NCBI RefSeq assembly: GCF_009720385.1
Contig: NZ_WARX01000037.1
Coordinates: 1-64,000 of the forward strand
Reading direction: 5' to 3'
Source of the DNA: Catellatospora vulcania
GTDB taxonomy: Bacteria; Actinomycetota; Actinomycetes; Mycobacteriales; Micromonosporaceae
Length of the DNA stretch: 64,000 bases
Shown one piece after another: positions 1 to 64,000 of the stretch (the first letter of the stretch is position 1; each line of letters starts with the position of its first letter). The position numbers and the translations under genes are program-made. The notes below the pieces were generated by a model that was not told the DNA's origin, made no database searches, and saw only the letters and a program-made list of their open reading frames with translations.

Positions 1-27
1 TCTGCGCCTGCTCGCACAGCCGCCGCC

Positions 28-894
28 GTGGCGGCCGAGCCGCAGGTGCACCGGCGTCGTAGGCGGTCGTTCATGGCTGACCGCCGTCCCGGCAAGCTCA
101 CCTACCTCGCGTTGGCCGGGCTCGCGCTGTTCTCCGGGTTCCCGCTGTACTGGTCGCTGGTCGTCGCCTCGCACGACAACGGCATCCTCGGGCAGGTCCC
201 GCCGCCGCTGGGCATCGGCCCGAACCTGTTCGCCAACCTCGAACGCGCCTTCGGGACCGTCGACTTCGCCAAGGCGCTGACCAACTCGTTCGTCGTGTCG
301 ATCGCGATCACGATCAGCGTGGTGCTGTTCTCGACCCTGGCCGGGTTCTCGTTCGCGAAGCTGAACTTCAAGGGCCGCAACGCGATGCTGGTCATGCTCA
401 TCGCGACCATGATGGTCCCGACGCAGCTGGGCATCATCCCGCTGTACATGCTCATGGCCAAGATCGAGTGGACCGGCACCATGTACGCCGTCGTCGCACC
501 CGGCCTGGTCACCGCGTTCGGCGTGTTCTTCATGACCCAGTTCCTGCGCGAAGCCGTGCCCAGCGAGCTGATCGAGGCGGCCCGGGTCGACGGCTGCCAC
601 ACCTTCCGCATCTTCTGGCACGTGGTCCTGCCCGCTTCTAAGCCGGCCGCCGCCGTGCTGGGCATGCTGACGTTCATGACGGCCTGGAACGACTTCTTCT
701 GGCCACTGGTCGTGCTGACCCCCGAGGACCCGACGGTGCAGACCGCGCTGTCGACACTGGCCAGCGGCTACATCCAGGACTACTCACTGTCGCTGACCGG
801 CACGGCGATCGCGACCATCCCGCTGCTGATCGTGTTCGCGCTGCTCGGCAAGTACATCATCGGCGGCATCATGCAGGGAGCGGTGAAGTCATGA
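28..894 (+). CDS. Carbohydrate ABC transporter permease (MalG type)
   Basis: This is an inner-membrane permease subunit of a sugar ABC importer. The protein has about six hydrophobic segments, and the cytoplasmic EAA loop is clear (EAARVDGCHTFRIFWHVVLP), which is the contact point for the ATPase. The family is usually 270-300 residues. The frame is open to the left edge, so the true start is uncertain: GTG 28, ATG 73 or a codon outside the window are all possible. Its stop overlaps the start of the beta-glucosidase (ATGA at 891-894), so the two are translationally coupled. That context suggests the imported sugar is a beta-glucoside such as cellobiose; this is an inference. Confidence 0.9.
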   Translation: MAAEPQVHRRRRRSFMADRRPGKLTYLALAGLALFSGFPLYWSLVVASHDNGILGQVPPPLGIGPNLFANLERAFGTVDFAKALTNSFVVSIAITISVVLFSTLAGFSFAKLNFKGRNAMLVMLIATMMVPTQLGIIPLYMLMAKIEWTGTMYAVVAPGLVTAFGVFFMTQFLREAVPSELIEAARVDGCHTFRIFWHVVLPASKPAAAVLGMLTFMTAWNDFFWPLVVLTPEDPTVQTALSTLASGYIQDYSLSLTGTAIATIPLLIVFALLGKYIIGGIMQGAVKS

Positions 895-2288
895 CGCTGG
901 CCACCACAGAGGAGCAGCTGACCGGCAACGCGCCGGTGAGCTTCCCGGCCGGGTTCCGCTGGGGTGCGGCCACCGCCTCCTACCAGATCGAGGGGGCCGC
1001 GGCCGAGGACGGGCGTACCCCGTCGATCTGGGACACCTTCGCGCGTACGCCGGGCAAGGTCTTCGAGGGCCACTCCGGTGACGTCGCCTGCGAGCACTAC
1101 CACCGCTACCGCGACGACGTCGCGCTGATGAAGCGGCTGGGCCTCGGGACCTACCGGTTCTCGGTGGCGTGGCCGCGCATCAAGCCCGACGGCTCCGGCC
1201 CCGCCAACACCCGCGGCCTGGACTTCTACGACCGCCTCGTCGACGAACTGCTCGACCAGGGCATCGACCCCATGGTCACCCTCTACCACTGGGACCTGCC
1301 CCAGGTCCTCGAAGACCGCGGCGGCTGGACCAACCGCGACACCGCCTACTACCTCGCCGACCTCGCCACCGCCACCATCGCGCGGCTCGGGGACCGGGTG
1401 CGCACCTGGACCACCCTCAACGAGCCGTGGTGCTCGGCGTTCCTGGGCTACGGCAGCGGCGTGCACGCGCCCGGCCGGCAGGACCCCCGCGCCACGTTCG
1501 AGGCGGTGCACCACCTGATGCTCGGGCACGGGCTCGCGGCACGGGCGCTGCGGGCGGGCGGGGCGCGCGAGGTGTCGCTGACGCTGAACCTCACCGACGT
1601 GCGGCCGTTCACCCCGGCCGACCCGCACGACCAGGCCGCGGCCCGGCTCATCGACGGGCTGCAGAACCGGCTGTTCCTGGACCCGGCGCTGCGCGGGCAG
1701 TACCCGCAGGACATGCTCGCGCTGTTCGAGCGGTTCGGCGCGGCGGGGGTGATCCAAGCCGGGGACGAGGCGCTCATCGGCGCCCCGATCGACCTGCTGG
1801 GCGTGAACTACTACCAGCCCGCGCTGGTGCGGGCCCAGGTCGGTGTGCACAGCGGCGAGGCGCATCCCGGCAGCGAGGGCGTCGAGTTCGTGACGCAGAG
1901 CGCGCCGGTGACCGCGATGGACTGGCCCGTGGACCCGACCGGCCTGTCCCAGCTGCTGCTGCGCCTGGCGGCGGACTATCCGGGCGTGCCGCTGATGATC
2001 ACCGAGAACGGCGCGGCCTACGACGACGTGGTGGAAGGCGGCCGGGTGGCCGACGACGAGCGCATCGCGTACCTGGACGGGCACCTGCGGGCCGCGCATG
2101 CCGCCATCGAGGGCGGGGCCGACCTGCGCGGATACCTGGCCTGGTCGCTGCTGGACAACTACGAGTGGGGGTACGGCTACGGCAAGCGCTTCGGGCTGGT
2201 GCACGTCGACTACGACACCCAGCGCCGCCTGCCCAAGGACAGCGCTCTCTGGTACGCCGAGGTCATCGGACGCAACGGCCTGAGCTGA
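891..2288 (+). CDS. GH1 beta-glucosidase
   Basis: This 465-residue protein has the full length of glycoside hydrolase family 1, retaining enzymes that release glucose from beta-glucosides. The acid/base glutamate is E178 in TLNEPW and the nucleophile is E372 in ITENGAAY. The N-terminal FPAGFRWGAATASYQIEGA block and the C-terminal WSLLDNYEW block are also typical. There is no signal peptide, so it acts in the cytoplasm on sugar brought in by the upstream permease, with which it overlaps by four bases. A strong hairpin follows the stop. The family is certain; the exact substrate (cellobiose or other beta-glucosides) is inferred. Confidence 0.96.
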   Translation: MTLATTEEQLTGNAPVSFPAGFRWGAATASYQIEGAAAEDGRTPSIWDTFARTPGKVFEGHSGDVACEHYHRYRDDVALMKRLGLGTYRFSVAWPRIKPDGSGPANTRGLDFYDRLVDELLDQGIDPMVTLYHWDLPQVLEDRGGWTNRDTAYYLADLATATIARLGDRVRTWTTLNEPWCSAFLGYGSGVHAPGRQDPRATFEAVHHLMLGHGLAARALRAGGAREVSLTLNLTDVRPFTPADPHDQAAARLIDGLQNRLFLDPALRGQYPQDMLALFERFGAAGVIQAGDEALIGAPIDLLGVNYYQPALVRAQVGVHSGEAHPGSEGVEFVTQSAPVTAMDWPVDPTGLSQLLLRLAADYPGVPLMITENGAAYDDVVEGGRVADDERIAYLDGHLRAAHAAIEGGADLRGYLAWSLLDNYEWGYGYGKRFGLVHVDYDTQRRLPKDSALWYAEVIGRNGLS

Positions 2289-2309
2289 CGGCCTGATCAC
2301 GGGCCATCC

Positions 2310-2344
2310 GGGGCGCGGTCACGGCGGAAGCCGGGCCGCGCCCC
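2310..2344 (+). terminator. Hairpin terminator after the GH1 gene
   Basis: A perfect 9-bp stem GGGGCGCGG / CCGCGCCCC starts 22 bases after the beta-glucosidase stop. There is no U-tract, as is common for terminators in GC-rich actinobacteria. Confidence 0.6.
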
Positions 2345-2471
2345 GCCGTCGTGGGGGACCCGCGGCATGAATTCTGCAAAGTCAAGAGTCGTTTGGGTGA
2401 TTTCGACCGTTATATTCGGCAACCACGCCTCCCGGTCGCACCGGGTGGTCCGCCGTCGAATAGGGCCCGTG

Positions 2472-3278
2472 ATGAGAATCAACCTGCCGACTCCCCGCAC
2501 GCTGGTGCGCTTCCTGCTGTGCTTCGTCGCCGGCCTGCACGTGCTCAGCCTCGGCGGCAACTACCTCTACCACGGGCTGGGCCACCACAACGTGATCCCC
2601 GCGTTCGCCTGGTGGACCACGTTCTTCAACGTGGACAAGGAGAAGAACCTCCCCACCTGGTTCTCCGGGGCCCTGCTGCTGCTCGCCGCGTACGTGCTGT
2701 GGGAGATCGCGAACAACGTCAGCGCCCGCGGGGAGAAGTACGCCAAGCACTGGCGCATCCTGTCGGTCGTGTTCGCGGCGCTGTCGATGGACGAGATCAC
2801 GCAGATGCACGAGATGAGCCGCAAGATGGGCCTGGTGAACCTGGGCAAGGCGTCATACCTGTCCTGGATCGTGGTCGCCGCTCCGTTCGTGCTGGTCTTC
2901 TGCGTGTCGTATCTGAAGTTCCTGTTCCACCTGCCGGTGCGCACCCGGCTGCTGGTGTCGGGCGGCGGAGTGCTGTTCGTGCTCGGCGCGGTCGGCATGG
3001 AGATCGTCGGGGCGTTCGTCGGCCGGGACGTCAGCGGCAACGTCGCGCCCGGGGCCGGGTACATGGAATACCTGCTCGCGGCATCCGTCGAGGAACTGTG
3101 CGAGATGCTCGGCGTGATCACCTTCTTCTACGCGATGTCGTCCTACCTGTACGAGCGCCAGCAGCAGGACCTGCTCGGGGCCGCGCCCGGTGCGCCGGTG
3201 CAGCTCGCCGCCGCGCGCTCCCGGCGTAAGCCGATGCCCGCGAACGTCGGCCGGCACAGCGACACCGCCGCCCGCTGA
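2472..3278 (+). CDS. Unknown polytopic membrane protein with acidic/His motifs
   Basis: I do not recognise a named family. Starting at ATG 2472 the protein has 268 residues and about five or six hydrophobic segments. Two motifs stand out at membrane edges: MDEITQMHE in the middle, and VEELCEMLG just before the last segment. Such clustered Asp, Glu and His residues could bind a metal ion or protons, but this is a guess. The C-terminal 40 residues are basic and probably cytoplasmic. The same frame is open upstream to 2367, but that part reads as non-coding and is AT-richer (TATATT at 2411-2416 may be a -10 box). The gene stands alone and ends before a large convergent palindrome. Confidence 0.75.
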   Translation: MRINLPTPRTLVRFLLCFVAGLHVLSLGGNYLYHGLGHHNVIPAFAWWTTFFNVDKEKNLPTWFSGALLLLAAYVLWEIANNVSARGEKYAKHWRILSVVFAALSMDEITQMHEMSRKMGLVNLGKASYLSWIVVAAPFVLVFCVSYLKFLFHLPVRTRLLVSGGGVLFVLGAVGMEIVGAFVGRDVSGNVAPGAGYMEYLLAASVEELCEMLGVITFFYAMSSYLYERQQQDLLGAAPGAPVQLAAARSRRKPMPANVGRHSDTAAR

Positions 3279-3321
3279 CCCGTCGGCCCGTCGGCCCGCG
3301 CCTGCCGGCACCTGCCTCCTG

Positions 3322-3386
3322 ATAGACGTTGGCCTATCTGAATGAGTTCGATCGTCGAATTCTCATCCAGATAGGCCAACGTCTAT
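3322..3386. terminator. Long palindrome between convergent genes
   Basis: Arms 3322-3346 and 3362-3386 are 25-base inverted repeats with one mismatch, and the loop contains a second small palindrome (TTCGA..TCGAA). It lies between the stop of the membrane protein gene and the stop of the PIG-L gene on the other strand, so it probably ends transcription from both sides. It is much more AT-rich than its surroundings. Confidence 0.65.
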
Positions 3387-3421
3387 AAAAGGTGGGCCGC
3401 GTGGTCACCGCGGGTGGGCGG

Positions 3422-4147
3422 TCACATGCGGTAGAGCTCGAAGGCCGCGGCGCGGCGGCCGCCGAAGCGCGGGGCGGTCAGGTCGGCCATCCATTCCAGG
3501 AAGTCGCGGGTGGCGGCCATCGGGTGGTCGCCGAGCGCGGCCAGGTAGGCGTGGTGCGCGTCGAGGGAGGCGACGGCCCGGTCCAGCGTGTCGGTGATGT
3601 CGACGGCGTGGGTGGCCTGCGGGGAGCCGCCGACGGCGACGTAACGCACGCCGCCCCACGGAGCCAGGCCCTGCGCCACCAGTTCCGGGAAGATCCAGCG
3701 GTTGCCCGCGTCGCCGACGGCGTCCATGACCGCCCGGCCCACGTTGCGGTGGTCGGGGGAGTTCCAGCCGCCGCCGGGCCAGCTGTCGTGGAAGTTCGCG
3801 GTGACCACCAGGTCGGGCGTGTGGCGGCGGATCGCCGCGGCCAGATCCCGGCGCAGGGCCAGGCCGTACTCCACGACGCCGTCGGCGTGGCCGAGGAACT
3901 CCAGCTCGGACACGCCGACCTCGGCGCACGCCGCGCGCTGCTCGGCCTCGCGCAGTGGACCGCACTCGTCCGGCGGGAGGGTGTCGATGCCGGCCTCGCC
4001 GCGCGTGACCAGGGTGTAGCGCACGTCCTTGCCCGCCGCGGTCCACGCGGCCACCGCCCCGGACACGCCGTATTCGAGGTCGTCCGGGTGGGCGGCGATG
4101 GCCAGGGCCCGGGTCCAGTCCGACGGCATCGGCTCCAGTTGATCCAT
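3422..4147 (-). CDS. PIG-L family deacetylase
   Basis: This 241-residue protein belongs to the zinc-dependent N-acetylglucosaminyl deacetylase-like (PIG-L/LmbE) family. The metal-binding motif AHPDD is at residues 19-23, with H20, D22 and D23 as expected ligands, and the third ligand is probably H133 in SPDHRNVG. The family includes MshB and Mca of the mycothiol pathway, but nothing here ties this copy to mycothiol. It follows the serine hydrolase gene with a 10-base gap. A -10-like TAGGGT (4155-4160, minus strand) lies 7 bases before the ATG, so a separate leaderless transcript is also possible. The substrate is unknown. Confidence 0.92.
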   Translation of the reverse strand: MDQLEPMPSDWTRALAIAAHPDDLEYGVSGAVAAWTAAGKDVRYTLVTRGEAGIDTLPPDECGPLREAEQRAACAEVGVSELEFLGHADGVVEYGLALRRDLAAAIRRHTPDLVVTANFHDSWPGGGWNSPDHRNVGRAVMDAVGDAGNRWIFPELVAQGLAPWGGVRYVAVGGSPQATHAVDITDTLDRAVASLDAHHAYLAALGDHPMAATRDFLEWMADLTAPRFGGRRAAAFELYRM

Positions 4148-4157
4148 GCCCCCGACC

Positions 4158-5537
4158 CTACGCGGGCCCGCCGCGCCAACCCAGCGGGTCGACGCCGCCC
4201 GGGACCGTGTCCGAACCGTACGGCTGCCGGGTGAGCACGAAACTGCCCAGGTCCAGATGGGTCACCGCGCCGGCGGCGTCGCGCACCACGCGCAGCGTCT
4301 CGCCCGTGTAGTAGCCCTCCAGGCCGAGCCAGGTGCCGTCGGCCTGCGCCTTCAGTCGGGAGCTGCGGCCGCTGCCGGTCAGCGGCCCGAGGTTCAGCTC
4401 GCCCTCGGCGCCCAGCCGGATCGCTATCCCACCCGGCCCCCAGTACCAGGGCCCGGTGAGTTCCAGCAGCGCCGGGTCGTAGGTCTCCAGCGGGGCCCAC
4501 GCGTCCGGGATGCGCGGCTCGTGTTCGGCGGTGATGCGTACCAGGTCGGCGCCGAGCGCGCCGATGGGGATCCCCGAGGTGGTGTTGGCCAGCACGACGC
4601 CGCCGAGGCCCTCGGCGGGGCAGACCCACAGCGTGCACAGGAATCCGGGCATGGAACCGGTGTGCCCGGCCAGCAGCCGACCGTGGTCGTTCTTGAGCTG
4701 CATGCCCAGGCCGTAGGTCAGGTCCCAGACGGGTCCGTCCATCGGGGCGGCGGGCGTGCGCATCTGCGCGAGAGTCGCCTCCGGTAGGACCGCCGGGTCG
4801 CCCTTGGCCAGGAACGCGGCGAAGCGGCACAGGTCGTCGACGGTGGACCAGAGCTGCCCGGCCGGGGCCATCCGGCCGGTGTCGGTGGCGGGTTCGGGCA
4901 GCAGCACGTCGGCCCACGGGTGTACGGCCCAGCCGTCGGCGTGCGGCGCCTGCGGCAGCAGCGAGGTGCGGGTCATGCCCAGCGGCCCGGTGATCTCCTC
5001 GGCGAGCACCTGCTCCAGCGGCTTGCCGCGCAACTGCTCCACGAGCGCGCCGAGCAGCGCGAAGCCCGGGTTCGAGTAGTGGAACACGCGCCCGGCGGGG
5101 TGCTTGACCCCGTCCGCGTCGAGGACGTCGGCAAGCTCGGGGCGGCAGCCGCCGTCGGTACGCTCCCACCACGGGGCGGGGGTCTCCGAGGCCAGGCCCG
5201 CGGTGTGCGCGAGCAGCTGGGCGACGGTCAGCGCGGCGGTGTCCGGGGGAGCCGCGGGCAGGTGCGTGCCGAGCGGGTCGGCCAGGTCGAGCCGGCCCTC
5301 GTCGCGCAGGCGCAGCACCAGTACGGCGACGAAGGTCTTGGTCAGCGAGCCGATGCGGTACTGGGTGTCGGTGGTCGGGGGTTGCCCTCCGACGAGGCCG
5401 CGGCCGTGGGTCCACACCGGCAAGCCGTCGCGGACGACGGCGCCGACCAGGGACGGCGCGCGGCCCTCGGCCTGGGCGGTGGCGATGCGGTGCAGCAGGG
5501 CGCGGCGGGTGGCCGGCAACAGGTCCATCTCAGGCAT
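4158..5537 (-). CDS. Serine hydrolase, beta-lactamase class C / PBP-like
   Basis: This 459-residue protein has the class C beta-lactamase/D-alanyl-D-alanine carboxypeptidase fold. The SxxK nucleophile is in GSLTKT (S64, K67), the second motif is YSN (Y154) and the third is HTG in GHTGSMPGFL. The C-terminal 120 residues form an extra beta domain typical of esterase-like members. No signal peptide is visible, so a cytoplasmic esterase or peptidase is as likely as a beta-lactamase. The start is ATG 5537; the frame runs further upstream, but those residues are arginine- and proline-rich and look untranslated. It is followed by the PIG-L gene. Confidence 0.9.
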   Translation of the reverse strand: MPEMDLLPATRRALLHRIATAQAEGRAPSLVGAVVRDGLPVWTHGRGLVGGQPPTTDTQYRIGSLTKTFVAVLVLRLRDEGRLDLADPLGTHLPAAPPDTAALTVAQLLAHTAGLASETPAPWWERTDGGCRPELADVLDADGVKHPAGRVFHYSNPGFALLGALVEQLRGKPLEQVLAEEITGPLGMTRTSLLPQAPHADGWAVHPWADVLLPEPATDTGRMAPAGQLWSTVDDLCRFAAFLAKGDPAVLPEATLAQMRTPAAPMDGPVWDLTYGLGMQLKNDHGRLLAGHTGSMPGFLCTLWVCPAEGLGGVVLANTTSGIPIGALGADLVRITAEHEPRIPDAWAPLETYDPALLELTGPWYWGPGGIAIRLGAEGELNLGPLTGSGRSSRLKAQADGTWLGLEGYYTGETLRVVRDAAGAVTHLDLGSFVLTRQPYGSDTVPGGVDPLGWRGGPA

Positions 5538-5619
5538 CCGGCCATCGTGCCATCGGGACGGGCTCCGTGGGGCCCGGGTGGGCCGGCGGTCGGGGCCGCC
5601 GGCCCGGGACGGGCGTACC

Positions 5620-5967
5620 TCAACGGTGGTTGCTGTACCCATGGTGGTTGTTGCCGTGGTTGTCGTACTTCTTGTGGTGGTGGTTCTTCTTGTAGTGCCG
5701 CTTGTAGTGGTGGTCGTACTTGCACACCCACTTCTTGTACGTGCGGTGGTGCCAGCGGTAGGTCTGCTTCCAGCAGCGCTTCCCGCCGTCGACTGCGGAC
5801 GTGGTCGATTCCTGCACGGACACCGAAACCGGTTCGGTGAGCTGCGCGGCCGACGCCCGCTGCGGTTGCGCCATGACGGTGAGCCCGGCGACGAGGAACA
5901 GCATCAGGCTGAACATCGTGGTGGTGATCCGCAGCCGGTGGCCGATGGCACGAGCGGTCTCCTGCAT
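5620..5967 (-). CDS. Small secreted His/Lys-rich protein
   Basis: The start is ATG 5967 because a strong ribosome binding site (GGAGGAGGG) precedes it; upstream codons look untranslated. The 115-residue product has a classical signal peptide, with a basic N-terminus, a hydrophobic stretch and a likely cleavage site after ASA. The mature part has two cysteines, then a tail made mostly of His, Lys, Tyr and Asn (HHHKKYDNHGNNHHGYSNHR). Such tails can bind metal ions or acidic polymers, but I know no family for it. A promoter-like pair TTGACC, 17 bases, TTTGAT lies at 6042-6014. The gene may be species-specific. Confidence 0.7.
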   Translation of the reverse strand: MQETARAIGHRLRITTTMFSLMLFLVAGLTVMAQPQRASAAQLTEPVSVSVQESTTSAVDGGKRCWKQTYRWHHRTYKKWVCKYDHHYKRHYKKNHHHKKYDNHGNNHHGYSNHR

Positions 5968-6013
5968 CGAACACCCTCCTCCCAAAAGATGGCTGATCAA
6001 GCGGAACCAATCG

Positions 6014-6042
6014 ATCAAACATCCGGCCCGGGACCTGGTCAA
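6014..6042 (-). promoter_or_regulatory. Putative housekeeping promoter of the His-rich protein gene
   Basis: On the minus strand TTGACC (6042-6037) is followed after 17 bases by TTTGAT (6019-6014). This fits a sigma-70-type promoter and leaves a leader of about 40 bases before ATG 5967. Confidence 0.5.
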
Positions 6043-6111
6043 CGTCGTGTACTGGGCAAATGCCTTGCCGGGCGGCAGGTCAGGGGTGCTTTCACGGGGA
6101 GTTCATTTAGC

Positions 6112-6280
6112 CTGCCTACCGACCGGCAGGTAGAACGCCCATCGGGGGCGGTAACCGGGCGGTGGGCGGGGTTGCCTGACCGGTCGGCAGGGAAGGGTGA
6201 ACATCAGGTGAACCCATGCGCTTCAACGCATGTTTCCCATCACTTGGGAGGGATATCTTACCTACCGGCCGGTCAGTGGC
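6112..6280. promoter_or_regulatory. Three related palindromic sites in a divergent intergenic region
   Basis: The 420-base gap between the divergent His-rich protein and antiporter genes has no convincing gene. It holds three similar imperfect palindromes: CTACC-GACCGGCA-GGTAG (6116-6133), CTGACCGGTCGGCAG (6176-6190) and CTACCGGCCGGTCAG (about 6262-6276). A short perfect hairpin CATGCG..CGCATG lies at 6215-6232. The repeated core resembles a repressor operator (TetR-like spacing), but no regulator gene is adjacent. Confidence 0.45.
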
Positions 6281-6387
6281 AGCCGTACGCCCGTCAGCAG
6301 CGGAGATTCGTGCCCGGCTGCACCGGATGGGCGCGGTGACCGTAGACATGTACACCGAGGGCCGCGCCACACCATAGGCTCTGACAC

Positions 6388-7953
6388 GTGAATGCCCTCG
6401 TGGTGGCGGTCGTGCTGACCGTGATCGTCGTCGCGGTGTCCGCGCTGTCGCGCCGGTACAACCTGCTCAACCCGATCGTGCTGGTCGTGGTCGGGCTGGC
6501 GCTGGCCCTGGTGCCCGGATTCCCGGTCATCGTGCTGGAGCCGGAGATCGTGCTCATCGGCGTCCTGCCGCCGCTGCTGTACGTCGCCGCGCTGGAGACC
6601 TCCGTGCCGGCGTTCCGGCACAACATCCGCTCGATCCTGCTGCTCGCCGTCGGGCTGACCCTGTTCACCGCGGTCGCGGTCGGCCTGCTCGTGCACGCGC
6701 TGCTGCCACAGGTGCCGCTCGCCGCCTGCCTCGCGCTCGGCGCGGTGGTCGCGCCGCCCGACGCCGTCGCGGCCACCGCCATCGCCAAACGCATCGGGCT
6801 GCCCCGTCGGCTGGTGACCATCCTCGAAGGCGAGAGCCTGCTCAACGACGCCACCGCGCTGGTGACCTTCCGGGTCGCGGTCGTGGTCGCGGTCGGCACG
6901 GCGGTCGGGCCGATGGGCGTGGCCCAGCAGGTGGTGCTCGCGGCCGGCGGCGGCATCCTGGTCGGCGCGCTGGGCGCGCTCACCGCGGCGTTCCTGCACC
7001 GGCGCACCCGCGACCCGCTGATCGACAACTCGATCTCGCTGCTCACCCCGTTCGCAGTGACCGTGATCGCCGAAGTCATCCACGCGTCGGCCGTGGTCGC
7101 GGTGGTGGTGGCCGGTCTGTACCTGGGCCACCGGATGCCGACCCTGATGTCGGCCGCCTCGCGCCTGCAGATGGGCGCGTTCTGGCGCATGGTCACCTTC
7201 ATGCTGGAAGGCCTGGTGTTCCTGCTGGTCGGCCTGCAACTGCGCGAGGTGCTGACCGACCTGAACACTCCCGTGGCCGAGGTGGCCGGGCTGACCCTCG
7301 CCGTGCTCGCCACCGTGATCATCGCTCGGTTCGTCTGGATGTACCCGGTCACCTACCTGGTCCGGCTGGTGCCGGTGGTGCGCCGCCACGGCACCGGCAT
7401 CGACTTCACCGGGGCCACCGTGATCTCCTGGGCCGGCATGCGCGGCGTGGTCACCCTGGCCACCGCGCTGGCGCTGCCGACCGCGCTCGCCGGCGGCATG
7501 CCCTACCCCCGGGCGCTGTTCGTGTGGTTCGCCTTCGCCGTCATCGTCGGCACCCTCGTGCTGCAGGGCATGACCCTGCCGATGGTGGTCCGGATGCTGA
7601 AGGTCCAGGCCGACGACCGGACCGGGGACATCCTCGCCGAGGCGCAGGCGCAGCAGCAGGCCAGCAAGGCCGCCCGCGAGCGGTTGGAGAGCCTCGCCCA
7701 CACCGCCCCGCCCGACGTCGTGGAGAAGCTGCGCGGGCTCACCGAACGGCGCTCCAACGCGGTGTGGGAGCGGCTGGGGGCCGACCGGGAAACGCCAACC
7801 GCCGTCTACGTACGGTTGCGCCGAGAGATGCTGGAGGCCGAGCGGGCGGTGTTCCGCTCGGCTCGCGACGCGGGCCGGATCCCGGAGGACGTGCTCGTCC
7901 GGGCGCAACGCGACATGGACCTGGAAGAGTCGATGCTGGAACGGATGGACTGA
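6388..7953 (+). CDS. Na+/H+ antiporter, CPA1 family
   Basis: This 521-residue protein has about 12 transmembrane helices followed by a cytoplasmic tail of about 120 residues. The CPA1 (NhaP-type) signatures are clear: GAVVAPPDAVAATAI and EGESLLNDATAL, whose Asp residues carry the exchanged ions. It expels Na+ in exchange for protons and so serves pH and salt homeostasis. The start is GTG 6388, with a -10-like TAGGCT at 6375-6380, 7 bases upstream, which suggests a leaderless transcript. The next gene begins three bases after the stop. Confidence 0.95.
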   Translation: MNALVVAVVLTVIVVAVSALSRRYNLLNPIVLVVVGLALALVPGFPVIVLEPEIVLIGVLPPLLYVAALETSVPAFRHNIRSILLLAVGLTLFTAVAVGLLVHALLPQVPLAACLALGAVVAPPDAVAATAIAKRIGLPRRLVTILEGESLLNDATALVTFRVAVVVAVGTAVGPMGVAQQVVLAAGGGILVGALGALTAAFLHRRTRDPLIDNSISLLTPFAVTVIAEVIHASAVVAVVVAGLYLGHRMPTLMSAASRLQMGAFWRMVTFMLEGLVFLLVGLQLREVLTDLNTPVAEVAGLTLAVLATVIIARFVWMYPVTYLVRLVPVVRRHGTGIDFTGATVISWAGMRGVVTLATALALPTALAGGMPYPRALFVWFAFAVIVGTLVLQGMTLPMVVRMLKVQADDRTGDILAEAQAQQQASKAARERLESLAHTAPPDVVEKLRGLTERRSNAVWERLGADRETPTAVYVRLRREMLEAERAVFRSARDAGRIPEDVLVRAQRDMDLEESMLERMD

Positions 7954-7956
7954 CGT

Positions 7957-8208
7957 ATGAGCTGTGAGGACCTGAAGAACGCCGACGACCCGTCGGCCCG
8001 CGCCGACGGCTGCGAGGAGTGCCTGCGCGACGGCACCACCTGGGTGCACCTGCGCCGCTGCCTGACCTGCGGCCACATCGGCTGCTGCGACTCCTCCGCG
8101 CACAAACACGCCACCGCCCACTTCCACGAGATCGGGCACCCGGTCATCCAGTCGTTCGAACCGGGCGAGGACTGGCGCTGGTGCTACCTGCACGAGGTCG
8201 TGGGCTGA
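7957..8208 (+). CDS. UBP-type zinc finger protein
   Basis: This 83-residue protein consists almost entirely of one UBP-type zinc finger, the domain that binds ubiquitin C-termini in eukaryotes. The Cys/His ligands run from CEECLRDG through CLTCGHIGCCDSS to HKHATAHFHEIGHPVI. It starts three bases after the antiporter stop, so the two are co-translated. In other actinobacteria such fingers occur beside or fused to Na+/H+ antiporters (from memory), so a role in regulating the transporter tail is plausible. A link to Pup is not supported by anything here. Confidence 0.9.
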   Translation: MSCEDLKNADDPSARADGCEECLRDGTTWVHLRRCLTCGHIGCCDSSAHKHATAHFHEIGHPVIQSFEPGEDWRWCYLHEVVG

Positions 8209-8259
8209 GGTCCGCGCCCGGTCGGGGCCGCTGAACGGGGCGGCGGATAGGCTTCGCGG

Positions 8260-8286
8260 GTGAGCGGCAGCGAGGAGCGGGCATGA
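8260..8286 (+). CDS. Leaderless 8-codon leader ORF before the ABC-F gene
   Basis: GTG 8260 lies 6 bases after TAGGCT (8248-8253), the spacing of a leaderless start. The eight codons read VSGSEERA and the TGA overlaps the ATG of the ABC-F gene (ATGA, 8283-8286). The end (GAGGAGCGGGCATGAGC) matches the right end of the dispersed MSER mini-ORF element, so it is a truncated copy of it. Leader peptides often control ABC-F genes, but no attenuator hairpin was found here. Confidence 0.45.
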   Translation: MSGSEERA

Positions 8287-9920
8287 GCGCGACGATGGTG
8301 GCCCGTGGCCTCGCCGCCGGGCACGGCGAGCGGACGCTGTTCAGCGACCTCGACCTGGTCGTCGCGCCCGGCGAGGTCGTCGGCCTGGTCGGCGTGAACG
8401 GGGCCGGCAAGTCCACGCTGCTGCGCCTGCTCGCCGGTCTGGCCACACCCGAGCAGGGCACCGTAACCCTCAACCCGCCCACGGCCAACGTCGGGCTGCT
8501 GCCGCAGGAGCCCGAGCGGCGGCCCGCCGAGAACGTGCGCGACTTCCTGGCCCGGCGCACCGGCGTGGCGCGGGCCCAGCAGGAGATGGACGACGCGGCC
8601 ATGGCGCTGGCCGAAGGCGCGGACGGCGCCGACGACCGCTACGGCGAGGCCCTGGAGCGCTGGCTCGAACTCGGCGGGGCCGACCTGCCCGAGCGGGCCG
8701 CCGCGGTCGCCGCGGAGCTGGGCCTCGACGTCGACCTCGACCATCCGATGACCGCCCTGTCCGGCGGCCAGGCCGCCCGCGCGGGCATGGCGTCACTGCT
8801 GCTCAGCCGGTACGACATCTTCCTGCTGGACGAGCCGACCAACGACCTCGACCTGGCCGGGCTGGACCGGCTGGAACGCTTCCTCGGCGAGCTGCGCGCG
8901 GGCACCGTGCTGGTCAGCCACGACCGCGAGTTCCTGACCCGCACCGTGACCAGGGTCGTCGAACTCGACCTGGTCCAGCAGCAGGTGCGCCAGTACGGCG
9001 GCGGCTACCAGGCCTACCTGGCCGAGCGCGAGGTCGCCCGCCAGCACGCCCGCGAGGCCTACGACGAGTACGCCGACAAGAAGGACGACCTGCTGGCACG
9101 GGCCCGCATGCAGCGCTCCTGGATGGAGAAGGGCGTCAAGAACGCCCGCCGCAAGTCGCCCGACAACGACAAGATGGGCCGGGCGTTCCGCACCGAGGCC
9201 ACCGAGAAGCAGGCCGCCAAGGCCCGCCAGACCGAGCGCCTGATCGAGCGCATGGACGAGGTCGAGGAGCCGCGCAAGGAGTGGGAGCTGCGCATGCAGA
9301 TCGCCGCCGCCCCGCGCGCCGGGGCGGTCGTGGCCACCCTCAACAACGCCGTCGTACGCCAGGGCGACTTCACGCTCGGGCCGGTGGACCTGCGCATCGA
9401 CTGGGCCGATCGGGTCGCGGTGACCGGCCCCAACGGCTCCGGCAAGTCGACCCTGCTGCGGGCCATGCTCGGCCGGGCCGTGCTCGCCGCGGGCACCGCC
9501 TCGCTCGGCCCCGGCGTCGTCGTCGGCGAGATCGACCAGGCCCGCGGCCGCTTCCTCGGCCACCAGCCGCTGGTCGACGCGTTCCAGTCCGCGGCGCCAG
9601 CGCTGGCCCCGGGTGACGTGCGCACCCTGCTGGCCAAGTTCGGGCTGCGCGCGGCGCACGTGCTGCGCCCGGCGGCCACCCTGTCGCCGGGCGAGCGCAC
9701 GCGGGCCGCGCTGGCGCTGCTGCAGGCCTCGGGTGTGAACCTGCTGGTGCTCGACGAGCCCACCAACCACCTCGACCTGGCCGCCATCGAGCAGCTGGAA
9801 CAGGCCCTGGAGTCGTACACGGGCACGCTGCTGCTGGTCACCCACGACCGGCAGATGCTGCAGGCCGTGCAGACCAACCGGATGCTGTCCGTCGAGGCCG
9901 GACGGGTCACCGCGAGCTGA
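8283..9920 (+). CDS. ABC-F family ATPase
   Basis: This 545-residue soluble protein has two ABC ATPase domains and no membrane segment, as in ABC-F translation factors. Walker A motifs are GVNGAGKST and TGPNGSGKST, signatures are LSGGQAARAG and LSPGERTRAA, and Walker B motifs are LLDEPTNDLDL and VLDEPTNHLDL. A charged linker of about 80 residues joins the domains. Family members act on the ribosomal E site and either tune translation or protect against ribosome-targeting antibiotics; which role applies cannot be read here. The start ATG 8283 has GAGGAG upstream and overlaps a small leader ORF. Confidence 0.93.
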   Translation: MSATMVARGLAAGHGERTLFSDLDLVVAPGEVVGLVGVNGAGKSTLLRLLAGLATPEQGTVTLNPPTANVGLLPQEPERRPAENVRDFLARRTGVARAQQEMDDAAMALAEGADGADDRYGEALERWLELGGADLPERAAAVAAELGLDVDLDHPMTALSGGQAARAGMASLLLSRYDIFLLDEPTNDLDLAGLDRLERFLGELRAGTVLVSHDREFLTRTVTRVVELDLVQQQVRQYGGGYQAYLAEREVARQHAREAYDEYADKKDDLLARARMQRSWMEKGVKNARRKSPDNDKMGRAFRTEATEKQAAKARQTERLIERMDEVEEPRKEWELRMQIAAAPRAGAVVATLNNAVVRQGDFTLGPVDLRIDWADRVAVTGPNGSGKSTLLRAMLGRAVLAAGTASLGPGVVVGEIDQARGRFLGHQPLVDAFQSAAPALAPGDVRTLLAKFGLRAAHVLRPAATLSPGERTRAALALLQASGVNLLVLDEPTNHLDLAAIEQLEQALESYTGTLLLVTHDRQMLQAVQTNRMLSVEAGRVTAS

Positions 9921-9972
9921 CCGGGGCCGGACACGGCGGCCATGCCGTCCTGATCGGTCGGCGCAGCGGGTT

Positions 9973-9990
9973 GCCGAAAAGGTTTTCGGC
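9973..9990. promoter_or_regulatory. 18-bp palindrome upstream of the CBM2 metalloprotease
   Basis: GCCGAAAA-GG-TTTTCGGC is a perfect 8-bp inverted repeat. Its GAAA..TTTC core resembles LacI-type operators that control plant-polymer enzymes in actinomycetes. It lies about 130 bases before the start of a CBM2 protein, which fits such a role. Confidence 0.4.
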
Positions 9991-10013
9991 CTGCATCGTG
10001 GTCTCCTGGAGCC

Positions 10014-10036
10014 GGACGCGGACTCGATCCGCGTCC
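10014..10036 (+). terminator. Hairpin between ABC-F and CBM2 protease genes
   Basis: A perfect 9-bp stem GGACGCGGA / TCCGCGTCC with a 5-base loop. It probably ends the ABC-F transcript; an alternative is a 5' leader structure of the next gene. Confidence 0.45.
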
Positions 10037-10122
10037 ATGCGTGGCCTCGACACCGGGCGGTCGTGCCACGTGCCTCGCACTCGCATGGCGCGTCACGCGC
10101 GCCCACATCCCCGGAGTCCTCC

Positions 10123-11412
10123 ATGCTCAACACCAGACATCGTCGTGCCCTGACCTCGGCGGTCGCCGTGACCGTGGCGTCCGCCGTGACCGCTTGGTGC
10201 TTCGTGGCCACCGCGGCGCAGGCCGCCGTCACCGGCTGCCAGGTCACTTACACCGTCCCGTCGCAATGGTCCGGTGGTTTCACCGGCGACATCGTGATCA
10301 AGAACCTCGGCGACCCGCTCACCGCCTGGACCCTGCGGTGGACGTTCCCGGCCGCCGGCCAGGCCGTCACCCAGGGCTGGAGCGCCACCTACACACAGAG
10401 CGGCAGCCAGGTCACCGCCGTCAACATGGGCTACAACGGCAGCCTCGGCACGAACGCGAGCACCACGATCGGCTTCAACGGAGCCTGGACCACCGCCAAT
10501 CCGATCCCGACCGCGTTCACCCTGAACAACGTCGCCTGCACAGGCACGCCGTCCAGCGCGTCGCCCACGCCGCCGTCCTCACCCTCGGCGTCCCCACGGC
10601 CATCCGCGTCGCCCTCGGTGTCACCTTCGGCGTCGCCGCGGCCCTCGGCGTCCCCGTCGAGCCCGCCCACCAGCGGCTGGAATCCGCCGAGCAATCTGGT
10701 CACGCCGCTCAACGAGGTGTGGTCGCACTACCAGTCCACGTATCCGCAACTACTCACCTTCCGCAACTACGGCTGGGACCAGGTCATGGCCGGCGGCGGG
10801 CGGATCAACTACTGCGTGCGCTGGGACTCCAGCGCCCGGGTGAGCGCGACGCTGCGCGACCAGATCCACGCGGCGCTGCAACGCCAGTTCAAGAAGTGGA
10901 TGGACGTGATGGCCGGGCACAACGGCTGGCCGTACGCCGAGGTGCCGGTGAAGGTCGTCGGCTGGGCCGTGCGCGATCGCGCGACCCTGGAGTGGACCGA
11001 CAACTCGGTCGACATCTACGTGAACAACATCCGGGAGAACGCGCCGCAGTGCGCGGAGCCGTGCGGCAGGTTCTTCCACATCGACGGCAACTACAGCGGC
11101 TGCCCCGGCGGCGCGTCGCATCACTACGATCAGTCGCTGTGGCTGACCTCGGGCTTCAGCGGCGGGGCCGGTGGCGACTGGGGCCAGCGGGTGAGCAGCG
11201 AGTACTTCACCGGGGCGCTCAACTCCGAGAACATCCACATCTACCTGCACGAGGTCGGGCACACCTTCGGCCTCGACGACTTCTACGACTGGACGCCCAC
11301 CGGCCAGTGCTGCTTCATCATGAAGGCGGGCAGCGCCACCAGCATCACCGAGTTCGACCGGTGGATGCTGCGCGACTTCTGGCGACACTTGAAGAACCGC
11401 TGGGGTTACTGA
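10123..11412 (+). CDS. Secreted CBM2-linked zinc metalloprotease
   Basis: Start ATG 10123 is preceded by GGAG. The 429-residue product has a signal peptide (cleavage after AQA, about residue 34), a family 2 carbohydrate-binding module to about residue 140 (CQVTYTVPSQWSGGF and later NGSLGTNASTTIGFNG), a Pro/Ser/Ala linker to about 190, and a C-terminal zincin domain. The zinc site is HEVGHTFGLDD (H376, E377, H380, D386), followed by a Met-containing turn (CCFIMKAG), as in metzincins. Eight cysteines are likely to form disulfides. The CBM should anchor the protease to cellulose. Substrate is unknown; plant wall protein or processing of other secreted enzymes are both possible. Confidence 0.88.
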   Translation: MLNTRHRRALTSAVAVTVASAVTAWCFVATAAQAAVTGCQVTYTVPSQWSGGFTGDIVIKNLGDPLTAWTLRWTFPAAGQAVTQGWSATYTQSGSQVTAVNMGYNGSLGTNASTTIGFNGAWTTANPIPTAFTLNNVACTGTPSSASPTPPSSPSASPRPSASPSVSPSASPRPSASPSSPPTSGWNPPSNLVTPLNEVWSHYQSTYPQLLTFRNYGWDQVMAGGGRINYCVRWDSSARVSATLRDQIHAALQRQFKKWMDVMAGHNGWPYAEVPVKVVGWAVRDRATLEWTDNSVDIYVNNIRENAPQCAEPCGRFFHIDGNYSGCPGGASHHYDQSLWLTSGFSGGAGGDWGQRVSSEYFTGALNSENIHIYLHEVGHTFGLDDFYDWTPTGQCCFIMKAGSATSITEFDRWMLRDFWRHLKNRWGY

Positions 11413-11421
11413 TCGGACACG

Positions 11422-11448
11422 GGGCCCGGCAGGTGTGCTGCCGGGCCC
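11422..11448 (+). terminator. Terminator after the metalloprotease gene
   Basis: A perfect 11-bp stem GGGCCCGGCAG / CTGCCGGGCCC with a 5-base loop begins ten bases after the stop codon. Confidence 0.7.
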
Positions 11449-11449
11449 T

Positions 11450-11715
11450 GCGAACCTCCTTGCGCGAGACTGCCGGCGACTTCCAGCGCAGCGGACCACG
11501 GGAAGGCGCCCTGGCGCGCGTGTCCCGTCCCGGGTTCGTGCGGCTCCCAGGCGTCGCGTTTTCCGAGCAGTACGTACACGCCCTCCTCACGTAGGGCGTC
11601 GATCGACCGCCGAAAGGGTGTCCGTGCTGCGAGCGCAGCATTGACGAAGGGCACGACCACAGGTGAGAGCCGGCCGGTAAGAAGCCATCTCCCGCTCGTC
11701 TTGCCGGCCGTCGTT
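11450..11715. other. Non-coding gap between convergent genes
   Basis: About 270 bases between the two terminators carry no open frame with coding character on either strand. I see nothing in it beyond GC-rich sequence. Confidence 0.5.
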
Positions 11716-11749
11716 GATGGGGCGGCGTTCTGTAGACCGCCGCCCCATC
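11716..11749 (-). terminator. Terminator after the MBL hydrolase gene
   Basis: A perfect 12-bp stem GATGGGGCGGCG / CGCCGCCCCATC with a 10-base loop lies just downstream of the minus-strand MBL gene. Confidence 0.65.
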
Positions 11750-11778
11750 CCACAACTTCACTGCAGAGCGGGCCGTGC

Positions 11779-12414
11779 TCAGTGGCCGCGGGCCAGCCAT
11801 TCGTCCAGGTGCGGGGCCTCCGCGCCGATGGTGGTGGTGTCGCCGTGCCCGGTGTAGACCACGGTGTCCGGCGGCAGGGTGAGCAGCCGGTCGCGGATCG
11901 AGCCGATGATCGTGTCGAAGTCGCTGTAGGACCGGCCGGTCGCGCCCGGCCCGCCCTGGAACAGCGTGTCCCCGGAGAACAGGGCCGCCAGCGACGGCGC
12001 GTACAGGCACACCGCGCCCGGCGAGTGCCCCGGCGTGTGGTGCACCCACAGCTCGACCCCGGCCACGGACAGGCAGTCGCCGTCGGTCAGGTCCCGGTCG
12101 GGCGCCACGTCCGGGTGGGTCATGTCCCACAGCATCCGGTCGTCGGGGTGCAGCATGATCGGGGCGCCGGTCAGCCGTGCCAGCTCCGGCGCGGCGTCGA
12201 CGTGGTCGTTGTGCGCGTGTGTGCAGACGATCGCCACGACGCGCCGCTGCCCGGCCGCCACCATGATCGCGGCCGCGTCGTGTGCCGCGTCGACGACGAG
12301 CACGTCGCTGTCGTTGCCGACGAGCCAGACGTTGTTGTCGACCTCCCAGGTGCCGCCGTCCAGGCTGAACGTGCCGGAGGTGACCACCCGCTCGATGCGC
12401 GCCGAGCCCGTCAC
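11779..12414 (-). CDS. MBL-fold hydrolase linked to mscR
   Basis: This 211-residue metallo-beta-lactamase-fold protein starts at GTG 12414, which overlaps the stop of the upstream dehydrogenase (GTGA). The dinuclear metal motif THAHNDH is at residues 65-71, H130 is in HHTPGHS and D149 in FSGDTL, as in glyoxalase II-like enzymes. In mycobacteria a similar gene (Rv2260) lies next to mscR. The likely role is hydrolysis of the thioester made by MscR, S-formylmycothiol, to formate and mycothiol, but this is inferred from position and fold. Confidence 0.9.
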
Positions 12415-13496
12415 AGCATCACCACCGAGCGCAGCACCTCGCCGCGGCCCATCCTGGCGAACGCCTCCTCGACGTCGTCGAGCCCGATCCGCTCGGACAC
12501 GAACGCGTCCAGGTCGAGCCGTCCCTGCAGGTACAGCGCGAGCAGGGTGGGGAAGTCGCGGGAGGGCAGGCAGTCGCCGTACCAGGAGGACTTGAGCGCG
12601 CCGCCGCGGCCGAACACGTCCAGCAGTGGCAGTTCGAGCTTCATCTCCGGGGTGGGCACGCCCACCAGCACCACCGTGCCCGCCAGGTCCCGGGCGTAGA
12701 AGGCCTGCCGGTAGGTCTCCGGGCGGCCGACCGCGTCGACCACCACATCCGCGCCGAAGCCCCCGGTCAGTTCCCGGATGGCCTCGACCACGTCGGCCTG
12801 GCCGCCGTTGACGGTGTGCGTCGCGCCGAGCTGCTTGGCCCAGGCGAGCTTTCGCTCGTCGAGGTCGACGCCGATGATCGTGGTCGCGCCGGCCAGCCTG
12901 GCCCCGGCGATGGCCGCGTTGCCCACGCCGCCGCAGCCGATCACCGCGACGGTGTCGCCGCGGGTCACCGCGCCGGTGTTCAGCACCGCGCCCAGCCCGG
13001 CCATCACACCGCAGCCGAGCAGGCCCGCGACCTCCGGCGGCGCGGCCGGGTCCACCTTGGTGCACTGCCCGGCGGCGACCAGCGTCTTCTCGATGAACGC
13101 GCCGATGCCCAGCGCGGGCGACAGCGGGGTGCCGTCGGCCAGCGTCATCTTCTGCTTGGCGTTGTGCGTGGCGAAGCAGTACCACGGCTTGCCCTTGGCA
13201 CAGGCGCGGCACTGGCCGCACACGGCCCGCCAGTTCAGCACCACGTAGTCGCCCGGGGCGACGTCGGTGACGCCCGCGCCGACCGCTTCCACCACTCCGG
13301 CGGCCTCGTGGCCGAGCAGGAACGGGAAGTCGTCGTTGATGCCGCCCTCCCGGTAGTGCAGGTCGGTGTGGCAGACCCCGCAGGCCTGCACTTTCACCAG
13401 CGCTTCACCGGGCCCAGGGTCGGGCACCAGCACCGTTTCGATGCTCACCGGGGCGTTCTTGGAGCGGGCGACGACTCCGCGGACCTCGTGCACCAC
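12411..13496 (-). CDS. mscR: S-(hydroxymethyl)mycothiol dehydrogenase
   Basis: This zinc-dependent medium-chain dehydrogenase of 361 residues oxidises the formaldehyde-mycothiol adduct, and homologues also reduce S-nitrosomycothiol. Catalytic zinc ligands C42 (in CGVCHTD) and H63-E64 (LLGHEAAG), structural zinc cysteines C93, C96, C99 and C107, and the NAD-binding GCGGVG (187-192) are all present. The start is the first GTG of a GTG-GTG pair, five bases after AAGGAGG (13508-13502); the frame runs further upstream, but those codons look untranslated. Length and motifs match MscR/AdhE2 better than general alcohol dehydrogenases. It is coupled to the downstream MBL gene, forming a formaldehyde-detoxification pair. 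Confidence 0.9.
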
Positions 13497-13683
13497 CGTG
13501 GCCTCCTTGCGCACGTTGGACGGACGCAAGGATGTTACCCGTGCGCCACCCGCACGCCAGGCACATCGTGCCCGGCCTGGGCGTTCGGAAACCCGTTGCG
13601 GTCCGGTGCGCCCGGTCCCAGATTCGCGATCATGGACTGTGCGATCCGGGCCGGGACCGTCGCCGACCACGCCGTGGTGGGCC

Positions 13684-13905
13684 GTGCACAGCCTGGCCGT
13701 CGGCGACGCCGAGCGGGTCCCGGCTCTGGCCGACGTGTGGCACGGTTTCGGCCGGGCGGGTGGCCTGGGCCCGCGCTCGCCGTCGCTGCGCATCCCCGAC
13801 CCGGCGTTCCAGGTGTATCCGCTGGCGGCCTACGAGCCGTGGATGACCGGCACCTTCGCCTACTCGGAGCCCCGCTGGGCCAGGGACTGCGTGGGTTTGC
13901 GCTGA
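13684..13905 (+). pseudogene. Possible short gene or gene remnant
   Basis: From about GTG 13684 a 73-residue frame has coding-like composition (for example [25 protein letters not shown]). Upstream of it the same frame reads as arginine-rich noise antisense to mscR. I do not recognise the product. It overlaps the 3' end of the minus-strand gene at 13860 by 46 bases. It could be a remnant of a longer gene. Low confidence. Confidence 0.25.
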
Positions 13906-14180
13906 ACGAGGGCGTCCCACCCGCTCGGCCGCTGGTGCCCGCCTGCGAGCGGCGCGCCGTGCACGTCCTCGACCCAGGCGCCGACGCCGTCGAAGTGCAC
14001 GACGATCCGCCCCGGCGCGCAGTACACGTCGAACGCCTCGGCGGCTGACGCCGTCACCACGACGGCCTGCTCGCCGGGGCGCAGCCAGTAGTCCTGCTCG
14101 TCCCCCTCCAGGACCAGTTCGAGCAGGCCGTCGCCGTCGTTGCCGACCCGCGTCCGGTCCCGTGCGGGCGGCGTGGTCAT
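13860..14180 (-). CDS. Small protein of unknown function
   Basis: A 106-residue acidic protein with a regular alternation of strands (LLELVLEGDEQDYWLRPGEQ, then VDVYCAPG-like and RIVVHFDGVGAWVEDV). I recognise no family. The pattern suggests a small beta-sandwich. A 15-codon leader ORF precedes it and overlaps its ATG. The C-terminal 20 residues are less regular and overlap a possible remnant on the other strand. Confidence 0.6.
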   Translation of the reverse strand: MTTPPARDRTRVGNDGDGLLELVLEGDEQDYWLRPGEQAVVVTASAAEAFDVYCAPGRIVVHFDGVGAWVEDVHGAPLAGGHQRPSGWDALVQRKPTQSLAQRGSE

Positions 14181-14224
14181 GGCGCGTCCCGGGTCAGGCC
14201 GCGGTCGATCCCCGTGTCATTCAT
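14177..14224 (-). CDS. Leaderless 15-codon leader ORF
   Basis: On the minus strand TAGGCT (14237-14232) is followed by 7 bases and ATG 14224. The ORF reads MNDTGIDRGLTRDAP and its TGA overlaps the ATG of the next gene (ATGA). It looks like a leaderless leader that delivers ribosomes to the downstream start. Confidence 0.4.
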   Translation of the reverse strand: MNDTGIDRGLTRDAP

Positions 14225-14330
14225 GCGGCGCAGCCTACGCCGCCTACGCCACCGGTCAATAGTGAACGGCGTCGATGCGTAGGCATCGGAGAAGTCCGAT
14301 GTGATCCACCAGCCTGGCATGCCATATCGA

Positions 14331-14382
14331 TTGACATAGTTTGACGTCACGACTAATGTTCGAGAGTGGAAAGCGCTTTCCA
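14331..14382 (+). promoter_or_regulatory. Promoter and LacI-type operator of the pectate lyase gene
   Basis: TTGACA (14331-14336), 17 bases, TAATGT (14354-14359) is a near-consensus promoter. A perfect 16-bp palindrome TGGAAAGCGCTTTCCA (14367-14382) starts 7 bases after the -10 box, over the expected transcription start. It matches the LacI-family operator form (TGnAAnCGnTTnCA core), so sugar-responsive repression is likely. The repressor is not in the window. Confidence 0.8.
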
Positions 14383-14452
14383 CATCCGCTCACCGAAGCC
14401 GCGGACCGGCGCGCCCACGCTGACCGCGGTCCAACACTCGGAGGTTCATCCG

Positions 14453-15892
14453 ATGTCTCAACCCACTCCACGGACGTCGCCCCGCCGCTTATGGCGCCTG
14501 CGCACCGCCGTCGTCGCGGCGCTGACCCTCGCACTCGGCGCGGTCGGCGCGGTCGTCGCGGCGCCCGCCCAGGCCGTCACCATCGACACCGGCGCCTGGT
14601 ACGTCATCGTGTCCCGGCACAGCGGCAAGGCCGTCGACCTGTACAACTTCAGCACCGCCGACGGCGCCCCGATCGTCCAGTGGGCCCGCAACGACGGCTA
14701 CCAGCAGCAGTGGCAGTTCGTCGACGCCGGCAGCGGCTACTACAAGCTGCGTTCGCGGCAGAGCGGCAAGTTCCTGGAGCTGCCGAACGCCAACGACGGC
14801 ACCGGCCTGGTGCAGAACCCGGACAACGGCACCACCCGCCAGCACTTCGCGGTGCGCGACACCGACAGCGGCTACGTGAAGTTCCTCAACCGGCACAGCG
14901 GCAAGGCCCTCGACCTGTGGGAGTGGTCCACGGTCGACGGCGGCATCATCAGCCAGTTCGCCGACCTCGGCGGCTGGAACCAGCAGTGGCAGCTCGTCGC
15001 GGTCGGCTCCGGCGGCGGCGGGGGCGGCGGCGGTTCGCAGACCGGGCTCGTCGGCTGGGCGACCCAGGGCGGCGGCACCACCGGCGGCGGCAGCGCCTCG
15101 GCCACCACGGTGACCAGCTCCTCGGCCCTGGCCAGCGCCGTGTCCGGCAGCACCGCGCGGGTCGTCCGGATCTCCGGCACCATCTCGTGCTCCGGCATGA
15201 TCACCGTCGGGTCGAACAAGTCCATCCTCGGCAACTCCGGCGCGGCGATCGCAGGCTGCGGCCTGAACGTCTCCAACGCCAGCAACGTCATCATCCGCAA
15301 CATCTCGTTCCGCGACTGGGACGACGACGCGATCAACGTGCAGTACTCCACCCGGGTCTGGGTCGACCACAACAGCTTCACCAACGGGTACGACGGCGCG
15401 GTCGACGTCAAGCGGGCCTCGGACTACGTGACGATCTCGTGGAACCGCACCTACGGCCACGACAAGACCATGCTGCTCGGCCACAGCGACGACAACGCCA
15501 GTGAGGACCGCGGCCACCTGCGGGTGACCTACCACCACAACTGGTTCGACGGCTCCGGCACCCGCCACCCGCGGGTCCGCTTCGGCAACCCGGTGCACGT
15601 GTACAACAACTACTACCGGGCCAACGACTACGGCGTCGCGTCCACCATGGGCGCGGGCGTGCTCGTCGAGGGCAACTACTTCGAGAGCGTCGACGAGCCG
15701 ACCCTGGTCGGTTACGCCGACTCCGCCGACGGCGCGATCGTGCAGCGCAACAACTACTTCACCGGCTCCGGGACCCCGGAGAGCGGTGGAGGCAGCGTGT
15801 CGAGCATCCCGTACTCGTACACCCTGGACAGCGCCAGCGGCGTCAAGGCCAGCGTGAGCGCGGGCGCGGGCGCGGGCCGGATCACGGTCTGA
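14453..15892 (+). CDS. Secreted pectate lyase (PL1) with CBM13 module
   Basis: Start ATG 14453 follows GGAGG. The 479-residue product has a twin-basic N-terminus and signal peptide (cleavage near AQA, residue 44), a ricin-B-type CBM13 of three similar subdomains (HSGKAVDLYN, QSGKFLELPN, HSGKALDLWE), a glycine linker and a PL1 parallel beta-helix domain. Lyase motifs include WVDHNSF and TRHPRVRF, which carry substrate- and calcium-binding residues of the family. It cleaves polygalacturonate by beta-elimination outside the cell. A LacI-type operator covers its promoter, so it is likely induced by a plant sugar. Confidence 0.94.
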   Translation: MSQPTPRTSPRRLWRLRTAVVAALTLALGAVGAVVAAPAQAVTIDTGAWYVIVSRHSGKAVDLYNFSTADGAPIVQWARNDGYQQQWQFVDAGSGYYKLRSRQSGKFLELPNANDGTGLVQNPDNGTTRQHFAVRDTDSGYVKFLNRHSGKALDLWEWSTVDGGIISQFADLGGWNQQWQLVAVGSGGGGGGGGSQTGLVGWATQGGGTTGGGSASATTVTSSSALASAVSGSTARVVRISGTISCSGMITVGSNKSILGNSGAAIAGCGLNVSNASNVIIRNISFRDWDDDAINVQYSTRVWVDHNSFTNGYDGAVDVKRASDYVTISWNRTYGHDKTMLLGHSDDNASEDRGHLRVTYHHNWFDGSGTRHPRVRFGNPVHVYNNYYRANDYGVASTMGAGVLVEGNYFESVDEPTLVGYADSADGAIVQRNNYFTGSGTPESGGGSVSSIPYSYTLDSASGVKASVSAGAGAGRITV

Positions 15893-15899
15893 CACCCGT

Positions 15900-15932
15900 C
15901 CGGGCGGGCCGGCCCTACACCGGCCCGCCCGG
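15900..15932 (+). terminator. Terminator after the pectate lyase gene
   Basis: A perfect 13-bp stem CCGGGCGGGCCGG / CCGGCCCGCCCGG with a 7-base loop begins eight bases after the stop. Confidence 0.75.
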
Positions 15933-15971
15933 TCCCGACGCCGCGGCGCGCCGCGCCGCGCCGCGGGCGAG

Positions 15972-16032
15972 GATCGCCGTTTCTGGTCGAGAACTGTGGT
16001 GTGACCGCGGTTTCTGACCCGAAACGGCGATC
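15972..16032. repeat. Palindromic repeat family A, copy 1
   Basis: Outer arms GATCGCCGTTTC / GAAACGGCGATC enclose a weaker inner stem (TGTGGT / ACCGCG). It lies between convergent genes (pectate lyase and YunG-like). Five related copies occur in this window at 19031, 33233, 46141, 53869 and 56828. Confidence 0.8.
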
Positions 16033-16049
16033 TTCGTTACGGCCCCGCG

Positions 16050-16433
16050 TCAGGGGTGGCGCAGGGCGTTGAGGACGCGGGTACGGAGGAGTTCGTACTC
16101 GTCGTGGAGGCGGGTGATCGACGGTGGTCGCACGACGACCGTGCCGGGGGTGACGATCTCCTCGGGGCTGAACTGCTCGCGGGTGAGGTCGAGCTCCAGG
16201 CCGCCGGACAGGCGGTTCCACCAGTGGTGGTCGGTGCGCACGCCGCCGACGTGCACCTCGCCGCACATCAGGTCGCCGCCGAGCAGGTCGTGCACCACCA
16301 GGGCGGTGACGCCGCACTGACCGCGTGCGGGATTGCCGGGATGCCAGTCGGGCACGTCCTCGGGTGCGCACGTGTCGACGCCCCAGCCGGCACGGATCGC
16401 CTGTTCCAGCCGCGTCAGGGTGAGTACCGCCAT
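16050..16433 (-). CDS. YunG-like protein
   Basis: This 127-residue protein matches the YunG pattern as I remember it: a Trp-rich start, NPARGQCGVTALVVHDLLGG in the middle and HHWWNRL plus ELDLTREQFS after it. The conserved Cys (GQC) and His (DHHWWN) could form a cysteine-protease-like pair, but the family has no proven function. It is monocistronic, ends at a palindromic repeat and is divergent from the Eis-like gene. Confidence 0.75.
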   Translation of the reverse strand: MAVLTLTRLEQAIRAGWGVDTCAPEDVPDWHPGNPARGQCGVTALVVHDLLGGDLMCGEVHVGGVRTDHHWWNRLSGGLELDLTREQFSPEEIVTPGTVVVRPPSITRLHDEYELLRTRVLNALRHP

Positions 16434-16498
16434 GGGGCACAGCCTCGCACACCGACGGCGGCCCGGAACGGCCGTGGACGCGTACCTAGGATGGCCGG

Positions 16499-17680
16499 AT
16501 GGGTCATGAGGTACGGCAGCTCACGGAGCAGGACGGGCCCGCCGCCTGGCGGCTGGGCAGCATCGCGTTCGGATTCCACGCGTCCCCGGCGCCGGAGGAC
16601 TTCAGCCTCGTGCCGGGGCGGGTGGCCTGGGGCGTGCTCGACGGCGACCGGCTGATCGCCAAGGCGGTGGACCGGGAGCAGGGGCAGTGGTTCGGCGGCC
16701 GGATCGTGCCCACGGCCGGGATCGCGGGCGTCGCGGTCGCCCCCGAGGTGCGCCGCGGCGGGCTGGGCCGCGAGGTGCTCACCCGGCTGCTGGCCGGGGC
16801 CCGCGAGCGCGGAGCGGCGATCAGCACGCTGTTCCCGTCGACGCCGCACCCGTACCGCAGGCTGGGCTGGGAGGAGGTCGGCGCGCTGACCTACCTCGCC
16901 ATCCCGACGTCGGCGCTGGCGGCGATCCGGCCCGGGTCCGGGGTCGCACTGCGCCCGGCGACCGTCGACGACGTGCGCGCCGTGCAGGGGCTGTACCGGG
17001 ACTGGGCCCGGGCCGGCAACGGCATGATGGAGCGCTCCGGCCTGCTGTACGACACCACGCCCGAGAAGCTGCTGGCCGCTTTCGACGGCGTCACCGTCGC
17101 GGTCGGGGCGGACGGCGTCATCGAGGGCTACGCGAGCTGGGTACGCGGTCCGCACACCGATCCGGTCGCCCGGGTGACCGCGCACGACCTGGTCGCCACG
17201 ACGCCGGAGGCGCTGACCGCGCTGCTGGCCATGTTCGGCGGCTGGGCGAGCGTCGCGCCGACGACCGTGCTGCGGCTCGGCGCGGGCGACCCGGCCCTGC
17301 TGGAGATCCCGACCACGCTGGTCACCGTGGACAGCCGCCAGCCGTGGATGCTGCGCCTGGTCGACGCGCCCGCCGCGGTCGCGGCCCGGGGCTGGCCGGG
17401 ACACCTGACCGGCGCGGTGGACCTGGCGCTGACCGACCCCGAGTGCCCGTGGAACGCGGGGGCCTGGCGGCTGGTGCTCGACGGCGGCATCGGGCGGCTG
17501 GAGCGCGGCGGCTCCGGCGGCGTGCGGTTCACGCCGCGCGGGCTGGCCGCCTGGTACGCGGGCGCGGCCACCCCCGCGGTGCTGCGCCGGGCGGGCCTGC
17601 TGGCAGGTGACGCGGTCAGCGATGCGCTGCTGGCCGCCGCGACCGCCGGCCCGACCCCCGTCCTGCACGACTTCTTCTGA
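16499..17680 (+). CDS. eis: Eis-like GNAT N-acetyltransferase
   Basis: The 393-residue length and domain order match Eis: an N-terminal GNAT domain with the acetyl-CoA loop VAVAPEVRRGGLGRE (about residues 78-92), a second GNAT-like domain and a C-terminal SCP2-like domain ending in HDFF, the carboxy end that enters the active site in this family. Eis enzymes acetylate amines on aminoglycosides and on proteins. The physiological substrate here is unknown. TAGGAT (16487-16492) lies 6 bases before the ATG, which suggests leaderless transcription. Confidence 0.88.
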   Translation: MGHEVRQLTEQDGPAAWRLGSIAFGFHASPAPEDFSLVPGRVAWGVLDGDRLIAKAVDREQGQWFGGRIVPTAGIAGVAVAPEVRRGGLGREVLTRLLAGARERGAAISTLFPSTPHPYRRLGWEEVGALTYLAIPTSALAAIRPGSGVALRPATVDDVRAVQGLYRDWARAGNGMMERSGLLYDTTPEKLLAAFDGVTVAVGADGVIEGYASWVRGPHTDPVARVTAHDLVATTPEALTALLAMFGGWASVAPTTVLRLGAGDPALLEIPTTLVTVDSRQPWMLRLVDAPAAVAARGWPGHLTGAVDLALTDPECPWNAGAWRLVLDGGIGRLERGGSGGVRFTPRGLAAWYAGAATPAVLRRAGLLAGDAVSDALLAAATAGPTPVLHDFF

Positions 17681-17897
17681 TTCGGTGCGGCTTCCGTCAG
17701 TCCTTTGTGGGCCGGTGGCTGCCGCACGGCTTGACTGTGAAGGAAAATTTCGCAAGCAATTGGCACGTCGCAAGGTATCGACATAGACAGTGGTGCCGAT
17801 ATATGGTGCCGTCACGCCGCCTGGGCAGGCATGACGCAGGTCTGATCAGGCGCGCGCGAGCTTGGGCTCGTGTCCCTCCATACCCCCGAGGAGTGCC

Positions 17898-18056
17898 GTG
17901 ACCACAATCCGATCCCTGCGTGCCCGACGCCGACGGCTGCTCGGCGTGCCCGCGCTCGTCGCCGCCGCCGTCGCGCTGGTGTCCCGTCCCGCCCACGCCG
18001 CGCAGGCGCCCGCCCCGGAGCCCGAGTGCGCCGCCGACCTCGTTGCGGGGGCGTGA
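17898..18056 (+). pseudogene. Signal-peptide ORF split from the amidase by a frameshift
   Basis: From GTG 17898, preceded by GAGGAG, this frame encodes a signal peptide (RARRRRLLGVPALVAAAVAL, cleavage near AHA) and about 15 further residues, then stops at TGA 18054-18056. The stop overlaps the ATG of the amidase frame (TGATG). One extra G in the run of five G at 18047-18051 would join the two frames without any stop, reading LVAGGVMATVPW across the junction. So this is most likely the 5' part of the amidase gene, separated by a one-base deletion, a sequencing error or programmed slippage. Confidence 0.7.
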
Positions 18057-19021
18057 TGGCTACCGTTCCCTGGCTGGCCGACGTGCTGCGCGCGGCGGGT
18101 GTGCAGGTCGTCGAGGAGGGCGACTGGCGCAACCGGATGCGCCCGGGTTCCTTCGACCCGATCGGCGTGCTGTGGCACCACACCGCCTCCACGTCGAGCC
18201 CGAGCAACCCGCACCCGGCGCTGAACATCTGCATCAACGGCCGCCCCGACCTGGCCGGGCCGCTGTGCCAGGCGCTGGTGGACTACAACGGCGTTTTCCA
18301 CATCATCTCGGCAGGGCGCTGCAACCACGCGGGGGCTTCGCGGGGCAGCGGCCCCATCCCGGCCGGTGACGGCAACACCCTGATGATCGGCTGGGAGATC
18401 GACTACAACGGCGTCAACCAGCAGATGACCACCGCGCAGTACAACGCCTCGATCGCGGCGACCGCGGCGGTGCTCAAGCGGCTGGGCCGCGACTCCAGCT
18501 ACGCCCGCGGGCACCGGGAGACCAGCACCACCGGCAAGATCGACCCGTATGCCATCGACCTCAACGTGATGCGTGCCGACGTGGCGCGGGCGATGAACCC
18601 GCCGACCGGCGGCTGGACGTCCACCGTGGACAACACCACCGCGGGCCGCTTCACCGCCAGCACCAACTGGGGCACCTCGGCGTTCTCCGGGCAGCGGTTC
18701 GGGGAGAACTACCGGTTCGCCAACCCGGTCGCCGCCAGCGACGCCGCCTGGTACAAGTTCGCCATCCCGGAGACGGGCAACTACCGCGTCGAGGCGTGGT
18801 GGCCGGCCGACCCGGGCTACAACAACGCCGCGCCGTACATCGTCGTCACCAGCGGCGGCAACCAGACCGTCAACGTCGACCAGCGGGTGACCGGTGGCCA
18901 GTGGCGCGTCCTGGGCACCTTCAACCTCACCGCGGGCGACGCCAACAAGGTCGGTGTCAGCCGCTGGACCAGCGGCACCGGCTACGTCATCGCCGACGCG
19001 ATCCGGGTGACGCGAGTCTGA
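18056..19021 (+). CDS. N-acetylmuramoyl-L-alanine amidase with golvesin-like domain
   Basis: The 321-residue frame from ATG 18056 contains an amidase_2/PGRP-type domain (VLWHHTAST with the zinc-binding His, then NHAGAS and a later GHRE) followed by a C-terminal beta domain of about 130 residues like the golvesin/Xly carbohydrate-binding domain (GENYRFANPVAASDAAWYKF, GNYRVEAWWPA, ADAIRVT). The enzyme cleaves peptidoglycan between muramic acid and L-alanine and must be exported to work. In this sequence the signal peptide lies in another frame upstream (17898-18056), so export requires frameshifting or a sequence error. Translation may otherwise restart at the overlapping TGATG. Confidence 0.85.
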   Translation: MATVPWLADVLRAAGVQVVEEGDWRNRMRPGSFDPIGVLWHHTASTSSPSNPHPALNICINGRPDLAGPLCQALVDYNGVFHIISAGRCNHAGASRGSGPIPAGDGNTLMIGWEIDYNGVNQQMTTAQYNASIAATAAVLKRLGRDSSYARGHRETSTTGKIDPYAIDLNVMRADVARAMNPPTGGWTSTVDNTTAGRFTASTNWGTSAFSGQRFGENYRFANPVAASDAAWYKFAIPETGNYRVEAWWPADPGYNNAAPYIVVTSGGNQTVNVDQRVTGGQWRVLGTFNLTAGDANKVGVSRWTSGTGYVIADAIRVTRV

Positions 19022-19030
19022 CCGCCGGTG

Positions 19031-19099
19031 CTTGATCACTGTTTCAGGTCGAGATCTGCGGTTGGACCGCACAGGTTCCGACCTGAAACAGTGATCAAG
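19031..19099. repeat. Palindromic repeat family A, copy 2
   Basis: Perfect 20-base arms CTTGATCACTGTTTCAGGTC (19031-19050) and its complement (19080-19099) enclose an inner stem TGCGGT / ACCGCA. It sits between the convergent amidase and DUF2809 genes and even includes the last codons of the latter. Confidence 0.85.
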
Positions 19100-19481
19100 C
19101 CCGGCCGCGCCGCAGCGCCAGGTGGAGTGCCACCAGGGGCAGCACGCCGACCGGATACCAGAGCATGTCCAGCGGGTCGTACGCGACGCCGAGCGCCAGT
19201 CGGGCCAGCAGGCTCCGCTCCGACAGGTATGCGGGCACCCCGGTCAGCTGCGACAGCTCGACCAGCCAGCAGAACGCGATCGCCGCCGCCCCCGCGACCA
19301 GGGGAGCCGTGCGCGGCCGCAGCACGAACACCCCGGCGTAGATCAGTGAGGCGTACAGGGCCGTGCCCGAGTGCTGCTCCAGCGGCCCGTCCGCGACGGC
19401 CCGGATGAGCAGGGCGATCGCCAGGACGGCGACGGCCGCGGCGAGCGCGGCCAGGCGGCGGGACCAGTCGGTGCGGAGCAT
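19095..19481 (-). CDS. DUF2809-like membrane protein
   Basis: This 128-residue protein has four hydrophobic segments and the pattern LEQHSGTALYASL...WLVELSQLTGVP...AYDPLDMLWYPVG, which resembles DUF2809. Its function is unknown. TACCAT lies 6 bases before ATG 19481 on the minus strand, consistent with leaderless transcription. The 3' end is inside a family A palindrome. Confidence 0.8.
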   Translation of the reverse strand: MLRTDWSRRLAALAAAVAVLAIALLIRAVADGPLEQHSGTALYASLIYAGVFVLRPRTAPLVAGAAAIAFCWLVELSQLTGVPAYLSERSLLARLALGVAYDPLDMLWYPVGVLPLVALHLALRRGRA

Positions 19482-19637
19482 CCGCCGATGGTACGGAGCC
19501 GGCCCGGCCCGGCCGGTGGTGAACCTGTGAAGATCCGGGGCCCAACCGCCGGGGCCCGCCTGTCCCTGGAACGACGCCGGAGACGGGCCCGCCGCCGCGG
19601 ACCGGTGGCACCCGGACGCGGCGGCGGGAGAATCGGC

Positions 19638-21062
19638 TCACGCCAGGCGGCGGATCTCGCCGAAGGCGCGGTAGAAGCCGCCCCGGCTGGCCTGGCGCAC
19701 CTCGGATACGACATAACGCGCACCGGCCTCGCGGATGCCCTTCGGGAACTGCACCTGCCACGACTGCTGGAAGCCCTCGGAGACCACGCGCACCCGCAGC
19801 CGGCCGCCCTCCTCGTAGCACTCCAGCACGATGCCATCGCCGCCCGCCTCGGCGGAGACGACCTCGACCGTGCTGGACGCGGCGACCGCCTCGATGTGCG
19901 AGGCCTTGACGTCGACGACCACGGGCACGGTGCCGTTCTCGGCCGCGCGGATCGCCGACTCGGTGGCGTCGATGCAGGCCAGCGAGCCGTCCGTGGTCAC
20001 GATGTAGAGCCGCTCGTCGTGGTACTGCATCGAGTACGCCGAGCCGCAGCCGGTGCCGAGCTTCCACAGCCGGGTGCCGGCGCTGTCGAAGCAGTACACC
20101 GACGAGCTGTTGTCGCCGGCGAAGACGAAGCCGCCGTCGGGGCTGGTCGCGCAGGAGAACACGGGCGCGTCGCACTGGTACTCCCGCCGCGGTGAGCCGT
20201 CCTTGCCCAGCTCGACGACCTTGCGGGTGGAGGTGCCCGCGTACAGCGCGTGCTGCTCCTGCCAGCCGAACAGCACCGCCCCGGTGCTCCGGGTCCACAG
20301 CTGCTCGCCGGTGCGCCAGTCGTAGCTGGTCACGCCGCCCGAGTGGCCGTGGTGCACGGCGTCGGCGTCGCAGCGAACCATCCAGCCCGAGGAGCCCTGG
20401 CTCTTGCGCCGCCACAGAAACTCGTCCTCGTGGTCGATCGCGGCCACGCCGCCGCCCGCGTCGGACACGCCCAGCACGCCGTCGTGGATGTCGAGCCAGT
20501 AGATGTCGATGTCAGGCGCGATCCGGTACGCCAGCCGGGGCACCTTGCCGGACAGGTCGTACACGTTGCCGTCGTCGCAGCCCGCGTAGAGCCACGCGTC
20601 GTCGGCGACGATGCACTTGACCCCGTCGGGCAGCTTGAACTGCTGCACCACCTCGGCCTCGTGGGTCAGCGTGGTGATCACGCCGTCCTCGTTGCCGACC
20701 ATGCAGACCTTGCTGTCGACGAAGACGCCGAACGCGGACGTGCCCGAGCGGTAGCGCCACAGCACCGGCGCGGTCTTCGCGGTCGAGCGGGTGCTGACGA
20801 TGGTGCGCCGCGACACCGCGCGCTTGCCCCGCGCGCCCGGCACCGCCGGGGCGTACCCCTTGCGTACCTTCTCGCCGATCTTCTTCGCCGCGGCGGCGCG
20901 CGCCTTGGCGTTGTCGGCGAACGTGCTCTTCGTCGCGGCTCCGGCGTCGCCGATCCGGCCATAGCGGATGGTCAGCTCGGTGTCGTCGACGACGACCTCG
21001 TAGAACTTGTGCGAGCCGCCGTCGGCTTCGGACAGTTCGAGGTAGGTGGTCTCAGCGGCCAT
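19638..21062 (-). CDS. WGR-domain protein with beta-propeller
   Basis: This 474-residue protein starts at ATG 21062 (GAAGG upstream). Residues 1-70 are a WGR domain (YLELSEADGGSHKFYEV, then YGRIGDAG), a fold that contacts nucleic acid in PARP proteins and is found in MolR-type bacterial proteins. The rest reads as repeated beta strands of a PQQ/WD-like propeller (for example GVITTLTHEAEVVQQF, GGFVFAGDNSSSVYCF). No enzyme motif was found, and no secretion signal. WGR-propeller proteins have no settled role; binding a partner or DNA ends is only a guess. It is divergent from the lipoprotein gene. Confidence 0.85.
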   Translation of the reverse strand: MAAETTYLELSEADGGSHKFYEVVVDDTELTIRYGRIGDAGAATKSTFADNAKARAAAAKKIGEKVRKGYAPAVPGARGKRAVSRRTIVSTRSTAKTAPVLWRYRSGTSAFGVFVDSKVCMVGNEDGVITTLTHEAEVVQQFKLPDGVKCIVADDAWLYAGCDDGNVYDLSGKVPRLAYRIAPDIDIYWLDIHDGVLGVSDAGGGVAAIDHEDEFLWRRKSQGSSGWMVRCDADAVHHGHSGGVTSYDWRTGEQLWTRSTGAVLFGWQEQHALYAGTSTRKVVELGKDGSPRREYQCDAPVFSCATSPDGGFVFAGDNSSSVYCFDSAGTRLWKLGTGCGSAYSMQYHDERLYIVTTDGSLACIDATESAIRAAENGTVPVVVDVKASHIEAVAASSTVEVVSAEAGGDGIVLECYEEGGRLRVRVVSEGFQQSWQVQFPKGIREAGARYVVSEVRQASRGGFYRAFGEIRRLA

Positions 21063-21229
21063 GGGGAAGGGGCCTTCTCTCGCGGGAGGGGAACGCTTCG
21101 GCGACACCGTATCCACCGCCCCCGACACCGCGACACGCGGCAAACCAAGATCGGCTGTTAGGCCGATCCGCCGCCGGGCTCGCTTGTCTACGCTGCGACC
21201 TTGTCGATCCACGGGGGAAGGAACGGGCG

Positions 21230-22108
21230 ATGCGGGCACGCCTGAGGGCCGGCCTGGTGCTGGCCGCGCTGCTGACGAACGTCGGGCTCACGGGCTGCGG
21301 CCCCGGGCTGCCGGCCGGAGCCGACGGGCGGCTCACCGACGATTGGGGGCCGGTCGCGCAGGTGGCGGGATACGTGCCGACGGTGGGCACGTGCCTCAGT
21401 GGCCTCCCGAACAGGACCGACGGCCACACGGCCCCCGTCATCGCGTGCACCGACATCCACTACACCGAGGTGGTGCACGTCGGCGCGTTCCCGGGCGACG
21501 CGCCGCCCGGACCCGTGCAGCTGTCGATCGCGTACGCCGAATGCGACGCCAAGGCGGCCGCGTACCTGGGCCGCCCGTGGTGGCAGGGCCGCCTCCAACT
21601 GCACCTGACCCTGCCCAGGGACCGGGCCTGGGACGGCGGCGCCCGCTGGTTCCGCTGCGACCTCGTCGCGGTCTCCCGCGCGGACACCGACTCGTCCTTC
21701 GTCACCCGCGCCGGCAGCTTCAAGGGCAGCGGCTTCACGGACGCGCTCACGGTGGGCTGCGCCACGGCGGTGGCCGACGACTGGCGCATCAAGTCCATGA
21801 CCGAGGTGCCCTGCGCCGCCGCGCACAACGCCGAGTACGCCGGATTCCTGCGGGCCGCGGCCGGGGTGCCCTACCCGGAGTCGGACCGGCAGTGGAGCAC
21901 GCTGTTCCGGCAGTGCCGGGACGCGATCGCCCCGTACCTCGGCATGAGCCGGGCGGCGGCCGCCGACCTGGGTGTCATCGCGTGGCCGGCCTCGAAGAAG
22001 TCCTGGGACGCCGGAGACCACCGGGTGCGCTGCGCGTACTGGAGCGGCGCCAAGACGCTGAAGAAGTCCGTCAAGGGCAGCAAGGGCAAGGGCCTGCCGA
22101 GCTGGTGA
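21230..22108 (+). CDS. Septum-formation-like lipoprotein
   Basis: The 292-residue product has a lipoprotein signal with lipobox LTGC (Cys near residue 23) and two repeats of the septum-formation domain pattern: VPTVGTCL...VIACTDIHYTEVVHVG and LTVGCATA...VPCAAAHNAEYAGF, each with paired cysteines and a conserved His. Proteins with this domain are common in actinobacteria and are thought to act at the cell envelope; the function is not proven. GGGGGAAGGA precedes the ATG. It is monocistronic. Confidence 0.8.
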   Translation: MRARLRAGLVLAALLTNVGLTGCGPGLPAGADGRLTDDWGPVAQVAGYVPTVGTCLSGLPNRTDGHTAPVIACTDIHYTEVVHVGAFPGDAPPGPVQLSIAYAECDAKAAAYLGRPWWQGRLQLHLTLPRDRAWDGGARWFRCDLVAVSRADTDSSFVTRAGSFKGSGFTDALTVGCATAVADDWRIKSMTEVPCAAAHNAEYAGFLRAAAGVPYPESDRQWSTLFRQCRDAIAPYLGMSRAAAADLGVIAWPASKKSWDAGDHRVRCAYWSGAKTLKKSVKGSKGKGLPSW

Positions 22109-22177
22109 GCGCACCTGCGGGCGTGATGTCAGCCACGGTCGGCGGCGGTCCCGGCCGTGGCCGGGGATGATCGTGGC

Positions 22178-22828
22178 ATGACTCCGGCGGCAGTGCTCTT
22201 CGACATGGACGGGACCCTGTTCGACAGCGAGCCGCTGTGGGACATCGCCATCGAGGAGCTGGCGGCCGAGTACGGCGCGCAGATCTCGGCCGAGGTCCGG
22301 CTGAACATGGTCGGCCGGTCCGTCGACGAGTCGATGCTGCTGTTCCACGACGGCATCGGCCAGCCCTGGCGCGACGCCGCCGTCAGCGCGGCCTGGATCT
22401 ACGACCGGGTCGCCGGGCTGTTCGCCACCGACCTGGTGTGGCGGCCGGGCGCGCAGGAACTGCTGCACGAGGTACGTGCCGCGGGCCTGCCCACGGCCCT
22501 GGTGACCTCCACCAACCGGCGGTGCGTGGAGGTGGCCCTCGACACGCTCGGCAGGCACAACTTCGACGCCGTGGTCTGCGGGGACGAGGTCGCGTTCACC
22601 AAGCCGCACCCGGACCCGTACCTGCGCGCGGCGAAGCTGCTCAACGTCGAGCCCGCCGACTGCCTGGTGATCGAGGACTCGCCCACCGGCGTGGCCAGCG
22701 CCCTGGCCGCCGGGACCCGGGTGGTCGGCGTGCCCAACGCGGTCGCCCTGAAGCCGATGACCGGACTGACCCTGTTCACCACCCTGGTCGGCGTCACGCT
22801 CGCCGCGCTGGCCGCCGCGACGGTCTGA
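22178..22828 (+). CDS. HAD-family hydrolase (beta-phosphoglucomutase-like)
   Basis: This 216-residue HAD phosphatase has all four motifs: DMDGTLFDSE (nucleophile and acid Asp), TSTNRR, KPHPDPYL and VIEDSPTGVASA. The helical cap between motifs I and II is of the beta-phosphoglucomutase/phosphatase type. The substrate is unknown, probably a phosphorylated sugar. The start ATG 22178 is chosen because residues encoded upstream do not fit the family. Confidence 0.92.
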   Translation: MTPAAVLFDMDGTLFDSEPLWDIAIEELAAEYGAQISAEVRLNMVGRSVDESMLLFHDGIGQPWRDAAVSAAWIYDRVAGLFATDLVWRPGAQELLHEVRAAGLPTALVTSTNRRCVEVALDTLGRHNFDAVVCGDEVAFTKPHPDPYLRAAKLLNVEPADCLVIEDSPTGVASALAAGTRVVGVPNAVALKPMTGLTLFTTLVGVTLAALAAATV

Positions 22829-22862
22829 CCCCGGGGGGCCGGTGGCGGCCGCCGCGGGGTCC
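22826..22862 (+). terminator. Imperfect hairpin after the HAD gene
   Basis: GACCCCG at the stop pairs with CGGGGTC about 20 bases later around a GC-rich loop. It is a plausible weak terminator, 33 bases before the next start. Confidence 0.35.
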
Positions 22863-22894
22863 CGTACGGCTGCCGGTCATGGCAGATTGGTCCC

Positions 22895-23527
22895 GTGCGC
22901 GACGCGAAGGACTGGTATGACTGGCACGGGCCGTACGCCGACCCTGATTCGCCGCTGTCGCGCCGGTTGCGGCTGGTCCAGGAGCATGTGGACGGGTGGC
23001 TGGACGAGCGCCCGGAGCCGGTGCTGAGGGTGGTCAGCGCCTGCGCGGGACAGGGACGCGACCTGCTCGGGGTGCTGGCGCGGCGGCCCGACGCGGCCCG
23101 GGTGCGCGCGACGCTGATCGAGTACGACCCCCGCAATGTCGAGGCGGCGCGGGCGGAAGCCGACTGCCTCGGCTCGACCGTCACGGTGCGCTGCGCGGAC
23201 GCCGGACTCGTCGAGTCCTATGCCGACGCGGTCCCGGCCGACCTGGTGCTGTTCGCCGGGGTCTTCGGCAACATCGGCGACGACGAAGTCCGGGGGACCG
23301 TCGCCGCGCTGCCGCGGCTGTGCGCCCCTGCCGCGACGGTGATCTGGACCCGGACCCGGCGCGCTCCCGACCTGACCCCGTCGATCCGGACCTGGTTCGC
23401 CGCGGCCGGCTTCACCGAGACCGCCTTCCACGCCCCGGCCGACGTGCTGTTCTCGGTCGGCGTGCACCGCCTCACCGCCGCACCGCATCCGCTCGGCCCG
23501 CGCGGCCGCCTGTTCCGGTTCACCTGA
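22895..23527 (+). CDS. Class I SAM-dependent methyltransferase-like protein
   Basis: This 210-residue protein begins with the pattern DWYDWHGPYADPDSPLSRRL and then has a Rossmann methyltransferase core: VVSACAGQGRDLLGV for SAM binding, an acidic LIEYDPRNVE after strand 2 and VLFAGVFGNIGDDEV. Homologues with the DWYDWH start are common in actinobacteria as far as I recall, but the substrate is unknown. Start GTG 22895. Confidence 0.82.
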   Translation: MRDAKDWYDWHGPYADPDSPLSRRLRLVQEHVDGWLDERPEPVLRVVSACAGQGRDLLGVLARRPDAARVRATLIEYDPRNVEAARAEADCLGSTVTVRCADAGLVESYADAVPADLVLFAGVFGNIGDDEVRGTVAALPRLCAPAATVIWTRTRRAPDLTPSIRTWFAAAGFTETAFHAPADVLFSVGVHRLTAAPHPLGPRGRLFRFT

Positions 23528-23581
23528 CCCGATCCGCCCACCCGCCCACCCACCGCCCGCCCGCCCGCCCACCGGGCACGT

Positions 23582-23642
23582 GTTGATCATGAAGTTGTGG
23601 CCAGGACACGCCGTCGAGCCGTGCCATAAGTTCATGATCAAC
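23582..23642. repeat. Long palindrome between convergent genes (family C)
   Basis: GTTGATCATGAA..TT.TGGC pairs with GCCA.AA.TTCATGATCAAC across a loop of about 20 bases. The gap also contains a low-complexity CCGCCCA run at 23534-23575. It lies between the methyltransferase gene and the convergent solute-binding protein gene and probably ends both transcripts. Confidence 0.65.
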
Positions 23643-23707
23643 GGGGAAAGAGGGCGGCGGCCCGGTCTGGTGGACCGGGCCGCCGTTGCGTGGTGTGGTG
23701 GGGTGGG

Positions 23708-24712
23708 TCAGTTGGTGGCGAGGCTGCCGTCGGACGAGAAGACCATGCCGAGGGTGGCCTTGCCGGTGCTCAGCGCGGTCTTGGTCTGCGGTCCGCCGGC
23801 GTCGGCCTGCTGGAACGAGCCGAACGTGATGGCGTAGGTCTTCTCCAGGCCCGGCTGGCAGAACGCGCGCTGCGGGCACTCCGGCGGACCGGCCAGCACG
23901 GACGCCTGGCCGGAGCACTTGGCCGCGAAGTCCGACAGGGTCTTCAGCTGGTGCTGGTCGGCGAACGCCTTGGTAACCGCGAACGCGTTCTGGTCCGCGG
24001 CGGCCGACGGCGCGCCCACGGTCAGCCCGGCCTTGGTGGCCAGCTCCTTCAGCGCTGCCACGGTGGCGGTGACGTCACCGCTGGCCTTGGCCGCGGCGTC
24101 CTTGCCGTTCTGCTTCTGGTTCAGGAACTCGGTGAGCGTCGCGGCGTACTCCGGGAAGACCGTCAGCTCGCCCTTCTCCAGGGCCGCCTCGTAGAGCTCC
24201 CGGTTGCCCGCGACCTGCACGGTGGCCTGGAAGCCCGCCGCGTTGAGCGCGAGCTTGTAGAGCTCGGCGAGGGTCTTGCTCTCCGGGAAGTTCGCCGCGC
24301 CGACCACGACCGGGCCGGAACCGCCGGACAGGCCGGTGGTCAGACCCGCCTGCGCCGCGAATTCGCTCGCCGCGACCTCGGACGTCTTGCGGTCGACCTC
24401 GACCGCCTTGTTCAGCGCGACCAGCTTCGTGGTGTCCAGCGCGGCCCCGACCTTGTCCACGGCGGCCAGCAGCGCGGGGGTGGCCCGCTTGGCGTTGGCG
24501 ACCGCGATCACGTTGTCGGCGTTCTGCAGGTGCTTGTCGTCGTCGAGGACCACGAGCTGGTCGCCGGCGACCGGCGCGCAGCCGGCGCCCGAGGCGGTCG
24601 CCGGGGCGTCGGTGCCCGAGGATCCCGCCTGCCCGCAGCCGGTCAGCGCGAACGCCGCCGCGGTGACACCGGCCAGCAGGAGGACGGACGCCCTCCGGGT
24701 GTGCGTTGCCAT
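23708..24712 (-). CDS. Osmoprotectant ABC transporter substrate-binding lipoprotein
   Basis: This 334-residue lipoprotein (lipobox LTGC, Cys near residue 26) belongs to the OpuCC/ProX-like group that binds glycine betaine, choline or similar solutes. Typical family blocks are seen: VVVGAANFPESKTLAELYKL, GNRELYEAALEKGELTVFPE and a C-terminal TKTALSTGKATLGMVFSSDG. The start ATG 24712 follows GGAAGG. The matching permeases and ATPase lie just to the right. A sigma-B-type promoter about 100 bases upstream fits induction by salt or general stress. Confidence 0.92.
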   Translation of the reverse strand: MATHTRRASVLLLAGVTAAAFALTGCGQAGSSGTDAPATASGAGCAPVAGDQLVVLDDDKHLQNADNVIAVANAKRATPALLAAVDKVGAALDTTKLVALNKAVEVDRKTSEVAASEFAAQAGLTTGLSGGSGPVVVGAANFPESKTLAELYKLALNAAGFQATVQVAGNRELYEAALEKGELTVFPEYAATLTEFLNQKQNGKDAAAKASGDVTATVAALKELATKAGLTVGAPSAAADQNAFAVTKAFADQHQLKTLSDFAAKCSGQASVLAGPPECPQRAFCQPGLEKTYAITFGSFQQADAGGPQTKTALSTGKATLGMVFSSDGSLATN

Positions 24713-24812
24713 GTAAAAGCCTTCCGTCGTCCCACTACCGAATGATGTGCAAAGGTCTTTCTTACCGCGTACCTGAGACATCCTTGCGATGAATTCGTGA
24801 ACCGCGCTCGAT

Positions 24813-24838
24813 CTACCCGGGTCAGACAATTCGCAAAC
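24813..24838 (-). promoter_or_regulatory. Putative stress sigma-factor promoter of the osmoprotectant-binding gene
   Basis: On the minus strand GTTTG (24838-24834), 15 bases, then GGGTAG (24818-24813). This fits the GTTT-N(14-16)-GGGTAT form used by SigB/SigF-type factors in actinobacteria, which respond to osmotic stress. The match agrees with the function of the gene about 100 bases downstream. Confidence 0.55.
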
Positions 24839-24929
24839 TGTTCACCTTCGCAGCTCAGCGCCCTGTGCCGGGAACGCAGAGTGACCGACGTCATGCGGAG
24901 CGGGGTGGGTGCGGGCCTAGGCTGGTGCG

Positions 24930-25334
24930 GTGCTGACGACGCTGCTGCTCGACGTGGACGGCGTGCTGCTCGTGCCCGCGGGCAGCCTGCGGCCCAACGA
25001 GGAGCTGCTGGCCGCGCTGCCGCGGCTCGCGGTCGACGGGGTGTACCTGGTCACCAACCAGAACCCGCAGCGCGCGGCCGTGATCCGCGAGCTGCTCGGC
25101 GACCGGCCGGGGATCAGCGGGGTGCTGGTGTCGTACGAGCTGGGTTTCCTGAAGCCGCAGCCGGAGTTCTTCGCGCGGGCCCTGGCACAGATCGGGCGTA
25201 CGCCCGGTGAGTGCCTGTTCGTCGACGACAAGCCCGGCTACGTCGCGGGCGGCACGGCCGCCGGGATCGACAGCGTGCTGTTCCGCGACAACGCCCAGCT
25301 GTTCGACCTGCTGCGGGAGCGCGGCCTGCGCTGA
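24930..25334 (+). CDS. Small cap-less HAD-like hydrolase
   Basis: This 134-residue protein has a minimal HAD core: LLLDVDGVLL (motif I), VTNQNP (motif II), FLKPQPEFF (motif III) and FVDDKPGYV (motif IV). There is no cap domain. Its substrate is unknown. It starts at GTG 24930, 6 bases after TAGGCT (24918-24923), so it is likely leaderless. It sits inside the osmoprotectant cluster on the opposite strand, separating the binding protein from its permeases. Confidence 0.88.
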   Translation: MLTTLLLDVDGVLLVPAGSLRPNEELLAALPRLAVDGVYLVTNQNPQRAAVIRELLGDRPGISGVLVSYELGFLKPQPEFFARALAQIGRTPGECLFVDDKPGYVAGGTAAGIDSVLFRDNAQLFDLLRERGLR

Positions 25335-25343
25335 CGCCCGCGC

Positions 25344-26069
25344 TCAGGACCCGGCGGGCAGTGCGTCGGCGGCGGAGGCGGGCGGCCGGTGCTTGACGCG
25401 GCGTAGTGACTTGGGCAGCAGCGCCTTCTCGACGAGGGCGAGGATGCCCTCCACGGCCAGGCAGAGCAGCGCCACCAGCGCGCCGCCGGCCAGCACCTGC
25501 CCGCCGCCGGCGGTCAGCCCCAGCCCGAAGCCCCGGCTGATGATCATGCCGAGGCCGCCGCCGTTGACGTACGCGGCCAGCGTCGCGGTCGCCACCACCT
25601 GCACCGCGGCGACCCGGAACCCGTTGGCCAGGTACGGCACCGCCAGCGGCAGTTCGACCTTGCGCAGCAGCTGCCAGCCGGACAGCCCCATGCCCCGGCC
25701 CGCGTCGCGCACCTCCGGATCGACCTCGCGCAGGCCCAGGTAGGCGTTGGCCAGCAGGGGCGGGATCGCGAACAGGGACAGCGCCAGGATGATCGCCGGC
25801 GGGCCGAAGCCGACCACGGTGAGCGGGAAGATGGTGAGCAGGGCCACCGTGGGCACGGCGCGGCTGAGGTTGGTCACCGTCACCACCGCGGGCCCGCCCC
25901 GCCCGACGTGGCCCATCCAGATGCCCAGCGGCCACGCCACCGCGCAGCCCAGCGCCACCGCCGCCGCGGAGATCCACAGGTGCTCGGTGGTACGCGCGAT
26001 GATGCCGTCAGGGTTGGTCCAGTTCAGCGGGTCGTTCAGCCAGAGGATCGCATCCTCGATCACGCTCAT
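25344..26069 (-). CDS. Osmoprotectant ABC transporter permease (OpuCD type)
   Basis: This 241-residue permease has about five or six transmembrane segments and the EAA-like loop EVRDAGRGMGLSGWQLLRKVELPLA. It resembles the second permease of OpuB/OpuC systems. Its ATG 26069 overlaps the stop of the tandem mini-ORF at 26066-26209, and the mini-ORF in turn overlaps the stop of the first permease, so the three are chained by ATGA junctions on the minus strand. Confidence 0.92.
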   Translation of the reverse strand: MSVIEDAILWLNDPLNWTNPDGIIARTTEHLWISAAAVALGCAVAWPLGIWMGHVGRGGPAVVTVTNLSRAVPTVALLTIFPLTVVGFGPPAIILALSLFAIPPLLANAYLGLREVDPEVRDAGRGMGLSGWQLLRKVELPLAVPYLANGFRVAAVQVVATATLAAYVNGGGLGMIISRGFGLGLTAGGGQVLAGGALVALLCLAVEGILALVEKALLPKSLRRVKHRPPASAADALPAGS

Positions 26070-26209
26070 GCCTTCTCCTCGCTGCGCTCGTCGGCGGCAT
26101 GGGCGGCAGGCCCCTGATTCGCTCGCTGACGCTCGCTTGCCTTCTCCTCGCTGCGCTCGTCGGCGGCAAGGGCGGCAGCCCCCTGATTCGCTCGCTGACG
26201 CTCGCTCAT
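26066..26209 (-). CDS. Tandem-duplicated MSER mini-ORF between the two permeases
   Basis: The 47-residue ORF starts with ATGA overlapping the first permease stop and ends with a TGA overlapping the second permease start. It consists of two near-identical 23-24-residue units (MSERQRANQG...ADERSEEKA, then SERQRANQG...ADERSEEKA). At the inner junction GCATGAGC has become GCAAGC, a two-base loss that fuses the copies in frame. GAGGAGAAGG at the end serves as ribosome binding site for the second permease. It belongs to the dispersed element also seen at 59356 and 62137, with a partial copy at 8260. Confidence 0.7.
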   Translation of the reverse strand: MSERQRANQGAAALAADERSEEKASERQRANQGPAAHAADERSEEKA

Positions 26210-26919
26210 GCGGCCCTCCGGCGGGTCCACGGCATGATGACCCGGCCGACGGCGAGCAGCACCAGGTCGAGCGCCAGCGCGAGCGCCACGCAGAGCAGCG
26301 TCGCGGTCATGATCTGCGGGCGGTAGAAGTTGCTGTTGAAGCCGCCGATGATCAGCTCGCCCAGGCCGCCCCAGCCGGCGATCTCGCCCACTGTGACCAG
26401 CGCCACCGTGGAGACCGTGGCGATGCGCAGGCCGGTCATGATGCCGGGCAGGGCCAGCGGCAGCTCGATGCGCCACAGCATGGCGCGCTTGCCGTAGCCC
26501 ATGCCGCGGGCGCTGTCGAGCACGTCGGCGGGCACCTGCCGCAGTGCGGTCAGCGTGTTGCGCACGATGGTGAGCAGCGCGTACATCGTCAGTCCGATCA
26601 GCACGGTGGTCGGCGCGACGATGCCGGTGAACGGCGCGAGGAACGCGAACAGCGCCAGCGACGGGATGGTGTAGAGCACACCGGTGAAGCCGAGGATCGG
26701 CCCGGACAGCGAGCCGACGCGGTACGCCAGGATCGCCAGCGGGATCGCGATCGCCGTCGCCAGCGCCACAGCGACTAAGGTCAGGAAGAGATGTTCGCGC
26801 AGCGCGGCGAGCAGGGTGTCGGTGTTCTGGCTGACGTAGCTCCAGGAGAACCAGGGGTTGCGCGGATCGTCGCCCGGTGCGCCCCAGGCGAGCACGGCGT
26901 CGTGGACCTTGGAGGGCAT
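26206..26919 (-). CDS. Osmoprotectant ABC transporter permease (OpuCB type)
   Basis: This 237-residue permease has an N-terminal non-membrane stretch and then five or six hydrophobic segments. The EAA-like loop is DVLDSARGMGYGKRAMLWRIELPLALPGI, matching OpuCB/ProW-type proteins. The start is ATG 26919, only two bases from the GTG of the divergent ATPase gene, so both promoters must lie inside the neighbouring coding regions or the starts are misplaced. A GTG eight codons further in (VLAWGAP) is an alternative. Confidence 0.92.
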   Translation of the reverse strand: MPSKVHDAVLAWGAPGDDPRNPWFSWSYVSQNTDTLLAALREHLFLTLVAVALATAIAIPLAILAYRVGSLSGPILGFTGVLYTIPSLALFAFLAPFTGIVAPTTVLIGLTMYALLTIVRNTLTALRQVPADVLDSARGMGYGKRAMLWRIELPLALPGIMTGLRIATVSTVALVTVGEIAGWGGLGELIIGGFNSNFYRPQIMTATLLCVALALALDLVLLAVGRVIMPWTRRRAA

Positions 26920-26921
26920 AG

Positions 26922-27887
26922 GTGAACCGTACCGCTGCGGTGTCGATCAGGTTGGACGGCGTACGGAAGCAGTACGACGACGGCACGGTCGCGGTCCGCG
27001 AACTGAGCCTCGAACTGCCCGCCGGCGAGCTGACCGTGCTGGTCGGGCCGTCGGGCTGCGGCAAGTCCACCATCCTGCGGATGGTCAACCGGCTGATCGA
27101 GCCGACGGGCGGGCGGATGTGGCTCGGCGACCAGGAGATCACCGCGGTGGACCCGATCGCGCTGCGGCGGCGCATCGGCTACGTCATCCAGAACGTGGGC
27201 CTGTTCCCGCACCAGACCGTACGCGACAACGTCGGCACGGTGCCCAAGCTGCTCGGCTGGCCCCGGGCGCAGGTCGCCGACCGTACCGCCGAGCTGCTCG
27301 ACCTGGTCGGCCTCGACCCGGCCCGCTACGCCGACCGCTACCCGAACGAGCTGTCCGGCGGGCAGCGACAGCGCGTCGGGGTGGCCCGGGCGCTGGCCGC
27401 CGACCCGGTGGTGCTGCTGATGGACGAGCCGTTCTCGGCCGTCGACCCGATCGTGCGAGGGCGGCTGCAGGACGAGTTCCTGCGCCTGCAGCAGACGGTC
27501 CGCAAGACCATCGTCTTCGTCACACACGACGTGGACGAGGCGGTGCGACTGGGCGACCGGATCGCGGTGCTGTCCGAGGGCGGCAAGCTGGAGCAGTTCG
27601 CGCCCCCGGCGGAACTGCTGGCCAAACCCGCGAACACGTTCGTCGCCGAGTTCGTCGGCGCGGACCGCGGCATCAAGCTGCTGGCGGTGACGCCGATCCC
27701 GCGCGAGGGCCTGCGCCCGATGCCGGACGGCAAGCATGAGGCACCGTCGGTGCCGGCGGACGGCTCGCTGCGCGACGCGCTCGCCGCGCTGCTGGAGGGC
27801 GACACCGGCTGGGTCGTCGTCCGCGACGGCGACGATGTCCTCGGCATCCTGACCCCCGCGGACGTCTACGCCGTCCTGCGCCGCTGA
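26922..27887 (+). CDS. Osmoprotectant ABC transporter ATP-binding protein (OpuCA type)
   Basis: This 321-residue ATPase has Walker A GPSGCGKST, the Q-loop QNVGLFPHQTV, signature LSGGQRQRVGVAR and Walker B VVLLMDEPFSAVDP with the switch His in VTHDVDEA. A C-terminal extension (DGSLRDALAALL...GWVVVRDGDD VLGILTPADVYA) is a CBS-like half domain as in OpuA/OpuC ATPases, where it senses ionic strength. It powers the two permeases to its left. GGAGGG lies 6 bases before GTG 26922, inside the divergent gene's start region. Confidence 0.94.
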   Translation: MNRTAAVSIRLDGVRKQYDDGTVAVRELSLELPAGELTVLVGPSGCGKSTILRMVNRLIEPTGGRMWLGDQEITAVDPIALRRRIGYVIQNVGLFPHQTVRDNVGTVPKLLGWPRAQVADRTAELLDLVGLDPARYADRYPNELSGGQRQRVGVARALAADPVVLLMDEPFSAVDPIVRGRLQDEFLRLQQTVRKTIVFVTHDVDEAVRLGDRIAVLSEGGKLEQFAPPAELLAKPANTFVAEFVGADRGIKLLAVTPIPREGLRPMPDGKHEAPSVPADGSLRDALAALLEGDTGWVVVRDGDDVLGILTPADVYAVLRR

Positions 27888-28017
27888 CCGCACCTCACCC
27901 GCGGTCCGTGCTGCGGCGAGCGCGGCCCGACGCCGTCAGCCGTCCCCGTCGAGAGCGGGGCTGCCTGACGCGGCCGAGCCCGTGCGCGGCCGGCCGTCCG
28001 CCGTCAAGGTCGTCGGA

Positions 28018-28072
28018 CTTGCCTGGCACCTGTGGGAAAGCGGGCTCAAGATACGCACAGGTGCCGGGCAAG
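28018..28072. repeat. Long palindrome between convergent genes (family D)
   Basis: CTTGCCTGGCACCTGTG (28018-28034) pairs with CACAGGTGCCGGGCAAG (28056-28072), 17-base arms with one mismatch. It lies between the OpuCA-like ATPase and the convergent FAD monooxygenase and probably acts as a two-way terminator. Confidence 0.65.
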
Positions 28073-28080
28073 CCGAGCGG

Positions 28081-29673
28081 TCATGGTGTGGCCGGCGGGC
28101 CGAACCAGGTGGTGAGGGCGGCCGGGAGGCCGGTGGGGTCGTCGGGGGCGAGCGAGACCCAGGCGACGTAGCCGTCGGGGCGGATCAGCAGGGCCGGGGG
28201 AGTGCCAGGGTCGCGGGGCGTCGCCCGGACCAGATCGACGCGGTCGCGCCAGGGGGCGGCCACCGCGGCCAGGTCCGGGCCGCCGGTGAGGTCGAGCAGG
28301 AGCGGCCGTGCGCCGCATTGCAGCGAGGCGAGCCGGATACGCCGGCCGTCGTGGGTCAGCCGCAGGTCGGGTGACATCCGGCCGAGCAGGGGACCGCCAT
28401 CAGCCATCGGGTACGGCAGATCGAGACCCGCCACGGCACCGGCGACCTCGTGCAGGAAGCCGGGTTCGCGCAGGCGGGCCGCGTAGCGCTCGCGCCGGGC
28501 GGTGACCTCGTCGCCGGGTGCCATCAGCTCGGCCTGCTCGCGGGTGCGGTCCAGGGCGCGACGGGCCTGCGGCATCCGCTCCGACTGGTAGGTGTCCAGC
28601 AGCGCGTCCGGCGCCTGGCCGCGCGCCACCAGCGCCAGCTTCCAGGCCAGGTTGACCACGTCCTGCAGGCCGAGGTTGAGATTGGACCCGCCGAAGCCCG
28701 CGAAGACGTGGGCCGCGTCGCCCGCCACGAACACCCGGCCCGCGCGGTACGGGTCGGCCAGCCGGTTGTTGCGGTCGGTGAGCCGCCGCAGGATCCACCG
28801 CCGGCCGTCGGCGGGCGGCTGCGCGACCGGCACGTCCGCCCCGACCACCCGGGACAGGCTGGCCAGCGCCTCGGCGACGGACATCGGCACGTGCTCGCCC
28901 GGTGCCTCGGTGTCCCATTCGTGGGTGCTGAGCACGTGCACGCCGGGGATGAACGAGGCGAACGAGAACGCCCCGTGCGCGGTGCGGTGCAGCTGGTAGG
29001 GCCGGTACGCGCCGCCGTCGGCGGCGCGAAGCGCTCCGGCGGCGGTCAGGGCGGCCCGGGGCAGCACCACGTGCGCCATGCGGATGACGACCTCCCGGCT
29101 GGTCTCGCCGGGGAACCCGATCCCGGCGGCTTTGCGTACGGCGCTGTGCGACCCGTCGCAGCCCACCAGGTACGCCGCCCGCAGCCGGTACGGGCCGTCC
29201 GGGCCGTCGACCTCGACGGTGACGCCGTCGGCGTCCTGGGCCAGGCCGGTGAACACGTGTCCACGCCGGATCTCCGCGCCCAGCGCGAGGGCATGCCGCT
29301 CGAACGTCCGCTCCATCCGGAGCTGCGGCACCGCGAGCACGTGCAGCGGGTTGGCGTCGCGCAGGCGGCGCAGGTCGAGGCGGAACCCGGCGTGCGAGAA
29401 GGCCCGTACGGGGCGGGGGCGGTCCCCGTACGCCCCGGTGAACCAGCGCTGGACCAGGGCCTTGGGCCCGCGGCTGTGCCGGGCCAGGGTGCGGTACAGA
29501 CCGCGCCGGTACAGCACGGTGACCACCTGGCCGACCAGCCCGTTGGCGCGTGGCACCGGGTCGGGCTCGGTCCGGCGTTCCAGCACCACCGCGCGTACCC
29601 CGGCCAGGCGCAGCTCGGCGGCGAGCAGCAGCCCGGTCGGGCCGCCTCCGGAGATCACCACGTCGGCGTCCAT
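28081..29673 (-). CDS. FAD-dependent aromatic monooxygenase
   Basis: This 530-residue flavoprotein belongs to the PheA/TfdB/RdmE group of FAD hydroxylases. The FAD GxGxxG motif is SGGGPTGLLLAAEL near the N-terminus, the DG motif is YLVGCDGSHSAVRK and the second FAD motif is AGDAAHVFAGFGGSNLNLGLQD. The C-terminal thioredoxin-like domain is present. Such enzymes hydroxylate phenols or polyketides with NAD(P)H and O2. Start ATG 29673 follows GAGGGGAGG. Two palindromic operators cover its promoter, and the divergent MFS exporter suggests response to a toxic aromatic compound or antibiotic. Confidence 0.9.
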   Translation of the reverse strand: MDADVVISGGGPTGLLLAAELRLAGVRAVVLERRTEPDPVPRANGLVGQVVTVLYRRGLYRTLARHSRGPKALVQRWFTGAYGDRPRPVRAFSHAGFRLDLRRLRDANPLHVLAVPQLRMERTFERHALALGAEIRRGHVFTGLAQDADGVTVEVDGPDGPYRLRAAYLVGCDGSHSAVRKAAGIGFPGETSREVVIRMAHVVLPRAALTAAGALRAADGGAYRPYQLHRTAHGAFSFASFIPGVHVLSTHEWDTEAPGEHVPMSVAEALASLSRVVGADVPVAQPPADGRRWILRRLTDRNNRLADPYRAGRVFVAGDAAHVFAGFGGSNLNLGLQDVVNLAWKLALVARGQAPDALLDTYQSERMPQARRALDRTREQAELMAPGDEVTARRERYAARLREPGFLHEVAGAVAGLDLPYPMADGGPLLGRMSPDLRLTHDGRRIRLASLQCGARPLLLDLTGGPDLAAVAAPWRDRVDLVRATPRDPGTPPALLIRPDGYVAWVSLAPDDPTGLPAALTTWFGPPATP

Positions 29674-29696
29674 CGCTGCCTCCCCTCGAACGTTGT

Positions 29697-29742
29697 TGTC
29701 AACCGTAGTTGACACCAGGGGCGAGCGTCAACCTGGGTTGAC
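29697..29742 (-). promoter_or_regulatory. Promoter with two repressor operators (FAD monooxygenase)
   Basis: Two palindromes share the form GTCAAC-N4-GTTGAC: TGTCAACCGTAGTTGACA (29697-29714) and GTCAACCTGGGTTGAC (29727-29742). On the minus strand a -35 TTGACG (29731-29726) and a -10 TACGGT (29707-29702) with 18-base spacing fall inside them. A repressor bound here would block RNA polymerase. The size and symmetry suit a TetR or MarR protein; none is encoded next to it. Confidence 0.75.
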
Positions 29743-29795
29743 AGGCGGAGTCGGCCCATCGCCGTGCGCCGATGCCTTCTGCTACCGTGCGACGG

Positions 29796-29897
29796 GTGAC
29801 CACACTGGACGCGCTCGCGGCCGCGTACACCCAGTGGGTCATGCCTGATCTTCCGCTCTACGGCGACGACCACGAACGTGGTGACCTCGCTCCCTGA
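29796..29897 (+). CDS. Possible 33-residue leaderless small protein
   Basis: GTG 29796 lies 7 bases after TACCGT (29783-29788). The 33 codons give an acidic peptide (for example WVMPDLPLYGDDHERGDL) ending 53 bases before the MFS gene. Codon use fits the genome. It could be a leader peptide of the MFS gene, a small protein or a remnant. I recognise no family. Confidence 0.35.
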   Translation: MTTLDALAAAYTQWVMPDLPLYGDDHERGDLAP

Positions 29898-29950
29898 CGG
29901 TTCGTGCCCTTCTGCGAACCCGTCCGCCTCGTCTCAGGGGAGCCCTCACC

Positions 29951-31186
29951 ATGTCCGTCGAACCGACCACCGTCACCGTGCCCGAAAACCCGTCCGCCGT
30001 CCGCGAGCCCGGCACGGCCTCATCCGCGTTCCTGTCCGTCCTGCGCTCCGCCCAGGTGCCCCGCATCCTCGTCGCGAGCCTCGTCGGGCGGCTGCCGCTC
30101 GGGGCCGCGCCGCTGGCCCTGCTGCTGGCCGCCCGCGAATCGATGTCCCTGGGCTGGGCCGGGGTGCTCGTCGGCGCGTACACCGCCGGCAGCGCCGTGG
30201 GCCAGCCCGTCGTCGGCCGCCTCGCCGACCGCGGCCGGCAGGGGCCGCCGCTGTGGGGTGCGGTAGCCGTGTCCACCGTCGCGTTCGCCGTGCTCGCCCT
30301 GCGTCCCGATCCGCCCGTCGCGGTCGTGGCGGCCGCCCTCGCCGGGCTCGGCACGCCGCCGTTCGAGGCGTGCCTGCGCGCGCTGTGGCGTGACGTCGTC
30401 GACGAGCGGCTGGTGCCGACGGCGTACACCCTCGACGTCACCGCGCAGGAACTCATCTTCGTGGTCGGGCCGCTGCTGGCGACGGCTGCCGTGGCCCTCG
30501 GCGGGCCGTCGGCCGGACTGCTGGCCATCGCGGCCGTGCAGTTGGCGGGTACCGCGCTGTACACCACCGCGCCCGCGGTGCGCCGCCTGCGGTCGGTGCC
30601 GGTGGCCCGGCACTGGAGCGGGCCGCTGCGCTCCGGTCGCCTGCTCCGGATCCTGGCCGCCACCGTGCTCATCGGGTTCGGCATCGGCGCGACGACCGTC
30701 GCCGTCACCGATCATGCGGCCGCGGCGGGTCGCCCGTCCTGGGGCGGCTGGCTGCTGGCCGCCCAGGCGGCCGGGGCGCTGGCGGGCGGCCTGGCCTTCG
30801 CGCGGCTGGTCTCCGCGAACCCCGCACGGCGGCTGGCAGGTGTCGCGGTCCTGCTGGGCGCGAGCTACCTGCCGTTGGCGCTCACCCTGTCGCTGCCGCT
30901 GACCGGGCTGGCCCTGGTCGTCACCGGGCTGTGGCTGCCACCCGTGCTCACCGGCGTCTTCCTCGTAGTCGACCGGATCGCGCCGGAGGGGACCGCGGTG
31001 GAGGCGTTCGCCTGGGTCGCGACGGCGTTCGCGGTGGGCAGCGCCGCGGGTGCGGCCGTGGCCGGTACGGTCACCGAGGGCTCGGGCGCGGCGGCCGGGT
31101 TCCTGCTCGCGCCGCCGGCCATCCTGTGCGGGGCCGGGTTGCTCGCGCGGCTCATCCCCGCGCGCGGCGGACGAGCCCTGAGCTGA
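29951..31186 (+). CDS. MFS transporter
   Basis: This 411-residue protein has about 12 transmembrane segments and the MFS loop 2-3 motif GRLADRGRQGPPLWG. It is probably an exporter. Start ATG 29951. It is divergent from the FAD monooxygenase and may export its product or substrate, but the operators lie closer to the monooxygenase promoter. It ends at a hairpin shared with the convergent second MFS gene. Confidence 0.9.
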   Translation: MSVEPTTVTVPENPSAVREPGTASSAFLSVLRSAQVPRILVASLVGRLPLGAAPLALLLAARESMSLGWAGVLVGAYTAGSAVGQPVVGRLADRGRQGPPLWGAVAVSTVAFAVLALRPDPPVAVVAAALAGLGTPPFEACLRALWRDVVDERLVPTAYTLDVTAQELIFVVGPLLATAAVALGGPSAGLLAIAAVQLAGTALYTTAPAVRRLRSVPVARHWSGPLRSGRLLRILAATVLIGFGIGATTVAVTDHAAAAGRPSWGGWLLAAQAAGALAGGLAFARLVSANPARRLAGVAVLLGASYLPLALTLSLPLTGLALVVTGLWLPPVLTGVFLVVDRIAPEGTAVEAFAWVATAFAVGSAAGAAVAGTVTEGSGAAAGFLLAPPAILCGAGLLARLIPARGGRALS

Positions 31187-31197
31187 CCTGGGGGAAG

Positions 31198-31240
31198 CCG
31201 GGGTGGGGGTGCATCGAGGCGCGGCGCGCGCCCACCCCGG
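31198..31240. terminator. Hairpin between convergent MFS genes
   Basis: A perfect 10-bp stem CCGGGGTGGG / CCCACCCCGG with a 23-base GC-rich loop lies between the two MFS stop codons. Confidence 0.6.
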
Positions 31241-31247
31241 TCTGCCC

Positions 31248-32567
31248 TCATGCCCGGCCGCTGCTGCTGAGCGTGTGCCGTGCGGAGGCCGCAGCCGCTG
31301 TATTCGCGTCGGGGCCGCCGTCATGGGTCGGCGTCGCGTCAGGCGTGCCCGGCGCGCCGGTAGGCGTCGGACGGCGGTCCATCTCCCGCCAGATGCCGGG
31401 CGAGAGCACAGGCAGCAGTGTCGCGCCGAGGTAGCACGCGCCGAAGATCAGCAGCGCCGGGGTGAGGCCGAGGTGCTGCACCGCCCAGCCGCCGAGCAGG
31501 CTGCCCAGCGGGATGCCCGCGAACCCGATCGCGTTGGACAGGCTGAGCACCCGGGCCTGCAGGTGCGCGGGCACCCGCTCGAACATGGTCGCCGCCAGGA
31601 TCGGGTTGACCGCGGCCATCGCCAGCCCGGAGGCGAAGCCCGCGACCAGCACCAGCGTCAGGTCGTCGGCCAGCGCCATCACGGCCAGCCGGGGCGAGCC
31701 GCCGATCAGGAAGCCGATGGTGAACACGGCGTAGCGCGGCGCACGTGGCGCGAGCGCGGTGAAGACCACGTTGCCCAGCACCGCGCCCAGCCCGAAGGCT
31801 GCGCTCACCCAGCCCAGCGCCTCCGGCGAGCCGAGCACCCGGTCGACCCAGACCGGCACGAACACGGCGGCGTTGGCCTGGTCGGCCAGGTTGGTGACGA
31901 ACAGCATGGCCAGGATGCCCGTCATCAGCCGGCTGCCGCGCAGGAAGTCCACGCCGCCGCGCAGCGCCGTCAGGTAGGGCTCCGGCGGCGGCGCGTCGTC
32001 GTCGGTGTCCCGAGTGCCGGCCGGGACCAGTGCGGCCACCAGCATCGCGCAGGCCACGAATGAGACGCCGTCGAGCAGCAGCGCGCCCGGTGCTTCGAGC
32101 CACGCGATCAACACCCCGCCCGCCGCTGCGCCGAGCAGCCCGGCCAGCCGGTTAACGCCGTCGTACACGGTGGTGGCACGGGTCATGTCCACCCCGGACG
32201 CGGCGATGGTCGAGGGCAGCAGCACCCGCTTGGCGCAGTCGCCGAGCCCGCGCAGCGCCCCGGCGAGCACGAGCAGCACCAGCAGCAGGCCGAACCCGCC
32301 GCGCTGCCCCAACGCCACCGCCGCCATCACGACGGCACTGCCCAGGTCGGCGACGATGGACACGCGACGCGGCCCGATCCGGTCGACCAGGGGCGCGCCG
32401 AGCGGTCCGATCAGGACGTACGGCAGCAGCTCGGCCGCCGCGGCCAGGCCCATCAGGGACGGGCTGCCCGTGGTGACCAGCACCAGCCACGGGACGGCCA
32501 GGAACGTCAGCACGCTGCCGACCTTCGACACGGTGCCCGCGATCAGCAGGCCCACCAGGCCTTTCAT
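31248..32567 (-). CDS. MFS transporter controlled by an ArsR-type repressor
   Basis: This 439-residue protein has about 12 membrane segments with the MFS loop GAPLVDRIGPRRVSIVAD. It resembles the MFS_3 (enterobactin exporter/macrolide efflux-like) group. Its ATG 32567 overlaps the stop of the ArsR-type gene (ATGA), so they form a repressor-transporter operon. The C-terminal 45 residues are a hydrophilic Thr/Pro/Ala tail. The exported compound is unknown. Confidence 0.9.
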   Translation of the reverse strand: MKGLVGLLIAGTVSKVGSVLTFLAVPWLVLVTTGSPSLMGLAAAAELLPYVLIGPLGAPLVDRIGPRRVSIVADLGSAVVMAAVALGQRGGFGLLLVLLVLAGALRGLGDCAKRVLLPSTIAASGVDMTRATTVYDGVNRLAGLLGAAAGGVLIAWLEAPGALLLDGVSFVACAMLVAALVPAGTRDTDDDAPPPEPYLTALRGGVDFLRGSRLMTGILAMLFVTNLADQANAAVFVPVWVDRVLGSPEALGWVSAAFGLGAVLGNVVFTALAPRAPRYAVFTIGFLIGGSPRLAVMALADDLTLVLVAGFASGLAMAAVNPILAATMFERVPAHLQARVLSLSNAIGFAGIPLGSLLGGWAVQHLGLTPALLIFGACYLGATLLPVLSPGIWREMDRRPTPTGAPGTPDATPTHDGGPDANTAAAASARHTLSSSGRA

Positions 32568-33133
32568 GCCGGCTCCTCGGGAAACGGCAGCACCTGGAAC
32601 TGCACGTGGACCCGGGCGGTGCCCTCGGGCGCGGCGGCGTCGAGGTCGAAGCGCCGGTAGCGCTCGAACACGGCGAACAGCTCGGCCTGCAGTTCGTGTG
32701 TCTCCTCGGGTGTGAGCTGCCCGGTCCAGTCGCTGATCGTGCCGACGCCCTGCCACTGCGGGGGACGGGTGGCGTACTCGTCGAGGGCTCGGTCGACGCG
32801 GGCGGCGTACTGGGCGGCCACGGCGCGCAGGTAGGCCTCGAAGTCGCCGAAGGACTCGGGATCGACATTCTCGACGGTGGTGCCGCGGTGGGCGGCGCGC
32901 CACCAGCGTTCGCGGTTGTTGCCGCGGGCCGGTTCGTCGGTCACGAAGCCGTACAGGGCGAGCTGGCGCAGGTGGTAGCTGGTGGCGGCGCTGGACTGGC
33001 CCAGCTGGGCGGCGAGCAGGGTGGCGGTGGAGGGGCCCCGCTCGCGCAGCAGGCCGAGCAGGCGTACGCGCAGGGGGTGGGCGAGGCCCCGCAGGGTCCG
33101 CGGGTCGAGGGTGATCCGGTCGGCGGCGCTCAT
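32564..33133 (-). CDS. ArsR-family winged-helix regulator
   Basis: This 189-residue regulator starts at ATG 33133. The N-terminal winged helix is clear (RTLRGLAHPLRVRLLGLL, then ATSYHLRQLALYGFV). No metal-binding cysteine pair is seen, so it may sense an organic ligand through its C-terminal half, which resembles the effector region of ArsR-type regulators paired with MFS exporters. A 30-bp palindrome covers its promoter, which fits autoregulation. It is coupled to the MFS gene downstream. Confidence 0.88.
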   Translation of the reverse strand: MSAADRITLDPRTLRGLAHPLRVRLLGLLRERGPSTATLLAAQLGQSSAATSYHLRQLALYGFVTDEPARGNNRERWWRAAHRGTTVENVDPESFGDFEAYLRAVAAQYAARVDRALDEYATRPPQWQGVGTISDWTGQLTPEETHELQAELFAVFERYRRFDLDAAAPEGTARVHVQFQVLPFPEEPA

Positions 33134-33137
33134 AACC

Positions 33138-33169
33138 GCCAAGATATCTTTGCAAAGACATCTTGGCAA
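33138..33169 (-). promoter_or_regulatory. Leaderless promoter fully covered by a 30-bp operator
   Basis: A near-perfect palindrome (33138-33167; half-site GCCAAGAT.TCTTTGC) spans the whole core promoter: on the minus strand TTGCCA (33169-33164), 17 bases, TATCTT (33146-33141), then 7 bases to ATG 33133. Transcription would start at or next to the ATG, so there is no leader. The regulator encoded here is the likely ligand. Confidence 0.8.
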
Positions 33170-33232
33170 TCGGCCCCTCCCTCGCCGGCGACGCCCGCCA
33201 GGCTTGCCTCTCACCGCGAACCGGCGGGCGGA

Positions 33233-33291
33233 GATCGCTGTTTGTGTTCAGAATCCGAGCTCTGGGCACACTCCTGACCGCAACAGCGATC
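33233..33291. repeat. Palindromic repeat family A, copy 3 (divergent)
   Basis: Arms GATCGCTGTT / AACAGCGATC remain, but the middle has diverged. It lies between the 3' end of the ABC permease gene and the ArsR promoter. This is the only copy not between convergent genes. Confidence 0.65.
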
Positions 33292-33350
33292 CCCACCTCC
33301 AGCGCGGAGCCACCGCCCGGCTCGGCCCAGCGAGGATCGCTGGGGACGTT

Positions 33351-33399
33351 AAGAAGGGCACCTTCTACATCGCATAGCGATGTGAAGGTGCCCTTCCTT
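33351..33399. repeat. Palindromic repeat family B, copy 1
   Basis: AAGAAGGGCACCTTC / GAAGGTGCCCTTCCTT arms enclose an inner stem ACATCGC / GCGATGT. It begins 20 bases after the permease stop (minus strand) and likely ends the ABC operon transcript. Copies 2 and 3 are at 56464 and 63133. Confidence 0.8.
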
Positions 33400-33418
33400 T
33401 CATCCCCCCGGGGGTTGG

Positions 33419-35962
33419 CTACTCGTGGGCGATGGCGGTGAGGACGTTGATGCGGGCGGCGCGGATGGCGGGCAGGACGGCGGCCAGGACGCCGAGGGCG
33501 GCACCGGCGGCCAGGTAGAGGCCGATGGCGGGCCAGGGGACGGCGAGGGTGTTCAGGCCCTCGTCGGCCAGGCCCTGGACCACGGCCGCGCCGAGTCCGA
33601 TGCCGACGGCCACGCCCAGCAGCACGCCGAACACCGTGATCACCACAGCCTCGACGGTGATCATGCGCATGGTCGCCGCCCGGCTGAGCCCGATGGCGCG
33701 CAGCAGGCCCAGCTCGCGGGTGCGCTCCAGCACCGACAGCGCCAGGGTGTTGATGACGCCCAGCACCGCGATGACGATGGCCAGGCCCAGCAGGATCTGG
33801 ATCATGAGGAGCAGCTGGGCGCCCTCGCCCAGTTCCCGGTCCAGGTACTGCTGCTTGTCCTCGACCAGCATCTCCGGGCTGTCGACCAGCAGCGCCTCCA
33901 GGCCCGTACGGGCCGCCGCGGCGTCCGCGCCGTCGGCGAGCCGGACGTACGCGAACGACGGCTGCGGGAAGCGCATCCCCGGCACCACGTCCGTGCCGAA
34001 GATGAAGCCGCCGTAGAACGGCGCCCGCTCGTAGACGCCGCTGATCCGGTACGTCGTCGGCTCGCCCTTGGGCAGCTTCACGGTGACCGTGCTGCCGACG
34101 GCCAGCCCGGCCTCGGTGGCGTTCTCGTTGTCGACGACGACCTCGCCCGGCCCCGGCTGGGCCAGCGAACCCGCGACCTTCACCAGCGACAGGTCCCGGA
34201 CGACGGCCGGCAGGTCGGTGACCGCGGCCGCCCAGCTCGGCTCCTCGTTGATGAGGGCCTGGTCGTTGTACTCGGCGGTGACCGTGCCGATACCGGGCAC
34301 CGCCCGCATCCGCGGCAGCAGCGCCTCGTCGAACGTCGGCAGCACGCCCGGCGACTCCTGGCCCGAGATGATCAGGTCGGCCTGGAAGCCGGTCTCGGCG
34401 TCGCCGCGCAGGCTCTTGTCGGCCGAGGAGATCGTGGTGTTCACGCCGGTGATCAGGGCGACCCCGACCATCAGCGCGGCCGCGGTGATCGCGGTACGGC
34501 GCGGGTTGCGGCCGGAGTTGAGCCGCCCCAGCCGTCCCGGCACCGACCAGGAGAACAGCCGGCCGAGCACGGACACCACCGGGCGGGCCAGCACCGGGCT
34601 CAGCAGCGACACCCCGATGAAGGTGGCGAGCACCCCGCCCAGCAGCAGCCACATCACCGCGTCGCCGCTGCTGGCGAGCCCGAACGCGATAGCGCCGGCG
34701 CCCAGCGCGCCGATCACGGCGCCGCTGATCGTCAGCCTGGTGAGCGGGCGGTCCGGGGTGGCGACCTCCTGCAGCGCGGCGACCGGGGGCACCCGGGAGG
34801 CGCGCACCGCGGGCAGCAGCGCCGCGATCACGGTGACGCCGATGCCGACGGCGAACGCGCTGATCACGGCGGCGAGCGGTACGCCGATGGAGGCCAGCAC
34901 GATGCTGGTGAAGTCGGCGGCGAGTTTCGCCAGCAGCGCGCCGACGCCGACGCCCGCGGCCAGGCCGAGCACCGAGGCGAGCAGGCCGATGGCCAGCGCC
35001 TCGACCATGACCGAGCCGATGACCTGGCGGCGGCTCGCGCCCAGCGCCCGGCTGAGCGCGAGTTCCCTGGTCCGCTGCGCCACGATGATCGAGAACGTGT
35101 TGAGGATGAGGAAGGTGCCGACGAACAGCGCCACCCCGGCGAAGCCGAGCAGGATGTTGTTGAACAGCGACAGGAACGACTTGAAGCCGCCGGCGATGGC
35201 CGCGGCTGCCTCCTGCCCGGTCTGCACGACGTACTTGTCGCCGAGCCGCGACTTGATCGCGTCGCGCAGGGCGGCGGGATCGGTGCCGGGCGCGGCGGTC
35301 ACGCTCAGGCTGGTGTACGCGCCGGGCGCGCCCAGCATCAGCTCCTGGGCCACCGGCTCGGTGAACCGGACCTCGTGCACCGGTCCCTGGCCGGGCAGCC
35401 CGCCCTCGTAGCCGAAGACGCCGACGAGCGTGAACATCTGCTTGGGTTTGGTGGTCAGCACGCCGACTCGGTCGCCGACCTTGAGCTTGCTCAGCTCGGC
35501 CAGGGTCACGTTGACCGCGATCTCGTCGGCCGCGGTCGGCCCGCGGCCCTCACGCAGTTCCAGGCCGCCGGTCTCGCCGGTCCAGTTCGCGCCGAAGCGC
35601 GGCGGGCCGAACGAGGCGACGACCTTGCCGTCCGTGCCGATCACGCGGGCGCCGTCGGCCTGCACCACGCCGACGGCCTCGGCGACGCCGGGCACGGCGG
35701 CCACCGCGTCGCGGTCGGCGGCGGCGAGCATGCCGGGCACCGACTCGCCCTCCAGCTCGGACACGTCGATGGCCGGGCGGGCGGTGACCAGCACATCGGT
35801 CTCGGCCATGGCCGAGGAGAACATGTTGTCGAACGAGCGGCCCAGCGCGTCGGTCAGCACGAACGAGCCGGACACGAACATCACGCCCAGCAGCACGGCC
35901 AGGCCCGACAGGACCAGGCGCAGCTTGCGGGCGAGCAGGCTCTTCAGGGTGGCGCGCAGCAT
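33419..35962 (-). CDS. FtsX/MacB-type ABC transporter permease (second system)
   Basis: This 847-residue permease has the two-FtsX-domain layout: one N-terminal membrane helix (RKLRLVLSGLAVLLGVMF), a large extracytoplasmic domain, three helices, a link, another helix near RNPRRTAITAAALMVGVAL, a second extracytoplasmic domain and three C-terminal helices (around INTLALSVLERTRELGLLRA). Such systems export lipoproteins, peptides or drugs, or move signals across the membrane. Its ATG overlaps the ATPase stop (TGATG). It closely resembles the permease at 36949-39501, a likely duplicate. Confidence 0.92.
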   Translation of the reverse strand: MLRATLKSLLARKLRLVLSGLAVLLGVMFVSGSFVLTDALGRSFDNMFSSAMAETDVLVTARPAIDVSELEGESVPGMLAAADRDAVAAVPGVAEAVGVVQADGARVIGTDGKVVASFGPPRFGANWTGETGGLELREGRGPTAADEIAVNVTLAELSKLKVGDRVGVLTTKPKQMFTLVGVFGYEGGLPGQGPVHEVRFTEPVAQELMLGAPGAYTSLSVTAAPGTDPAALRDAIKSRLGDKYVVQTGQEAAAAIAGGFKSFLSLFNNILLGFAGVALFVGTFLILNTFSIIVAQRTRELALSRALGASRRQVIGSVMVEALAIGLLASVLGLAAGVGVGALLAKLAADFTSIVLASIGVPLAAVISAFAVGIGVTVIAALLPAVRASRVPPVAALQEVATPDRPLTRLTISGAVIGALGAGAIAFGLASSGDAVMWLLLGGVLATFIGVSLLSPVLARPVVSVLGRLFSWSVPGRLGRLNSGRNPRRTAITAAALMVGVALITGVNTTISSADKSLRGDAETGFQADLIISGQESPGVLPTFDEALLPRMRAVPGIGTVTAEYNDQALINEEPSWAAAVTDLPAVVRDLSLVKVAGSLAQPGPGEVVVDNENATEAGLAVGSTVTVKLPKGEPTTYRISGVYERAPFYGGFIFGTDVVPGMRFPQPSFAYVRLADGADAAAARTGLEALLVDSPEMLVEDKQQYLDRELGEGAQLLLMIQILLGLAIVIAVLGVINTLALSVLERTRELGLLRAIGLSRAATMRMITVEAVVITVFGVLLGVAVGIGLGAAVVQGLADEGLNTLAVPWPAIGLYLAAGAALGVLAAVLPAIRAARINVLTAIAHE

Positions 35963-36750
35963 CAGAGGTCGGTCCCCAGCGGCGCGGGGCGGTCCAGGCT
36001 CTTCAGGGTGTCCAGCACCCGCTCCGGGGTGGGCGCGGTCAGCTCGGCGACGATCTGGCCGTCGGCGAGGAAGATGACCCGGTCGGCGTACGAGGCGGCG
36101 ACGGCGTCGTGGGTGACCATGACGATCGTCTGGCCGTACTCGGTGACGCTGCGGCGCAGGAAGCCCAGCACCTCGGCGCCGGAGCGGCTGTCCAGGTTGC
36201 CCGTCGGCTCGTCGGCGAAGACGACCTCCGGCCGGGACACGAGCGCGCGGGCGCAGGCGACGCGCTGCTGCTGGCCGCCGGAGAGCTGGCTCGGGCGGTG
36301 GCCGAGCCGGTCGCCCAGGCCCACCGTCTCGATGACCGTCTTGAACCACTGCGGGTCCGCCTTGCGCCCGGCGATCGCGAGCGGGAGCAGGATGTTCTCC
36401 TCGGCGGTCAGCGTCGGCAGCAGGTTGAACTGCTGGAAGATGAAACCGATCTTCTCGCGGCGCAGCCGGGTCAGCCCGGCGTCGGACAGGCCGGTGACCT
36501 CGGTGTCGCCGACGAAGACCTGGCCGCGGCTGACCGAGTCCAGGCCCGCGAGGCAGTGCATGAGGGTGGACTTGCCGGAGCCGGACGGGCCCATGATGGC
36601 GGTGAAGCGGCCGCGCTCGAGCTCGACGTCGACCCCGCGCAGGGCGACCACCTGTGCCTCGCCGGTGCCGTACACCTTCCACACCTGGGACGCGCGGGCG
36701 GCGGAGGTCTCCGCGCGCTGGCGGGTCAGGGGCGGGGCTGCTGTTGTCAT
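35962..36750 (-). CDS. MacB/LolD-type ABC transporter ATPase (second system)
   Basis: This 262-residue ATPase starts at ATG 36750 (AGGGAAG upstream). Walker A is GPSGSGKST, the Q-loop FQQFNLLPTLTAEEN, the signature LSGGQQQRVACAR and Walker B VVFADEPTGNLDS with VTHD. It is nearly identical to the ATPase at 39498-40349, which implies duplication of a whole ATPase-permease pair. It energises the permease encoded directly downstream. Confidence 0.94.
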   Translation of the reverse strand: MTTAAPPLTRQRAETSAARASQVWKVYGTGEAQVVALRGVDVELERGRFTAIMGPSGSGKSTLMHCLAGLDSVSRGQVFVGDTEVTGLSDAGLTRLRREKIGFIFQQFNLLPTLTAEENILLPLAIAGRKADPQWFKTVIETVGLGDRLGHRPSQLSGGQQQRVACARALVSRPEVVFADEPTGNLDSRSGAEVLGFLRRSVTEYGQTIVMVTHDAVAASYADRVIFLADGQIVAELTAPTPERVLDTLKSLDRPAPLGTDL

Positions 36751-36912
36751 GAGTTCTTCCCTCGGCGGGTCGGCGACATGGACCGGCCGGCCGCGTAGCC
36801 AAGGCGGGGGCACGCGACCGGCCGGTGTACTCATCGTCGGCGGGGAAAGCGCCGCGGACCTCGGCCCGCGGGGTGAGCGTCCCCGGGCTTCCGCACGCGG
36901 GGAAGGCCCCAC

Positions 36913-36942
36913 GCCCGGGTCAGGGGCGACCCTGACCCGGGC
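36913..36942 (-). terminator. Terminator between the two ABC operons
   Basis: A perfect 13-bp stem GCCCGGGTCAGGG / CCCTGACCCGGGC with a GCGA-type 4-base loop follows the first permease stop by six bases on the minus strand. Confidence 0.75.
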
Positions 36943-36948
36943 GGGCGG

Positions 36949-39501
36949 CTACTCGTAGGAGATGGCGTCCAGCACGTTGAGCCGGGCCGCCATGCGCGCC
37001 GGGATGACCGCCGCGAGCACGCCGGCCACGACCGCGGCCAGGAGGTACTGCCCCAGCTCCAGCCACGGGATCGCGATGACCGTCGCGAACTCCAGCGTCA
37101 TCAGCGCCTTGGTGAACGCGGCCCCGAGACCGACCCCGAGAGCCAACCCGAGGAAGACCCCGAACACCGTGATCAGCACCGACTCGACGGTGACCATCCA
37201 GACCAGGCCCGACCGGCTCAGCCCGACCGCGCGGACCAGGCCCAGCTCGCGGGTGCGCTCGACGATGCTGAGCACCAGCGTGTTCAGGATGCCCAGCAGC
37301 GCGATGACCAGGGCCACCAGCAGCAGGATCTGCACCGCGATCAGCAGGAAGTCGTAGCTGGCGGTGGCCTGGTCGACGTAGGACTGCCGATCGCCGACCT
37401 GCACGCCCGGGTAGTCCTTCATGATCGTCTCGATCTTCTCGACCACGGGGGCCGCGTCGACGCCGTCGTTCAGCGAGACGAAGCCCTGGAACGCCAGCGG
37501 CCCGGGGAAGTCCGCGACCGCGGCCTCGCCGACCAGGATGCCCTGGATGATCGGCGTCGCCTGGTACACGCCGACCACGGTGTAGTCGCGGGTCACCCCG
37601 CCGATCACCACCGGGGTCCGGTCGCCCGCCTTGAGCTTGAGCGTCTCGGCGATGTTGTCGTCGAGCACCAGCTCCTGCGCGGCCAGGGTGCGGATCTGGC
37701 CGTCGGTCGCGTCGAACGGGAACATGCGCGAGGCCTGGCCGACGTCGGTGGCGAAGATGCCGAACGCCTGCGGCTGCCCGGCGACGCTCACCCCGAGCGC
37801 GTCGAAGTGCCAGGCCGCGGCCTCCTTCACGCCCGGTATGGCGCGTACCTGGTCCAGCGCCTTCGGGTTGAAGCCCTGCCGGCCGTCGGGGGCGGCGGTG
37901 ACGTTCGCCTGGATCATCACCTCGACGCCGATGTTGTCGCCCATGATGTCCTCAAGACTGGTCTTGAAGGACTGGACCACGGTCGCGGTCATGCCGATCA
38001 CGGTGACGCCGATGATGATCGCGGCGGCGGTGACGGCGGTGCGGCGCGGGTTGCGCGCCGCGTTGCGCACCCCGAGGTTGCCGGCCGAGCCCCGGCCGAT
38101 CAGCGCCCCCAGCCCGCGCACGATGGGGCGGGCCAGCAGCGGCGACAGCAGCAGCGCCCCGATGAACACCAGCACCGCGCCGCCGAGCAGCACCAGGAAC
38201 GCGGTGCCGCCCAGGTCGGCGAACGCGCCGAGCAGCACCAGGCCGATGCCGGGCAGCGCGAACACCGCCCCGACGATCGACAGCGCGGTCAGCGACTTGT
38301 CCGGGCGCACCACGTCGCGCATCGCGGCCACCGGCGGCACCGACGAAGCCCGCACCGCGGGCACGAACGCGGCGATCAGCGTCACCACGACACCCAGCAG
38401 GTAGGCCAGGATCACCGTGAGCGGCGCGATCACCAGCCCGGCCGCGGGCAGCTCCACCTGGCTGGTGATCGCCGCCTCGCCCGCCGCGGCGACGCCGATG
38501 CCGGCCGCGAGTCCGACGGTCGCGCCGACCAGGCTGACGATCAGCGCCTCCAGCAGCACCGATCCAGCGACCTGACCCCACCCGGCGCCCAGCGCCCGCA
38601 GCAGCGCCAGCTCACGGGTGCGCTGCGCGACGATGATGTTGAAGGTGTTGAAGATCAGGAAGATGCCGACCACGCCCGCGACCACCGCGAACCCGATCAG
38701 GATGTACTTGAACACGTCGAACAGCACGCCGACCTGCGCCGACTGCTCCTCGCTGCTCTCCTGCCCGGTCAGCGCCTTGAACCCGGCCGGCAGCTTCTCG
38801 ACGATCCGCTGCTTGAGCGTGTCGTCGCTGACACCGTCCTCGGCGGCGAACGACGCGCCACCGTACAGGCCGGTGCCGCCGTAGAAGGTCTGCTGCGCGA
38901 ACGCCTGCTGGAACATGACCACGACCTCGCCGGCGAGGCTGTCCCGGCCGCCGGAGTAGCCGGCCACGCCGACGACGGTGAACGAGCGCGGCTCGTTGAG
39001 CACCGGCAGGTACACCTTCAGCTGCTCGCCGCGCTTGACCTTGGCCAGCTCGGCGGTGTGCGCGGTGATCGTCACCTCGCCCTCGGCGGTGGGCCAGCGA
39101 CCCTCGCGCAGCTCGACCAGGCCCAGCGGGTCGTCGTTGCCGTCCACGCCGAAGCCGAGCGCCGCGTCGGCGCTGACCGGCTCGCCGTCGGTGGCCCGGA
39201 ACGGGATCACGCCCTGGGCGCTGACGTCCGGCGAGACGGCCTTGACGCCGTCGACCTCGGACAGGGCGCGCAGCTGCGCGTCGGTCAGCCGGGCGGGCTC
39301 GACCGCCTGCGGGTCCTTGGCAGCCACCACCACCGACACGTTCTGGTTGATGGTGCTGAACAGGGCGGTGAACCGCGCGTTCAGGGTGTCCGACAGCACC
39401 AGGCTGCCGGCCAGGAACGCCACCGACAGCACGATGGCGAAGACGGCCAGCGACAGGCGCAGTTTGCGCTGCAGCAGGCCGCGGAGGCTGGCCTTGATCA
39501 T
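36949..39501 (-). CDS. FtsX/MacB-type ABC transporter permease (first system)
   Basis: This 850-residue permease has the same two-FtsX-domain layout as its neighbour: an N-terminal helix (QRKLRLSLAVFAIVLSVAFL), a large outer domain, three helices with IVAQRTRELALLRALGAGWG, an inner helix near RNPRRTAVTAAAIIIGV and the C-terminal helices with VERTRELGLVRAVGL. Its ATG 39501 overlaps the ATPase stop (ATGA). The two-component system upstream on the same strand may control it, as in peptide-antibiotic stress modules; this is inference. Confidence 0.92.
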   Translation of the reverse strand: MIKASLRGLLQRKLRLSLAVFAIVLSVAFLAGSLVLSDTLNARFTALFSTINQNVSVVVAAKDPQAVEPARLTDAQLRALSEVDGVKAVSPDVSAQGVIPFRATDGEPVSADAALGFGVDGNDDPLGLVELREGRWPTAEGEVTITAHTAELAKVKRGEQLKVYLPVLNEPRSFTVVGVAGYSGGRDSLAGEVVVMFQQAFAQQTFYGGTGLYGGASFAAEDGVSDDTLKQRIVEKLPAGFKALTGQESSEEQSAQVGVLFDVFKYILIGFAVVAGVVGIFLIFNTFNIIVAQRTRELALLRALGAGWGQVAGSVLLEALIVSLVGATVGLAAGIGVAAAGEAAITSQVELPAAGLVIAPLTVILAYLLGVVVTLIAAFVPAVRASSVPPVAAMRDVVRPDKSLTALSIVGAVFALPGIGLVLLGAFADLGGTAFLVLLGGAVLVFIGALLLSPLLARPIVRGLGALIGRGSAGNLGVRNAARNPRRTAVTAAAIIIGVTVIGMTATVVQSFKTSLEDIMGDNIGVEVMIQANVTAAPDGRQGFNPKALDQVRAIPGVKEAAAWHFDALGVSVAGQPQAFGIFATDVGQASRMFPFDATDGQIRTLAAQELVLDDNIAETLKLKAGDRTPVVIGGVTRDYTVVGVYQATPIIQGILVGEAAVADFPGPLAFQGFVSLNDGVDAAPVVEKIETIMKDYPGVQVGDRQSYVDQATASYDFLLIAVQILLLVALVIALLGILNTLVLSIVERTRELGLVRAVGLSRSGLVWMVTVESVLITVFGVFLGLALGVGLGAAFTKALMTLEFATVIAIPWLELGQYLLAAVVAGVLAAVIPARMAARLNVLDAISYE

Positions 39502-40349
39502 TCGGAGGCTCCCGTGGCGGTCGCCGCCGGGGAGTCCTCGGCGGTGCGCTGTCCGGGCGGGCCGTCGGGGCCGCCCGTCGGCGAGGACACGACGTCCAGA
39601 CGCTTGATCCGGTCGAGCACCGCGTCCGCGGTCGGCTCGCGCAGCTCGTCGACGATCTGCCCGTCGGCGAGGAAGATGACCCGGTCGGCGTAGCTGGCCG
39701 CGTTCGCGTCGTGGGTGACCATGACGATGGTCTGGCCGTGCTCGGTGACGCTGCGGCGCAGGAAGCTCAGGATCTCCGCGCCGGAGCGGCTGTCCAGGTT
39801 GCCGGTCGGCTCGTCGGCGAAGATGACCTCGGGCTGCGACACCAGCGCCCGCGCGCACGCGACGCGCTGCTGCTGGCCGCCGGAGAGCTGGTTCGGGCGG
39901 TGGTGCAGCCGGTCGCCCAGGCCCACCGTCTCGATGACCGTCTTGAACCACTGCGGGTCGGGCTTGCGCCCGGCGATGGCCAGCGGGAGCAGGATGTTCT
40001 CCTCCGCGGTCAGCGTCGGCAGCAGGTTGAACTGCTGGAAGATGAAGCCGACCTTCTCGCGGCGCAGCCGGGTCAGACCCGCGTCGCCCAGGCCGTTCAG
40101 GGCCGTGTCGCCGATGGCGAGCTGACCGCGGGTGGCCGAGTCCAGGCCCGCCATGCAGTGCATCAGGGTGGACTTGCCGCTGCCGGACGGGCCCATGATG
40201 GCCGTGAACCGGCCGCGTTCGAGCTCGACGCTCACCCCGCGCAGGGCGATCACCTGCGCCTCGCCCGAGCCGTACACCTTCCAAAGATCAGCCGCGCGGG
40301 CCGCGGCGCCGGCGCCGGCGGCGGGTGTGTCGATTACCGGAGAAGTCAT
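39498..40349 (-). CDS. MacB/LolD-type ABC transporter ATPase (first system)
   Basis: This ATPase has 283 residues from ATG 40349 (a GTG two codons earlier, 40355, is an alternative; neither has a strong ribosome site). Motifs are GPSGSGKST, FQQFNLLPTLTAEEN, LSGGQQQRVACAR and VIFADEPTGNLDS. The C-terminus has an extra Pro/Gly-rich 35 residues. It pairs with the permease downstream and lies 74 bases after the response regulator gene. Confidence 0.93.
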   Translation of the reverse strand: MTSPVIDTPAAGAGAAARAADLWKVYGSGEAQVIALRGVSVELERGRFTAIMGPSGSGKSTLMHCMAGLDSATRGQLAIGDTALNGLGDAGLTRLRREKVGFIFQQFNLLPTLTAEENILLPLAIAGRKPDPQWFKTVIETVGLGDRLHHRPNQLSGGQQQRVACARALVSQPEVIFADEPTGNLDSRSGAEILSFLRRSVTEHGQTIVMVTHDANAASYADRVIFLADGQIVDELREPTADAVLDRIKRLDVVSSPTGGPDGPPGQRTAEDSPAATATGASE

Positions 40350-40422
40350 GCCCACAGGCTGTCAGCGCCTGTCCACCCCTCCCTCAGACCTCGGGACGGT
40401 CTTGCGGGCGGCCGGCTCCTCC

Positions 40423-41094
40423 TTAAGTAGTAGAGCCGGGTCGTACCAGGCCCGTCTCGTAGGCCAGCACCACGGCCTGCACCCGGTCGCGCAGCCCCAG
40501 CTTGGTCAGCATGTGCCCGACGTGCGTCTTCACTGTGGTCTCGCTCACCGTCAGCGCCCGCGCGATCTCCGCATTGGACAGTCCCCGGGCCACCTGGACC
40601 AGCACCTCGCGTTCCCGCTCGGTCAGCGTGCTCAGCGAGTGCGGCACGGTCACGTCCGGGTCGGGCAGCAGGCTCGCGAAGCGGTCCAGCAGCCGGCGCA
40701 GGATGCGCGGCGCGACCACCGCCTCGCCCGCGGCGACGGTGCGGATCGCGGCCACCAGCTCGTCGGCCGGCACGTCCTTGGCCAGGAAGCCGCTGGCCCC
40801 GGCGCGCAGCGCGCCGACCACGTAGTCGTCGAGGTCGAACGTGGTCAGGATGAGCACCCGCACCGGCAGCTTCGCCGCGGTGATGTCGCGGGTCGCGGCC
40901 ACCCCGTCGCGGCGCGGCATGCGCACGTCCATCAGCACCACGTCCGGCAGCAGCCGCCGGGCCAGGTCCACGGCCTCCACGCCGTCGGCGGCCTCGCCGA
41001 CGATGTCCAGATCGGGCTCCGCGCCCAGCACCATGCGGAAGCCGCTGCGCAGCAGCGGCTGGTCGTCGGCGAGCAGCACCCGGATCGGTTTCAC
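40423..41094 (-). CDS. NarL/LuxR-family response regulator
   Basis: This 223-residue regulator has a receiver domain (acidic pair D10-D11, phospho-acceptor D56 in VVLMDVRMP, and the conserved K in GFLAKD) and a C-terminal LuxR-type helix-turn-helix (LTEREREVLVQVARGLSNAE, TVKTHVGHML). It is the partner of the histidine kinase encoded 13 bases upstream. Its likely targets are the ABC exporter genes downstream on the same strand. Confidence 0.94.
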   Translation of the reverse strand: MKPIRVLLADDQPLLRSGFRMVLGAEPDLDIVGEAADGVEAVDLARRLLPDVVLMDVRMPRRDGVAATRDITAAKLPVRVLILTTFDLDDYVVGALRAGASGFLAKDVPADELVAAIRTVAAGEAVVAPRILRRLLDRFASLLPDPDVTVPHSLSTLTEREREVLVQVARGLSNAEIARALTVSETTVKTHVGHMLTKLGLRDRVQAVVLAYETGLVRPGSTT

Positions 41095-41107
41095 CGCGAA
41101 ACCACCG

Positions 41108-42406
41108 TCACCCTGCGACCTCCGCTTCCGCCTCGGGGGCCGCCGCAGCCGCCCCTGCCTGTTCGATGGGTATCCGCGCGTGCACCCGGAACCCGCCGCC
41201 CGGACGGGGACCGGTGCGCAGGGCGCCGCCGTACACCGCGACGCGCTCGCGCATGCCGAGCAGGCCGTGGCCGGTGACCGAGCCGATCGAGATCCCGTCT
41301 GCGGAGAGGGTACGCGCGTACGGTCCCCGGCCGGTGTCGAACACCTCGATCGTCAGCAGCCGCCCGTCGACGGCCAGCCGCACCTCGGCCCGCGCCGGCC
41401 CGGCGTGTTTGAGCGCGTTGGTCAGCGCCTCCTGCACGATCCGGTACGCCGTCAGGGCCACCCCCGGGTCGACCTCGCCCAGCTCGCCGTCCACCCGCAG
41501 CGACGTGGACAGTCCCGCCTCGCACACCTGCTCCACCAGCGACCGCAGCGCGGACAGGCCCGGCTGCGGGCTGCGGTCCGCGTCGTCGTCGCGGGCGCTC
41601 TCCGAACGCAGCACGAACAGCAGCCGGCGCAGCTCGCGCAGGGTGGTGCGGCTGGTCTGCTCGATGGTCGCCAGGGCCTCGTCGGCGGCGGCCGGGTCGC
41701 GGTGCAGCATGCGCCGCGCGCCGGTGGACATCACGCCGATCACGCTGACGTGGTGGGCGACCACGTCGTGCAGCTCCCGGGCGATGCGGCGGCGCTCCTC
41801 GGCGACCGCCTGCTCGGTCAGCGCCTGCTGATTGGCCTCGGCCGCCTGGGCCCGCTCGGCCAGCGCCACGGACGCCTCGCGCCGGGCCCGCACGGTGCGT
41901 CCGATCAAGAAGGTGATCACCATCACCACGAGGTTGACGACCATCCCCGCCGACATGGTGATCAGCTCCGTGCCGGCGGCGGCGGCCATCACGTCGTTGT
42001 GGTAAGCCCAGACCCACATCAGGTCGTTGACCAGCCACAGCGCCAGGGTGGCCAGCACGGCCCGCCACCACCGCTCGTACGCGGCCGCCGTGTACGCCAG
42101 CACCCACAGCGCGACGCCCTGCCCGCCCATCAGCGACTCCGGCCACAGCAGGCCGATCGCGGTGAACGCCGCCGTCGCCGCGACGCCCAGCCACAGGTGG
42201 GTGCGGCGGAGCATCACGGGCAGCAGCGTCACCGCGCACCACAGCACGGTGGCCGCGCTGGTCCGCAGGCCCCAGCCCGGCTCGGCGTACGCCAGGCTGA
42301 TCTGCACCACGAACAGCCCGGCGGCCAGCGCCGCGTCCGCGCGCAGCGGCGTCCACCAGGCAGGCTTCCACCAGGTCAGGCGCTGCGTCAGCGGGGTCAG
42401 GGGCAC
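41108..42406 (-). CDS. NarL-type sensor histidine kinase
   Basis: This 432-residue kinase has about five membrane helices in the first 170 residues with very short outer loops, then a coiled coil, a HisKA_3 dimerisation domain with phospho-acceptor H213 in RIARELHDVVAHH, and an ATPase domain (NALKHA, FDTGRG and GHGLLGMRERV). The lack of an outer sensor domain suggests intramembrane sensing or sensing through the nearby transporter. Start GTG/ATG region at 42406 fits the family. The tail is Ala/Glu-rich. Confidence 0.93.
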   Translation of the reverse strand: MPLTPLTQRLTWWKPAWWTPLRADAALAAGLFVVQISLAYAEPGWGLRTSAATVLWCAVTLLPVMLRRTHLWLGVAATAAFTAIGLLWPESLMGGQGVALWVLAYTAAAYERWWRAVLATLALWLVNDLMWVWAYHNDVMAAAAGTELITMSAGMVVNLVVMVITFLIGRTVRARREASVALAERAQAAEANQQALTEQAVAEERRRIARELHDVVAHHVSVIGVMSTGARRMLHRDPAAADEALATIEQTSRTTLRELRRLLFVLRSESARDDDADRSPQPGLSALRSLVEQVCEAGLSTSLRVDGELGEVDPGVALTAYRIVQEALTNALKHAGPARAEVRLAVDGRLLTIEVFDTGRGPYARTLSADGISIGSVTGHGLLGMRERVAVYGGALRTGPRPGGGFRVHARIPIEQAGAAAAAPEAEAEVAG

Positions 42407-42428
42407 GCGGGCAGGCTACCTGGTCGGG

Positions 42429-43313
42429 TCACCCCTCGGGCTGGGCCGCAGTCAGCCGGGCCTGCCTGCTGTCCACCGTGCGCGCCGTCACCTGCTGCGG
42501 GAACGGCGGCAGGGTGCCCCCGAACTCCGGGCAGCGCTGCTGGTGGCTGCACCACGCGCACAGCTTGCTCGGCTTGGGCCGGAAGTCCTGGGCCGCGGTC
42601 GCGGACTCGATCGCCTTCCACAGCGCGAACAGGGTCTTCTCGAACCGGGTCAGCTCCTCGGCGTCCGGGGTGTAGTCGCACACCTCGGCGTCCTTGAGGT
42701 AGAGCAGCCGCAGCACCCGCGGCACCACGCCCCGGGTGCGCCACAGCACCAGCGCGTAGAACTTGAGCTGGAACAGCGCCCGCGACTCGAACGCCTCCCG
42801 GGGCGCGCCGCCGGTCTTGTAGTCGACCACCCGGATCGCGCCGTCGGGGGACACGTCGAGCCGGTCGATGTAGCCGCGGATCAGCAGCTGCTGCTCGCCC
42901 TGCGCCCCCAGGACGGCCTCGATGAGCTGCTCGCGCTCGGCCGGTTCCAGCCGCCGCGGATCCTCCACCGCGAAGTAGCCGCCGAGCAGCTCGGTGGCCG
43001 AGGACAGGAACTCCTCGCGGCTCATCGACTCCTCGGCGTCGAACAGGGTCGCCAGCTCGGGCTGCTCCTCGACCAGGCGCTCCCACTGCGGCGTCACCAT
43101 CTCGTCCGCGACCGGGCGGGTGCGCTCGGCGGCGGGGGAGTCGAACAGCTTCTCCAGCACCGCGTGCACGAGCGTGCCGCGCACCTGCTCGGGGGTGGGC
43201 TGCTCGGGGATGCGGTCGATGCTGCGGAACCGGTAGAGCAGGGGACAGGTCTTGAAGTCGGCCGCCCGGGACGGCGACAGCGAGGGGAGGGGGACGGACG
43301 CCTGCTCGGTCAT
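42429..43313 (-). CDS. RecB-family PD-(D/E)XK nuclease with Fe-S cysteines
   Basis: This 294-residue protein is a stand-alone RecB-like exonuclease (Rv2119-like). The nuclease core shows GTLVHAVLE (His), GYIDRLD (Asp) and VVDYKTGG (Asp and Lys). Cys in FKTCPLLYRFR plus CAWCSHQQRCPEF at the C-terminus match the four-cysteine iron-sulfur staple of AddB-type nucleases. TAACCT lies 7 bases before ATG 43313, so it is probably leaderless. It is divergent from the site-2 protease gene. In mycobacteria this gene is also close to trmI and mpa. Confidence 0.9.
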   Translation of the reverse strand: MTEQASVPLPSLSPSRAADFKTCPLLYRFRSIDRIPEQPTPEQVRGTLVHAVLEKLFDSPAAERTRPVADEMVTPQWERLVEEQPELATLFDAEESMSREEFLSSATELLGGYFAVEDPRRLEPAEREQLIEAVLGAQGEQQLLIRGYIDRLDVSPDGAIRVVDYKTGGAPREAFESRALFQLKFYALVLWRTRGVVPRVLRLLYLKDAEVCDYTPDAEELTRFEKTLFALWKAIESATAAQDFRPKPSKLCAWCSHQQRCPEFGGTLPPFPQQVTARTVDSRQARLTAAQPEG

Positions 43314-43365
43314 GACCCACAGGTTAGGCGAGCGGTACGACGGGGTCCCGCACGCCGCCACGACA

Positions 43366-43396
43366 TAGCATGGTCACGATGGAGACGACGCTGTGA
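43366..43396 (+). promoter_or_regulatory. Leaderless promoter and five-codon leader ORF before the site-2 protease
   Basis: TAGCAT (43366-43371) is followed by 7 bases and ATG 43379. The ORF encodes only METTL and its TGA overlaps the GTG of the protease gene (GTGA, 43393-43396). A ribosome that starts on the leaderless 5' end would end exactly at the next start. Confidence 0.5.
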
Positions 43397-44553
43397 CCGA
43401 ATCGACACCAAAGTCCGCTCCGCGTGGCGAGCGGAGATCCGGCTTCCAAGTCGGCCGCATTCTCGGGTTTCCGCTGCGTCTGAGCGTCTCCTGGGTGATC
43501 ATGTCGCTGCTGATCACCGTCCTTTACGCCGACCGCCTCGGCAACACCCTGCACCTCGACGGCGCGGCGCGCTACCTGGCCGGGCTCGGCTTCGTCGCCT
43601 GCCTGCTGCTGTCGGTGTTGCTACACGAACTCGGCCACGCCGTCACGGCCCGCCATTACGGCATCGGCGTCAAGGGCATCACGCTGGACCTGCTCGGCGG
43701 CTACACCGAGTTCGAGCACGACTCGCCGCGCCCCGGCGTCGAGCTGGCCACCGCACTGGCCGGACCCGCGGTGTCCGCACTGCTCGGCATCGGCTCGGTG
43801 ATCGCCACGGTGCTGCTGCCCGACGGCACCCTCGTCGACCAGATCGCCTTCCAGCTCGCGCTGTGCAACATCATCGTCGCGATCTACAACGCGCTGCCCG
43901 GCTGGCCACTGGACGGCGGGCGCGCGCTGCGCGCCGTGGTCTGGGGCATCAAGGACGACAAGGACGCGGGCCTGCTGTTCGCGGGCTGGTCCGGCCGGGT
44001 CGTCGCGGTGGCCACCGCGCTGGTCTCGGTGTGGCTCTACTTCACCGGCCTGTACGAGCTGGTCGGGGTCGTGTTCGGCATGTTCGTCGCGTTCAGCATC
44101 TGGCAGGGTGCGGCGGGCGCGGTGATGACCGCCCGGGTGCGCTCGCGCTACCCGCTGGTCGACCCGGTGCGCCTGGCCCGGCCGCTGTTCACGGTGCCGT
44201 CCGGCACCTCGCTGGCCGAGGCGACCCGGCGCGCCGCGCAGGCCGGGCACACCGCCGCGGTGCTGGGCGTGGCCGACCCGGACGGCCGGCTGATCGCGCT
44301 GGTCGTGCCGGAGGCGGCGGCGGCCGTGCCGGAGCAGCGCCGGCCCTGGGTGACCGTGGAGACGCTGGCCCGCGCCATCGACGCGGTGGCCGTCATCCCG
44401 TCCGGGACCCGCGGCGCCGACGTGATCAAGCTCCTCCGGGGGGACCCGGCCACTCCTTACCTCGTGGTCGACGGGGACAATGTGGTGGGCGTGCTCACCG
44501 TCATGGACGTGGTGCAGGTGCTCGACCCCGCGGCGCTCAAAGCCGCAAACTGA
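43393..44553 (+). CDS. Site-2 protease family protein with CBS domains (Rip3-like)
   Basis: This 386-residue membrane metalloprotease has HELGHAVTARH in a membrane segment (zinc ligands of HExxH) and NALPGWPLDGGRALRA with the third ligand, as in M50 proteases that cut transmembrane proteins. The C-terminal 140 residues hold a degenerate pair of CBS domains, which usually bind adenine nucleotides. The layout matches mycobacterial Rip3. Substrates could be anti-sigma factors, but none is known here. It precedes trmI by 24 bases. Confidence 0.92.
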   Translation: MTESTPKSAPRGERRSGFQVGRILGFPLRLSVSWVIMSLLITVLYADRLGNTLHLDGAARYLAGLGFVACLLLSVLLHELGHAVTARHYGIGVKGITLDLLGGYTEFEHDSPRPGVELATALAGPAVSALLGIGSVIATVLLPDGTLVDQIAFQLALCNIIVAIYNALPGWPLDGGRALRAVVWGIKDDKDAGLLFAGWSGRVVAVATALVSVWLYFTGLYELVGVVFGMFVAFSIWQGAAGAVMTARVRSRYPLVDPVRLARPLFTVPSGTSLAEATRRAAQAGHTAAVLGVADPDGRLIALVVPEAAAAVPEQRRPWVTVETLARAIDAVAVIPSGTRGADVIKLLRGDPATPYLVVDGDNVVGVLTVMDVVQVLDPAALKAAN

Positions 44554-44571
44554 CGTGAGACAGGAACCTGA

Positions 44572-45537
<966 letters not shown>

Positions 45538-45547
45538 GAGTACACCC

Positions 45548-46108
45548 GTGAACGTGCCCCCGGCCGTGTTCCCCGACTGGTCGCCCTACCCGGACCTGGA
45601 CAGCGCCGCCCGCGCCTACCTGCGTGATCCGGAGGTCGCGCTGGACGCCCTGGAGGGCGTCCTGCGCGGCACCCAGGTGCTCGGATTCACGCTGGAGCGT
45701 TTCGTCAACGAGTTCAACGGCGTGTGGCAGGAGGTCGTCGTCTGCGACGGCTCCCGGCTGCTGCTGTGGCACGGCGAGGACACCGCCCCGGGGGACGGCC
45801 CGGCGGGCTCGATGGTCTCGTCGCTGCGGGTGGTGCCGCTGTCGGTCATCACCGAGGTGGGCTGCCGCCGCCGGCTGAGCCGCACCGCCGGCAACCACCT
45901 GCGGGTCGACAGCGTCGACGTGTACCTGCTGCTCAGCTCGTTGGACGAGTCCAGCAACGGCCACCCGCTCGACGACCCGCACCACGTGGTCCGCCAGGAC
46001 GCGCTCCGCTTCGGCAAGACCCTGGAGGACGGCGGCTCCGGCCAGATCGCCCGCCTGGAGGAGTTCGCCCAGCTCGTGGCGTCTCTTGCCGGCCGCCCGA
46101 TGCTCTGA
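45548..46108 (+). CDS. DUF5998-like protein (Rv2117-like)
   Basis: This 186-residue protein has no known function but is conserved beside trmI and mpa in actinobacteria. It starts at GTG 45548, ten bases after the trmI stop, with GGAG in between. Blocks such as TLERFVNEFNGVWQEVVVCD and HPLDDPHHVVRQDALRFGK are regular and lack catalytic motifs I know. The transcript probably ends at the family A palindrome 33 bases downstream. Confidence 0.8.
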   Translation: MNVPPAVFPDWSPYPDLDSAARAYLRDPEVALDALEGVLRGTQVLGFTLERFVNEFNGVWQEVVVCDGSRLLLWHGEDTAPGDGPAGSMVSSLRVVPLSVITEVGCRRRLSRTAGNHLRVDSVDVYLLLSSLDESSNGHPLDDPHHVVRQDALRFGKTLEDGGSGQIARLEEFAQLVASLAGRPML

Positions 46109-46140
46109 CGCCGCCTCGCCGCTCCCGCGCTGCGGGTGAA

Positions 46141-46201
46141 GATCGCTGTTTCGTGTCAGAAGGTGTGGTCAGACCGCACTTTGTGACACGAAACGCCGAT
46201 C
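46141..46201. repeat. Palindromic repeat family A, copy 4
   Basis: Arms GATCGCTGTTTCGTGTCA / TGACACGAAACGCCGATC (one mismatched pair of bases) enclose an inner TGTGGT / ACCGCA stem. It lies between the convergent DUF5998-like and ferredoxin genes. Confidence 0.85.
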
Positions 46202-46280
46202 ACGGCCGGCGACGGCCGATCATGGCCGGGCGGCGGCGACGGCGGGGGGCCGGGTGTCCGGATGGTGGGACCCGGGAAGG

Positions 46281-46565
46281 TCAGCGGAGGGTGGCGCGTT
46301 CTTCCTCGGACAGGGGTTCCCCGTCATGGGTGCGCTGGATGTGGATGCACTCGCCGGGGCACTCCTGGGCGGCATCGATGACCTCCAGGCGCAGATGCGC
46401 CGGGATCTCGACGGTCGCACCCGGGTTGAGCAGCAGTTCCCCGTCGTCACCCTTGACGTACGCGAGGCCGTCGACGTCGAACTCGAACACCTCGGGGGCG
46501 TACTGCACGCACAGGCCGTCGCCCGTGCAGAGGTCCTGATCCACTCGCACCCGTAGCTCACTCAC
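46281..46565 (-). CDS. Single-cluster ferredoxin
   Basis: This 94-residue ferredoxin has the pattern C13-x5-C19 ... CPGEC, which leaves three cysteines for a 3Fe-4S cluster plus one more (a 4Fe-4S form is less likely because the second Cys position of the first motif is Gly/Asp). It probably passes electrons to a P450 or similar oxidase. The start GTG 46565 has TAGGGT 7 bases upstream on the minus strand and GGAGG between. It is divergent from arc. Confidence 0.88.
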   Translation of the reverse strand: MSELRVRVDQDLCTGDGLCVQYAPEVFEFDVDGLAYVKGDDGELLLNPGATVEIPAHLRLEVIDAAQECPGECIHIQRTHDGEPLSEEERATLR

Positions 46566-46663
46566 GCCTCCGACCCTAGCGTCCCGCTCCGCGCGGGCCC
46601 GGGGGAGGTCGGCCGACAGGGCAGATTCTCGATCCAGTTCTGGGTACGGGGGTGTCGGGAGGG

Positions 46664-46706
46664 TTCAACTGAGGCGATCAGCCGCTAGTGTTAGGAGCAC
46701 CCTAAA
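46664..46706 (+). promoter_or_regulatory. Putative arc promoter
   Basis: TTCAAC (46664-46669), 16 bases, TAGTGT (46686-46691). A short inverted repeat TTAGG-N5-CCTAA (46691-46705) starts at the -10 box and may be an operator. The leader to GTG 46760 is about 60 bases. Confidence 0.45.
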
Positions 46707-46759
46707 CGTCGGCCGAACGAGGTAGGACCGGCGGGAGGACACCCCCGGGGAGGTGGGAC

Positions 46760-48526
46760 GTGGCAAAGAGCGACGACGCGGATGCGCGCGCCGCGCGGTG
46801 GGAGAAGGAAGCCAACGATCTCTCCACTCAGGTCGCGTTCCTGCAAGAGGAGCTCGCCCTGTTGCGGCGCAAGTTGAGTGAGAGCCCGCGGCACGTGAGG
46901 CAACTGGAGGAGCGGCTCGCCGCGACCCAGGCCCAGCTGTCGCGGCTCACGGAGAACAACGAGCGATTGGTGGCCACGCTCAAGGAGGCGCGCGCCCAGA
47001 TCGTGACGCTCAAGGAGGAGATCGACCGGCTGGCGCAACCGCCCAGCGGGTACGGCGTCTTCCTCACGCGGCACGAGGACGGCACGGTGGACGTCTTCAC
47101 GGGCGGTCGCAAGCTGAGAGTGGCAGTGTCGCCGTCGTTGGACGTCGACGCGCTGCAACGGGGACAGGAGGTGCTTCTCAACGACGCCCTCAACATCGTC
47201 GACGCGCTCGGTTTCGAGCGGGCCGGCGAGGTGGTGACCCTCAAGGAGATCCTCGACGGCGGCGACCGCGCACTGGTGGTCTCGCACGCCGACGAGGAGC
47301 GGATCGTGTTCCTCGCGGAGGGGCTGATCGGCGGGCTGCTCAGGTCCGGCGACTCCCTCATGATCGAACCCCGGTCCGCGTACGCCTACGAGCGCATCCC
47401 CAAGAGCGAGGTCGAGGACCTGGTTCTGGAGGAGGTGCCCGACGTCGACTACCACGACATCGGTGGCCTGGTGTCCCAGATCGAGCAGATCCGCGACGCC
47501 GTGGAGCTGCCCTTCCTGCACGCGGACCTGTTCCGCGAGCACCAGCTGCGCCCGCCGAAGGGCGTGCTGCTCTACGGTCCTCCCGGCTGCGGCAAGACGC
47601 TGATCGCCAAGGCGGTCGCGAACTCCCTGGCCAAGAAGATCGCCGAGCGGCGCGGCGAGGAGAAGAAGACCAGCTACTTCCTCAACATCAAGGGTCCGGA
47701 GCTGCTCAACAAGTACGTCGGTGAGACGGAGCGGCACATCCGGCTGATCTTCCAGCGGGCCCGTGAGAAGGCCTCGGAAGGCACGCCGGTGATCGTGTTC
47801 TTCGACGAGATGGACTCGATCTTCCGTACCCGCGGCTCCGGTGTGTCTTCCGACGTGGAGAACACCATCGTTCCCCAGCTGCTCAGCGAGATCGACGGTG
47901 TCGAGGGCCTGGAGAACGTCATCATCATCGGCGCCTCGAACCGCGAGGACATGATCGACCCGGCGATCCTGCGTCCGGGCCGGCTCGACGTCAAAATCAA
48001 GATCGAGCGTCCGGACGCCGAAGCGGCCAAGGACATCTTCAGCAAGTACATCCTGACCGGTCTGCCGTTGTCCCCGGACGACCTGGCCGAGCACGGTGGC
48101 TCCGCCGAGGCGTGCGTGCACGCGATGATCAATTCGGTGGTGCTGCGGATGTACTCGGAGACCGAGGAGAACCGCTTCCTGGAGGTCACCTACGCCAACG
48201 GTGACAAGGAGGTCCTGTACTTCAAGGACTTCAACTCCGGCGCCATGATCCAGAACATCGTGGACCGCGGCAAGAAGATGGCGATCAAGGAGTTCCTGTC
48301 CTCGGGCAAGAAGGGGCTGCGCCTGCAGCACCTGCTCGACGCCTGCCTCGACGAGTTCCGCGAGAACGAGGACCTGCCCAACACCACCAACCCCGACGAC
48401 TGGGCCCGCATCTCCGGCAAGAAGGGCGAGCGGATCGTGTACATCCGCACCCTGGTCTCCGGCGGCAAGGGCACCGAGTCGGGCCGGTCGATCGAGACGG
48501 CCAGCAACACCGGCCAGTACCTCTGA
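46760..48526 (+). CDS. arc: Proteasome-activating AAA ATPase (ARC/Mpa)
   Basis: This 588-residue ATPase unfolds pupylated proteins and feeds them into the PrcBA proteasome. It has an N-terminal coiled coil that binds Pup (about residues 10-95), a tandem OB-fold region, an AAA domain with Walker A GPPGCGKT (about 273-280), Walker B FFDEMDS (about 345) and the C-terminal GQYL tail that docks on the proteasome ring. Start GTG 46760 follows GGGAGG. It is unlinked from dop here by an inverted glycosyltransferase gene. Confidence 0.97.
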
Positions 48527-48540
48527 CCGCAGGCACGAAA

Positions 48541-48578
48541 ACGGCGCCCGTCCCCTGCTTCCAGGGGGCGGGCGCCGT
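48541..48578. terminator. Two-way terminator between arc and the GT2 gene
   Basis: A 17-bp stem ACGGCGCCCGTCCCCTG pairs with CAGGGGGCGGGCGCCGT (one mismatch) around a 4-base loop. It is flanked by AAAA on the left and lies nine bases from the glycosyltransferase stop. Confidence 0.8.
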
Positions 48579-48586
48579 CCCTCGTC

Positions 48587-49549
48587 TCAGCGCACCGAGG
48601 CGAACGCCTGCTCGCCGGCCTCGGCCGAGTCGTACCCGACGATGTACGTCGGGCGGCCCTTGACCTCCGCGTACAACCGGCCCAGGTACTCGCCCAGCAG
48701 GCCCAGGCACAGCAGCTGCACCCCGCCCAGGAACAGGATCGCGGTGAACAGCGACGTCCAGCCGCTGACCGTCTCGCCCATCACGAACCGCACCACGCTG
48801 TAGCAGCCCAGCACGAAGCACACCACGAAGCTCAGCAGCCCCGACCAGGTCGCCAGGCGCAGCGGCGCGGCCGAGAAGTCCGTGACGCTGTCGACCGCCA
48901 GCTTGACCATCCTGCTCAGCGGGTACTTCGTGCTGCCCGCCGCGCGCACCTCCCGGCGGTAGCGCACCTCGCCGCTCGGGAAGCCCAGCCACGGCACCAG
49001 TAGCCGGTACACCGGCCGGCGCTCCGGCATCGCCCGCAGCGCCTCCACCGCGTCCCGGCTCAGCAGCCGGAAGTCGCCCGCGTTGTGCGGCACCTTCTTG
49101 CCGACCAGCCGCCGCATCACCCGGTAGTACGCCTGCGCGGTATGCCGCTTGAAGAACGTGTCCGCGGTCCGGTCGTCGCGCACGCCGTACACGATGTCCA
49201 GCGACTCTGCCCGCGCCAGCGCCAGCATCTCCAGGATCTTCTCCGGCGGGTCCTGCAGGTCCGCGTCGATGCTCGCCACGAACTCGCCCCGGGCCCGGTG
49301 CAGGCCCGCGGTCAGCGCCGCCTGGTGGCCGCTGTTGCGCCGCAGCCGGACCACCCGCAACCGCGCCCACTGGCGGCAGGCCAGCAGCAGCATCGGCGCG
49401 GTCGCGTCCACGCTGCCGTCGTCGACCGCGACCACCTCGTAATCCAGCCCGGCACCGTCCAGCAGCGGCCGCAGCCGCGCGATCAGCAGCGGCAGCACCT
49501 CCTGCTCGTTGTACATGGGGATGACGACAGACAGCGCCGGAGCAGTCAT
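48587..49549 (-). CDS. GT2 family glycosyltransferase (DPM1/GtrB-like)
   Basis: This 320-residue protein has a family 2 glycosyltransferase domain ([38 protein letters not shown] and a later [10 protein letters not shown]) and two C-terminal membrane helices. It resembles polyprenyl-phosphate glycosyltransferases such as GtrB and ArnC, which load a sugar onto undecaprenyl phosphate. The sugar cannot be told from sequence. Start ATG 49549. It is inserted between arc and dop on the opposite strand. Confidence 0.9.
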
Positions 49550-49701
49550 CTCGCAGGATCCTTCATCGGAGGAGCGCAGGTCCAGAACGGGGATGGTATC
49601 CCGGCCGGCGTCCCGCGCGGGGTGGAGCATCCGCGCAGGCACGTGTACCAACTGCGTTGAACCTCCCAGACTGGCCCGAACACGGATGCTCTCCTCGTCT
49701 C

Positions 49702-49734
49702 TACGCTCCGTGTGTGAGAGGCTTCGTTGCATGA
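49702..49734 (+). promoter_or_regulatory. Leaderless promoter and six-codon leader ORF before dop
   Basis: TACGCT (49702-49707) is followed by 6 bases and GTG 49714. The ORF reads VRGFVA and its TGA (49732-49734) overlaps the dop ATG (49731). If transcription starts 6-7 bases after the -10 box, dop would be translated through this leader. Confidence 0.45.
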
Positions 49735-51248
49735 GCGTGCGGCGGATCATGGGTACCGAAGTCGAGTACGGGATCTCCGTGCCGGGACAGCCCGGGGCCA
49801 ACCCGATGGTTACCTCGTCCCAGGTCGTGAACGCCTACGGCGCCCGCCCCGAGCTGGCCCGCGGCGGTCGCGCCCGCTGGGACTACGAGGAGGAGTCGCC
49901 GCTGCGCGACGCGCGGGGCTTCAGCTACACCGGCGCGGCCTACGACCCGGCGGAGGCGCTCGCCGACGAGGACCTGGGGCTGGCCAACGTCATCCTGACC
50001 AACGGCGCCCGGCTCTACGTCGACCACGCCCACCCGGAGTACTCCACCCCCGAGGTGACCAACCCGCTGGACGTGGTCCGCTGGGACAAGGCCGGCGAGC
50101 AGGTGATGGCCGAGGGCGCGCGCCGCGCGGCGACCATCCCGGGCAGCCACCAGATCCACCTCTACAAGAACAACACCGACAACAAGGGCGCTTCGTACGG
50201 CGCGCACGAGAACTACCTGATGCGCCGACAGACCCCGTTCGCGGACATCGTCACCTATCTGACCCCGTTCTTCGTGACGCGGCAGATCTTCTGCGGCGCC
50301 GGACGGGTCGGCATCGGCCAGGACGGCAGCCAGGCCGGCTTCCAGATCACCCAGCGCGCCGACTTCTTCGAGGTCGAGGTCGGCCTGGAGACCACGCTCA
50401 AGCGGCCGATCATCAACACCCGTGACGAGCCGCACGCCGACGCGGACAAGTACCGCCGCCTGCACGTGATCATCGGTGACGCGAACCTGTCCGAGATCTC
50501 GACCTACCTCAAGGTCGGCACCAGCGCGCTCATCCTCACCATGATCGAGGAGAAGGCGCTCACCGCCGACCTCGGCATCGCCGACCCCGTCGCCGAGCTG
50601 CGGGCCGTCAGCCACGACCCGACCCTCAAGCACACCATGCGGCTGCGCGACGGCCGCCGGCTCACCGCGCTCGACCTGCAGTGGGCGTTCTTCGAACGTG
50701 CGCATGCCTTCGTCGAGTCGCGCACCGGCGCCGACACCGACGCGCAGACCCGCGACGTGCTCGACCGCTGGGAGAGCGTGCTGAGCCGGCTCGGCGACGA
50801 CCCGATGCAGCTCGCCGACGAGCTGGACTGGGTGGCCAAGCTGCGCCTGCTGGAGGGCTACCGCGAGCGGGAGAACCTGGGCTGGGCGTCGTCCAAGCTC
50901 CAGCTGGTCGACCTGCAGTACAGCGACGTGCGCCCGGAGAAGGGCCTCTACCACCGCCTGGTCGCCCGCGGCGCGATGAAGACGCTGCTGGACCCCGAGT
51001 CGACCCGCGCCGCGATGACCGAGCCGCCGGACGACACGCGGGCGTACTTCCGCGGCCGGTGCCTGGGCAAGTACGCGTCCGAAGTGGTCGCCGCGAGCTG
51101 GGACTCGGTCATCTTCGACGTGGGCCGCGAAGCCCTGGTCAGGGTGCCCATGATGGAGCCCGAGCGCGGCACGAAGAAACACGTCGGCGCGCTCTTCGAC
51201 CGTTGCCCCAGCGCAAAGGATCTTCTTGAAGTGATCACCGCCGGGTGA
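49731..51248 (+). CDS. dop: Deamidase/depupylase of Pup
   Basis: Dop converts the C-terminal Gln of Pup to Glu and also removes Pup from proteins. The 505-residue protein is a carboxylate-amine/glutamine synthetase-like ligase relative of PafA. The metal-binding start is [11 protein letters not shown] (E10, E12), with [19 protein letters not shown] and [20 protein letters not shown] after it, and the Dop-specific insertion ([16 protein letters not shown] region) is present. The start ATG 49731 is preceded by a leader ORF. pup follows 61 bases later. Confidence 0.97.
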
Positions 51249-51309
51249 TCGCTTTAGTCGGTCCCGCGCGCTACGTTTAAGGCCCACAGGCGACGTCAGG
51301 GAGGCGCAG

Positions 51310-51522
51310 ATGGCCACGCAGGACGGTGGACAGTCACAGTCGGGCCGCTCTCGGAACGAGGAAGAAGCCGAGTCGGTCGCGCCCGAGGTGAACCCCGAGG
51401 TTGCCGAGCGCGTCGAGAAGATCGGCGAGGACGTCGACGACATCCTCGACGAGATCGACGCCGTCCTCGAGGAGAACGCCGAGGAATTTATCCGGGGTTA
51501 CGTGCAAAAAGGGGGCCAATAG
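51310..51522 (+). CDS. pup: Prokaryotic ubiquitin-like protein
   Basis: This 70-residue acidic, disordered protein ends in GGQ, so Dop must deamidate the final Gln to Glu before PafA can attach it to lysines. The conserved C-terminal half (VEKIGEDVDDILDEIDAVLE, then FIRGYVQKGGQ) carries the Arc-binding helix. GGGAGG precedes ATG 51310. The end of the gene and the following 60 bases are noticeably more AT-rich than the surroundings. Confidence 0.98.
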   Translation: MATQDGGQSQSGRSRNEEEAESVAPEVNPEVAERVEKIGEDVDDILDEIDAVLEENAEEFIRGYVQKGGQ

Positions 51523-51544
51523 GGCATATCGGGGGAAATCGGAC

Positions 51545-52231
51545 ATGGCAATCGGGTCGCGAGATCGCGACGGGCAGCGCCAGTGCCGTGACTGCGGCGA
51601 GTGGAAGGCGCTAGCGGAATTCCACGCCAATCCCCGACGGCCCGGCGGTCGCGGAAGCTATTGCAAGCCCTGCTTCAACGAGCGCGCGAAGGCCAGCTAC
51701 GCACGCCGAATCGCGGCGAAGGAAGGCCGAGCGGTTCGGCAGACAGTTCTTGTGCCCGAGGGGCACAAGAACTGCGCCGATTGTGGAGAGACAAAGCCGC
51801 TGGCGGAGTTCCCTCGCAATCGCTCGGACACGACCGGATACGCGACCTACTGCAAGCCGTGCCACAACGCCCGTGGACGCGAGAGCAAGACGCGCCTCTA
51901 CGGCGGAACTCGCGAGTATCACCTGCGACGTCGTTACGGCATGCGTCAGGAGGACTTCGAGGCGCGGCTCGCGTGGCAGGGCGGCGTGTGCGCCATCTGC
52001 GGCGCACCGGACCCCGAGCACGTTGACCATGACCATGAATTCGGTAACGTACGTGGCATCCTGTGTTTCAACTGCAACGGCGGTCTTGGACAGTTCAAGG
52101 ACAACGAGCAGTCCCTTGCCAGGGCGATCGAGTATCTGAAGGAGACAGCGTGTCAGCTGGTCTTGGTTCACCCGGGCGTCTACCAGCTAGTTTCACCACG
52201 CCGGGAACGTCGTCTTTCACGGACTTCCTGA
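51545..52231 (+). CDS. Endonuclease VII-like protein between pup and prcB
   Basis: This 228-residue protein has two similar zinc ribbons (C14/C17/C40/C43 in CRDCGEW..YCKPC and C77/C80/C103/C106 in CADCGET..YCKPC) followed by a recombination endonuclease VII-type HNH domain: [16 protein letters not shown] (H159, H162, H164 region) and [14 protein letters not shown]. Endonuclease VII resolves branched DNA in phage T4; here the role is unknown. Codons such as CGA, GGA, GTT, CTT, ACA and TGT are more frequent than in neighbours, a sign of foreign or relaxed origin. Its last 82 bases overlap prcB in another frame. A perfect hairpin lies inside it at 51744-51774. Confidence 0.85.
51744..51774 (+). 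repeat. Perfect 14-bp hairpin inside the endonuclease VII-like gene
   Basis: CAGTTCTTGTGCCC (51744-51757), loop GAG, and its exact complement GGGCACAAGAACTG (51761-51774). It lies between the two zinc-ribbon coding blocks. It is AT-rich enough to be distinct from chance GC stems and could act on the mRNA of the pup-prcBA transcript. Confidence 0.7.
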
Positions 52232-52992
52232 CCCAGGTCGCGCCGGAGCTGCTGCCCGGCCGACGGACTCTGCCCGCGGGCATGAACGCCGACCTGGCCC
52301 CGCACGCCACCACGATCGTCGCGATCAGCACGAACGAGGGTGTGGTGATGGCCGGTGACCGCCGCGCCACCATGGGCAATCTCATCGCGAGCCGAGACAT
52401 CGAGAAGGTGCACCCCGCCGACCCGTACTCGCTGATCGGCATCGCGGGCACGGCCGGCGTCGGCATCGAGCTGATGCGACTGTTCCAGGTGGAGCTGCAG
52501 CACTACGAGAAGATCGAGGGCGCGATGCTCTCGCTCGACGGCAAGGCCAACCGGCTGGCCACGATGATCCGGCAGAACCTCGGCGCGGCCATGCAGGGGC
52601 TGGCCGTGATCCCGCTGTTCGCCGGGTTCGATCTCGACGCGAAGACGCCCGGCAAGGTGGGGCGCATCTTCAGCTTCGACATCGCCGGCGGCCTGTACGA
52701 GGAGCACGGCGGCTACGACGCGATCGGCTCCGGTTCGCTGTTCGCGAAGTCGTCGCTGAAGAAGCGCTACAAGCAGGGGCTGGGCATCGCCGAGGCGGCA
52801 CAGCTCGCGGTCGAGGCGCTGTTCGACGCGGCCGACGACGACACCGCCACCGGCGGCCCCGACGTCATCCGCAAGATCTTCCCCGTGGTCATGACCGCGA
52901 CGGCAGAGGGCACGCAGCGCCTGACCGACGACGAGACGGCGGCCATGGCCCAGACCGTCATCGCGGCCCGGGCTCTGCAGCCGGGCGCCTGA
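52150..52992 (+). CDS. prcB: Proteasome beta subunit
   Basis: This 280-residue precursor is the catalytic subunit of the 20S proteasome. The propeptide of 53 residues is removed to expose T54 (mature start [19 protein letters not shown]), the N-terminal nucleophile. Start GTG 52150 follows AAGGAG and lies within the end of the endonuclease VII-like gene, so translation may be coupled. It pairs with PrcA, encoded 44 bases downstream. Confidence 0.97.
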
Positions 52993-53036
52993 CCCCTCAT
53001 CCGCTCTCCCGAAACTCCATAAGGAGAAGACACGCC

Positions 53037-53855
53037 GTGGCCATGCAGTTCTACGCCTCGCCTGAGCAGATCATGCGGGACCGCTCGGAGTACGCCCGCA
53101 AGGGCATCGCCCGCGGACGCAGCGTGGTCGTGCTGACGTACGCCGGTGGTGTGCTGTTCGTGGCGGAGAACCTCTCCACCACGCTGCACAAGGTGAGCGA
53201 GATCTACGACAAGATCGGGTTCGCGGCCGTGGGCCGCTACAACGAGTTCGAGAACCTCCGCAACGCCGGCGTGCGCATGGCCGACCTGCGGGGCTACTCC
53301 TACGACCGCCGGGATGTCACCGGGCGGGCGCTGGCCAGCGCGTACGCGCAGACCCTGGGTTCGATCTTCAGCGAGCAGGGCAAGCCGTACGAGGTGGAGA
53401 TCTGCGTCGCCGAGGTGGGCGCCGCGCCGGAGCACGACGAGCTGTACCGGCTGACCTATGACGGTTCGGTGCAGGACGAGCCGGGCTTCATGGCGATGGG
53501 CGGGCAGGCCGAGGCGATCGGCAACATCCTGCGCGCCGAGCACAGCGAGTCGCACACCCTGGGCGAGGCGCTGAAGCTGGCGACCAAGGCGCTGAGCAAC
53601 GTCGGCGGCGAGGGCGGCGCGGCGCGCACGCTGGCCCCCGAGCAGCTCGAGGTCGCAGTGCTGGAGCGGGCCCGGCCGGGCCGCAAGTTCCGGCGCGTGA
53701 CCGGGGCGGCGCTGGCCGCGCTGGTCACCCCGGCGAAGGCCGACCCGCCGGCCGCGGAGACGCCCAAGGCCGACCCGCCCAAGCCTGGCGTCTCCAAGCC
53801 CGCCGCCACGACCAAGCCGGATGTGCCGAAGCCGGAGACGCCTTCGGCGGAGTAA
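53037..53855 (+). CDS. prcA: Proteasome alpha subunit
   Basis: PrcA forms the outer rings and gate of the 20S proteasome and is the docking site for the GQYL tail of Arc. The 272-residue protein has the gate-forming N-terminus ([20 protein letters not shown]) and the alpha-type fold without a catalytic Thr. The last 50 residues are a repetitive Pro/Lys/Ala tail ([15 protein letters not shown]) longer than in many relatives. Start GTG 53037, or ATG 53043 two codons later; AAGGAG is upstream. Confidence 0.97.
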
Positions 53856-53868
53856 GCCACCACGCGTC

Positions 53869-53933
53869 AAGATCGCTGTTTCGTGTCGTGATCTGCGGTT
53901 CGACCGCAGGTTCTGACACGAAACAGCGATCTT
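53869..53933. repeat. Palindromic repeat family A, copy 5
   Basis: Perfect 19-base arms AAGATCGCTGTTTCGTGTC (53869-53887) and its complement (53915-53933) enclose a perfect inner stem CTGCGGT / ACCGCAG. It lies between prcA and the convergent rfbB gene, 14 bases after the prcA stop. It is the most complete copy. Confidence 0.9.
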
Positions 53934-53966
53934 CGCGTTTACAGCCCGGCTCGGCAGGCGCGGGAG

Positions 53967-54956
53967 TCAGGGGGTGGGTGGTCGGCGGTGGCGGGTGATC
54001 AGTGGTTCCCACCAGGGGCGGTTGTCGCGGTACCAGGTGACGGTGGCGGTCAGGCCGTCGGTGAGTGGGACGGTGGGGCGGTAGCCGAGTTCGGTGGCGG
54101 CCTTCGTGCTGTCGAGGGCGTAGCGGTGGTCGTGGCCGGGGCGGTCGGCTACGTGGTGGACCAGTTCGGGGCCGCGGCCGGTGAGCTTCAGCAGCAGGGC
54201 GGTGAGGTCGCGGTTGGCGAGTTCGTCGCGTCCGCCGAGGTGGTAGACCTCTCCGGCGCGCCCGTGGCGCAGCGCCAGGTCGACGCCCGCGCAGTGGTCG
54301 GCGACGTGCAGCCATTCGCGGCGGTGTGAGCCGTCGCCGTAGAGCGGCACGGGCAGCCCGTCGAGCAGGTTCGTGGTGAACAGCGGGATGATCTTCTCGG
54401 GGTACTGGTACGGCCCGTAGGTGTTGCTCGAACGGGTGACCACGACATCGAGCCCGTGGGTGGTGTACGCGGCCAGCGCGAGCAGGTCGGAGCCGGCCTT
54501 CGAGGCGGCGTAGGGCGAGCGCGGGGCGAGCGGCTGGCGCTCGGTCCAGCGGCCGGTGTCGGCGGAGCCGTAGACCTCGTCGGTGGAGACGTGCACGAAG
54601 CGGCCGGTGCGGTGGCGTACGGCGGCGTCGAGCAGGAGCTGGGTGCCGAGCAGGTTGGTGCGCGCGAAGTCGGCCGCGGCGGTGATGGACCGGTCGACGT
54701 GGGACTCGGCGGCGAAGTGGACGACCGCGTCGTGCCCGGCGACGAGGTCGTCGACCAGGTGCGGGTCGCCGATGTCGCCTTCGACGAAGGTGAGCCGTGG
54801 GTCGGCGGCGACGGGGGCGAGGTTGTCGCGGTTGCCGGCGTAGGTGAGCCGGTCGAGCACGGTGATCCGGGGGGCGTGGTCGTCCGGTGCGGCGAGCAGG
54901 GTGCGTACGTAGTGGGAGCCGATGAAGCCCGCTCCGCCGGTGACCAGAAGTTTCAT
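53967..54956 (-). CDS. rfbB: dTDP-glucose 4,6-dehydratase
   Basis: This 329-residue extended SDR enzyme converts dTDP-glucose to the 4-keto-6-deoxy sugar. NAD-binding GGAGFIGS is at residues 7-14, the family-specific STDEVYG and the catalytic YAASK (Tyr, Lys) are present, and SSNTYGPYQYPEKIIPLF follows. The product feeds 6-deoxysugar biosynthesis (for example rhamnose). No other dTDP-sugar gene is nearby. TAAACT lies nine bases before the ATG, so the leader is very short. It is inserted on the opposite strand between prcA and pafA. Confidence 0.93.
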   Translation of the reverse strand: MKLLVTGGAGFIGSHYVRTLLAAPDDHAPRITVLDRLTYAGNRDNLAPVAADPRLTFVEGDIGDPHLVDDLVAGHDAVVHFAAESHVDRSITAAADFARTNLLGTQLLLDAAVRHRTGRFVHVSTDEVYGSADTGRWTERQPLAPRSPYAASKAGSDLLALAAYTTHGLDVVVTRSSNTYGPYQYPEKIIPLFTTNLLDGLPVPLYGDGSHRREWLHVADHCAGVDLALRHGRAGEVYHLGGRDELANRDLTALLLKLTGRGPELVHHVADRPGHDHRYALDSTKAATELGYRPTVPLTDGLTATVTWYRDNRPWWEPLITRHRRPPTP

Positions 54957-55088
54957 GACAACGGAAGTTTATGTCACGTTCCGTGTCGACCCGTGCGCGA
55001 CCTGCGGTTGCGGCGCTCGGCGCGAATCCGTCGCGATTGCATCGGCGGCGTCAGGTCGTACGAGAGTGACCTTGGGCGTTCGGGCGGC

Positions 55089-55100
55089 TAGTGTCTGTGT
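55089..55100 (+). promoter_or_regulatory. Leaderless promoter of pafA
   Basis: The -10-like TAGTGT (55089-55094) is only 6 bases from ATG 55101, and no ribosome binding site is present. No clear -35 element is seen. Confidence 0.5.
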
Positions 55101-56459
55101 ATGGACCGACGAATCTTCGGACTCGAGACCGAGTACGGCGTCACCTGCACCTATCGGGGACAGCGACGGCTGTCGCCCGACGAGGTGGCGCGCTACCTCT
55201 TCCGTCGGGTCGTCTCATGGGGACGGTCCAGCAATGTCTTCCTGCGCAACGGCGCACGCCTCTATCTGGACGTCGGTTCCCACCCGGAGTATGCGACCCC
55301 CGAGTGTGATTCGGTGGTCGATCTGGTGGCGCACGACCGGGCGGGTGAGCGGATCCTGGAGGGTCTGCTCGTCGACGCCGAGAAGCGGCTGCACGACGAG
55401 GGCATCGCGGGGGAGATCTACCTCTTCAAGAACAACACCGACTCGGCGGGCAACTCCTACGGCTGCCACGAGAACTACCTGGTGTCCCGGCACGGGGAGT
55501 TCGGCCGGCTGGCCGACGTCCTGATCCCGTTCCTGGTGACCAGGCAGCTGATCTGCGGCGCCGGCAAGGTGCTGCAGACGCCGCGGGGGGCGGTCTACTG
55601 CCTGTCGCAGCGGGCCGAGCACATCTGGGAGGGCGTCTCCTCGGCGACGACCCGGTCCCGGCCGATCATCAACACCCGGGACGAGCCGCACGCCGACGCC
55701 GAGCGCTACCGGCGCCTGCACGTGATCGTCGGCGACTCGAACATGAACGAGGTCACCACGCTGCTGAAGGTCGGCAGCGCGGACCTGGTGCTCCGGATGA
55801 TCGAGACCGGGGTGGCCATGCCCGACCTGGCGCTGGAGAACCCGATCCGGGCCATCCGGGAGGTGTCGCACGACATCACCGGGCGGCGCAAGGTGCGGCT
55901 GGCCAGTGGCAAGGAGGCCAGCGCGCTGGAGATCCAGCGGATCTACCACGAGAAGGCGACCGAGTTCGTGGCGCGCCGCAACGGCGACCCGGCAGCCCAG
56001 CGGATCATCGACCTGTGGGGCCGGGTGTTGACCGCGGTGGAGTCGGGCAACCTGGGCGACGTGGGCCGGGAGATCGACTGGGTGACCAAGCTGCGCGTCA
56101 TCGAGGCGTACCAGCGCAAGCATGATCTGCCGCTGTCGAGCCCGCGGGTGGCGCAGATGGATCTGGCGTACCACGACCTGCGCCGCGGCCGGGGGCTGTA
56201 CCCGCTCCTGGAGAAGCGCGGCAAGGTCGACCGGGTGGTGACGGACCTGCGCACGTTCGAGGCGAAGGAGACGCCGCCGCAGACGACCCGGGCGCGGTTG
56301 CGCGGGGAGTTCATCCGGCATGCGCAGGAGAAGCGGCGCGACTTCACCGTGGACTGGGTGCATCTGAAGCTGAACGACCAGGCGCAGCGCACGGTGCTGT
56401 GCAAGGACCCGTTCCGGGCGCACGACGAGCGCGTCGAGCGCCTCATCGCCAGCATGTGA
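55101..56459 (+). CDS. pafA: Pup-protein ligase
   Basis: PafA uses ATP to join the C-terminal Glu of Pup to lysines of target proteins. The 452-residue length and motifs match: [11 protein letters not shown] (E9, E11 for metal), [40 protein letters not shown] and a C-terminal helical domain ([20 protein letters not shown]). It lacks the Dop-specific insertion, which separates it from the homologue at 49731. It is probably leaderless. A family B palindrome follows directly after the stop. Confidence 0.97.
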
Positions 56460-56463
56460 GTGC

Positions 56464-56513
56464 AAGGAAGGGCACCTTCTTATCGTTTTTCGATGTAGAA
56501 GGTGCCCTTCCTT
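56464..56513. repeat. Palindromic repeat family B, copy 2
   Basis: AAGGAAGGGCACCTTCT and AGAAGGTGCCCTTCCTT arms (17 bases, perfect) around ATCG / CGAT and a T-rich loop. It begins five bases after the pafA stop codon and likely ends its transcript. Confidence 0.85.
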
Positions 56514-56581
56514 TCGCTTTGGCGGGGGAGAGTGGCGGGCGGTGGTCGCCGTGGGGGCGGGGTGGCTAAGCTCGCTGGACT

Positions 56582-56788
56582 ATGAGTGAGCACCACGAGC
56601 CGCAGGCCGAACCGGTCGAGCGCACCGGCGAGGAAGTACGGAGCAATTGGGTCCAGCGCCGCCGGGACAAGATCTACAACGAGATCTCGGCCAACCGGCG
56701 CGGCGAGTACACCGTGCCGACCTGGGTGCTGGGCGCGATCCTCGGCCTGTTCGTCGCGGCCTGGATAGCCCTGATCGTCCTCAAATAA
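56582..56788 (+). CDS. Small single-pass membrane protein
   Basis: This 68-residue protein has an acidic N-terminus, a basic middle (NWVQRRRDKIYNEISANRRG) and one C-terminal membrane helix (WVLGAILGLFVAAWIALIVL). I know no function. It lies between pafA and DUF3866 and has TAAGCT nine bases before the ATG, so its leader is short or absent. Codon use matches the neighbours. Confidence 0.75.
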   Translation: MSEHHEPQAEPVERTGEEVRSNWVQRRRDKIYNEISANRRGEYTVPTWVLGAILGLFVAAWIALIVLK

Positions 56789-56827
56789 CCGTTCTCCTCG
56801 GCCGCTGATGCCGAGTGGCCCGCCCAT

Positions 56828-56888
56828 GATCGGCGTTTCAGGTCAGAATGTGCGGCCCGACCCCACTTTCCGACCCAAAACAGCGATC
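56828..56888. repeat. Palindromic repeat family A, copy 6 (degenerate)
   Basis: GATCGGCGTTTCAGGTC and GACCCAAAACAGCGATC remain recognisable as arms, with several mismatches, and an inner TGCGG / CCCCA remnant. It lies between the convergent small membrane protein and DUF3866 genes. Confidence 0.65.
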
Positions 56889-56955
56889 TTGGAAGCGGGC
56901 TGCGGCTGCGGCTGTAACCCATGGCCGGCCCCGCGTCCGGCGCGGACCGGGCTGC

Positions 56956-57003
56956 GTTCGCCGGTGGCCGGTGGCCGATGGCCGGTGGCCGGTGGCCGGT
57001 GAC
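56956..57003. repeat. Short tandem GC repeat
   Basis: Six or more imperfect units of GGCCGGT or GGCCGAT occur in a row. The surrounding 56890-57083 holds no credible gene; it is GC-rich filler between convergent genes. Confidence 0.6.
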
Positions 57004-57083
57004 AGGCGACGGGCGGCCAGCGGCCGGCGGCTGGCGGCCGGGCCGGCTTTCGACGGGGCGTCCGGGGTCGGCCGCGGGGCCGG

Positions 57084-58172
57084 TCAGGTGAGGGCGGCCA
57101 GGGACGCGGCGTGGCGGCCGGCGGCTGCGCAGGCGAGGAAGTAGGCGTGGTCGCCGTCGAGGTCGCGGCCCATGGTGGAGAGCTTCACCGGGGCTGCGCG
57201 GAGGGCCTCGTCGAGGCCGGTGGTGGCGACGGTGACGATGCGGTGGCGGCTCGCGAGGGGCTCCAGCGCGCGGGCGACGTCGGCGGCCAGCGGCTCAGGG
57301 AGTCCGGCGGGGACCACCAGGTCGGCGGGGGCGAGCGCGACTCGGCCGAACGCGGTCAGGCTGTGGTGCGACACGCCGCGGTGGCGCGGGCGCGGGTCGG
57401 CGTCGGAGATACGCAGCGCGCCGACGGGCCGCCCGCCGAGCGCGGCCGCGGCGTTGACCGCCTCCCCGGCGGCGACGCCGGAGAAGCCCCACGTCGTACC
57501 CGTGCCGAGGTTGCCGGGGCCCTGGCTGATGATGGTGACGTCGGCCCGCAGCACATGCCGGGCGGCGAGCAGCCCGGTGTGCGTGTTGACGGCTTCCAGG
57601 TCGCCGCCCCAGGCCTGGCCGACCGAGACGGTGCCGGCCAGCCGGTCGCGCAGCGCGTCGAGGGTGCGGGAGAAGCCGGCGGCCAGCGCGCCGCCGTCGG
57701 TGAGCAGGTACGCCACCCGCGCGTCGGGCGCGTCGGCGTGGATGCCGGCCAGGATCGCGGGCAGCGCCGAGTGCAGGTCGGCCACGACCACCGGCATGCC
57801 GCCGAGGTCGGTCGCCGCGGCCAGCACGTCCCGGTGCGGGGAGGCCTCCTCGTCGGCGGCCAGCCGGATCGTCTGCAGCGGGCTGTAGCGGGCCTTCACG
57901 ATGTGGCCGGGCACGGGGGTGTCCTCGGGCAGGCGTCCCGGCAGCGCGACGACCATGGCATAGCCGCCGGTGCCCAGGCCCAGGGCGAGCGCGTTGGTGT
58001 TCAGCAGCACCTCGTCGCCGACCTCGGGCTGCCCGACGAGGTCGGGGTAGGCCAGCGCGCGTACCGTCGCGGGGTCGTCGGGGGTGCGGGCGACCAGGGC
58101 GACGGTGAGTTCCTGCGCGCCGTGCCAACTGCGGCCGAGCCGCTCCACCGTGCCTGTCCGCCACCGAATCAC
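57084..58172 (-). CDS. DUF3866 family protein
   Basis: This 362-residue protein matches DUF3866, a family often found next to pafBC in actinobacteria, with unknown function. Blocks include VGDEVLLNTNALALGLGTGG, HIVKARYSPLQTIRLAADEE, and ISQGPGNLGTGTTWGFSG, the last a glycine-rich loop that could bind a phosphate. No signal peptide. Start GTG 58172 has TAGGGT 6 bases upstream on the minus strand, so it is probably leaderless. It is divergent from pafB. Confidence 0.85.
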   Translation of the reverse strand: MIRWRTGTVERLGRSWHGAQELTVALVARTPDDPATVRALAYPDLVGQPEVGDEVLLNTNALALGLGTGGYAMVVALPGRLPEDTPVPGHIVKARYSPLQTIRLAADEEASPHRDVLAAATDLGGMPVVVADLHSALPAILAGIHADAPDARVAYLLTDGGALAAGFSRTLDALRDRLAGTVSVGQAWGGDLEAVNTHTGLLAARHVLRADVTIISQGPGNLGTGTTWGFSGVAAGEAVNAAAALGGRPVGALRISDADPRPRHRGVSHHSLTAFGRVALAPADLVVPAGLPEPLAADVARALEPLASRHRIVTVATTGLDEALRAAPVKLSTMGRDLDGDHAYFLACAAAGRHAASLAALT

Positions 58173-58360
58173 GCCCCGACCCTATCGGCCCGCCCGCTCC
58201 GCGCGGCCTTGACGCCCCGCCGATCGTGGGGCGCTCACGGCACGCAGGGTGGTGGTCGGCGGACAGGGCGTGAGCAGGTGTCGGACTGCGGGTGCGCGGG
58301 CGGGGGAACAGGCGCTTGCCGGTTACCCTTTCGAGCGCTCGCGCTGCTAGCGTGGCGGTC

Positions 58361-59356
58361 GTGTCGCGCAGTCGAACCGAACGCCTGGTCAACCTTGTGA
58401 TCTGTCTGCTGTCCACGCGGCGCTTCCTGACCGCCGCGCAGATCGCCGCCACCGTGCCCGGATACGAGCACAACGCCGACGACGCCCGTGATCACGAGGC
58501 GTTCCAGCGCAAGTTCGAGCGGGACAAGGCCGAGCTGCGCGCGCTCGGCGTGCCGCTGGAGACCGGCACCGCCAGTGTCTTCGACACCGAGCCCGGTTAC
58601 CGCATCGCCCGGCGCGACTATGCGCTGCCGGCGATCCCGCTCGGGCCGGACGAGGCCGCCGCGGTCGGTGTCGCGGCCCGGCTGTGGCGTCACGCGGGGC
58701 TGGCCGCCGCCGCGACCTCCGGCCTGGCGAAGCTGCGTGCCGGCGGGGTGGACGTGGACCCGCACGCGACCCTGGGCGTGGAGCCGGTGCTCGCCGTCGA
58801 CGCCGCGTTCGAGCCGCTCACCGCGGCCGCGCGGGCCCGCCGCGAGGTGACCTTCCCGTACCGGGTTCCGGAGGACGACGCGCCGACCACCCGGCACCTG
58901 CAGCCGTGGGGCGTGGTCTGCTGGCGCGGCCGCTGGTACGTCGTCGGCCACGACACGGTCCGCGACGCGCCGCGCTGCTTCCGGCTGTCGCGCATCGTGG
59001 GCCCGGTGCGCCAGGTCGGCGAGGAGCGCGCGTTCGAGCCGCCGGCCGACCTCGACCTCATCAGCTACGTGGCTCGCTGGTCCGGGCCGGTGGAGCGTAA
59101 CCGCACCACCCGGGTGCTGGTGCGCCCCGGTCGTGCCGCGGGGGTACGCCGCTGGGCGGCCAACTGCACCCCGACCCCCGAGGGCGACGTGCTGGAGCTG
59201 CGCTACGCCGACGCGGACGGCTTCGCCGCCTGGCTGGTGGGATACGGCGCGGACGTGACGGTGCTGGAGCCCGCCGAGGTGCGCGAGGCGACCATCGCCC
59301 GGCTGCGCGAGATCGCCGGCGTGAGCGCCGCCGCGGAGCTGGCGGAGGTGGCCTGA
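58361..59356 (+). CDS. pafB: WYL-domain transcriptional activator PafB
   Basis: PafB pairs with PafC to activate the LexA-independent DNA-damage response in mycobacteria. The 331-residue protein has an N-terminal winged helix (RTERLVNLVICLLSTRRFLT, AAQIAATVPGY), a WYL domain (YVVGHDTVRDAPRCFRLSRI) and a WCX C-terminal domain. Start GTG 58361 lies 7 bases after TAGCGT (58348-58353), so it is probably leaderless. Its stop overlaps a mini-ORF that links it to pafC. Confidence 0.93.
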   Translation: MSRSRTERLVNLVICLLSTRRFLTAAQIAATVPGYEHNADDARDHEAFQRKFERDKAELRALGVPLETGTASVFDTEPGYRIARRDYALPAIPLGPDEAAAVGVAARLWRHAGLAAAATSGLAKLRAGGVDVDPHATLGVEPVLAVDAAFEPLTAAARARREVTFPYRVPEDDAPTTRHLQPWGVVCWRGRWYVVGHDTVRDAPRCFRLSRIVGPVRQVGEERAFEPPADLDLISYVARWSGPVERNRTTRVLVRPGRAAGVRRWAANCTPTPEGDVLELRYADADGFAAWLVGYGADVTVLEPAEVREATIARLREIAGVSAAAELAEVA

Positions 59357-59427
59357 TGAGCGAGCGCCGCGAGCGGATCAGCAGGCCCGTCGATGCCGCC
59401 GGCGTGCGCGGCGAGGAGAAGGCATGA
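59356..59427 (+). CDS. MSER mini-ORF between pafB and pafC
   Basis: ATG 59356 overlaps the pafB stop (TGATG) and the TGA overlaps the pafC start (ATGA). The 23-residue peptide begins MSERRERI and ends RGEEKA. The final GAGGAGAAGG is the ribosome binding site of pafC. It is a full copy of the dispersed element; ATG-to-ATG distance is 68 bases. Confidence 0.65.
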   Translation: MSERRERISRPVDAAGVRGEEKA

Positions 59428-60371
59428 GCAGCGCGAAGACGTCCGCCGACCGGCTGGCCCGGCTGTTGAACCTGGTGCCGTACCTGCTGGCCCGGCCGGG
59501 TATCGAGCTGGTCGAGGCCGCCGCCGATCTCGGTGTGTCCGAGCGGCAGCTGCGCGAGGACCTGGAACTGCTGTGGGTGTGCGGCCTGCCGGGCTACGGG
59601 CCCGGCGACCTGATCGACATGTCGTTCGACGGGGACCGGGTCACCATCACCTATGACGCGGGCATCGACCGGCCGCTGCGGCTCACCCCCGACGAGGCCA
59701 CCGCGCTCGTGGTGGCGCTGCGCATGCTGGCCGAGACGCCGGGCGTGGCCGACCGCGACGCGATCCACCGCGCCCTGACGAAGATCGAGCAGGCCGCGGG
59801 CGAGATCGACGCGCCGGTGGCGGTGCGGCTGCCCGGCAACGACGACCGCCTGGCCGACCTGCGCTCGGCGCTGGAGCGCGGCAACGCGCTGCGGCTGAGC
59901 TACTACTCGGCGGCCCGGGACGTGTCCAGCGAGCGGGTCGTGGACCCGATGCGGCTGCTGTCGGTGTCCGGGCGCTCCTACCTGGAGGCCTGGTGCCGCT
60001 CGGCGGGCGCGGTGCGCATGTTCCGGGTGGACCGCATCGACGCGCTGACCGAGCTGGACGAACGGGCCGCGCCGCCGGCCGAGGCGCAGTCCGGCGACGT
60101 CGCCGAGGGCGTGTTCCAGCCGGACCCGGACTCGCCGACGGTCACCCTGCGGGTGGGCCGGGGCGGGCGCTGGATCACCGAGTACTACCCGTGCGAGTCG
60201 GTGGTCGAGGTGACGCCGGAGGAGTGGCTGGTCTCGCTGCGGGTCAACGACATGGACTGGGCGCGCCGCCTGGTGCTCGGGCTGGGGCCGCAGGTGGTCG
60301 TGGTGGCCCCGGCGGAGCTGGCCGAGTCGGTGCGCGACAGCGCCGTGGAGGCGCTCGCGGCGTACGCGTAG
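59424..60371 (+). CDS. pafC: WYL-domain transcriptional activator PafC
   Basis: PafC is the partner of PafB. The 315-residue protein has a winged helix (RLARLLNLVPYLLARPGIEL, GVSERQLREDLELLWVCGL), a WYL domain (SYLEAWCRSAGAVRMFRVDR) and the WCX domain that ends in ELAESVRDSAVEALAAYA. The WYL domain probably binds single-stranded DNA as the damage signal; this is from work on related proteins. GAGGAGAAGG precedes ATG 59424, provided by the mini-ORF element. Confidence 0.93.
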   Translation: MSSAKTSADRLARLLNLVPYLLARPGIELVEAAADLGVSERQLREDLELLWVCGLPGYGPGDLIDMSFDGDRVTITYDAGIDRPLRLTPDEATALVVALRMLAETPGVADRDAIHRALTKIEQAAGEIDAPVAVRLPGNDDRLADLRSALERGNALRLSYYSAARDVSSERVVDPMRLLSVSGRSYLEAWCRSAGAVRMFRVDRIDALTELDERAAPPAEAQSGDVAEGVFQPDPDSPTVTLRVGRGGRWITEYYPCESVVEVTPEEWLVSLRVNDMDWARRLVLGLGPQVVVVAPAELAESVRDSAVEALAAYA

Positions 60372-60416
60372 GGCACGGCGGTCCGCGTCGCACGGCGCAG
60401 GCGTTAGGCTGCTGGC

Positions 60417-60683
60417 GTGGTGTTGTGGATCGTGCTCGCGGTGGTGGTGCTGAGCCTGGTGTTCCTGGGGCTGGTGCTGCGCGTGGTGCTGTGGCGCCTG
60501 GCGGGCCTCAAGGAGGCTGTGGCCGAGTTGCAGGTCGTGGCGGCACGGGCGCAGGAGCTGGCGAAGGTGGCCGAGGGGCTGCAGGCCCACGGTGACTCGC
60601 TGAAGATCCGGGCCGAGCTGGCCCAGGAGCGGATCAACCTGATCAAGGCGAGCAAGGACTCCCTCAAGATCAAAAAAGGTTGA
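60417..60683 (+). CDS. Small membrane-anchored coiled-coil protein
   Basis: This 88-residue protein has one N-terminal membrane helix (VLWIVLAVVVLSLVFLGLVL) followed by a charged helix likely to form a coiled coil (GLKEAVAELQVVAARAQELA) and a basic end. Function is unknown. GTG 60417 lies 6 bases after TAGGCT (60405-60410), which suggests a leaderless transcript separate from pafBC. Its position before tatA is common in actinobacteria as far as I recall. Confidence 0.75.
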   Translation: MVLWIVLAVVVLSLVFLGLVLRVVLWRLAGLKEAVAELQVVAARAQELAKVAEGLQAHGDSLKIRAELAQERINLIKASKDSLKIKKG

Positions 60684-60873
60684 TCGCGGTTCACCGGGCG
60701 GCCGACTGCTGGTCACATCGGTTGCTGCAGGAATCTGCAGCACCTCCCGCATCGCGTTGACGCTGGTTCCGGTGATGGTCGACACTTCACCTGCGGGCAG
60801 GTCCCGCCGGGCCGCGTACCATTAGTCCGGAACACGTTGGTTCAACCCCCTCATCTGTCTGACTGGAGCAATC

Positions 60874-61143
60874 ATGGGCGCCCTTAAGCCGTGGCACCTC
60901 ATCCTCGTGGTGGTGGTGCTGGTGATCCTCTTCGGCTCGAAGAAGCTGCCGGACGCGGCCCGTTCGCTCGGTCGCTCGATGCGCATCTTCAAGGCCGAGA
61001 CCAAGGCCCTGTCCGAGGACGGCAAGGACGGCAAGGACGCGACGACCGACAAGGCCGACGCCCAGGTGACCGCGCAGCAGCCGCTCGACGGCCAGGCCTC
61101 GGCCAAGCCGGTCGTGGACCCGGTCCAGCGCCAGCAGTCCTGA
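60874..61143 (+). CDS. tatA: Twin-arginine translocase subunit TatA
   Basis: TatA forms the pore that moves folded proteins through the membrane. The 89-residue protein has the short N-terminal helix ([20 protein letters not shown]) with the conserved FG hinge, an amphipathic helix ([16 protein letters not shown]) and an acidic/Gln-rich tail. The gap before it (60684-60873) probably holds its promoter (TACCAT near 60819). tatC follows 22 bases later. Confidence 0.95.
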
Positions 61144-61165
61144 ACCCCCTCCCCGGGCTGAAGAC

Positions 61166-62098
61166 GTGAAGAACCCCCTGGCACGTCGCGAGCCGTCCCA
61201 GCGCGAGCGCGCTGCGGACGGCTCGATGACGCTCATCGAGCACATCCGGGAACTGCGCAACAGGCTGTTCAAGGCCTGCCTGGGCATGGTCGTCGGCATG
61301 GCGGTCGGCATCTACTTCGCCGAGCCCATCCAGACCTTCATCAACGCGCCGTACTGCGACTACAAGCGGGCCGCGGACGCCGTCACCAGGTGTGCCTTCA
61401 ACTCGGTGTCGCCGGTAGACCCGTTCCTGCTTCAGCTCAAGATCGGCCTGTACGCCGGCCTGATCATCTCGTCGCCGATCTGGCTCTACCAGCTGTGGGC
61501 CTTCATCGCGCCGGGCCTGCACAAGCACGAGAAGCGCTACAGCTACCTGTTCACGGCGATCGCCGTGCCGCTGTTCGCCGCCGGCGCCTTCCTGGCGTTC
61601 TTCGTGGTCACCAAGAGCCTGGTCTTCTTCATCGGGCTGTCGGACAACTACGAGATCAACATTGATCTCACGGGTTACTTCGATTTCGTCACCGGCGTCA
61701 TGCTGCTGTTCGGCTTCGGCTTCGAGTTCCCGCTGGTGCTGCTCATGCTCAACGTCGCGGGCATGGTGACCGGCAGGCGGATGCTGGGCTGGTGGCGCGT
61801 GGCCATCTTCCTGATGTTCCTGTTCGCCGCCATCGTGACGCCGACGCCGGACCCGTTCGGCATGACCGCGCTCGCGCTGGCCATGGCGGTGCTGTACTTC
61901 ATCGTCGTCGGCGTGGCCATGCTCAACGACAAACGCCGCAACCGCGGCAAGTCGCAGTACGCCGGCCTGGACGACGACGAGACGTCTTCACTCGACGACT
62001 ACGACACCGATAGCATCACGCCCGGCGAGCGCATCGAAGCGGTCGCGCCGGTCGCCTCCGCGGAGCCGATCGAGCGGCGCTACGACGACATGACCTGA
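61166..62098 (+). CDS. tatC: Twin-arginine translocase subunit TatC
   Basis: TatC recognises the twin-arginine signal peptide. The 310-residue protein has six membrane helices and the conserved start (MTLIEHIRELRNRLFKACLG) plus FIAPGLHKHEKRY in the first cytoplasmic loop region and TPTPDPFGM near helix 6. The acidic C-terminal 50 residues are an extension. Start GTG 61166. Confidence 0.96.
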   Translation: MKNPLARREPSQRERAADGSMTLIEHIRELRNRLFKACLGMVVGMAVGIYFAEPIQTFINAPYCDYKRAADAVTRCAFNSVSPVDPFLLQLKIGLYAGLIISSPIWLYQLWAFIAPGLHKHEKRYSYLFTAIAVPLFAAGAFLAFFVVTKSLVFFIGLSDNYEINIDLTGYFDFVTGVMLLFGFGFEFPLVLLMLNVAGMVTGRRMLGWWRVAIFLMFLFAAIVTPTPDPFGMTALALAMAVLYFIVVGVAMLNDKRRNRGKSQYAGLDDDETSSLDDYDTDSITPGERIEAVAPVASAEPIERRYDDMT

Positions 62099-62136
62099 TC
62101 GCGGCGGCTCGTCCCGCGCGGCAAGGAGTGGCGGGA

Positions 62137-62208
62137 ATGAGCGAGCGGAGCGAGCGAACCATCGGCTCGGTGCCTGCCTGCGACGAGCGCAGCGAGGAGC
62201 GGGCATGA
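62137..62208 (+). CDS. MSER mini-ORF before the lipid kinase gene
   Basis: ATG 62137 has AAGGAG eight bases upstream. The 23-residue peptide begins MSERSERTIG and ends DERSEERA; its TGA overlaps the ATG of the next gene (ATGA, 62205-62208). The ATG-to-ATG distance is 68 bases, as in the pafB-pafC copy. Confidence 0.65.
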   Translation: MSERSERTIGSVPACDERSEERA

Positions 62209-63107
62209 GCGGGCTGAGCGAGATCGTGGTGCTGCGGAACCCCGGCGCCGGCAGAGGCCGGCACCGGGGTTCTCTGCCTGGTGTGCTGGAACGGCTCGGC
62301 GCGGCGGGCCGCCCGGTGCGGGTGCTGGACGCGCCGAGCGCCGCGGAGGCCGAGCAGGCCTGCCGCGACGCCGTCGCCGCGGGCGCGGGAGCGCTGGTCG
62401 CGATGGGCGGCGACGGCACCGTGCACGTGGCGCAGCAGGCCGTCGCCGGCACGGCCGTGCCGCTGGGCGTCATCCCCGCCGGCACCGGCAACGACTTCGC
62501 CACCAGCACCGGGCTGCCCGCGGACCTGTACGCGGCCGCCGACGCCATCGCCGCCGCCCTGCGCGAGGGCCGCACCCGGGCCCTGGACCTGGCCCGCATC
62601 ACCTGCCTCGACGGGACCGTGCGCTGGTACGGCGCGGTGCTCGCGGCCGGCTTCGACTCGATCGTCAACGAGCGGGGCAACCGGATGCGATGGCCCCGCG
62701 GCCCGCTCCGCTACGACCTCGCCGTGCTGCTGGAACTGGCCCGGCTGCGGCCCCGCCGCTACACGGTCACCGTCGACGGGCAGACCAGCGTGCTGGACGC
62801 GGTGCTGCTGGCCGTGGGCAACACCGCGGCGTACGGCGGCGGCATGCGCATCTGCCCCGACGCCGACGCGACCGACGGCCTGCTCGACATGGTCTGGGCC
62901 GAGCCGGTTTCCCGGACCACCCTCATCCGCATCAAACCGCGCGTCTACCAGGGCACCCACATCACCCACCCGAAGGTGCGCTCGCTACGCGCCCGGGAGA
63001 TCACCCTCGCCGCGGAGGGCATCGTCTGCTACGCCGACGGCGAGCGCATCGGCCCACTCCCGGTGACCGTCACGGCCGTCCCGCAGGCGGTCCACCTACT
63101 CGGCTGA
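62205..63107 (+). CDS. Diacylglycerol/lipid kinase family protein
   Basis: This 300-residue protein belongs to the DagK/YegS/BmrU lipid kinase family. It has the start EIVVLRNPGAGRGRH, the nucleotide-binding VAMGGDGTVHVA, the PAGTGNDFA motif and a C-terminal sandwich domain (GNTAAYGGGMRICPDADATD). It phosphorylates a lipid such as diacylglycerol; the substrate is inferred from family. Codons 11-23 form a near-perfect 16-bp hairpin in the mRNA (62237-62272), close to the start, which may slow initiation. Confidence 0.92.
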   Translation: MSGLSEIVVLRNPGAGRGRHRGSLPGVLERLGAAGRPVRVLDAPSAAEAEQACRDAVAAGAGALVAMGGDGTVHVAQQAVAGTAVPLGVIPAGTGNDFATSTGLPADLYAAADAIAAALREGRTRALDLARITCLDGTVRWYGAVLAAGFDSIVNERGNRMRWPRGPLRYDLAVLLELARLRPRRYTVTVDGQTSVLDAVLLAVGNTAAYGGGMRICPDADATDGLLDMVWAEPVSRTTLIRIKPRVYQGTHITHPKVRSLRAREITLAAEGIVCYADGERIGPLPVTVTAVPQAVHLLG

Positions 63108-63132
63108 CCAGCCAAGGCTGCGGCGGCACGAT

Positions 63133-63180
63133 AGGAAGGGCACCTTCTGCATCGCATACCGATGGGAAGGTGCCCTTCCT
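63133..63180. repeat. Palindromic repeat family B, copy 3
   Basis: AGGAAGGGCACCTTC / GAAGGTGCCCTTCCT arms (15 bases) enclose CATCG / CGATG. It lies between the convergent lipid kinase and P450 genes. Confidence 0.85.
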
Positions 63181-63191
63181 TCGCGCGGTGG

Positions 63192-64000
63192 TCAGGCGGG
63201 GAGGACGCCGTCGTAGGCCACCGGGAGGTGGATCGGGCCGCGGAGCACGGGGCTGGGGCGGTACGGCGGCGGGTCGGCCACCAGGCGCGGGTTCTGCAGG
63301 CGCTTGGCCAGCTGGGTCAGGGCGAGTTGCGCCTCCAGCCGGGCCAGCGGCGCGCCGAAGCAGTAGTGCACGCCGTTGCCGAAGGCCAGGTGCACGTTGT
63401 CGGCGCGGTCCGGGTCGAACCGGTCCGCGTGCGGGATGCACTCGCTGTCGCGGTTGCCCGACGCGAGCACCAGCACCACCGGGTGCCCCTTCCTGATCGT
63501 CGTCCCGCCGATCTCGATGTCGGCGACCGCGATGCGGTTCGGCACGAAGTGCACCGACGGCTCGTACCGCAGCAGCTCCTCGACCATGCGGATGCTGAAG
63601 TCCGGCTCGGTCCGCAGGCGCTCCAGCACGTCCGGGTGGCGCAGCAGGGTCAGCCAGCCGTTGGTGATCAGGTTGACCGTGGTCTCGTGCCCGGCGATCA
63701 GCAGCAGGATCAGCGTGGCGAACAGGTCGCCGCCCTCCAGCTGCCCGTCCGGCCCGTCGTCGGTGACGTAGCCCGACAGCATGTCGTCGCCGGGATCGGC
63801 CTTGCGGCGCTGCGCCAGCTGGAACATGTACATGCCGAGCTGCTGGAACGCCTCCTTGGCCTGCTCCTTGCTCTCGGGCGTCTGCTGGCCCGCCGAGTTG
63901 ACGATCGGGTCCACCCAGGCGCTGAAGCGCGGCTCGTCCTCCTCCGGCACGCCGAGCAGCTCGCAGATCACCGCGACCGGGAACGGGTACGCCACGTCGT
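63192..64000 (-). CDS. Cytochrome P450, N-terminus cut by the window edge
   Basis: About 269 C-terminal residues are visible; the frame runs off the right edge, so roughly 130 residues are missing. The I-helix LLIAGHETT, the ExxR of EELLRYE, and the heme loop FGNGVHYCFGAPLAR with the Cys ligand are all present. The VICELLGVPEEDE block is typical of bacterial class I P450s (CYP105/107-like). It needs a ferredoxin and reductase; the single-cluster ferredoxin at 46281 is a candidate, but far away. Substrate unknown. Confidence 0.94.
   Translation of the reverse strand, partial: DVAYPFPVAVICELLGVPEEDEPRFSAWVDPIVNSAGQQTPESKEQAKEAFQQLGMYMFQLAQRRKADPGDDMLSGYVTDDGPDGQLEGGDLFATLILLLIAGHETTVNLITNGWLTLLRHPDVLERLRTEPDFSIRMVEELLRYEPSVHFVPNRIAVADIEIGGTTIRKGHPVVLVLASGNRDSECIPHADRFDPDRADNVHLAFGNGVHYCFGAPLARLEAQLALTQLAKRLQNPRLVADPPPYRPSPVLRGPIHLPVAYDGVLPA

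Follow-up and report, generated by a model that had tools for sequence, protein, structure and literature searches.

The window analysed here is a 64,000-nucleotide stretch of Catellatospora vulcania (contig NZ_WARX01000037.1, positions 1 to 64,000 of the forward strand). In the interval between tatC and a diacylglycerol kinase gene it carries a 68-bp element unit (62137–62204, +) that is followed directly by a further ATGA (62205–62208, +). The unit is matched at E = 1.4e-11 by R1, a model built from A1, an alignment of 44 copies. A mini-ORF, MSERSERTIGSVPACDERSEERA, runs from 62137 to 62208 (+), and its stop TGA (62206–62208) overlaps the start codon (62205–62207) of the host gene, which Pfam identifies as diacylglycerol kinase/YegS-like (62205–63107, +). 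AAGGAG at 62123–62128 (+), presumably the native ribosome-binding site, now stands ahead of the mini-ORF, and its equivalent precedes the native start in G494, a relative without the element (aligned by eye). Ahead of the host start the element supplies its own GAGGAG (62194–62199, +). Two hairpins were placed by eye on this copy: a left one at 62137–62159 (+; A1 columns 1–23, tip GC-GGA-GC), in which the outermost pair is here an A.C mismatch, and a right one at 62172–62208 (+; tip GC-GCA-GC, loop 62189–62191), the 3′ strand of which includes both the Shine–Dalgarno (SD)-like GAGGAG and the host ATGA.

Another 68-bp unit (59356–59423, +; R1 E = 4.6e-11), with its 3′ ATGA at 59424–59427, separates a pafB-like gene from pafC. 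The upstream WYL/WCX gene (58292–59356, +; pafB-like by Pfam and sequence) ends in a TGA that shares one base with the 5′ ATG of the element, and the host gene pafC (59424–60371, +; HTH_PafC E = 3.5e-44) encodes a protein with 97–99% identity (best segment) to PafC of four named Catellatospora species (Micromonosporaceae). On the opposite strand, the copy at 26066–26209 (−) consists of two fused units (start-to-start 140) that R1 scores separately, at 26135–26209 and 26066–26140, and that form a single ORF because the internal ATGA has lost its TG; its left loops read GTCA, a GNNA. It lies between two ABC permease genes (both by Pfam), one stopping within its 5′ ATGA (26206–26919, −) and the host gene starting at its 3′ ATGA (25344–26069, −). 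A short deletion form with a start-to-start distance of 23 (8260–8286, +), found by pattern match and absent from the R1 matches at E ≤ 0.01, precedes an ABC ATPase gene with two ABC domains. The initial annotation had named these as three full copies and one partial copy. Their sequences and coordinates hold on re-reading the window, as do the distances of 68, 68, 140 and 23, all 3n+2; the copies are real, with 26066–26209 being two units and not one. When up to one mismatch is allowed, GAGGAGNNGGCATGAG matches five places in the window, where 0.01 would be expected by chance (0/100 shuffles reach five), and four of them are the copies already named. The fifth, a near-match to the right end (GAGGAGCCGGCATGAA, one mismatch; 32563–32578, −), was found by pattern only and is not among the R1 matches.

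Copies are not confined to the window. The whole-genome search that the initial annotation had proposed gives 74 R1 matches at E ≤ 0.01 in the 8.83-Mb genome, spread over 17 of its 36 contigs, and a longer right-end pattern matches 71 times, with none for reversed-pattern controls. The consensus unit of about 71 bases consists of RTGAGCGAGCGNAGCGAGCGAAYC, a variable middle and CTCAYGCCGCCGACGAGCGNAGCGAGGAGAAGGC, followed by the next RTGA. Start-to-start distances of the model matches are 58–81, tandem arrays included (for example C15:129099–129315), and the family is thus both dispersed and tandem, as MIRUs are. RTGA is present at both ends in 62/74 matches. Among these, 54 lead into an ORF of 60 or more codons with GC3 ≥ 0.85, a weak control because 49% of the window's RTGA sites overall, counting codons inside genes, pass as well; the other eight comprise six inner units of tandem arrays and two copies (C1:355070 and C1:355141) that precede short frames only. 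The 5′ TGA also terminates an upstream coding-like ORF in 32/62 copies, an operon stop–start junction, and other copies, such as that at 62137, are found at free-standing starts. Short forms with a start-to-start distance of 26 occur in this genome (e.g., L007, L048 and L049) and in relatives (L013, L062) and fit a deletion between two GAGCGNAGCGAG direct repeats that leaves one tip, the SD and the overlap. A parent element of greater length with these ends did not turn up among 41 left-end matches, 39 of which fall on copies already listed; of those outside, C1:652744 is a short form. L390 (G000:C14:127705–127728) is a lone left-end-like sequence, by eye at a gene start and with no right end within the 4.5 kb examined, and may be an absorbed remnant or chance.

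Orthologous loci in relatives show precise presence and absence of the element. No element lies at the pafB–pafC junction of C. bangladeshensis, C. sp. KI3 or C. tritici. The junction is occupied in C. paridis, C. sichuanensis and C. coxensis (start-to-start 59, 113 and 68, respectively), as well as in C. methionotrophica, where the copy is much decayed (95). At the 62137 locus, G494, G465 and G445 have the native start only, with a ribosome-binding site before it, and the equivalent stretch in our genome now lies ahead of the 5′ ATG. The host's own upstream sequence and ribosome-binding site have therefore been retained ahead of the 5′ start, as the coupling cassette of the initial annotation would have it. 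By script, 28/75 ortholog comparisons are empty, covering 18/28 loci, although some are loosely aligned. These empty sites place insertion at start codons, as in MIRUs, and together with the tens of copies in the genome they bear out the earlier suggestion of a mobile element; they also refute the reading, offered with it as the alternative, that the similarity is local duplication only.

The same comparisons correct the proposed target. The initial annotation had taken ATGAGC to be duplicated at the two ends, and the empty sites show the repeated letters to be RTGA (the start codon plus A), because the bases after ATGA at several of them (L033, L059, L063, L042) are not GC; the GC after the 5′ RTGA belongs to the element. 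At L033, for example, an empty GGC-ATGA-ACGTCG corresponds to an occupied GC-ATGA-GCGAGC...GGC-ATGA-ACGTCG, and L042, L059 and L063 behave likewise. The start letters of empty relatives match the 5′ letter of the insertion at many loci: where relatives have a GTG start, the 5′ end of the insertion is also GTG (L010, L013, L043, L056, L061, and pafC in G445 compared with G465). At L061 our genome has GTG and the G816 copy ATG. Exceptions are L036 (GTG in relatives, ATG in our genome), L031 and L057. L010 (G000:C10:187300–187377 in our genome) carries an extra ATGAGC before the native GTG, which is kept 6 bases inside, two codons downstream of the newly gained ATG AGC; the G816 copy is arranged likewise, and G494 and G445 are empty. 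This arrangement fits neither plain RTGA duplication nor end-joining.

The reading frame is strongly conserved. A 3n+2 spacing between starts holds for 58/62 copies with two RTGAs, spread over seven lengths in the range 59–77 (exceptions 58, 61, 70 and 72), and in these 58 the mini-ORF overlaps the host start by the four bases RTGA, as in MIRUs. Against a one-third chance this has a probability of about 2e-23, a figure that treats as separate copies that share descent; erosion after insertion is for that reason the better test of frame. Five relatives were searched, and 75 ortholog places at 28 loci were taken from three of them. The script scored 28 of these as empty and 33 as occupied, and at the other 14 it saw no start where the 5′ place aligns. 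On inspection by eye, several in this last class and a few in the occupied one are truly empty (L014, L036, L011, L012, L043), and among the 28 some alignments are loose (L053, L020, L034). In the 33 occupied rows the mini-ORF ends on the host start in 26 and not in 7, some of which are probably empty sites in fact. Orthologous copies of unchanged length are coupled in 6/7 cases.

A second script selected occupied places whose length differs from that of our own copy, with ATG or GTG starts only and leaving out distances below 16 and the arrays L012 and L041. All 18 selected mini-ORFs (lengths 17 to 119) stop on the host start, a result that the row selection somewhat favours, since these filters drop 6/7 uncoupled rows, including L028 in G445 (TTG start, 109 bases). 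An SD-like stretch is kept in 17/18, and, by a crude pattern, the right tip in 9, the start-codon pair in 5 and the left hairpin in 5; the corresponding counts in 41 full copies of our own genome are 41, 34, 28 and 25. Length-changed copies thus keep overlap and SD and often lose structure, so host selection seems to retain the former and not the latter. On these comparisons, frame conservation outlasts both peptide and structure. The translation-coupling cassette described in the initial annotation accordingly gains support from the 3n+2 lengths and the frame kept in the selected orthologs; its account of the element had the coupling layout right and lacked the two hairpins that pair with start codons.

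These hairpins emerge from covariation. In a column-pair search of A1 and its flanks, pair 1–23 ranks first (z = 18.7), followed by 47–75, 49–73, 51–71 (not complementary), 45–76 and 5–19, and all six lie opposite each other within two coding-strand hairpins, which sit subterminally on one strand as in IS200/IS605-type elements. Across 17 proposed Watson–Crick pairs, 89.8% of cells are standard (85.2% in shuffles), 10 of the pairs show double changes (3.6 in shuffles), and the covariation score is 0.186 compared to 0.106 when shuffled (0/500) and 0.073 or less for slid structures. Tandem G.A mismatches sit between the paired positions, and the right tip GC-GNA-GC occurs in 36/43 distinct A1 rows. 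Stem letters differ in other genera while pairing is kept (CCGAAA..TTTCGG in L125, GTGACC..GGTCAC in L116). We also swapped arms among elements, starting from 94 (42 of our own and a single one from each of 52 further genomes), of which the 77 with an exact right tip near RTGA were kept and 17 dropped. With one element per genome (45 genomes, our own included), 10.98 of 16 Watson–Crick pairs form with an element's own arm and 9.17 with a swapped one (0/2000 permutations).

Both hairpins contain a pair formed by the start codon's first letter. The left partner of this letter agrees in 50/52 genomes (our own included; A-T 34, G-C 16, A-C 1, G-A 1) and its right partner in 42/44 (our own not counted; A-T 30, G-C 12, G-G 1, A-C 1); left fold-backs were picked by best pairing, which leans toward pairs, and the tip determined those on the right. 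Genomes that are related do not count as independent draws. Covariation thereby shows that each hairpin pairs with the start codon next to it. Folding energies of six single copies as RNA were no better than those of shuffles; energy rules score GNA-type loops poorly. Curated covariance models of Rfam 15 gave no match at E ≤ 0.1 in five loci.

The loops resemble a motif known from DNA. Mini-hairpins of the type d(GCGNAGC), with a GNA or GNNA loop on two or more closing G-C pairs, have been described as exceptionally stable in DNA, and the same tip rule applies here; the part of the literature we draw on treats them as a structural motif of short DNA fragments and describes no role in mobile elements (PMC4686876). 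Scanning viral contigs for the left stem with varied loops gave 55 stretches with GNA, 7 with HNA, 3 with GNB and 8 with a GNRA tetraloop, the 55 being non-independent because some contigs are near-identical and, by eye, mostly not this element. The loop rule in viral contigs is that of DNA, which argues, short of proof, that the hairpins may act as DNA. GNA loops and G.A pairs can form in RNA as well. The hairpin GAGCGAGC-GNA-GCGAGCGAA turns up in phage contigs that differ widely in composition (L391–L445), mostly without the rest of the element; variants such as GCGACC-GNA-GGGAGC are found nearby (L397, L430), and there is a strong preference for G and A in the loop. A single 75-base query of plasmid and phage records gave no match at E ≤ 1e-3.

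We consider it likely that the family consists of mobile mini-ORF elements of MIRU type, present in Catellatospora and other actinobacteria, that insert at RTGA, couple their mini-ORF to the host gene and have hairpins that serve their movement. At the level of sequence, its dispersal, its precise insertion and the presence of the start codon within the predicted hairpins are well established. Insertion at a start codon followed by A leaves an RTGA on either side of the element. From the host's upstream region and ribosome-binding site, translation would then begin at a mini-ORF of about 8–26 codons (47 in the fused copy), the TGA of which overlaps the host start, with the element's GAGGAG as a new ribosome-binding site. 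Judging from the conserved frame, the host gene would stay translated by termination and reinitiation after the mini-ORF, making the insertion nearly neutral. On the covariation evidence the coding strand folds into two hairpins, in which tandem G.A mismatches occur and the tips are usually GC-GNA-GC. We infer that a folded single strand, probably DNA, moves, that internal guide letters match the start codon that is chosen, and that the moving enzyme is supplied in trans, although our searches turned up no candidate for it: the Y1 transposase PF01797 has no match at E ≤ 0.01 in the genome, with 6/14 control genomes matching. Since eroded copies keep frame and ribosome-binding site and often lose the hairpins, these probably serve movement and not host regulation.

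Other explanations fit parts of this evidence. Hairpins acting in the mRNA could bury the host start and SD until the mini-ORF is read, so that covariation is kept for regulation and mobility is a separate matter. GAGGAG and the host start codon do both lie inside the right hairpin, the pairing tracks the start letter and the mini-ORF frame is conserved. Yet the 18 length-changed copies retain frame (18) and SD (17) far more often than the tip (9), start pair (5) or left hairpin (5), GNA outnumbers GNRA, phage contigs carry this hairpin in the absence of the remaining element, and the six single-copy RNA folds do no better than shuffles; we regard a role in mRNA as unlikely, though worth keeping in mind. 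That the mini-peptide itself is the selected product would account for the long 3n+2 series and the recurrent MSER...SEEKA peptides, but the peptide is often unrecognizable in length-changed orthologs (e.g., 17, 32, 41 and 47 bases start-to-start) in which the overlap stays, and this seems very improbable. Least credible of all is local duplication or convergence on an RBS-like sequence with no mobile element: tandem units exist (as at C15:129099–129315) and SD-like purine stretches are common before starts, but 74 matches on 17/36 contigs and a reversed-pattern control of zero speak against it, and the empty sites in relatives refute it.

Closest in strength to our preferred reading is insertion at any RTGA followed by selection that leaves the copies at start codons, which would make start targeting unnecessary. 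RTGA is the sole target letter pattern seen, and the mini-ORF layout safeguards expression at starts alone. Such a process predicts many neutral intergenic copies, however, and besides the six inner tandem units only 2/62 lack a coding-like ORF, a contrast weakened by the 49% of window RTGA sites that pass the same test. We give it serious weight, a little below an even chance.

The general kind of element described here is already known from mycobacteria. MIRUs are described as dispersed or tandem short repeats, apparently mobile, that insert at start codons and carry an ORF coupled by a −4 overlap (PMC12548453, citing Supply et al. 1997); according to a second account, in M. bovis a class I MIRU makes up the whole 77-nt 5′ UTR of a gene whose M. 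marinum ortholog has none (PMC4128351). Going by these descriptions, the Catellatospora element is likewise short, dispersed and tandem, located at start codons and with its ORF in −4 overlap. What is new is the family, which extends across several actinobacterial families, and its anatomy. At E ≤ 1e-3 and with our own genome included, R1 matches at least 80/121 genomes and 28/44 genera of the family, at least 62/200 genomes and 21/61 genera of the order, and at least 10/98 genomes of the class, all lower bounds because the filters are strict. An exact right-end pattern searched over the phylum proved too strict (2/396 genomes, our own included), and R1 was used instead.

The genus of G038, which we take to be Mycobacterium from a match to a known MIRU string and from the tandem period, contributed no genome to the R1 matches in the order and class searches, a difference at the level of sequence. 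MIRU-type units with a GAGC-GNA-GCGA tip, shared with the Catellatospora element, are nevertheless present in 69/148 genomes of that genus. Unlike the Catellatospora family, these have tandem periods of about 50–55 that are often not 3n+2 (e.g., G692:C71, G789:C1, G727:C1), and start-codon pairing was not seen in them by eye. Among the open-licence papers listed, neither MIRU relatives outside mycobacteria nor a MIRU hairpin came up, which does not prove absence from print, and the hairpin letters appeared in just one unrelated paper. In IS200/IS605 and REP/RAYT elements, hairpin ends lie on one strand and guide letters pair with a cleavage or target tetranucleotide. Our element is similar in its one-strand hairpin ends and has candidate internal guide letters; it differs in the absence of a Y1 transposase match from the genome, in having RTGA at both ends and in the position of the candidate left guide 3′ of its hairpin.

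One possibility, which we put forward tentatively and hold somewhat less probable than untargeted insertion at RTGA, is that actinobacterial start-codon elements, perhaps including MIRUs, are gene-less single-strand DNA transposons. Guide letters in GNA hairpins would base-pair with the start codon, so that the element would tell ATG from GTG and find its way to translation starts, where coupling hides its cost; the same hairpin module in diverse phage contigs would point to a widespread host or phage enzyme. Strand bias with respect to replication showed no sign by eye at a handful of positions in two single-contig genomes, too few for a real test. MIRUs are widely used for typing mycobacteria, and, as far as we know, how they move and why they lie at start codons is an open question. 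A dense family with clean empty sites and start-tracking hairpins in an ordinary soil bacterium opens these questions of movement and placement to direct testing in harmless strains. The foldable, start-pairing ends suggest a testable way for such elements to choose sites, and a stop–start overlap that is kept while peptide and structure decay offers a natural test of translational coupling. Repeats at translation starts are also known from cluster K mycobacteriophages, whose SAS and ESAS motifs (13 bp and 17 bp) differ in that the sections consulted describe no mini-ORF or overlap, and are alike in their position at starts, in AGGAG and in having inverted repeats upstream in about half of cases (PMC3203893).
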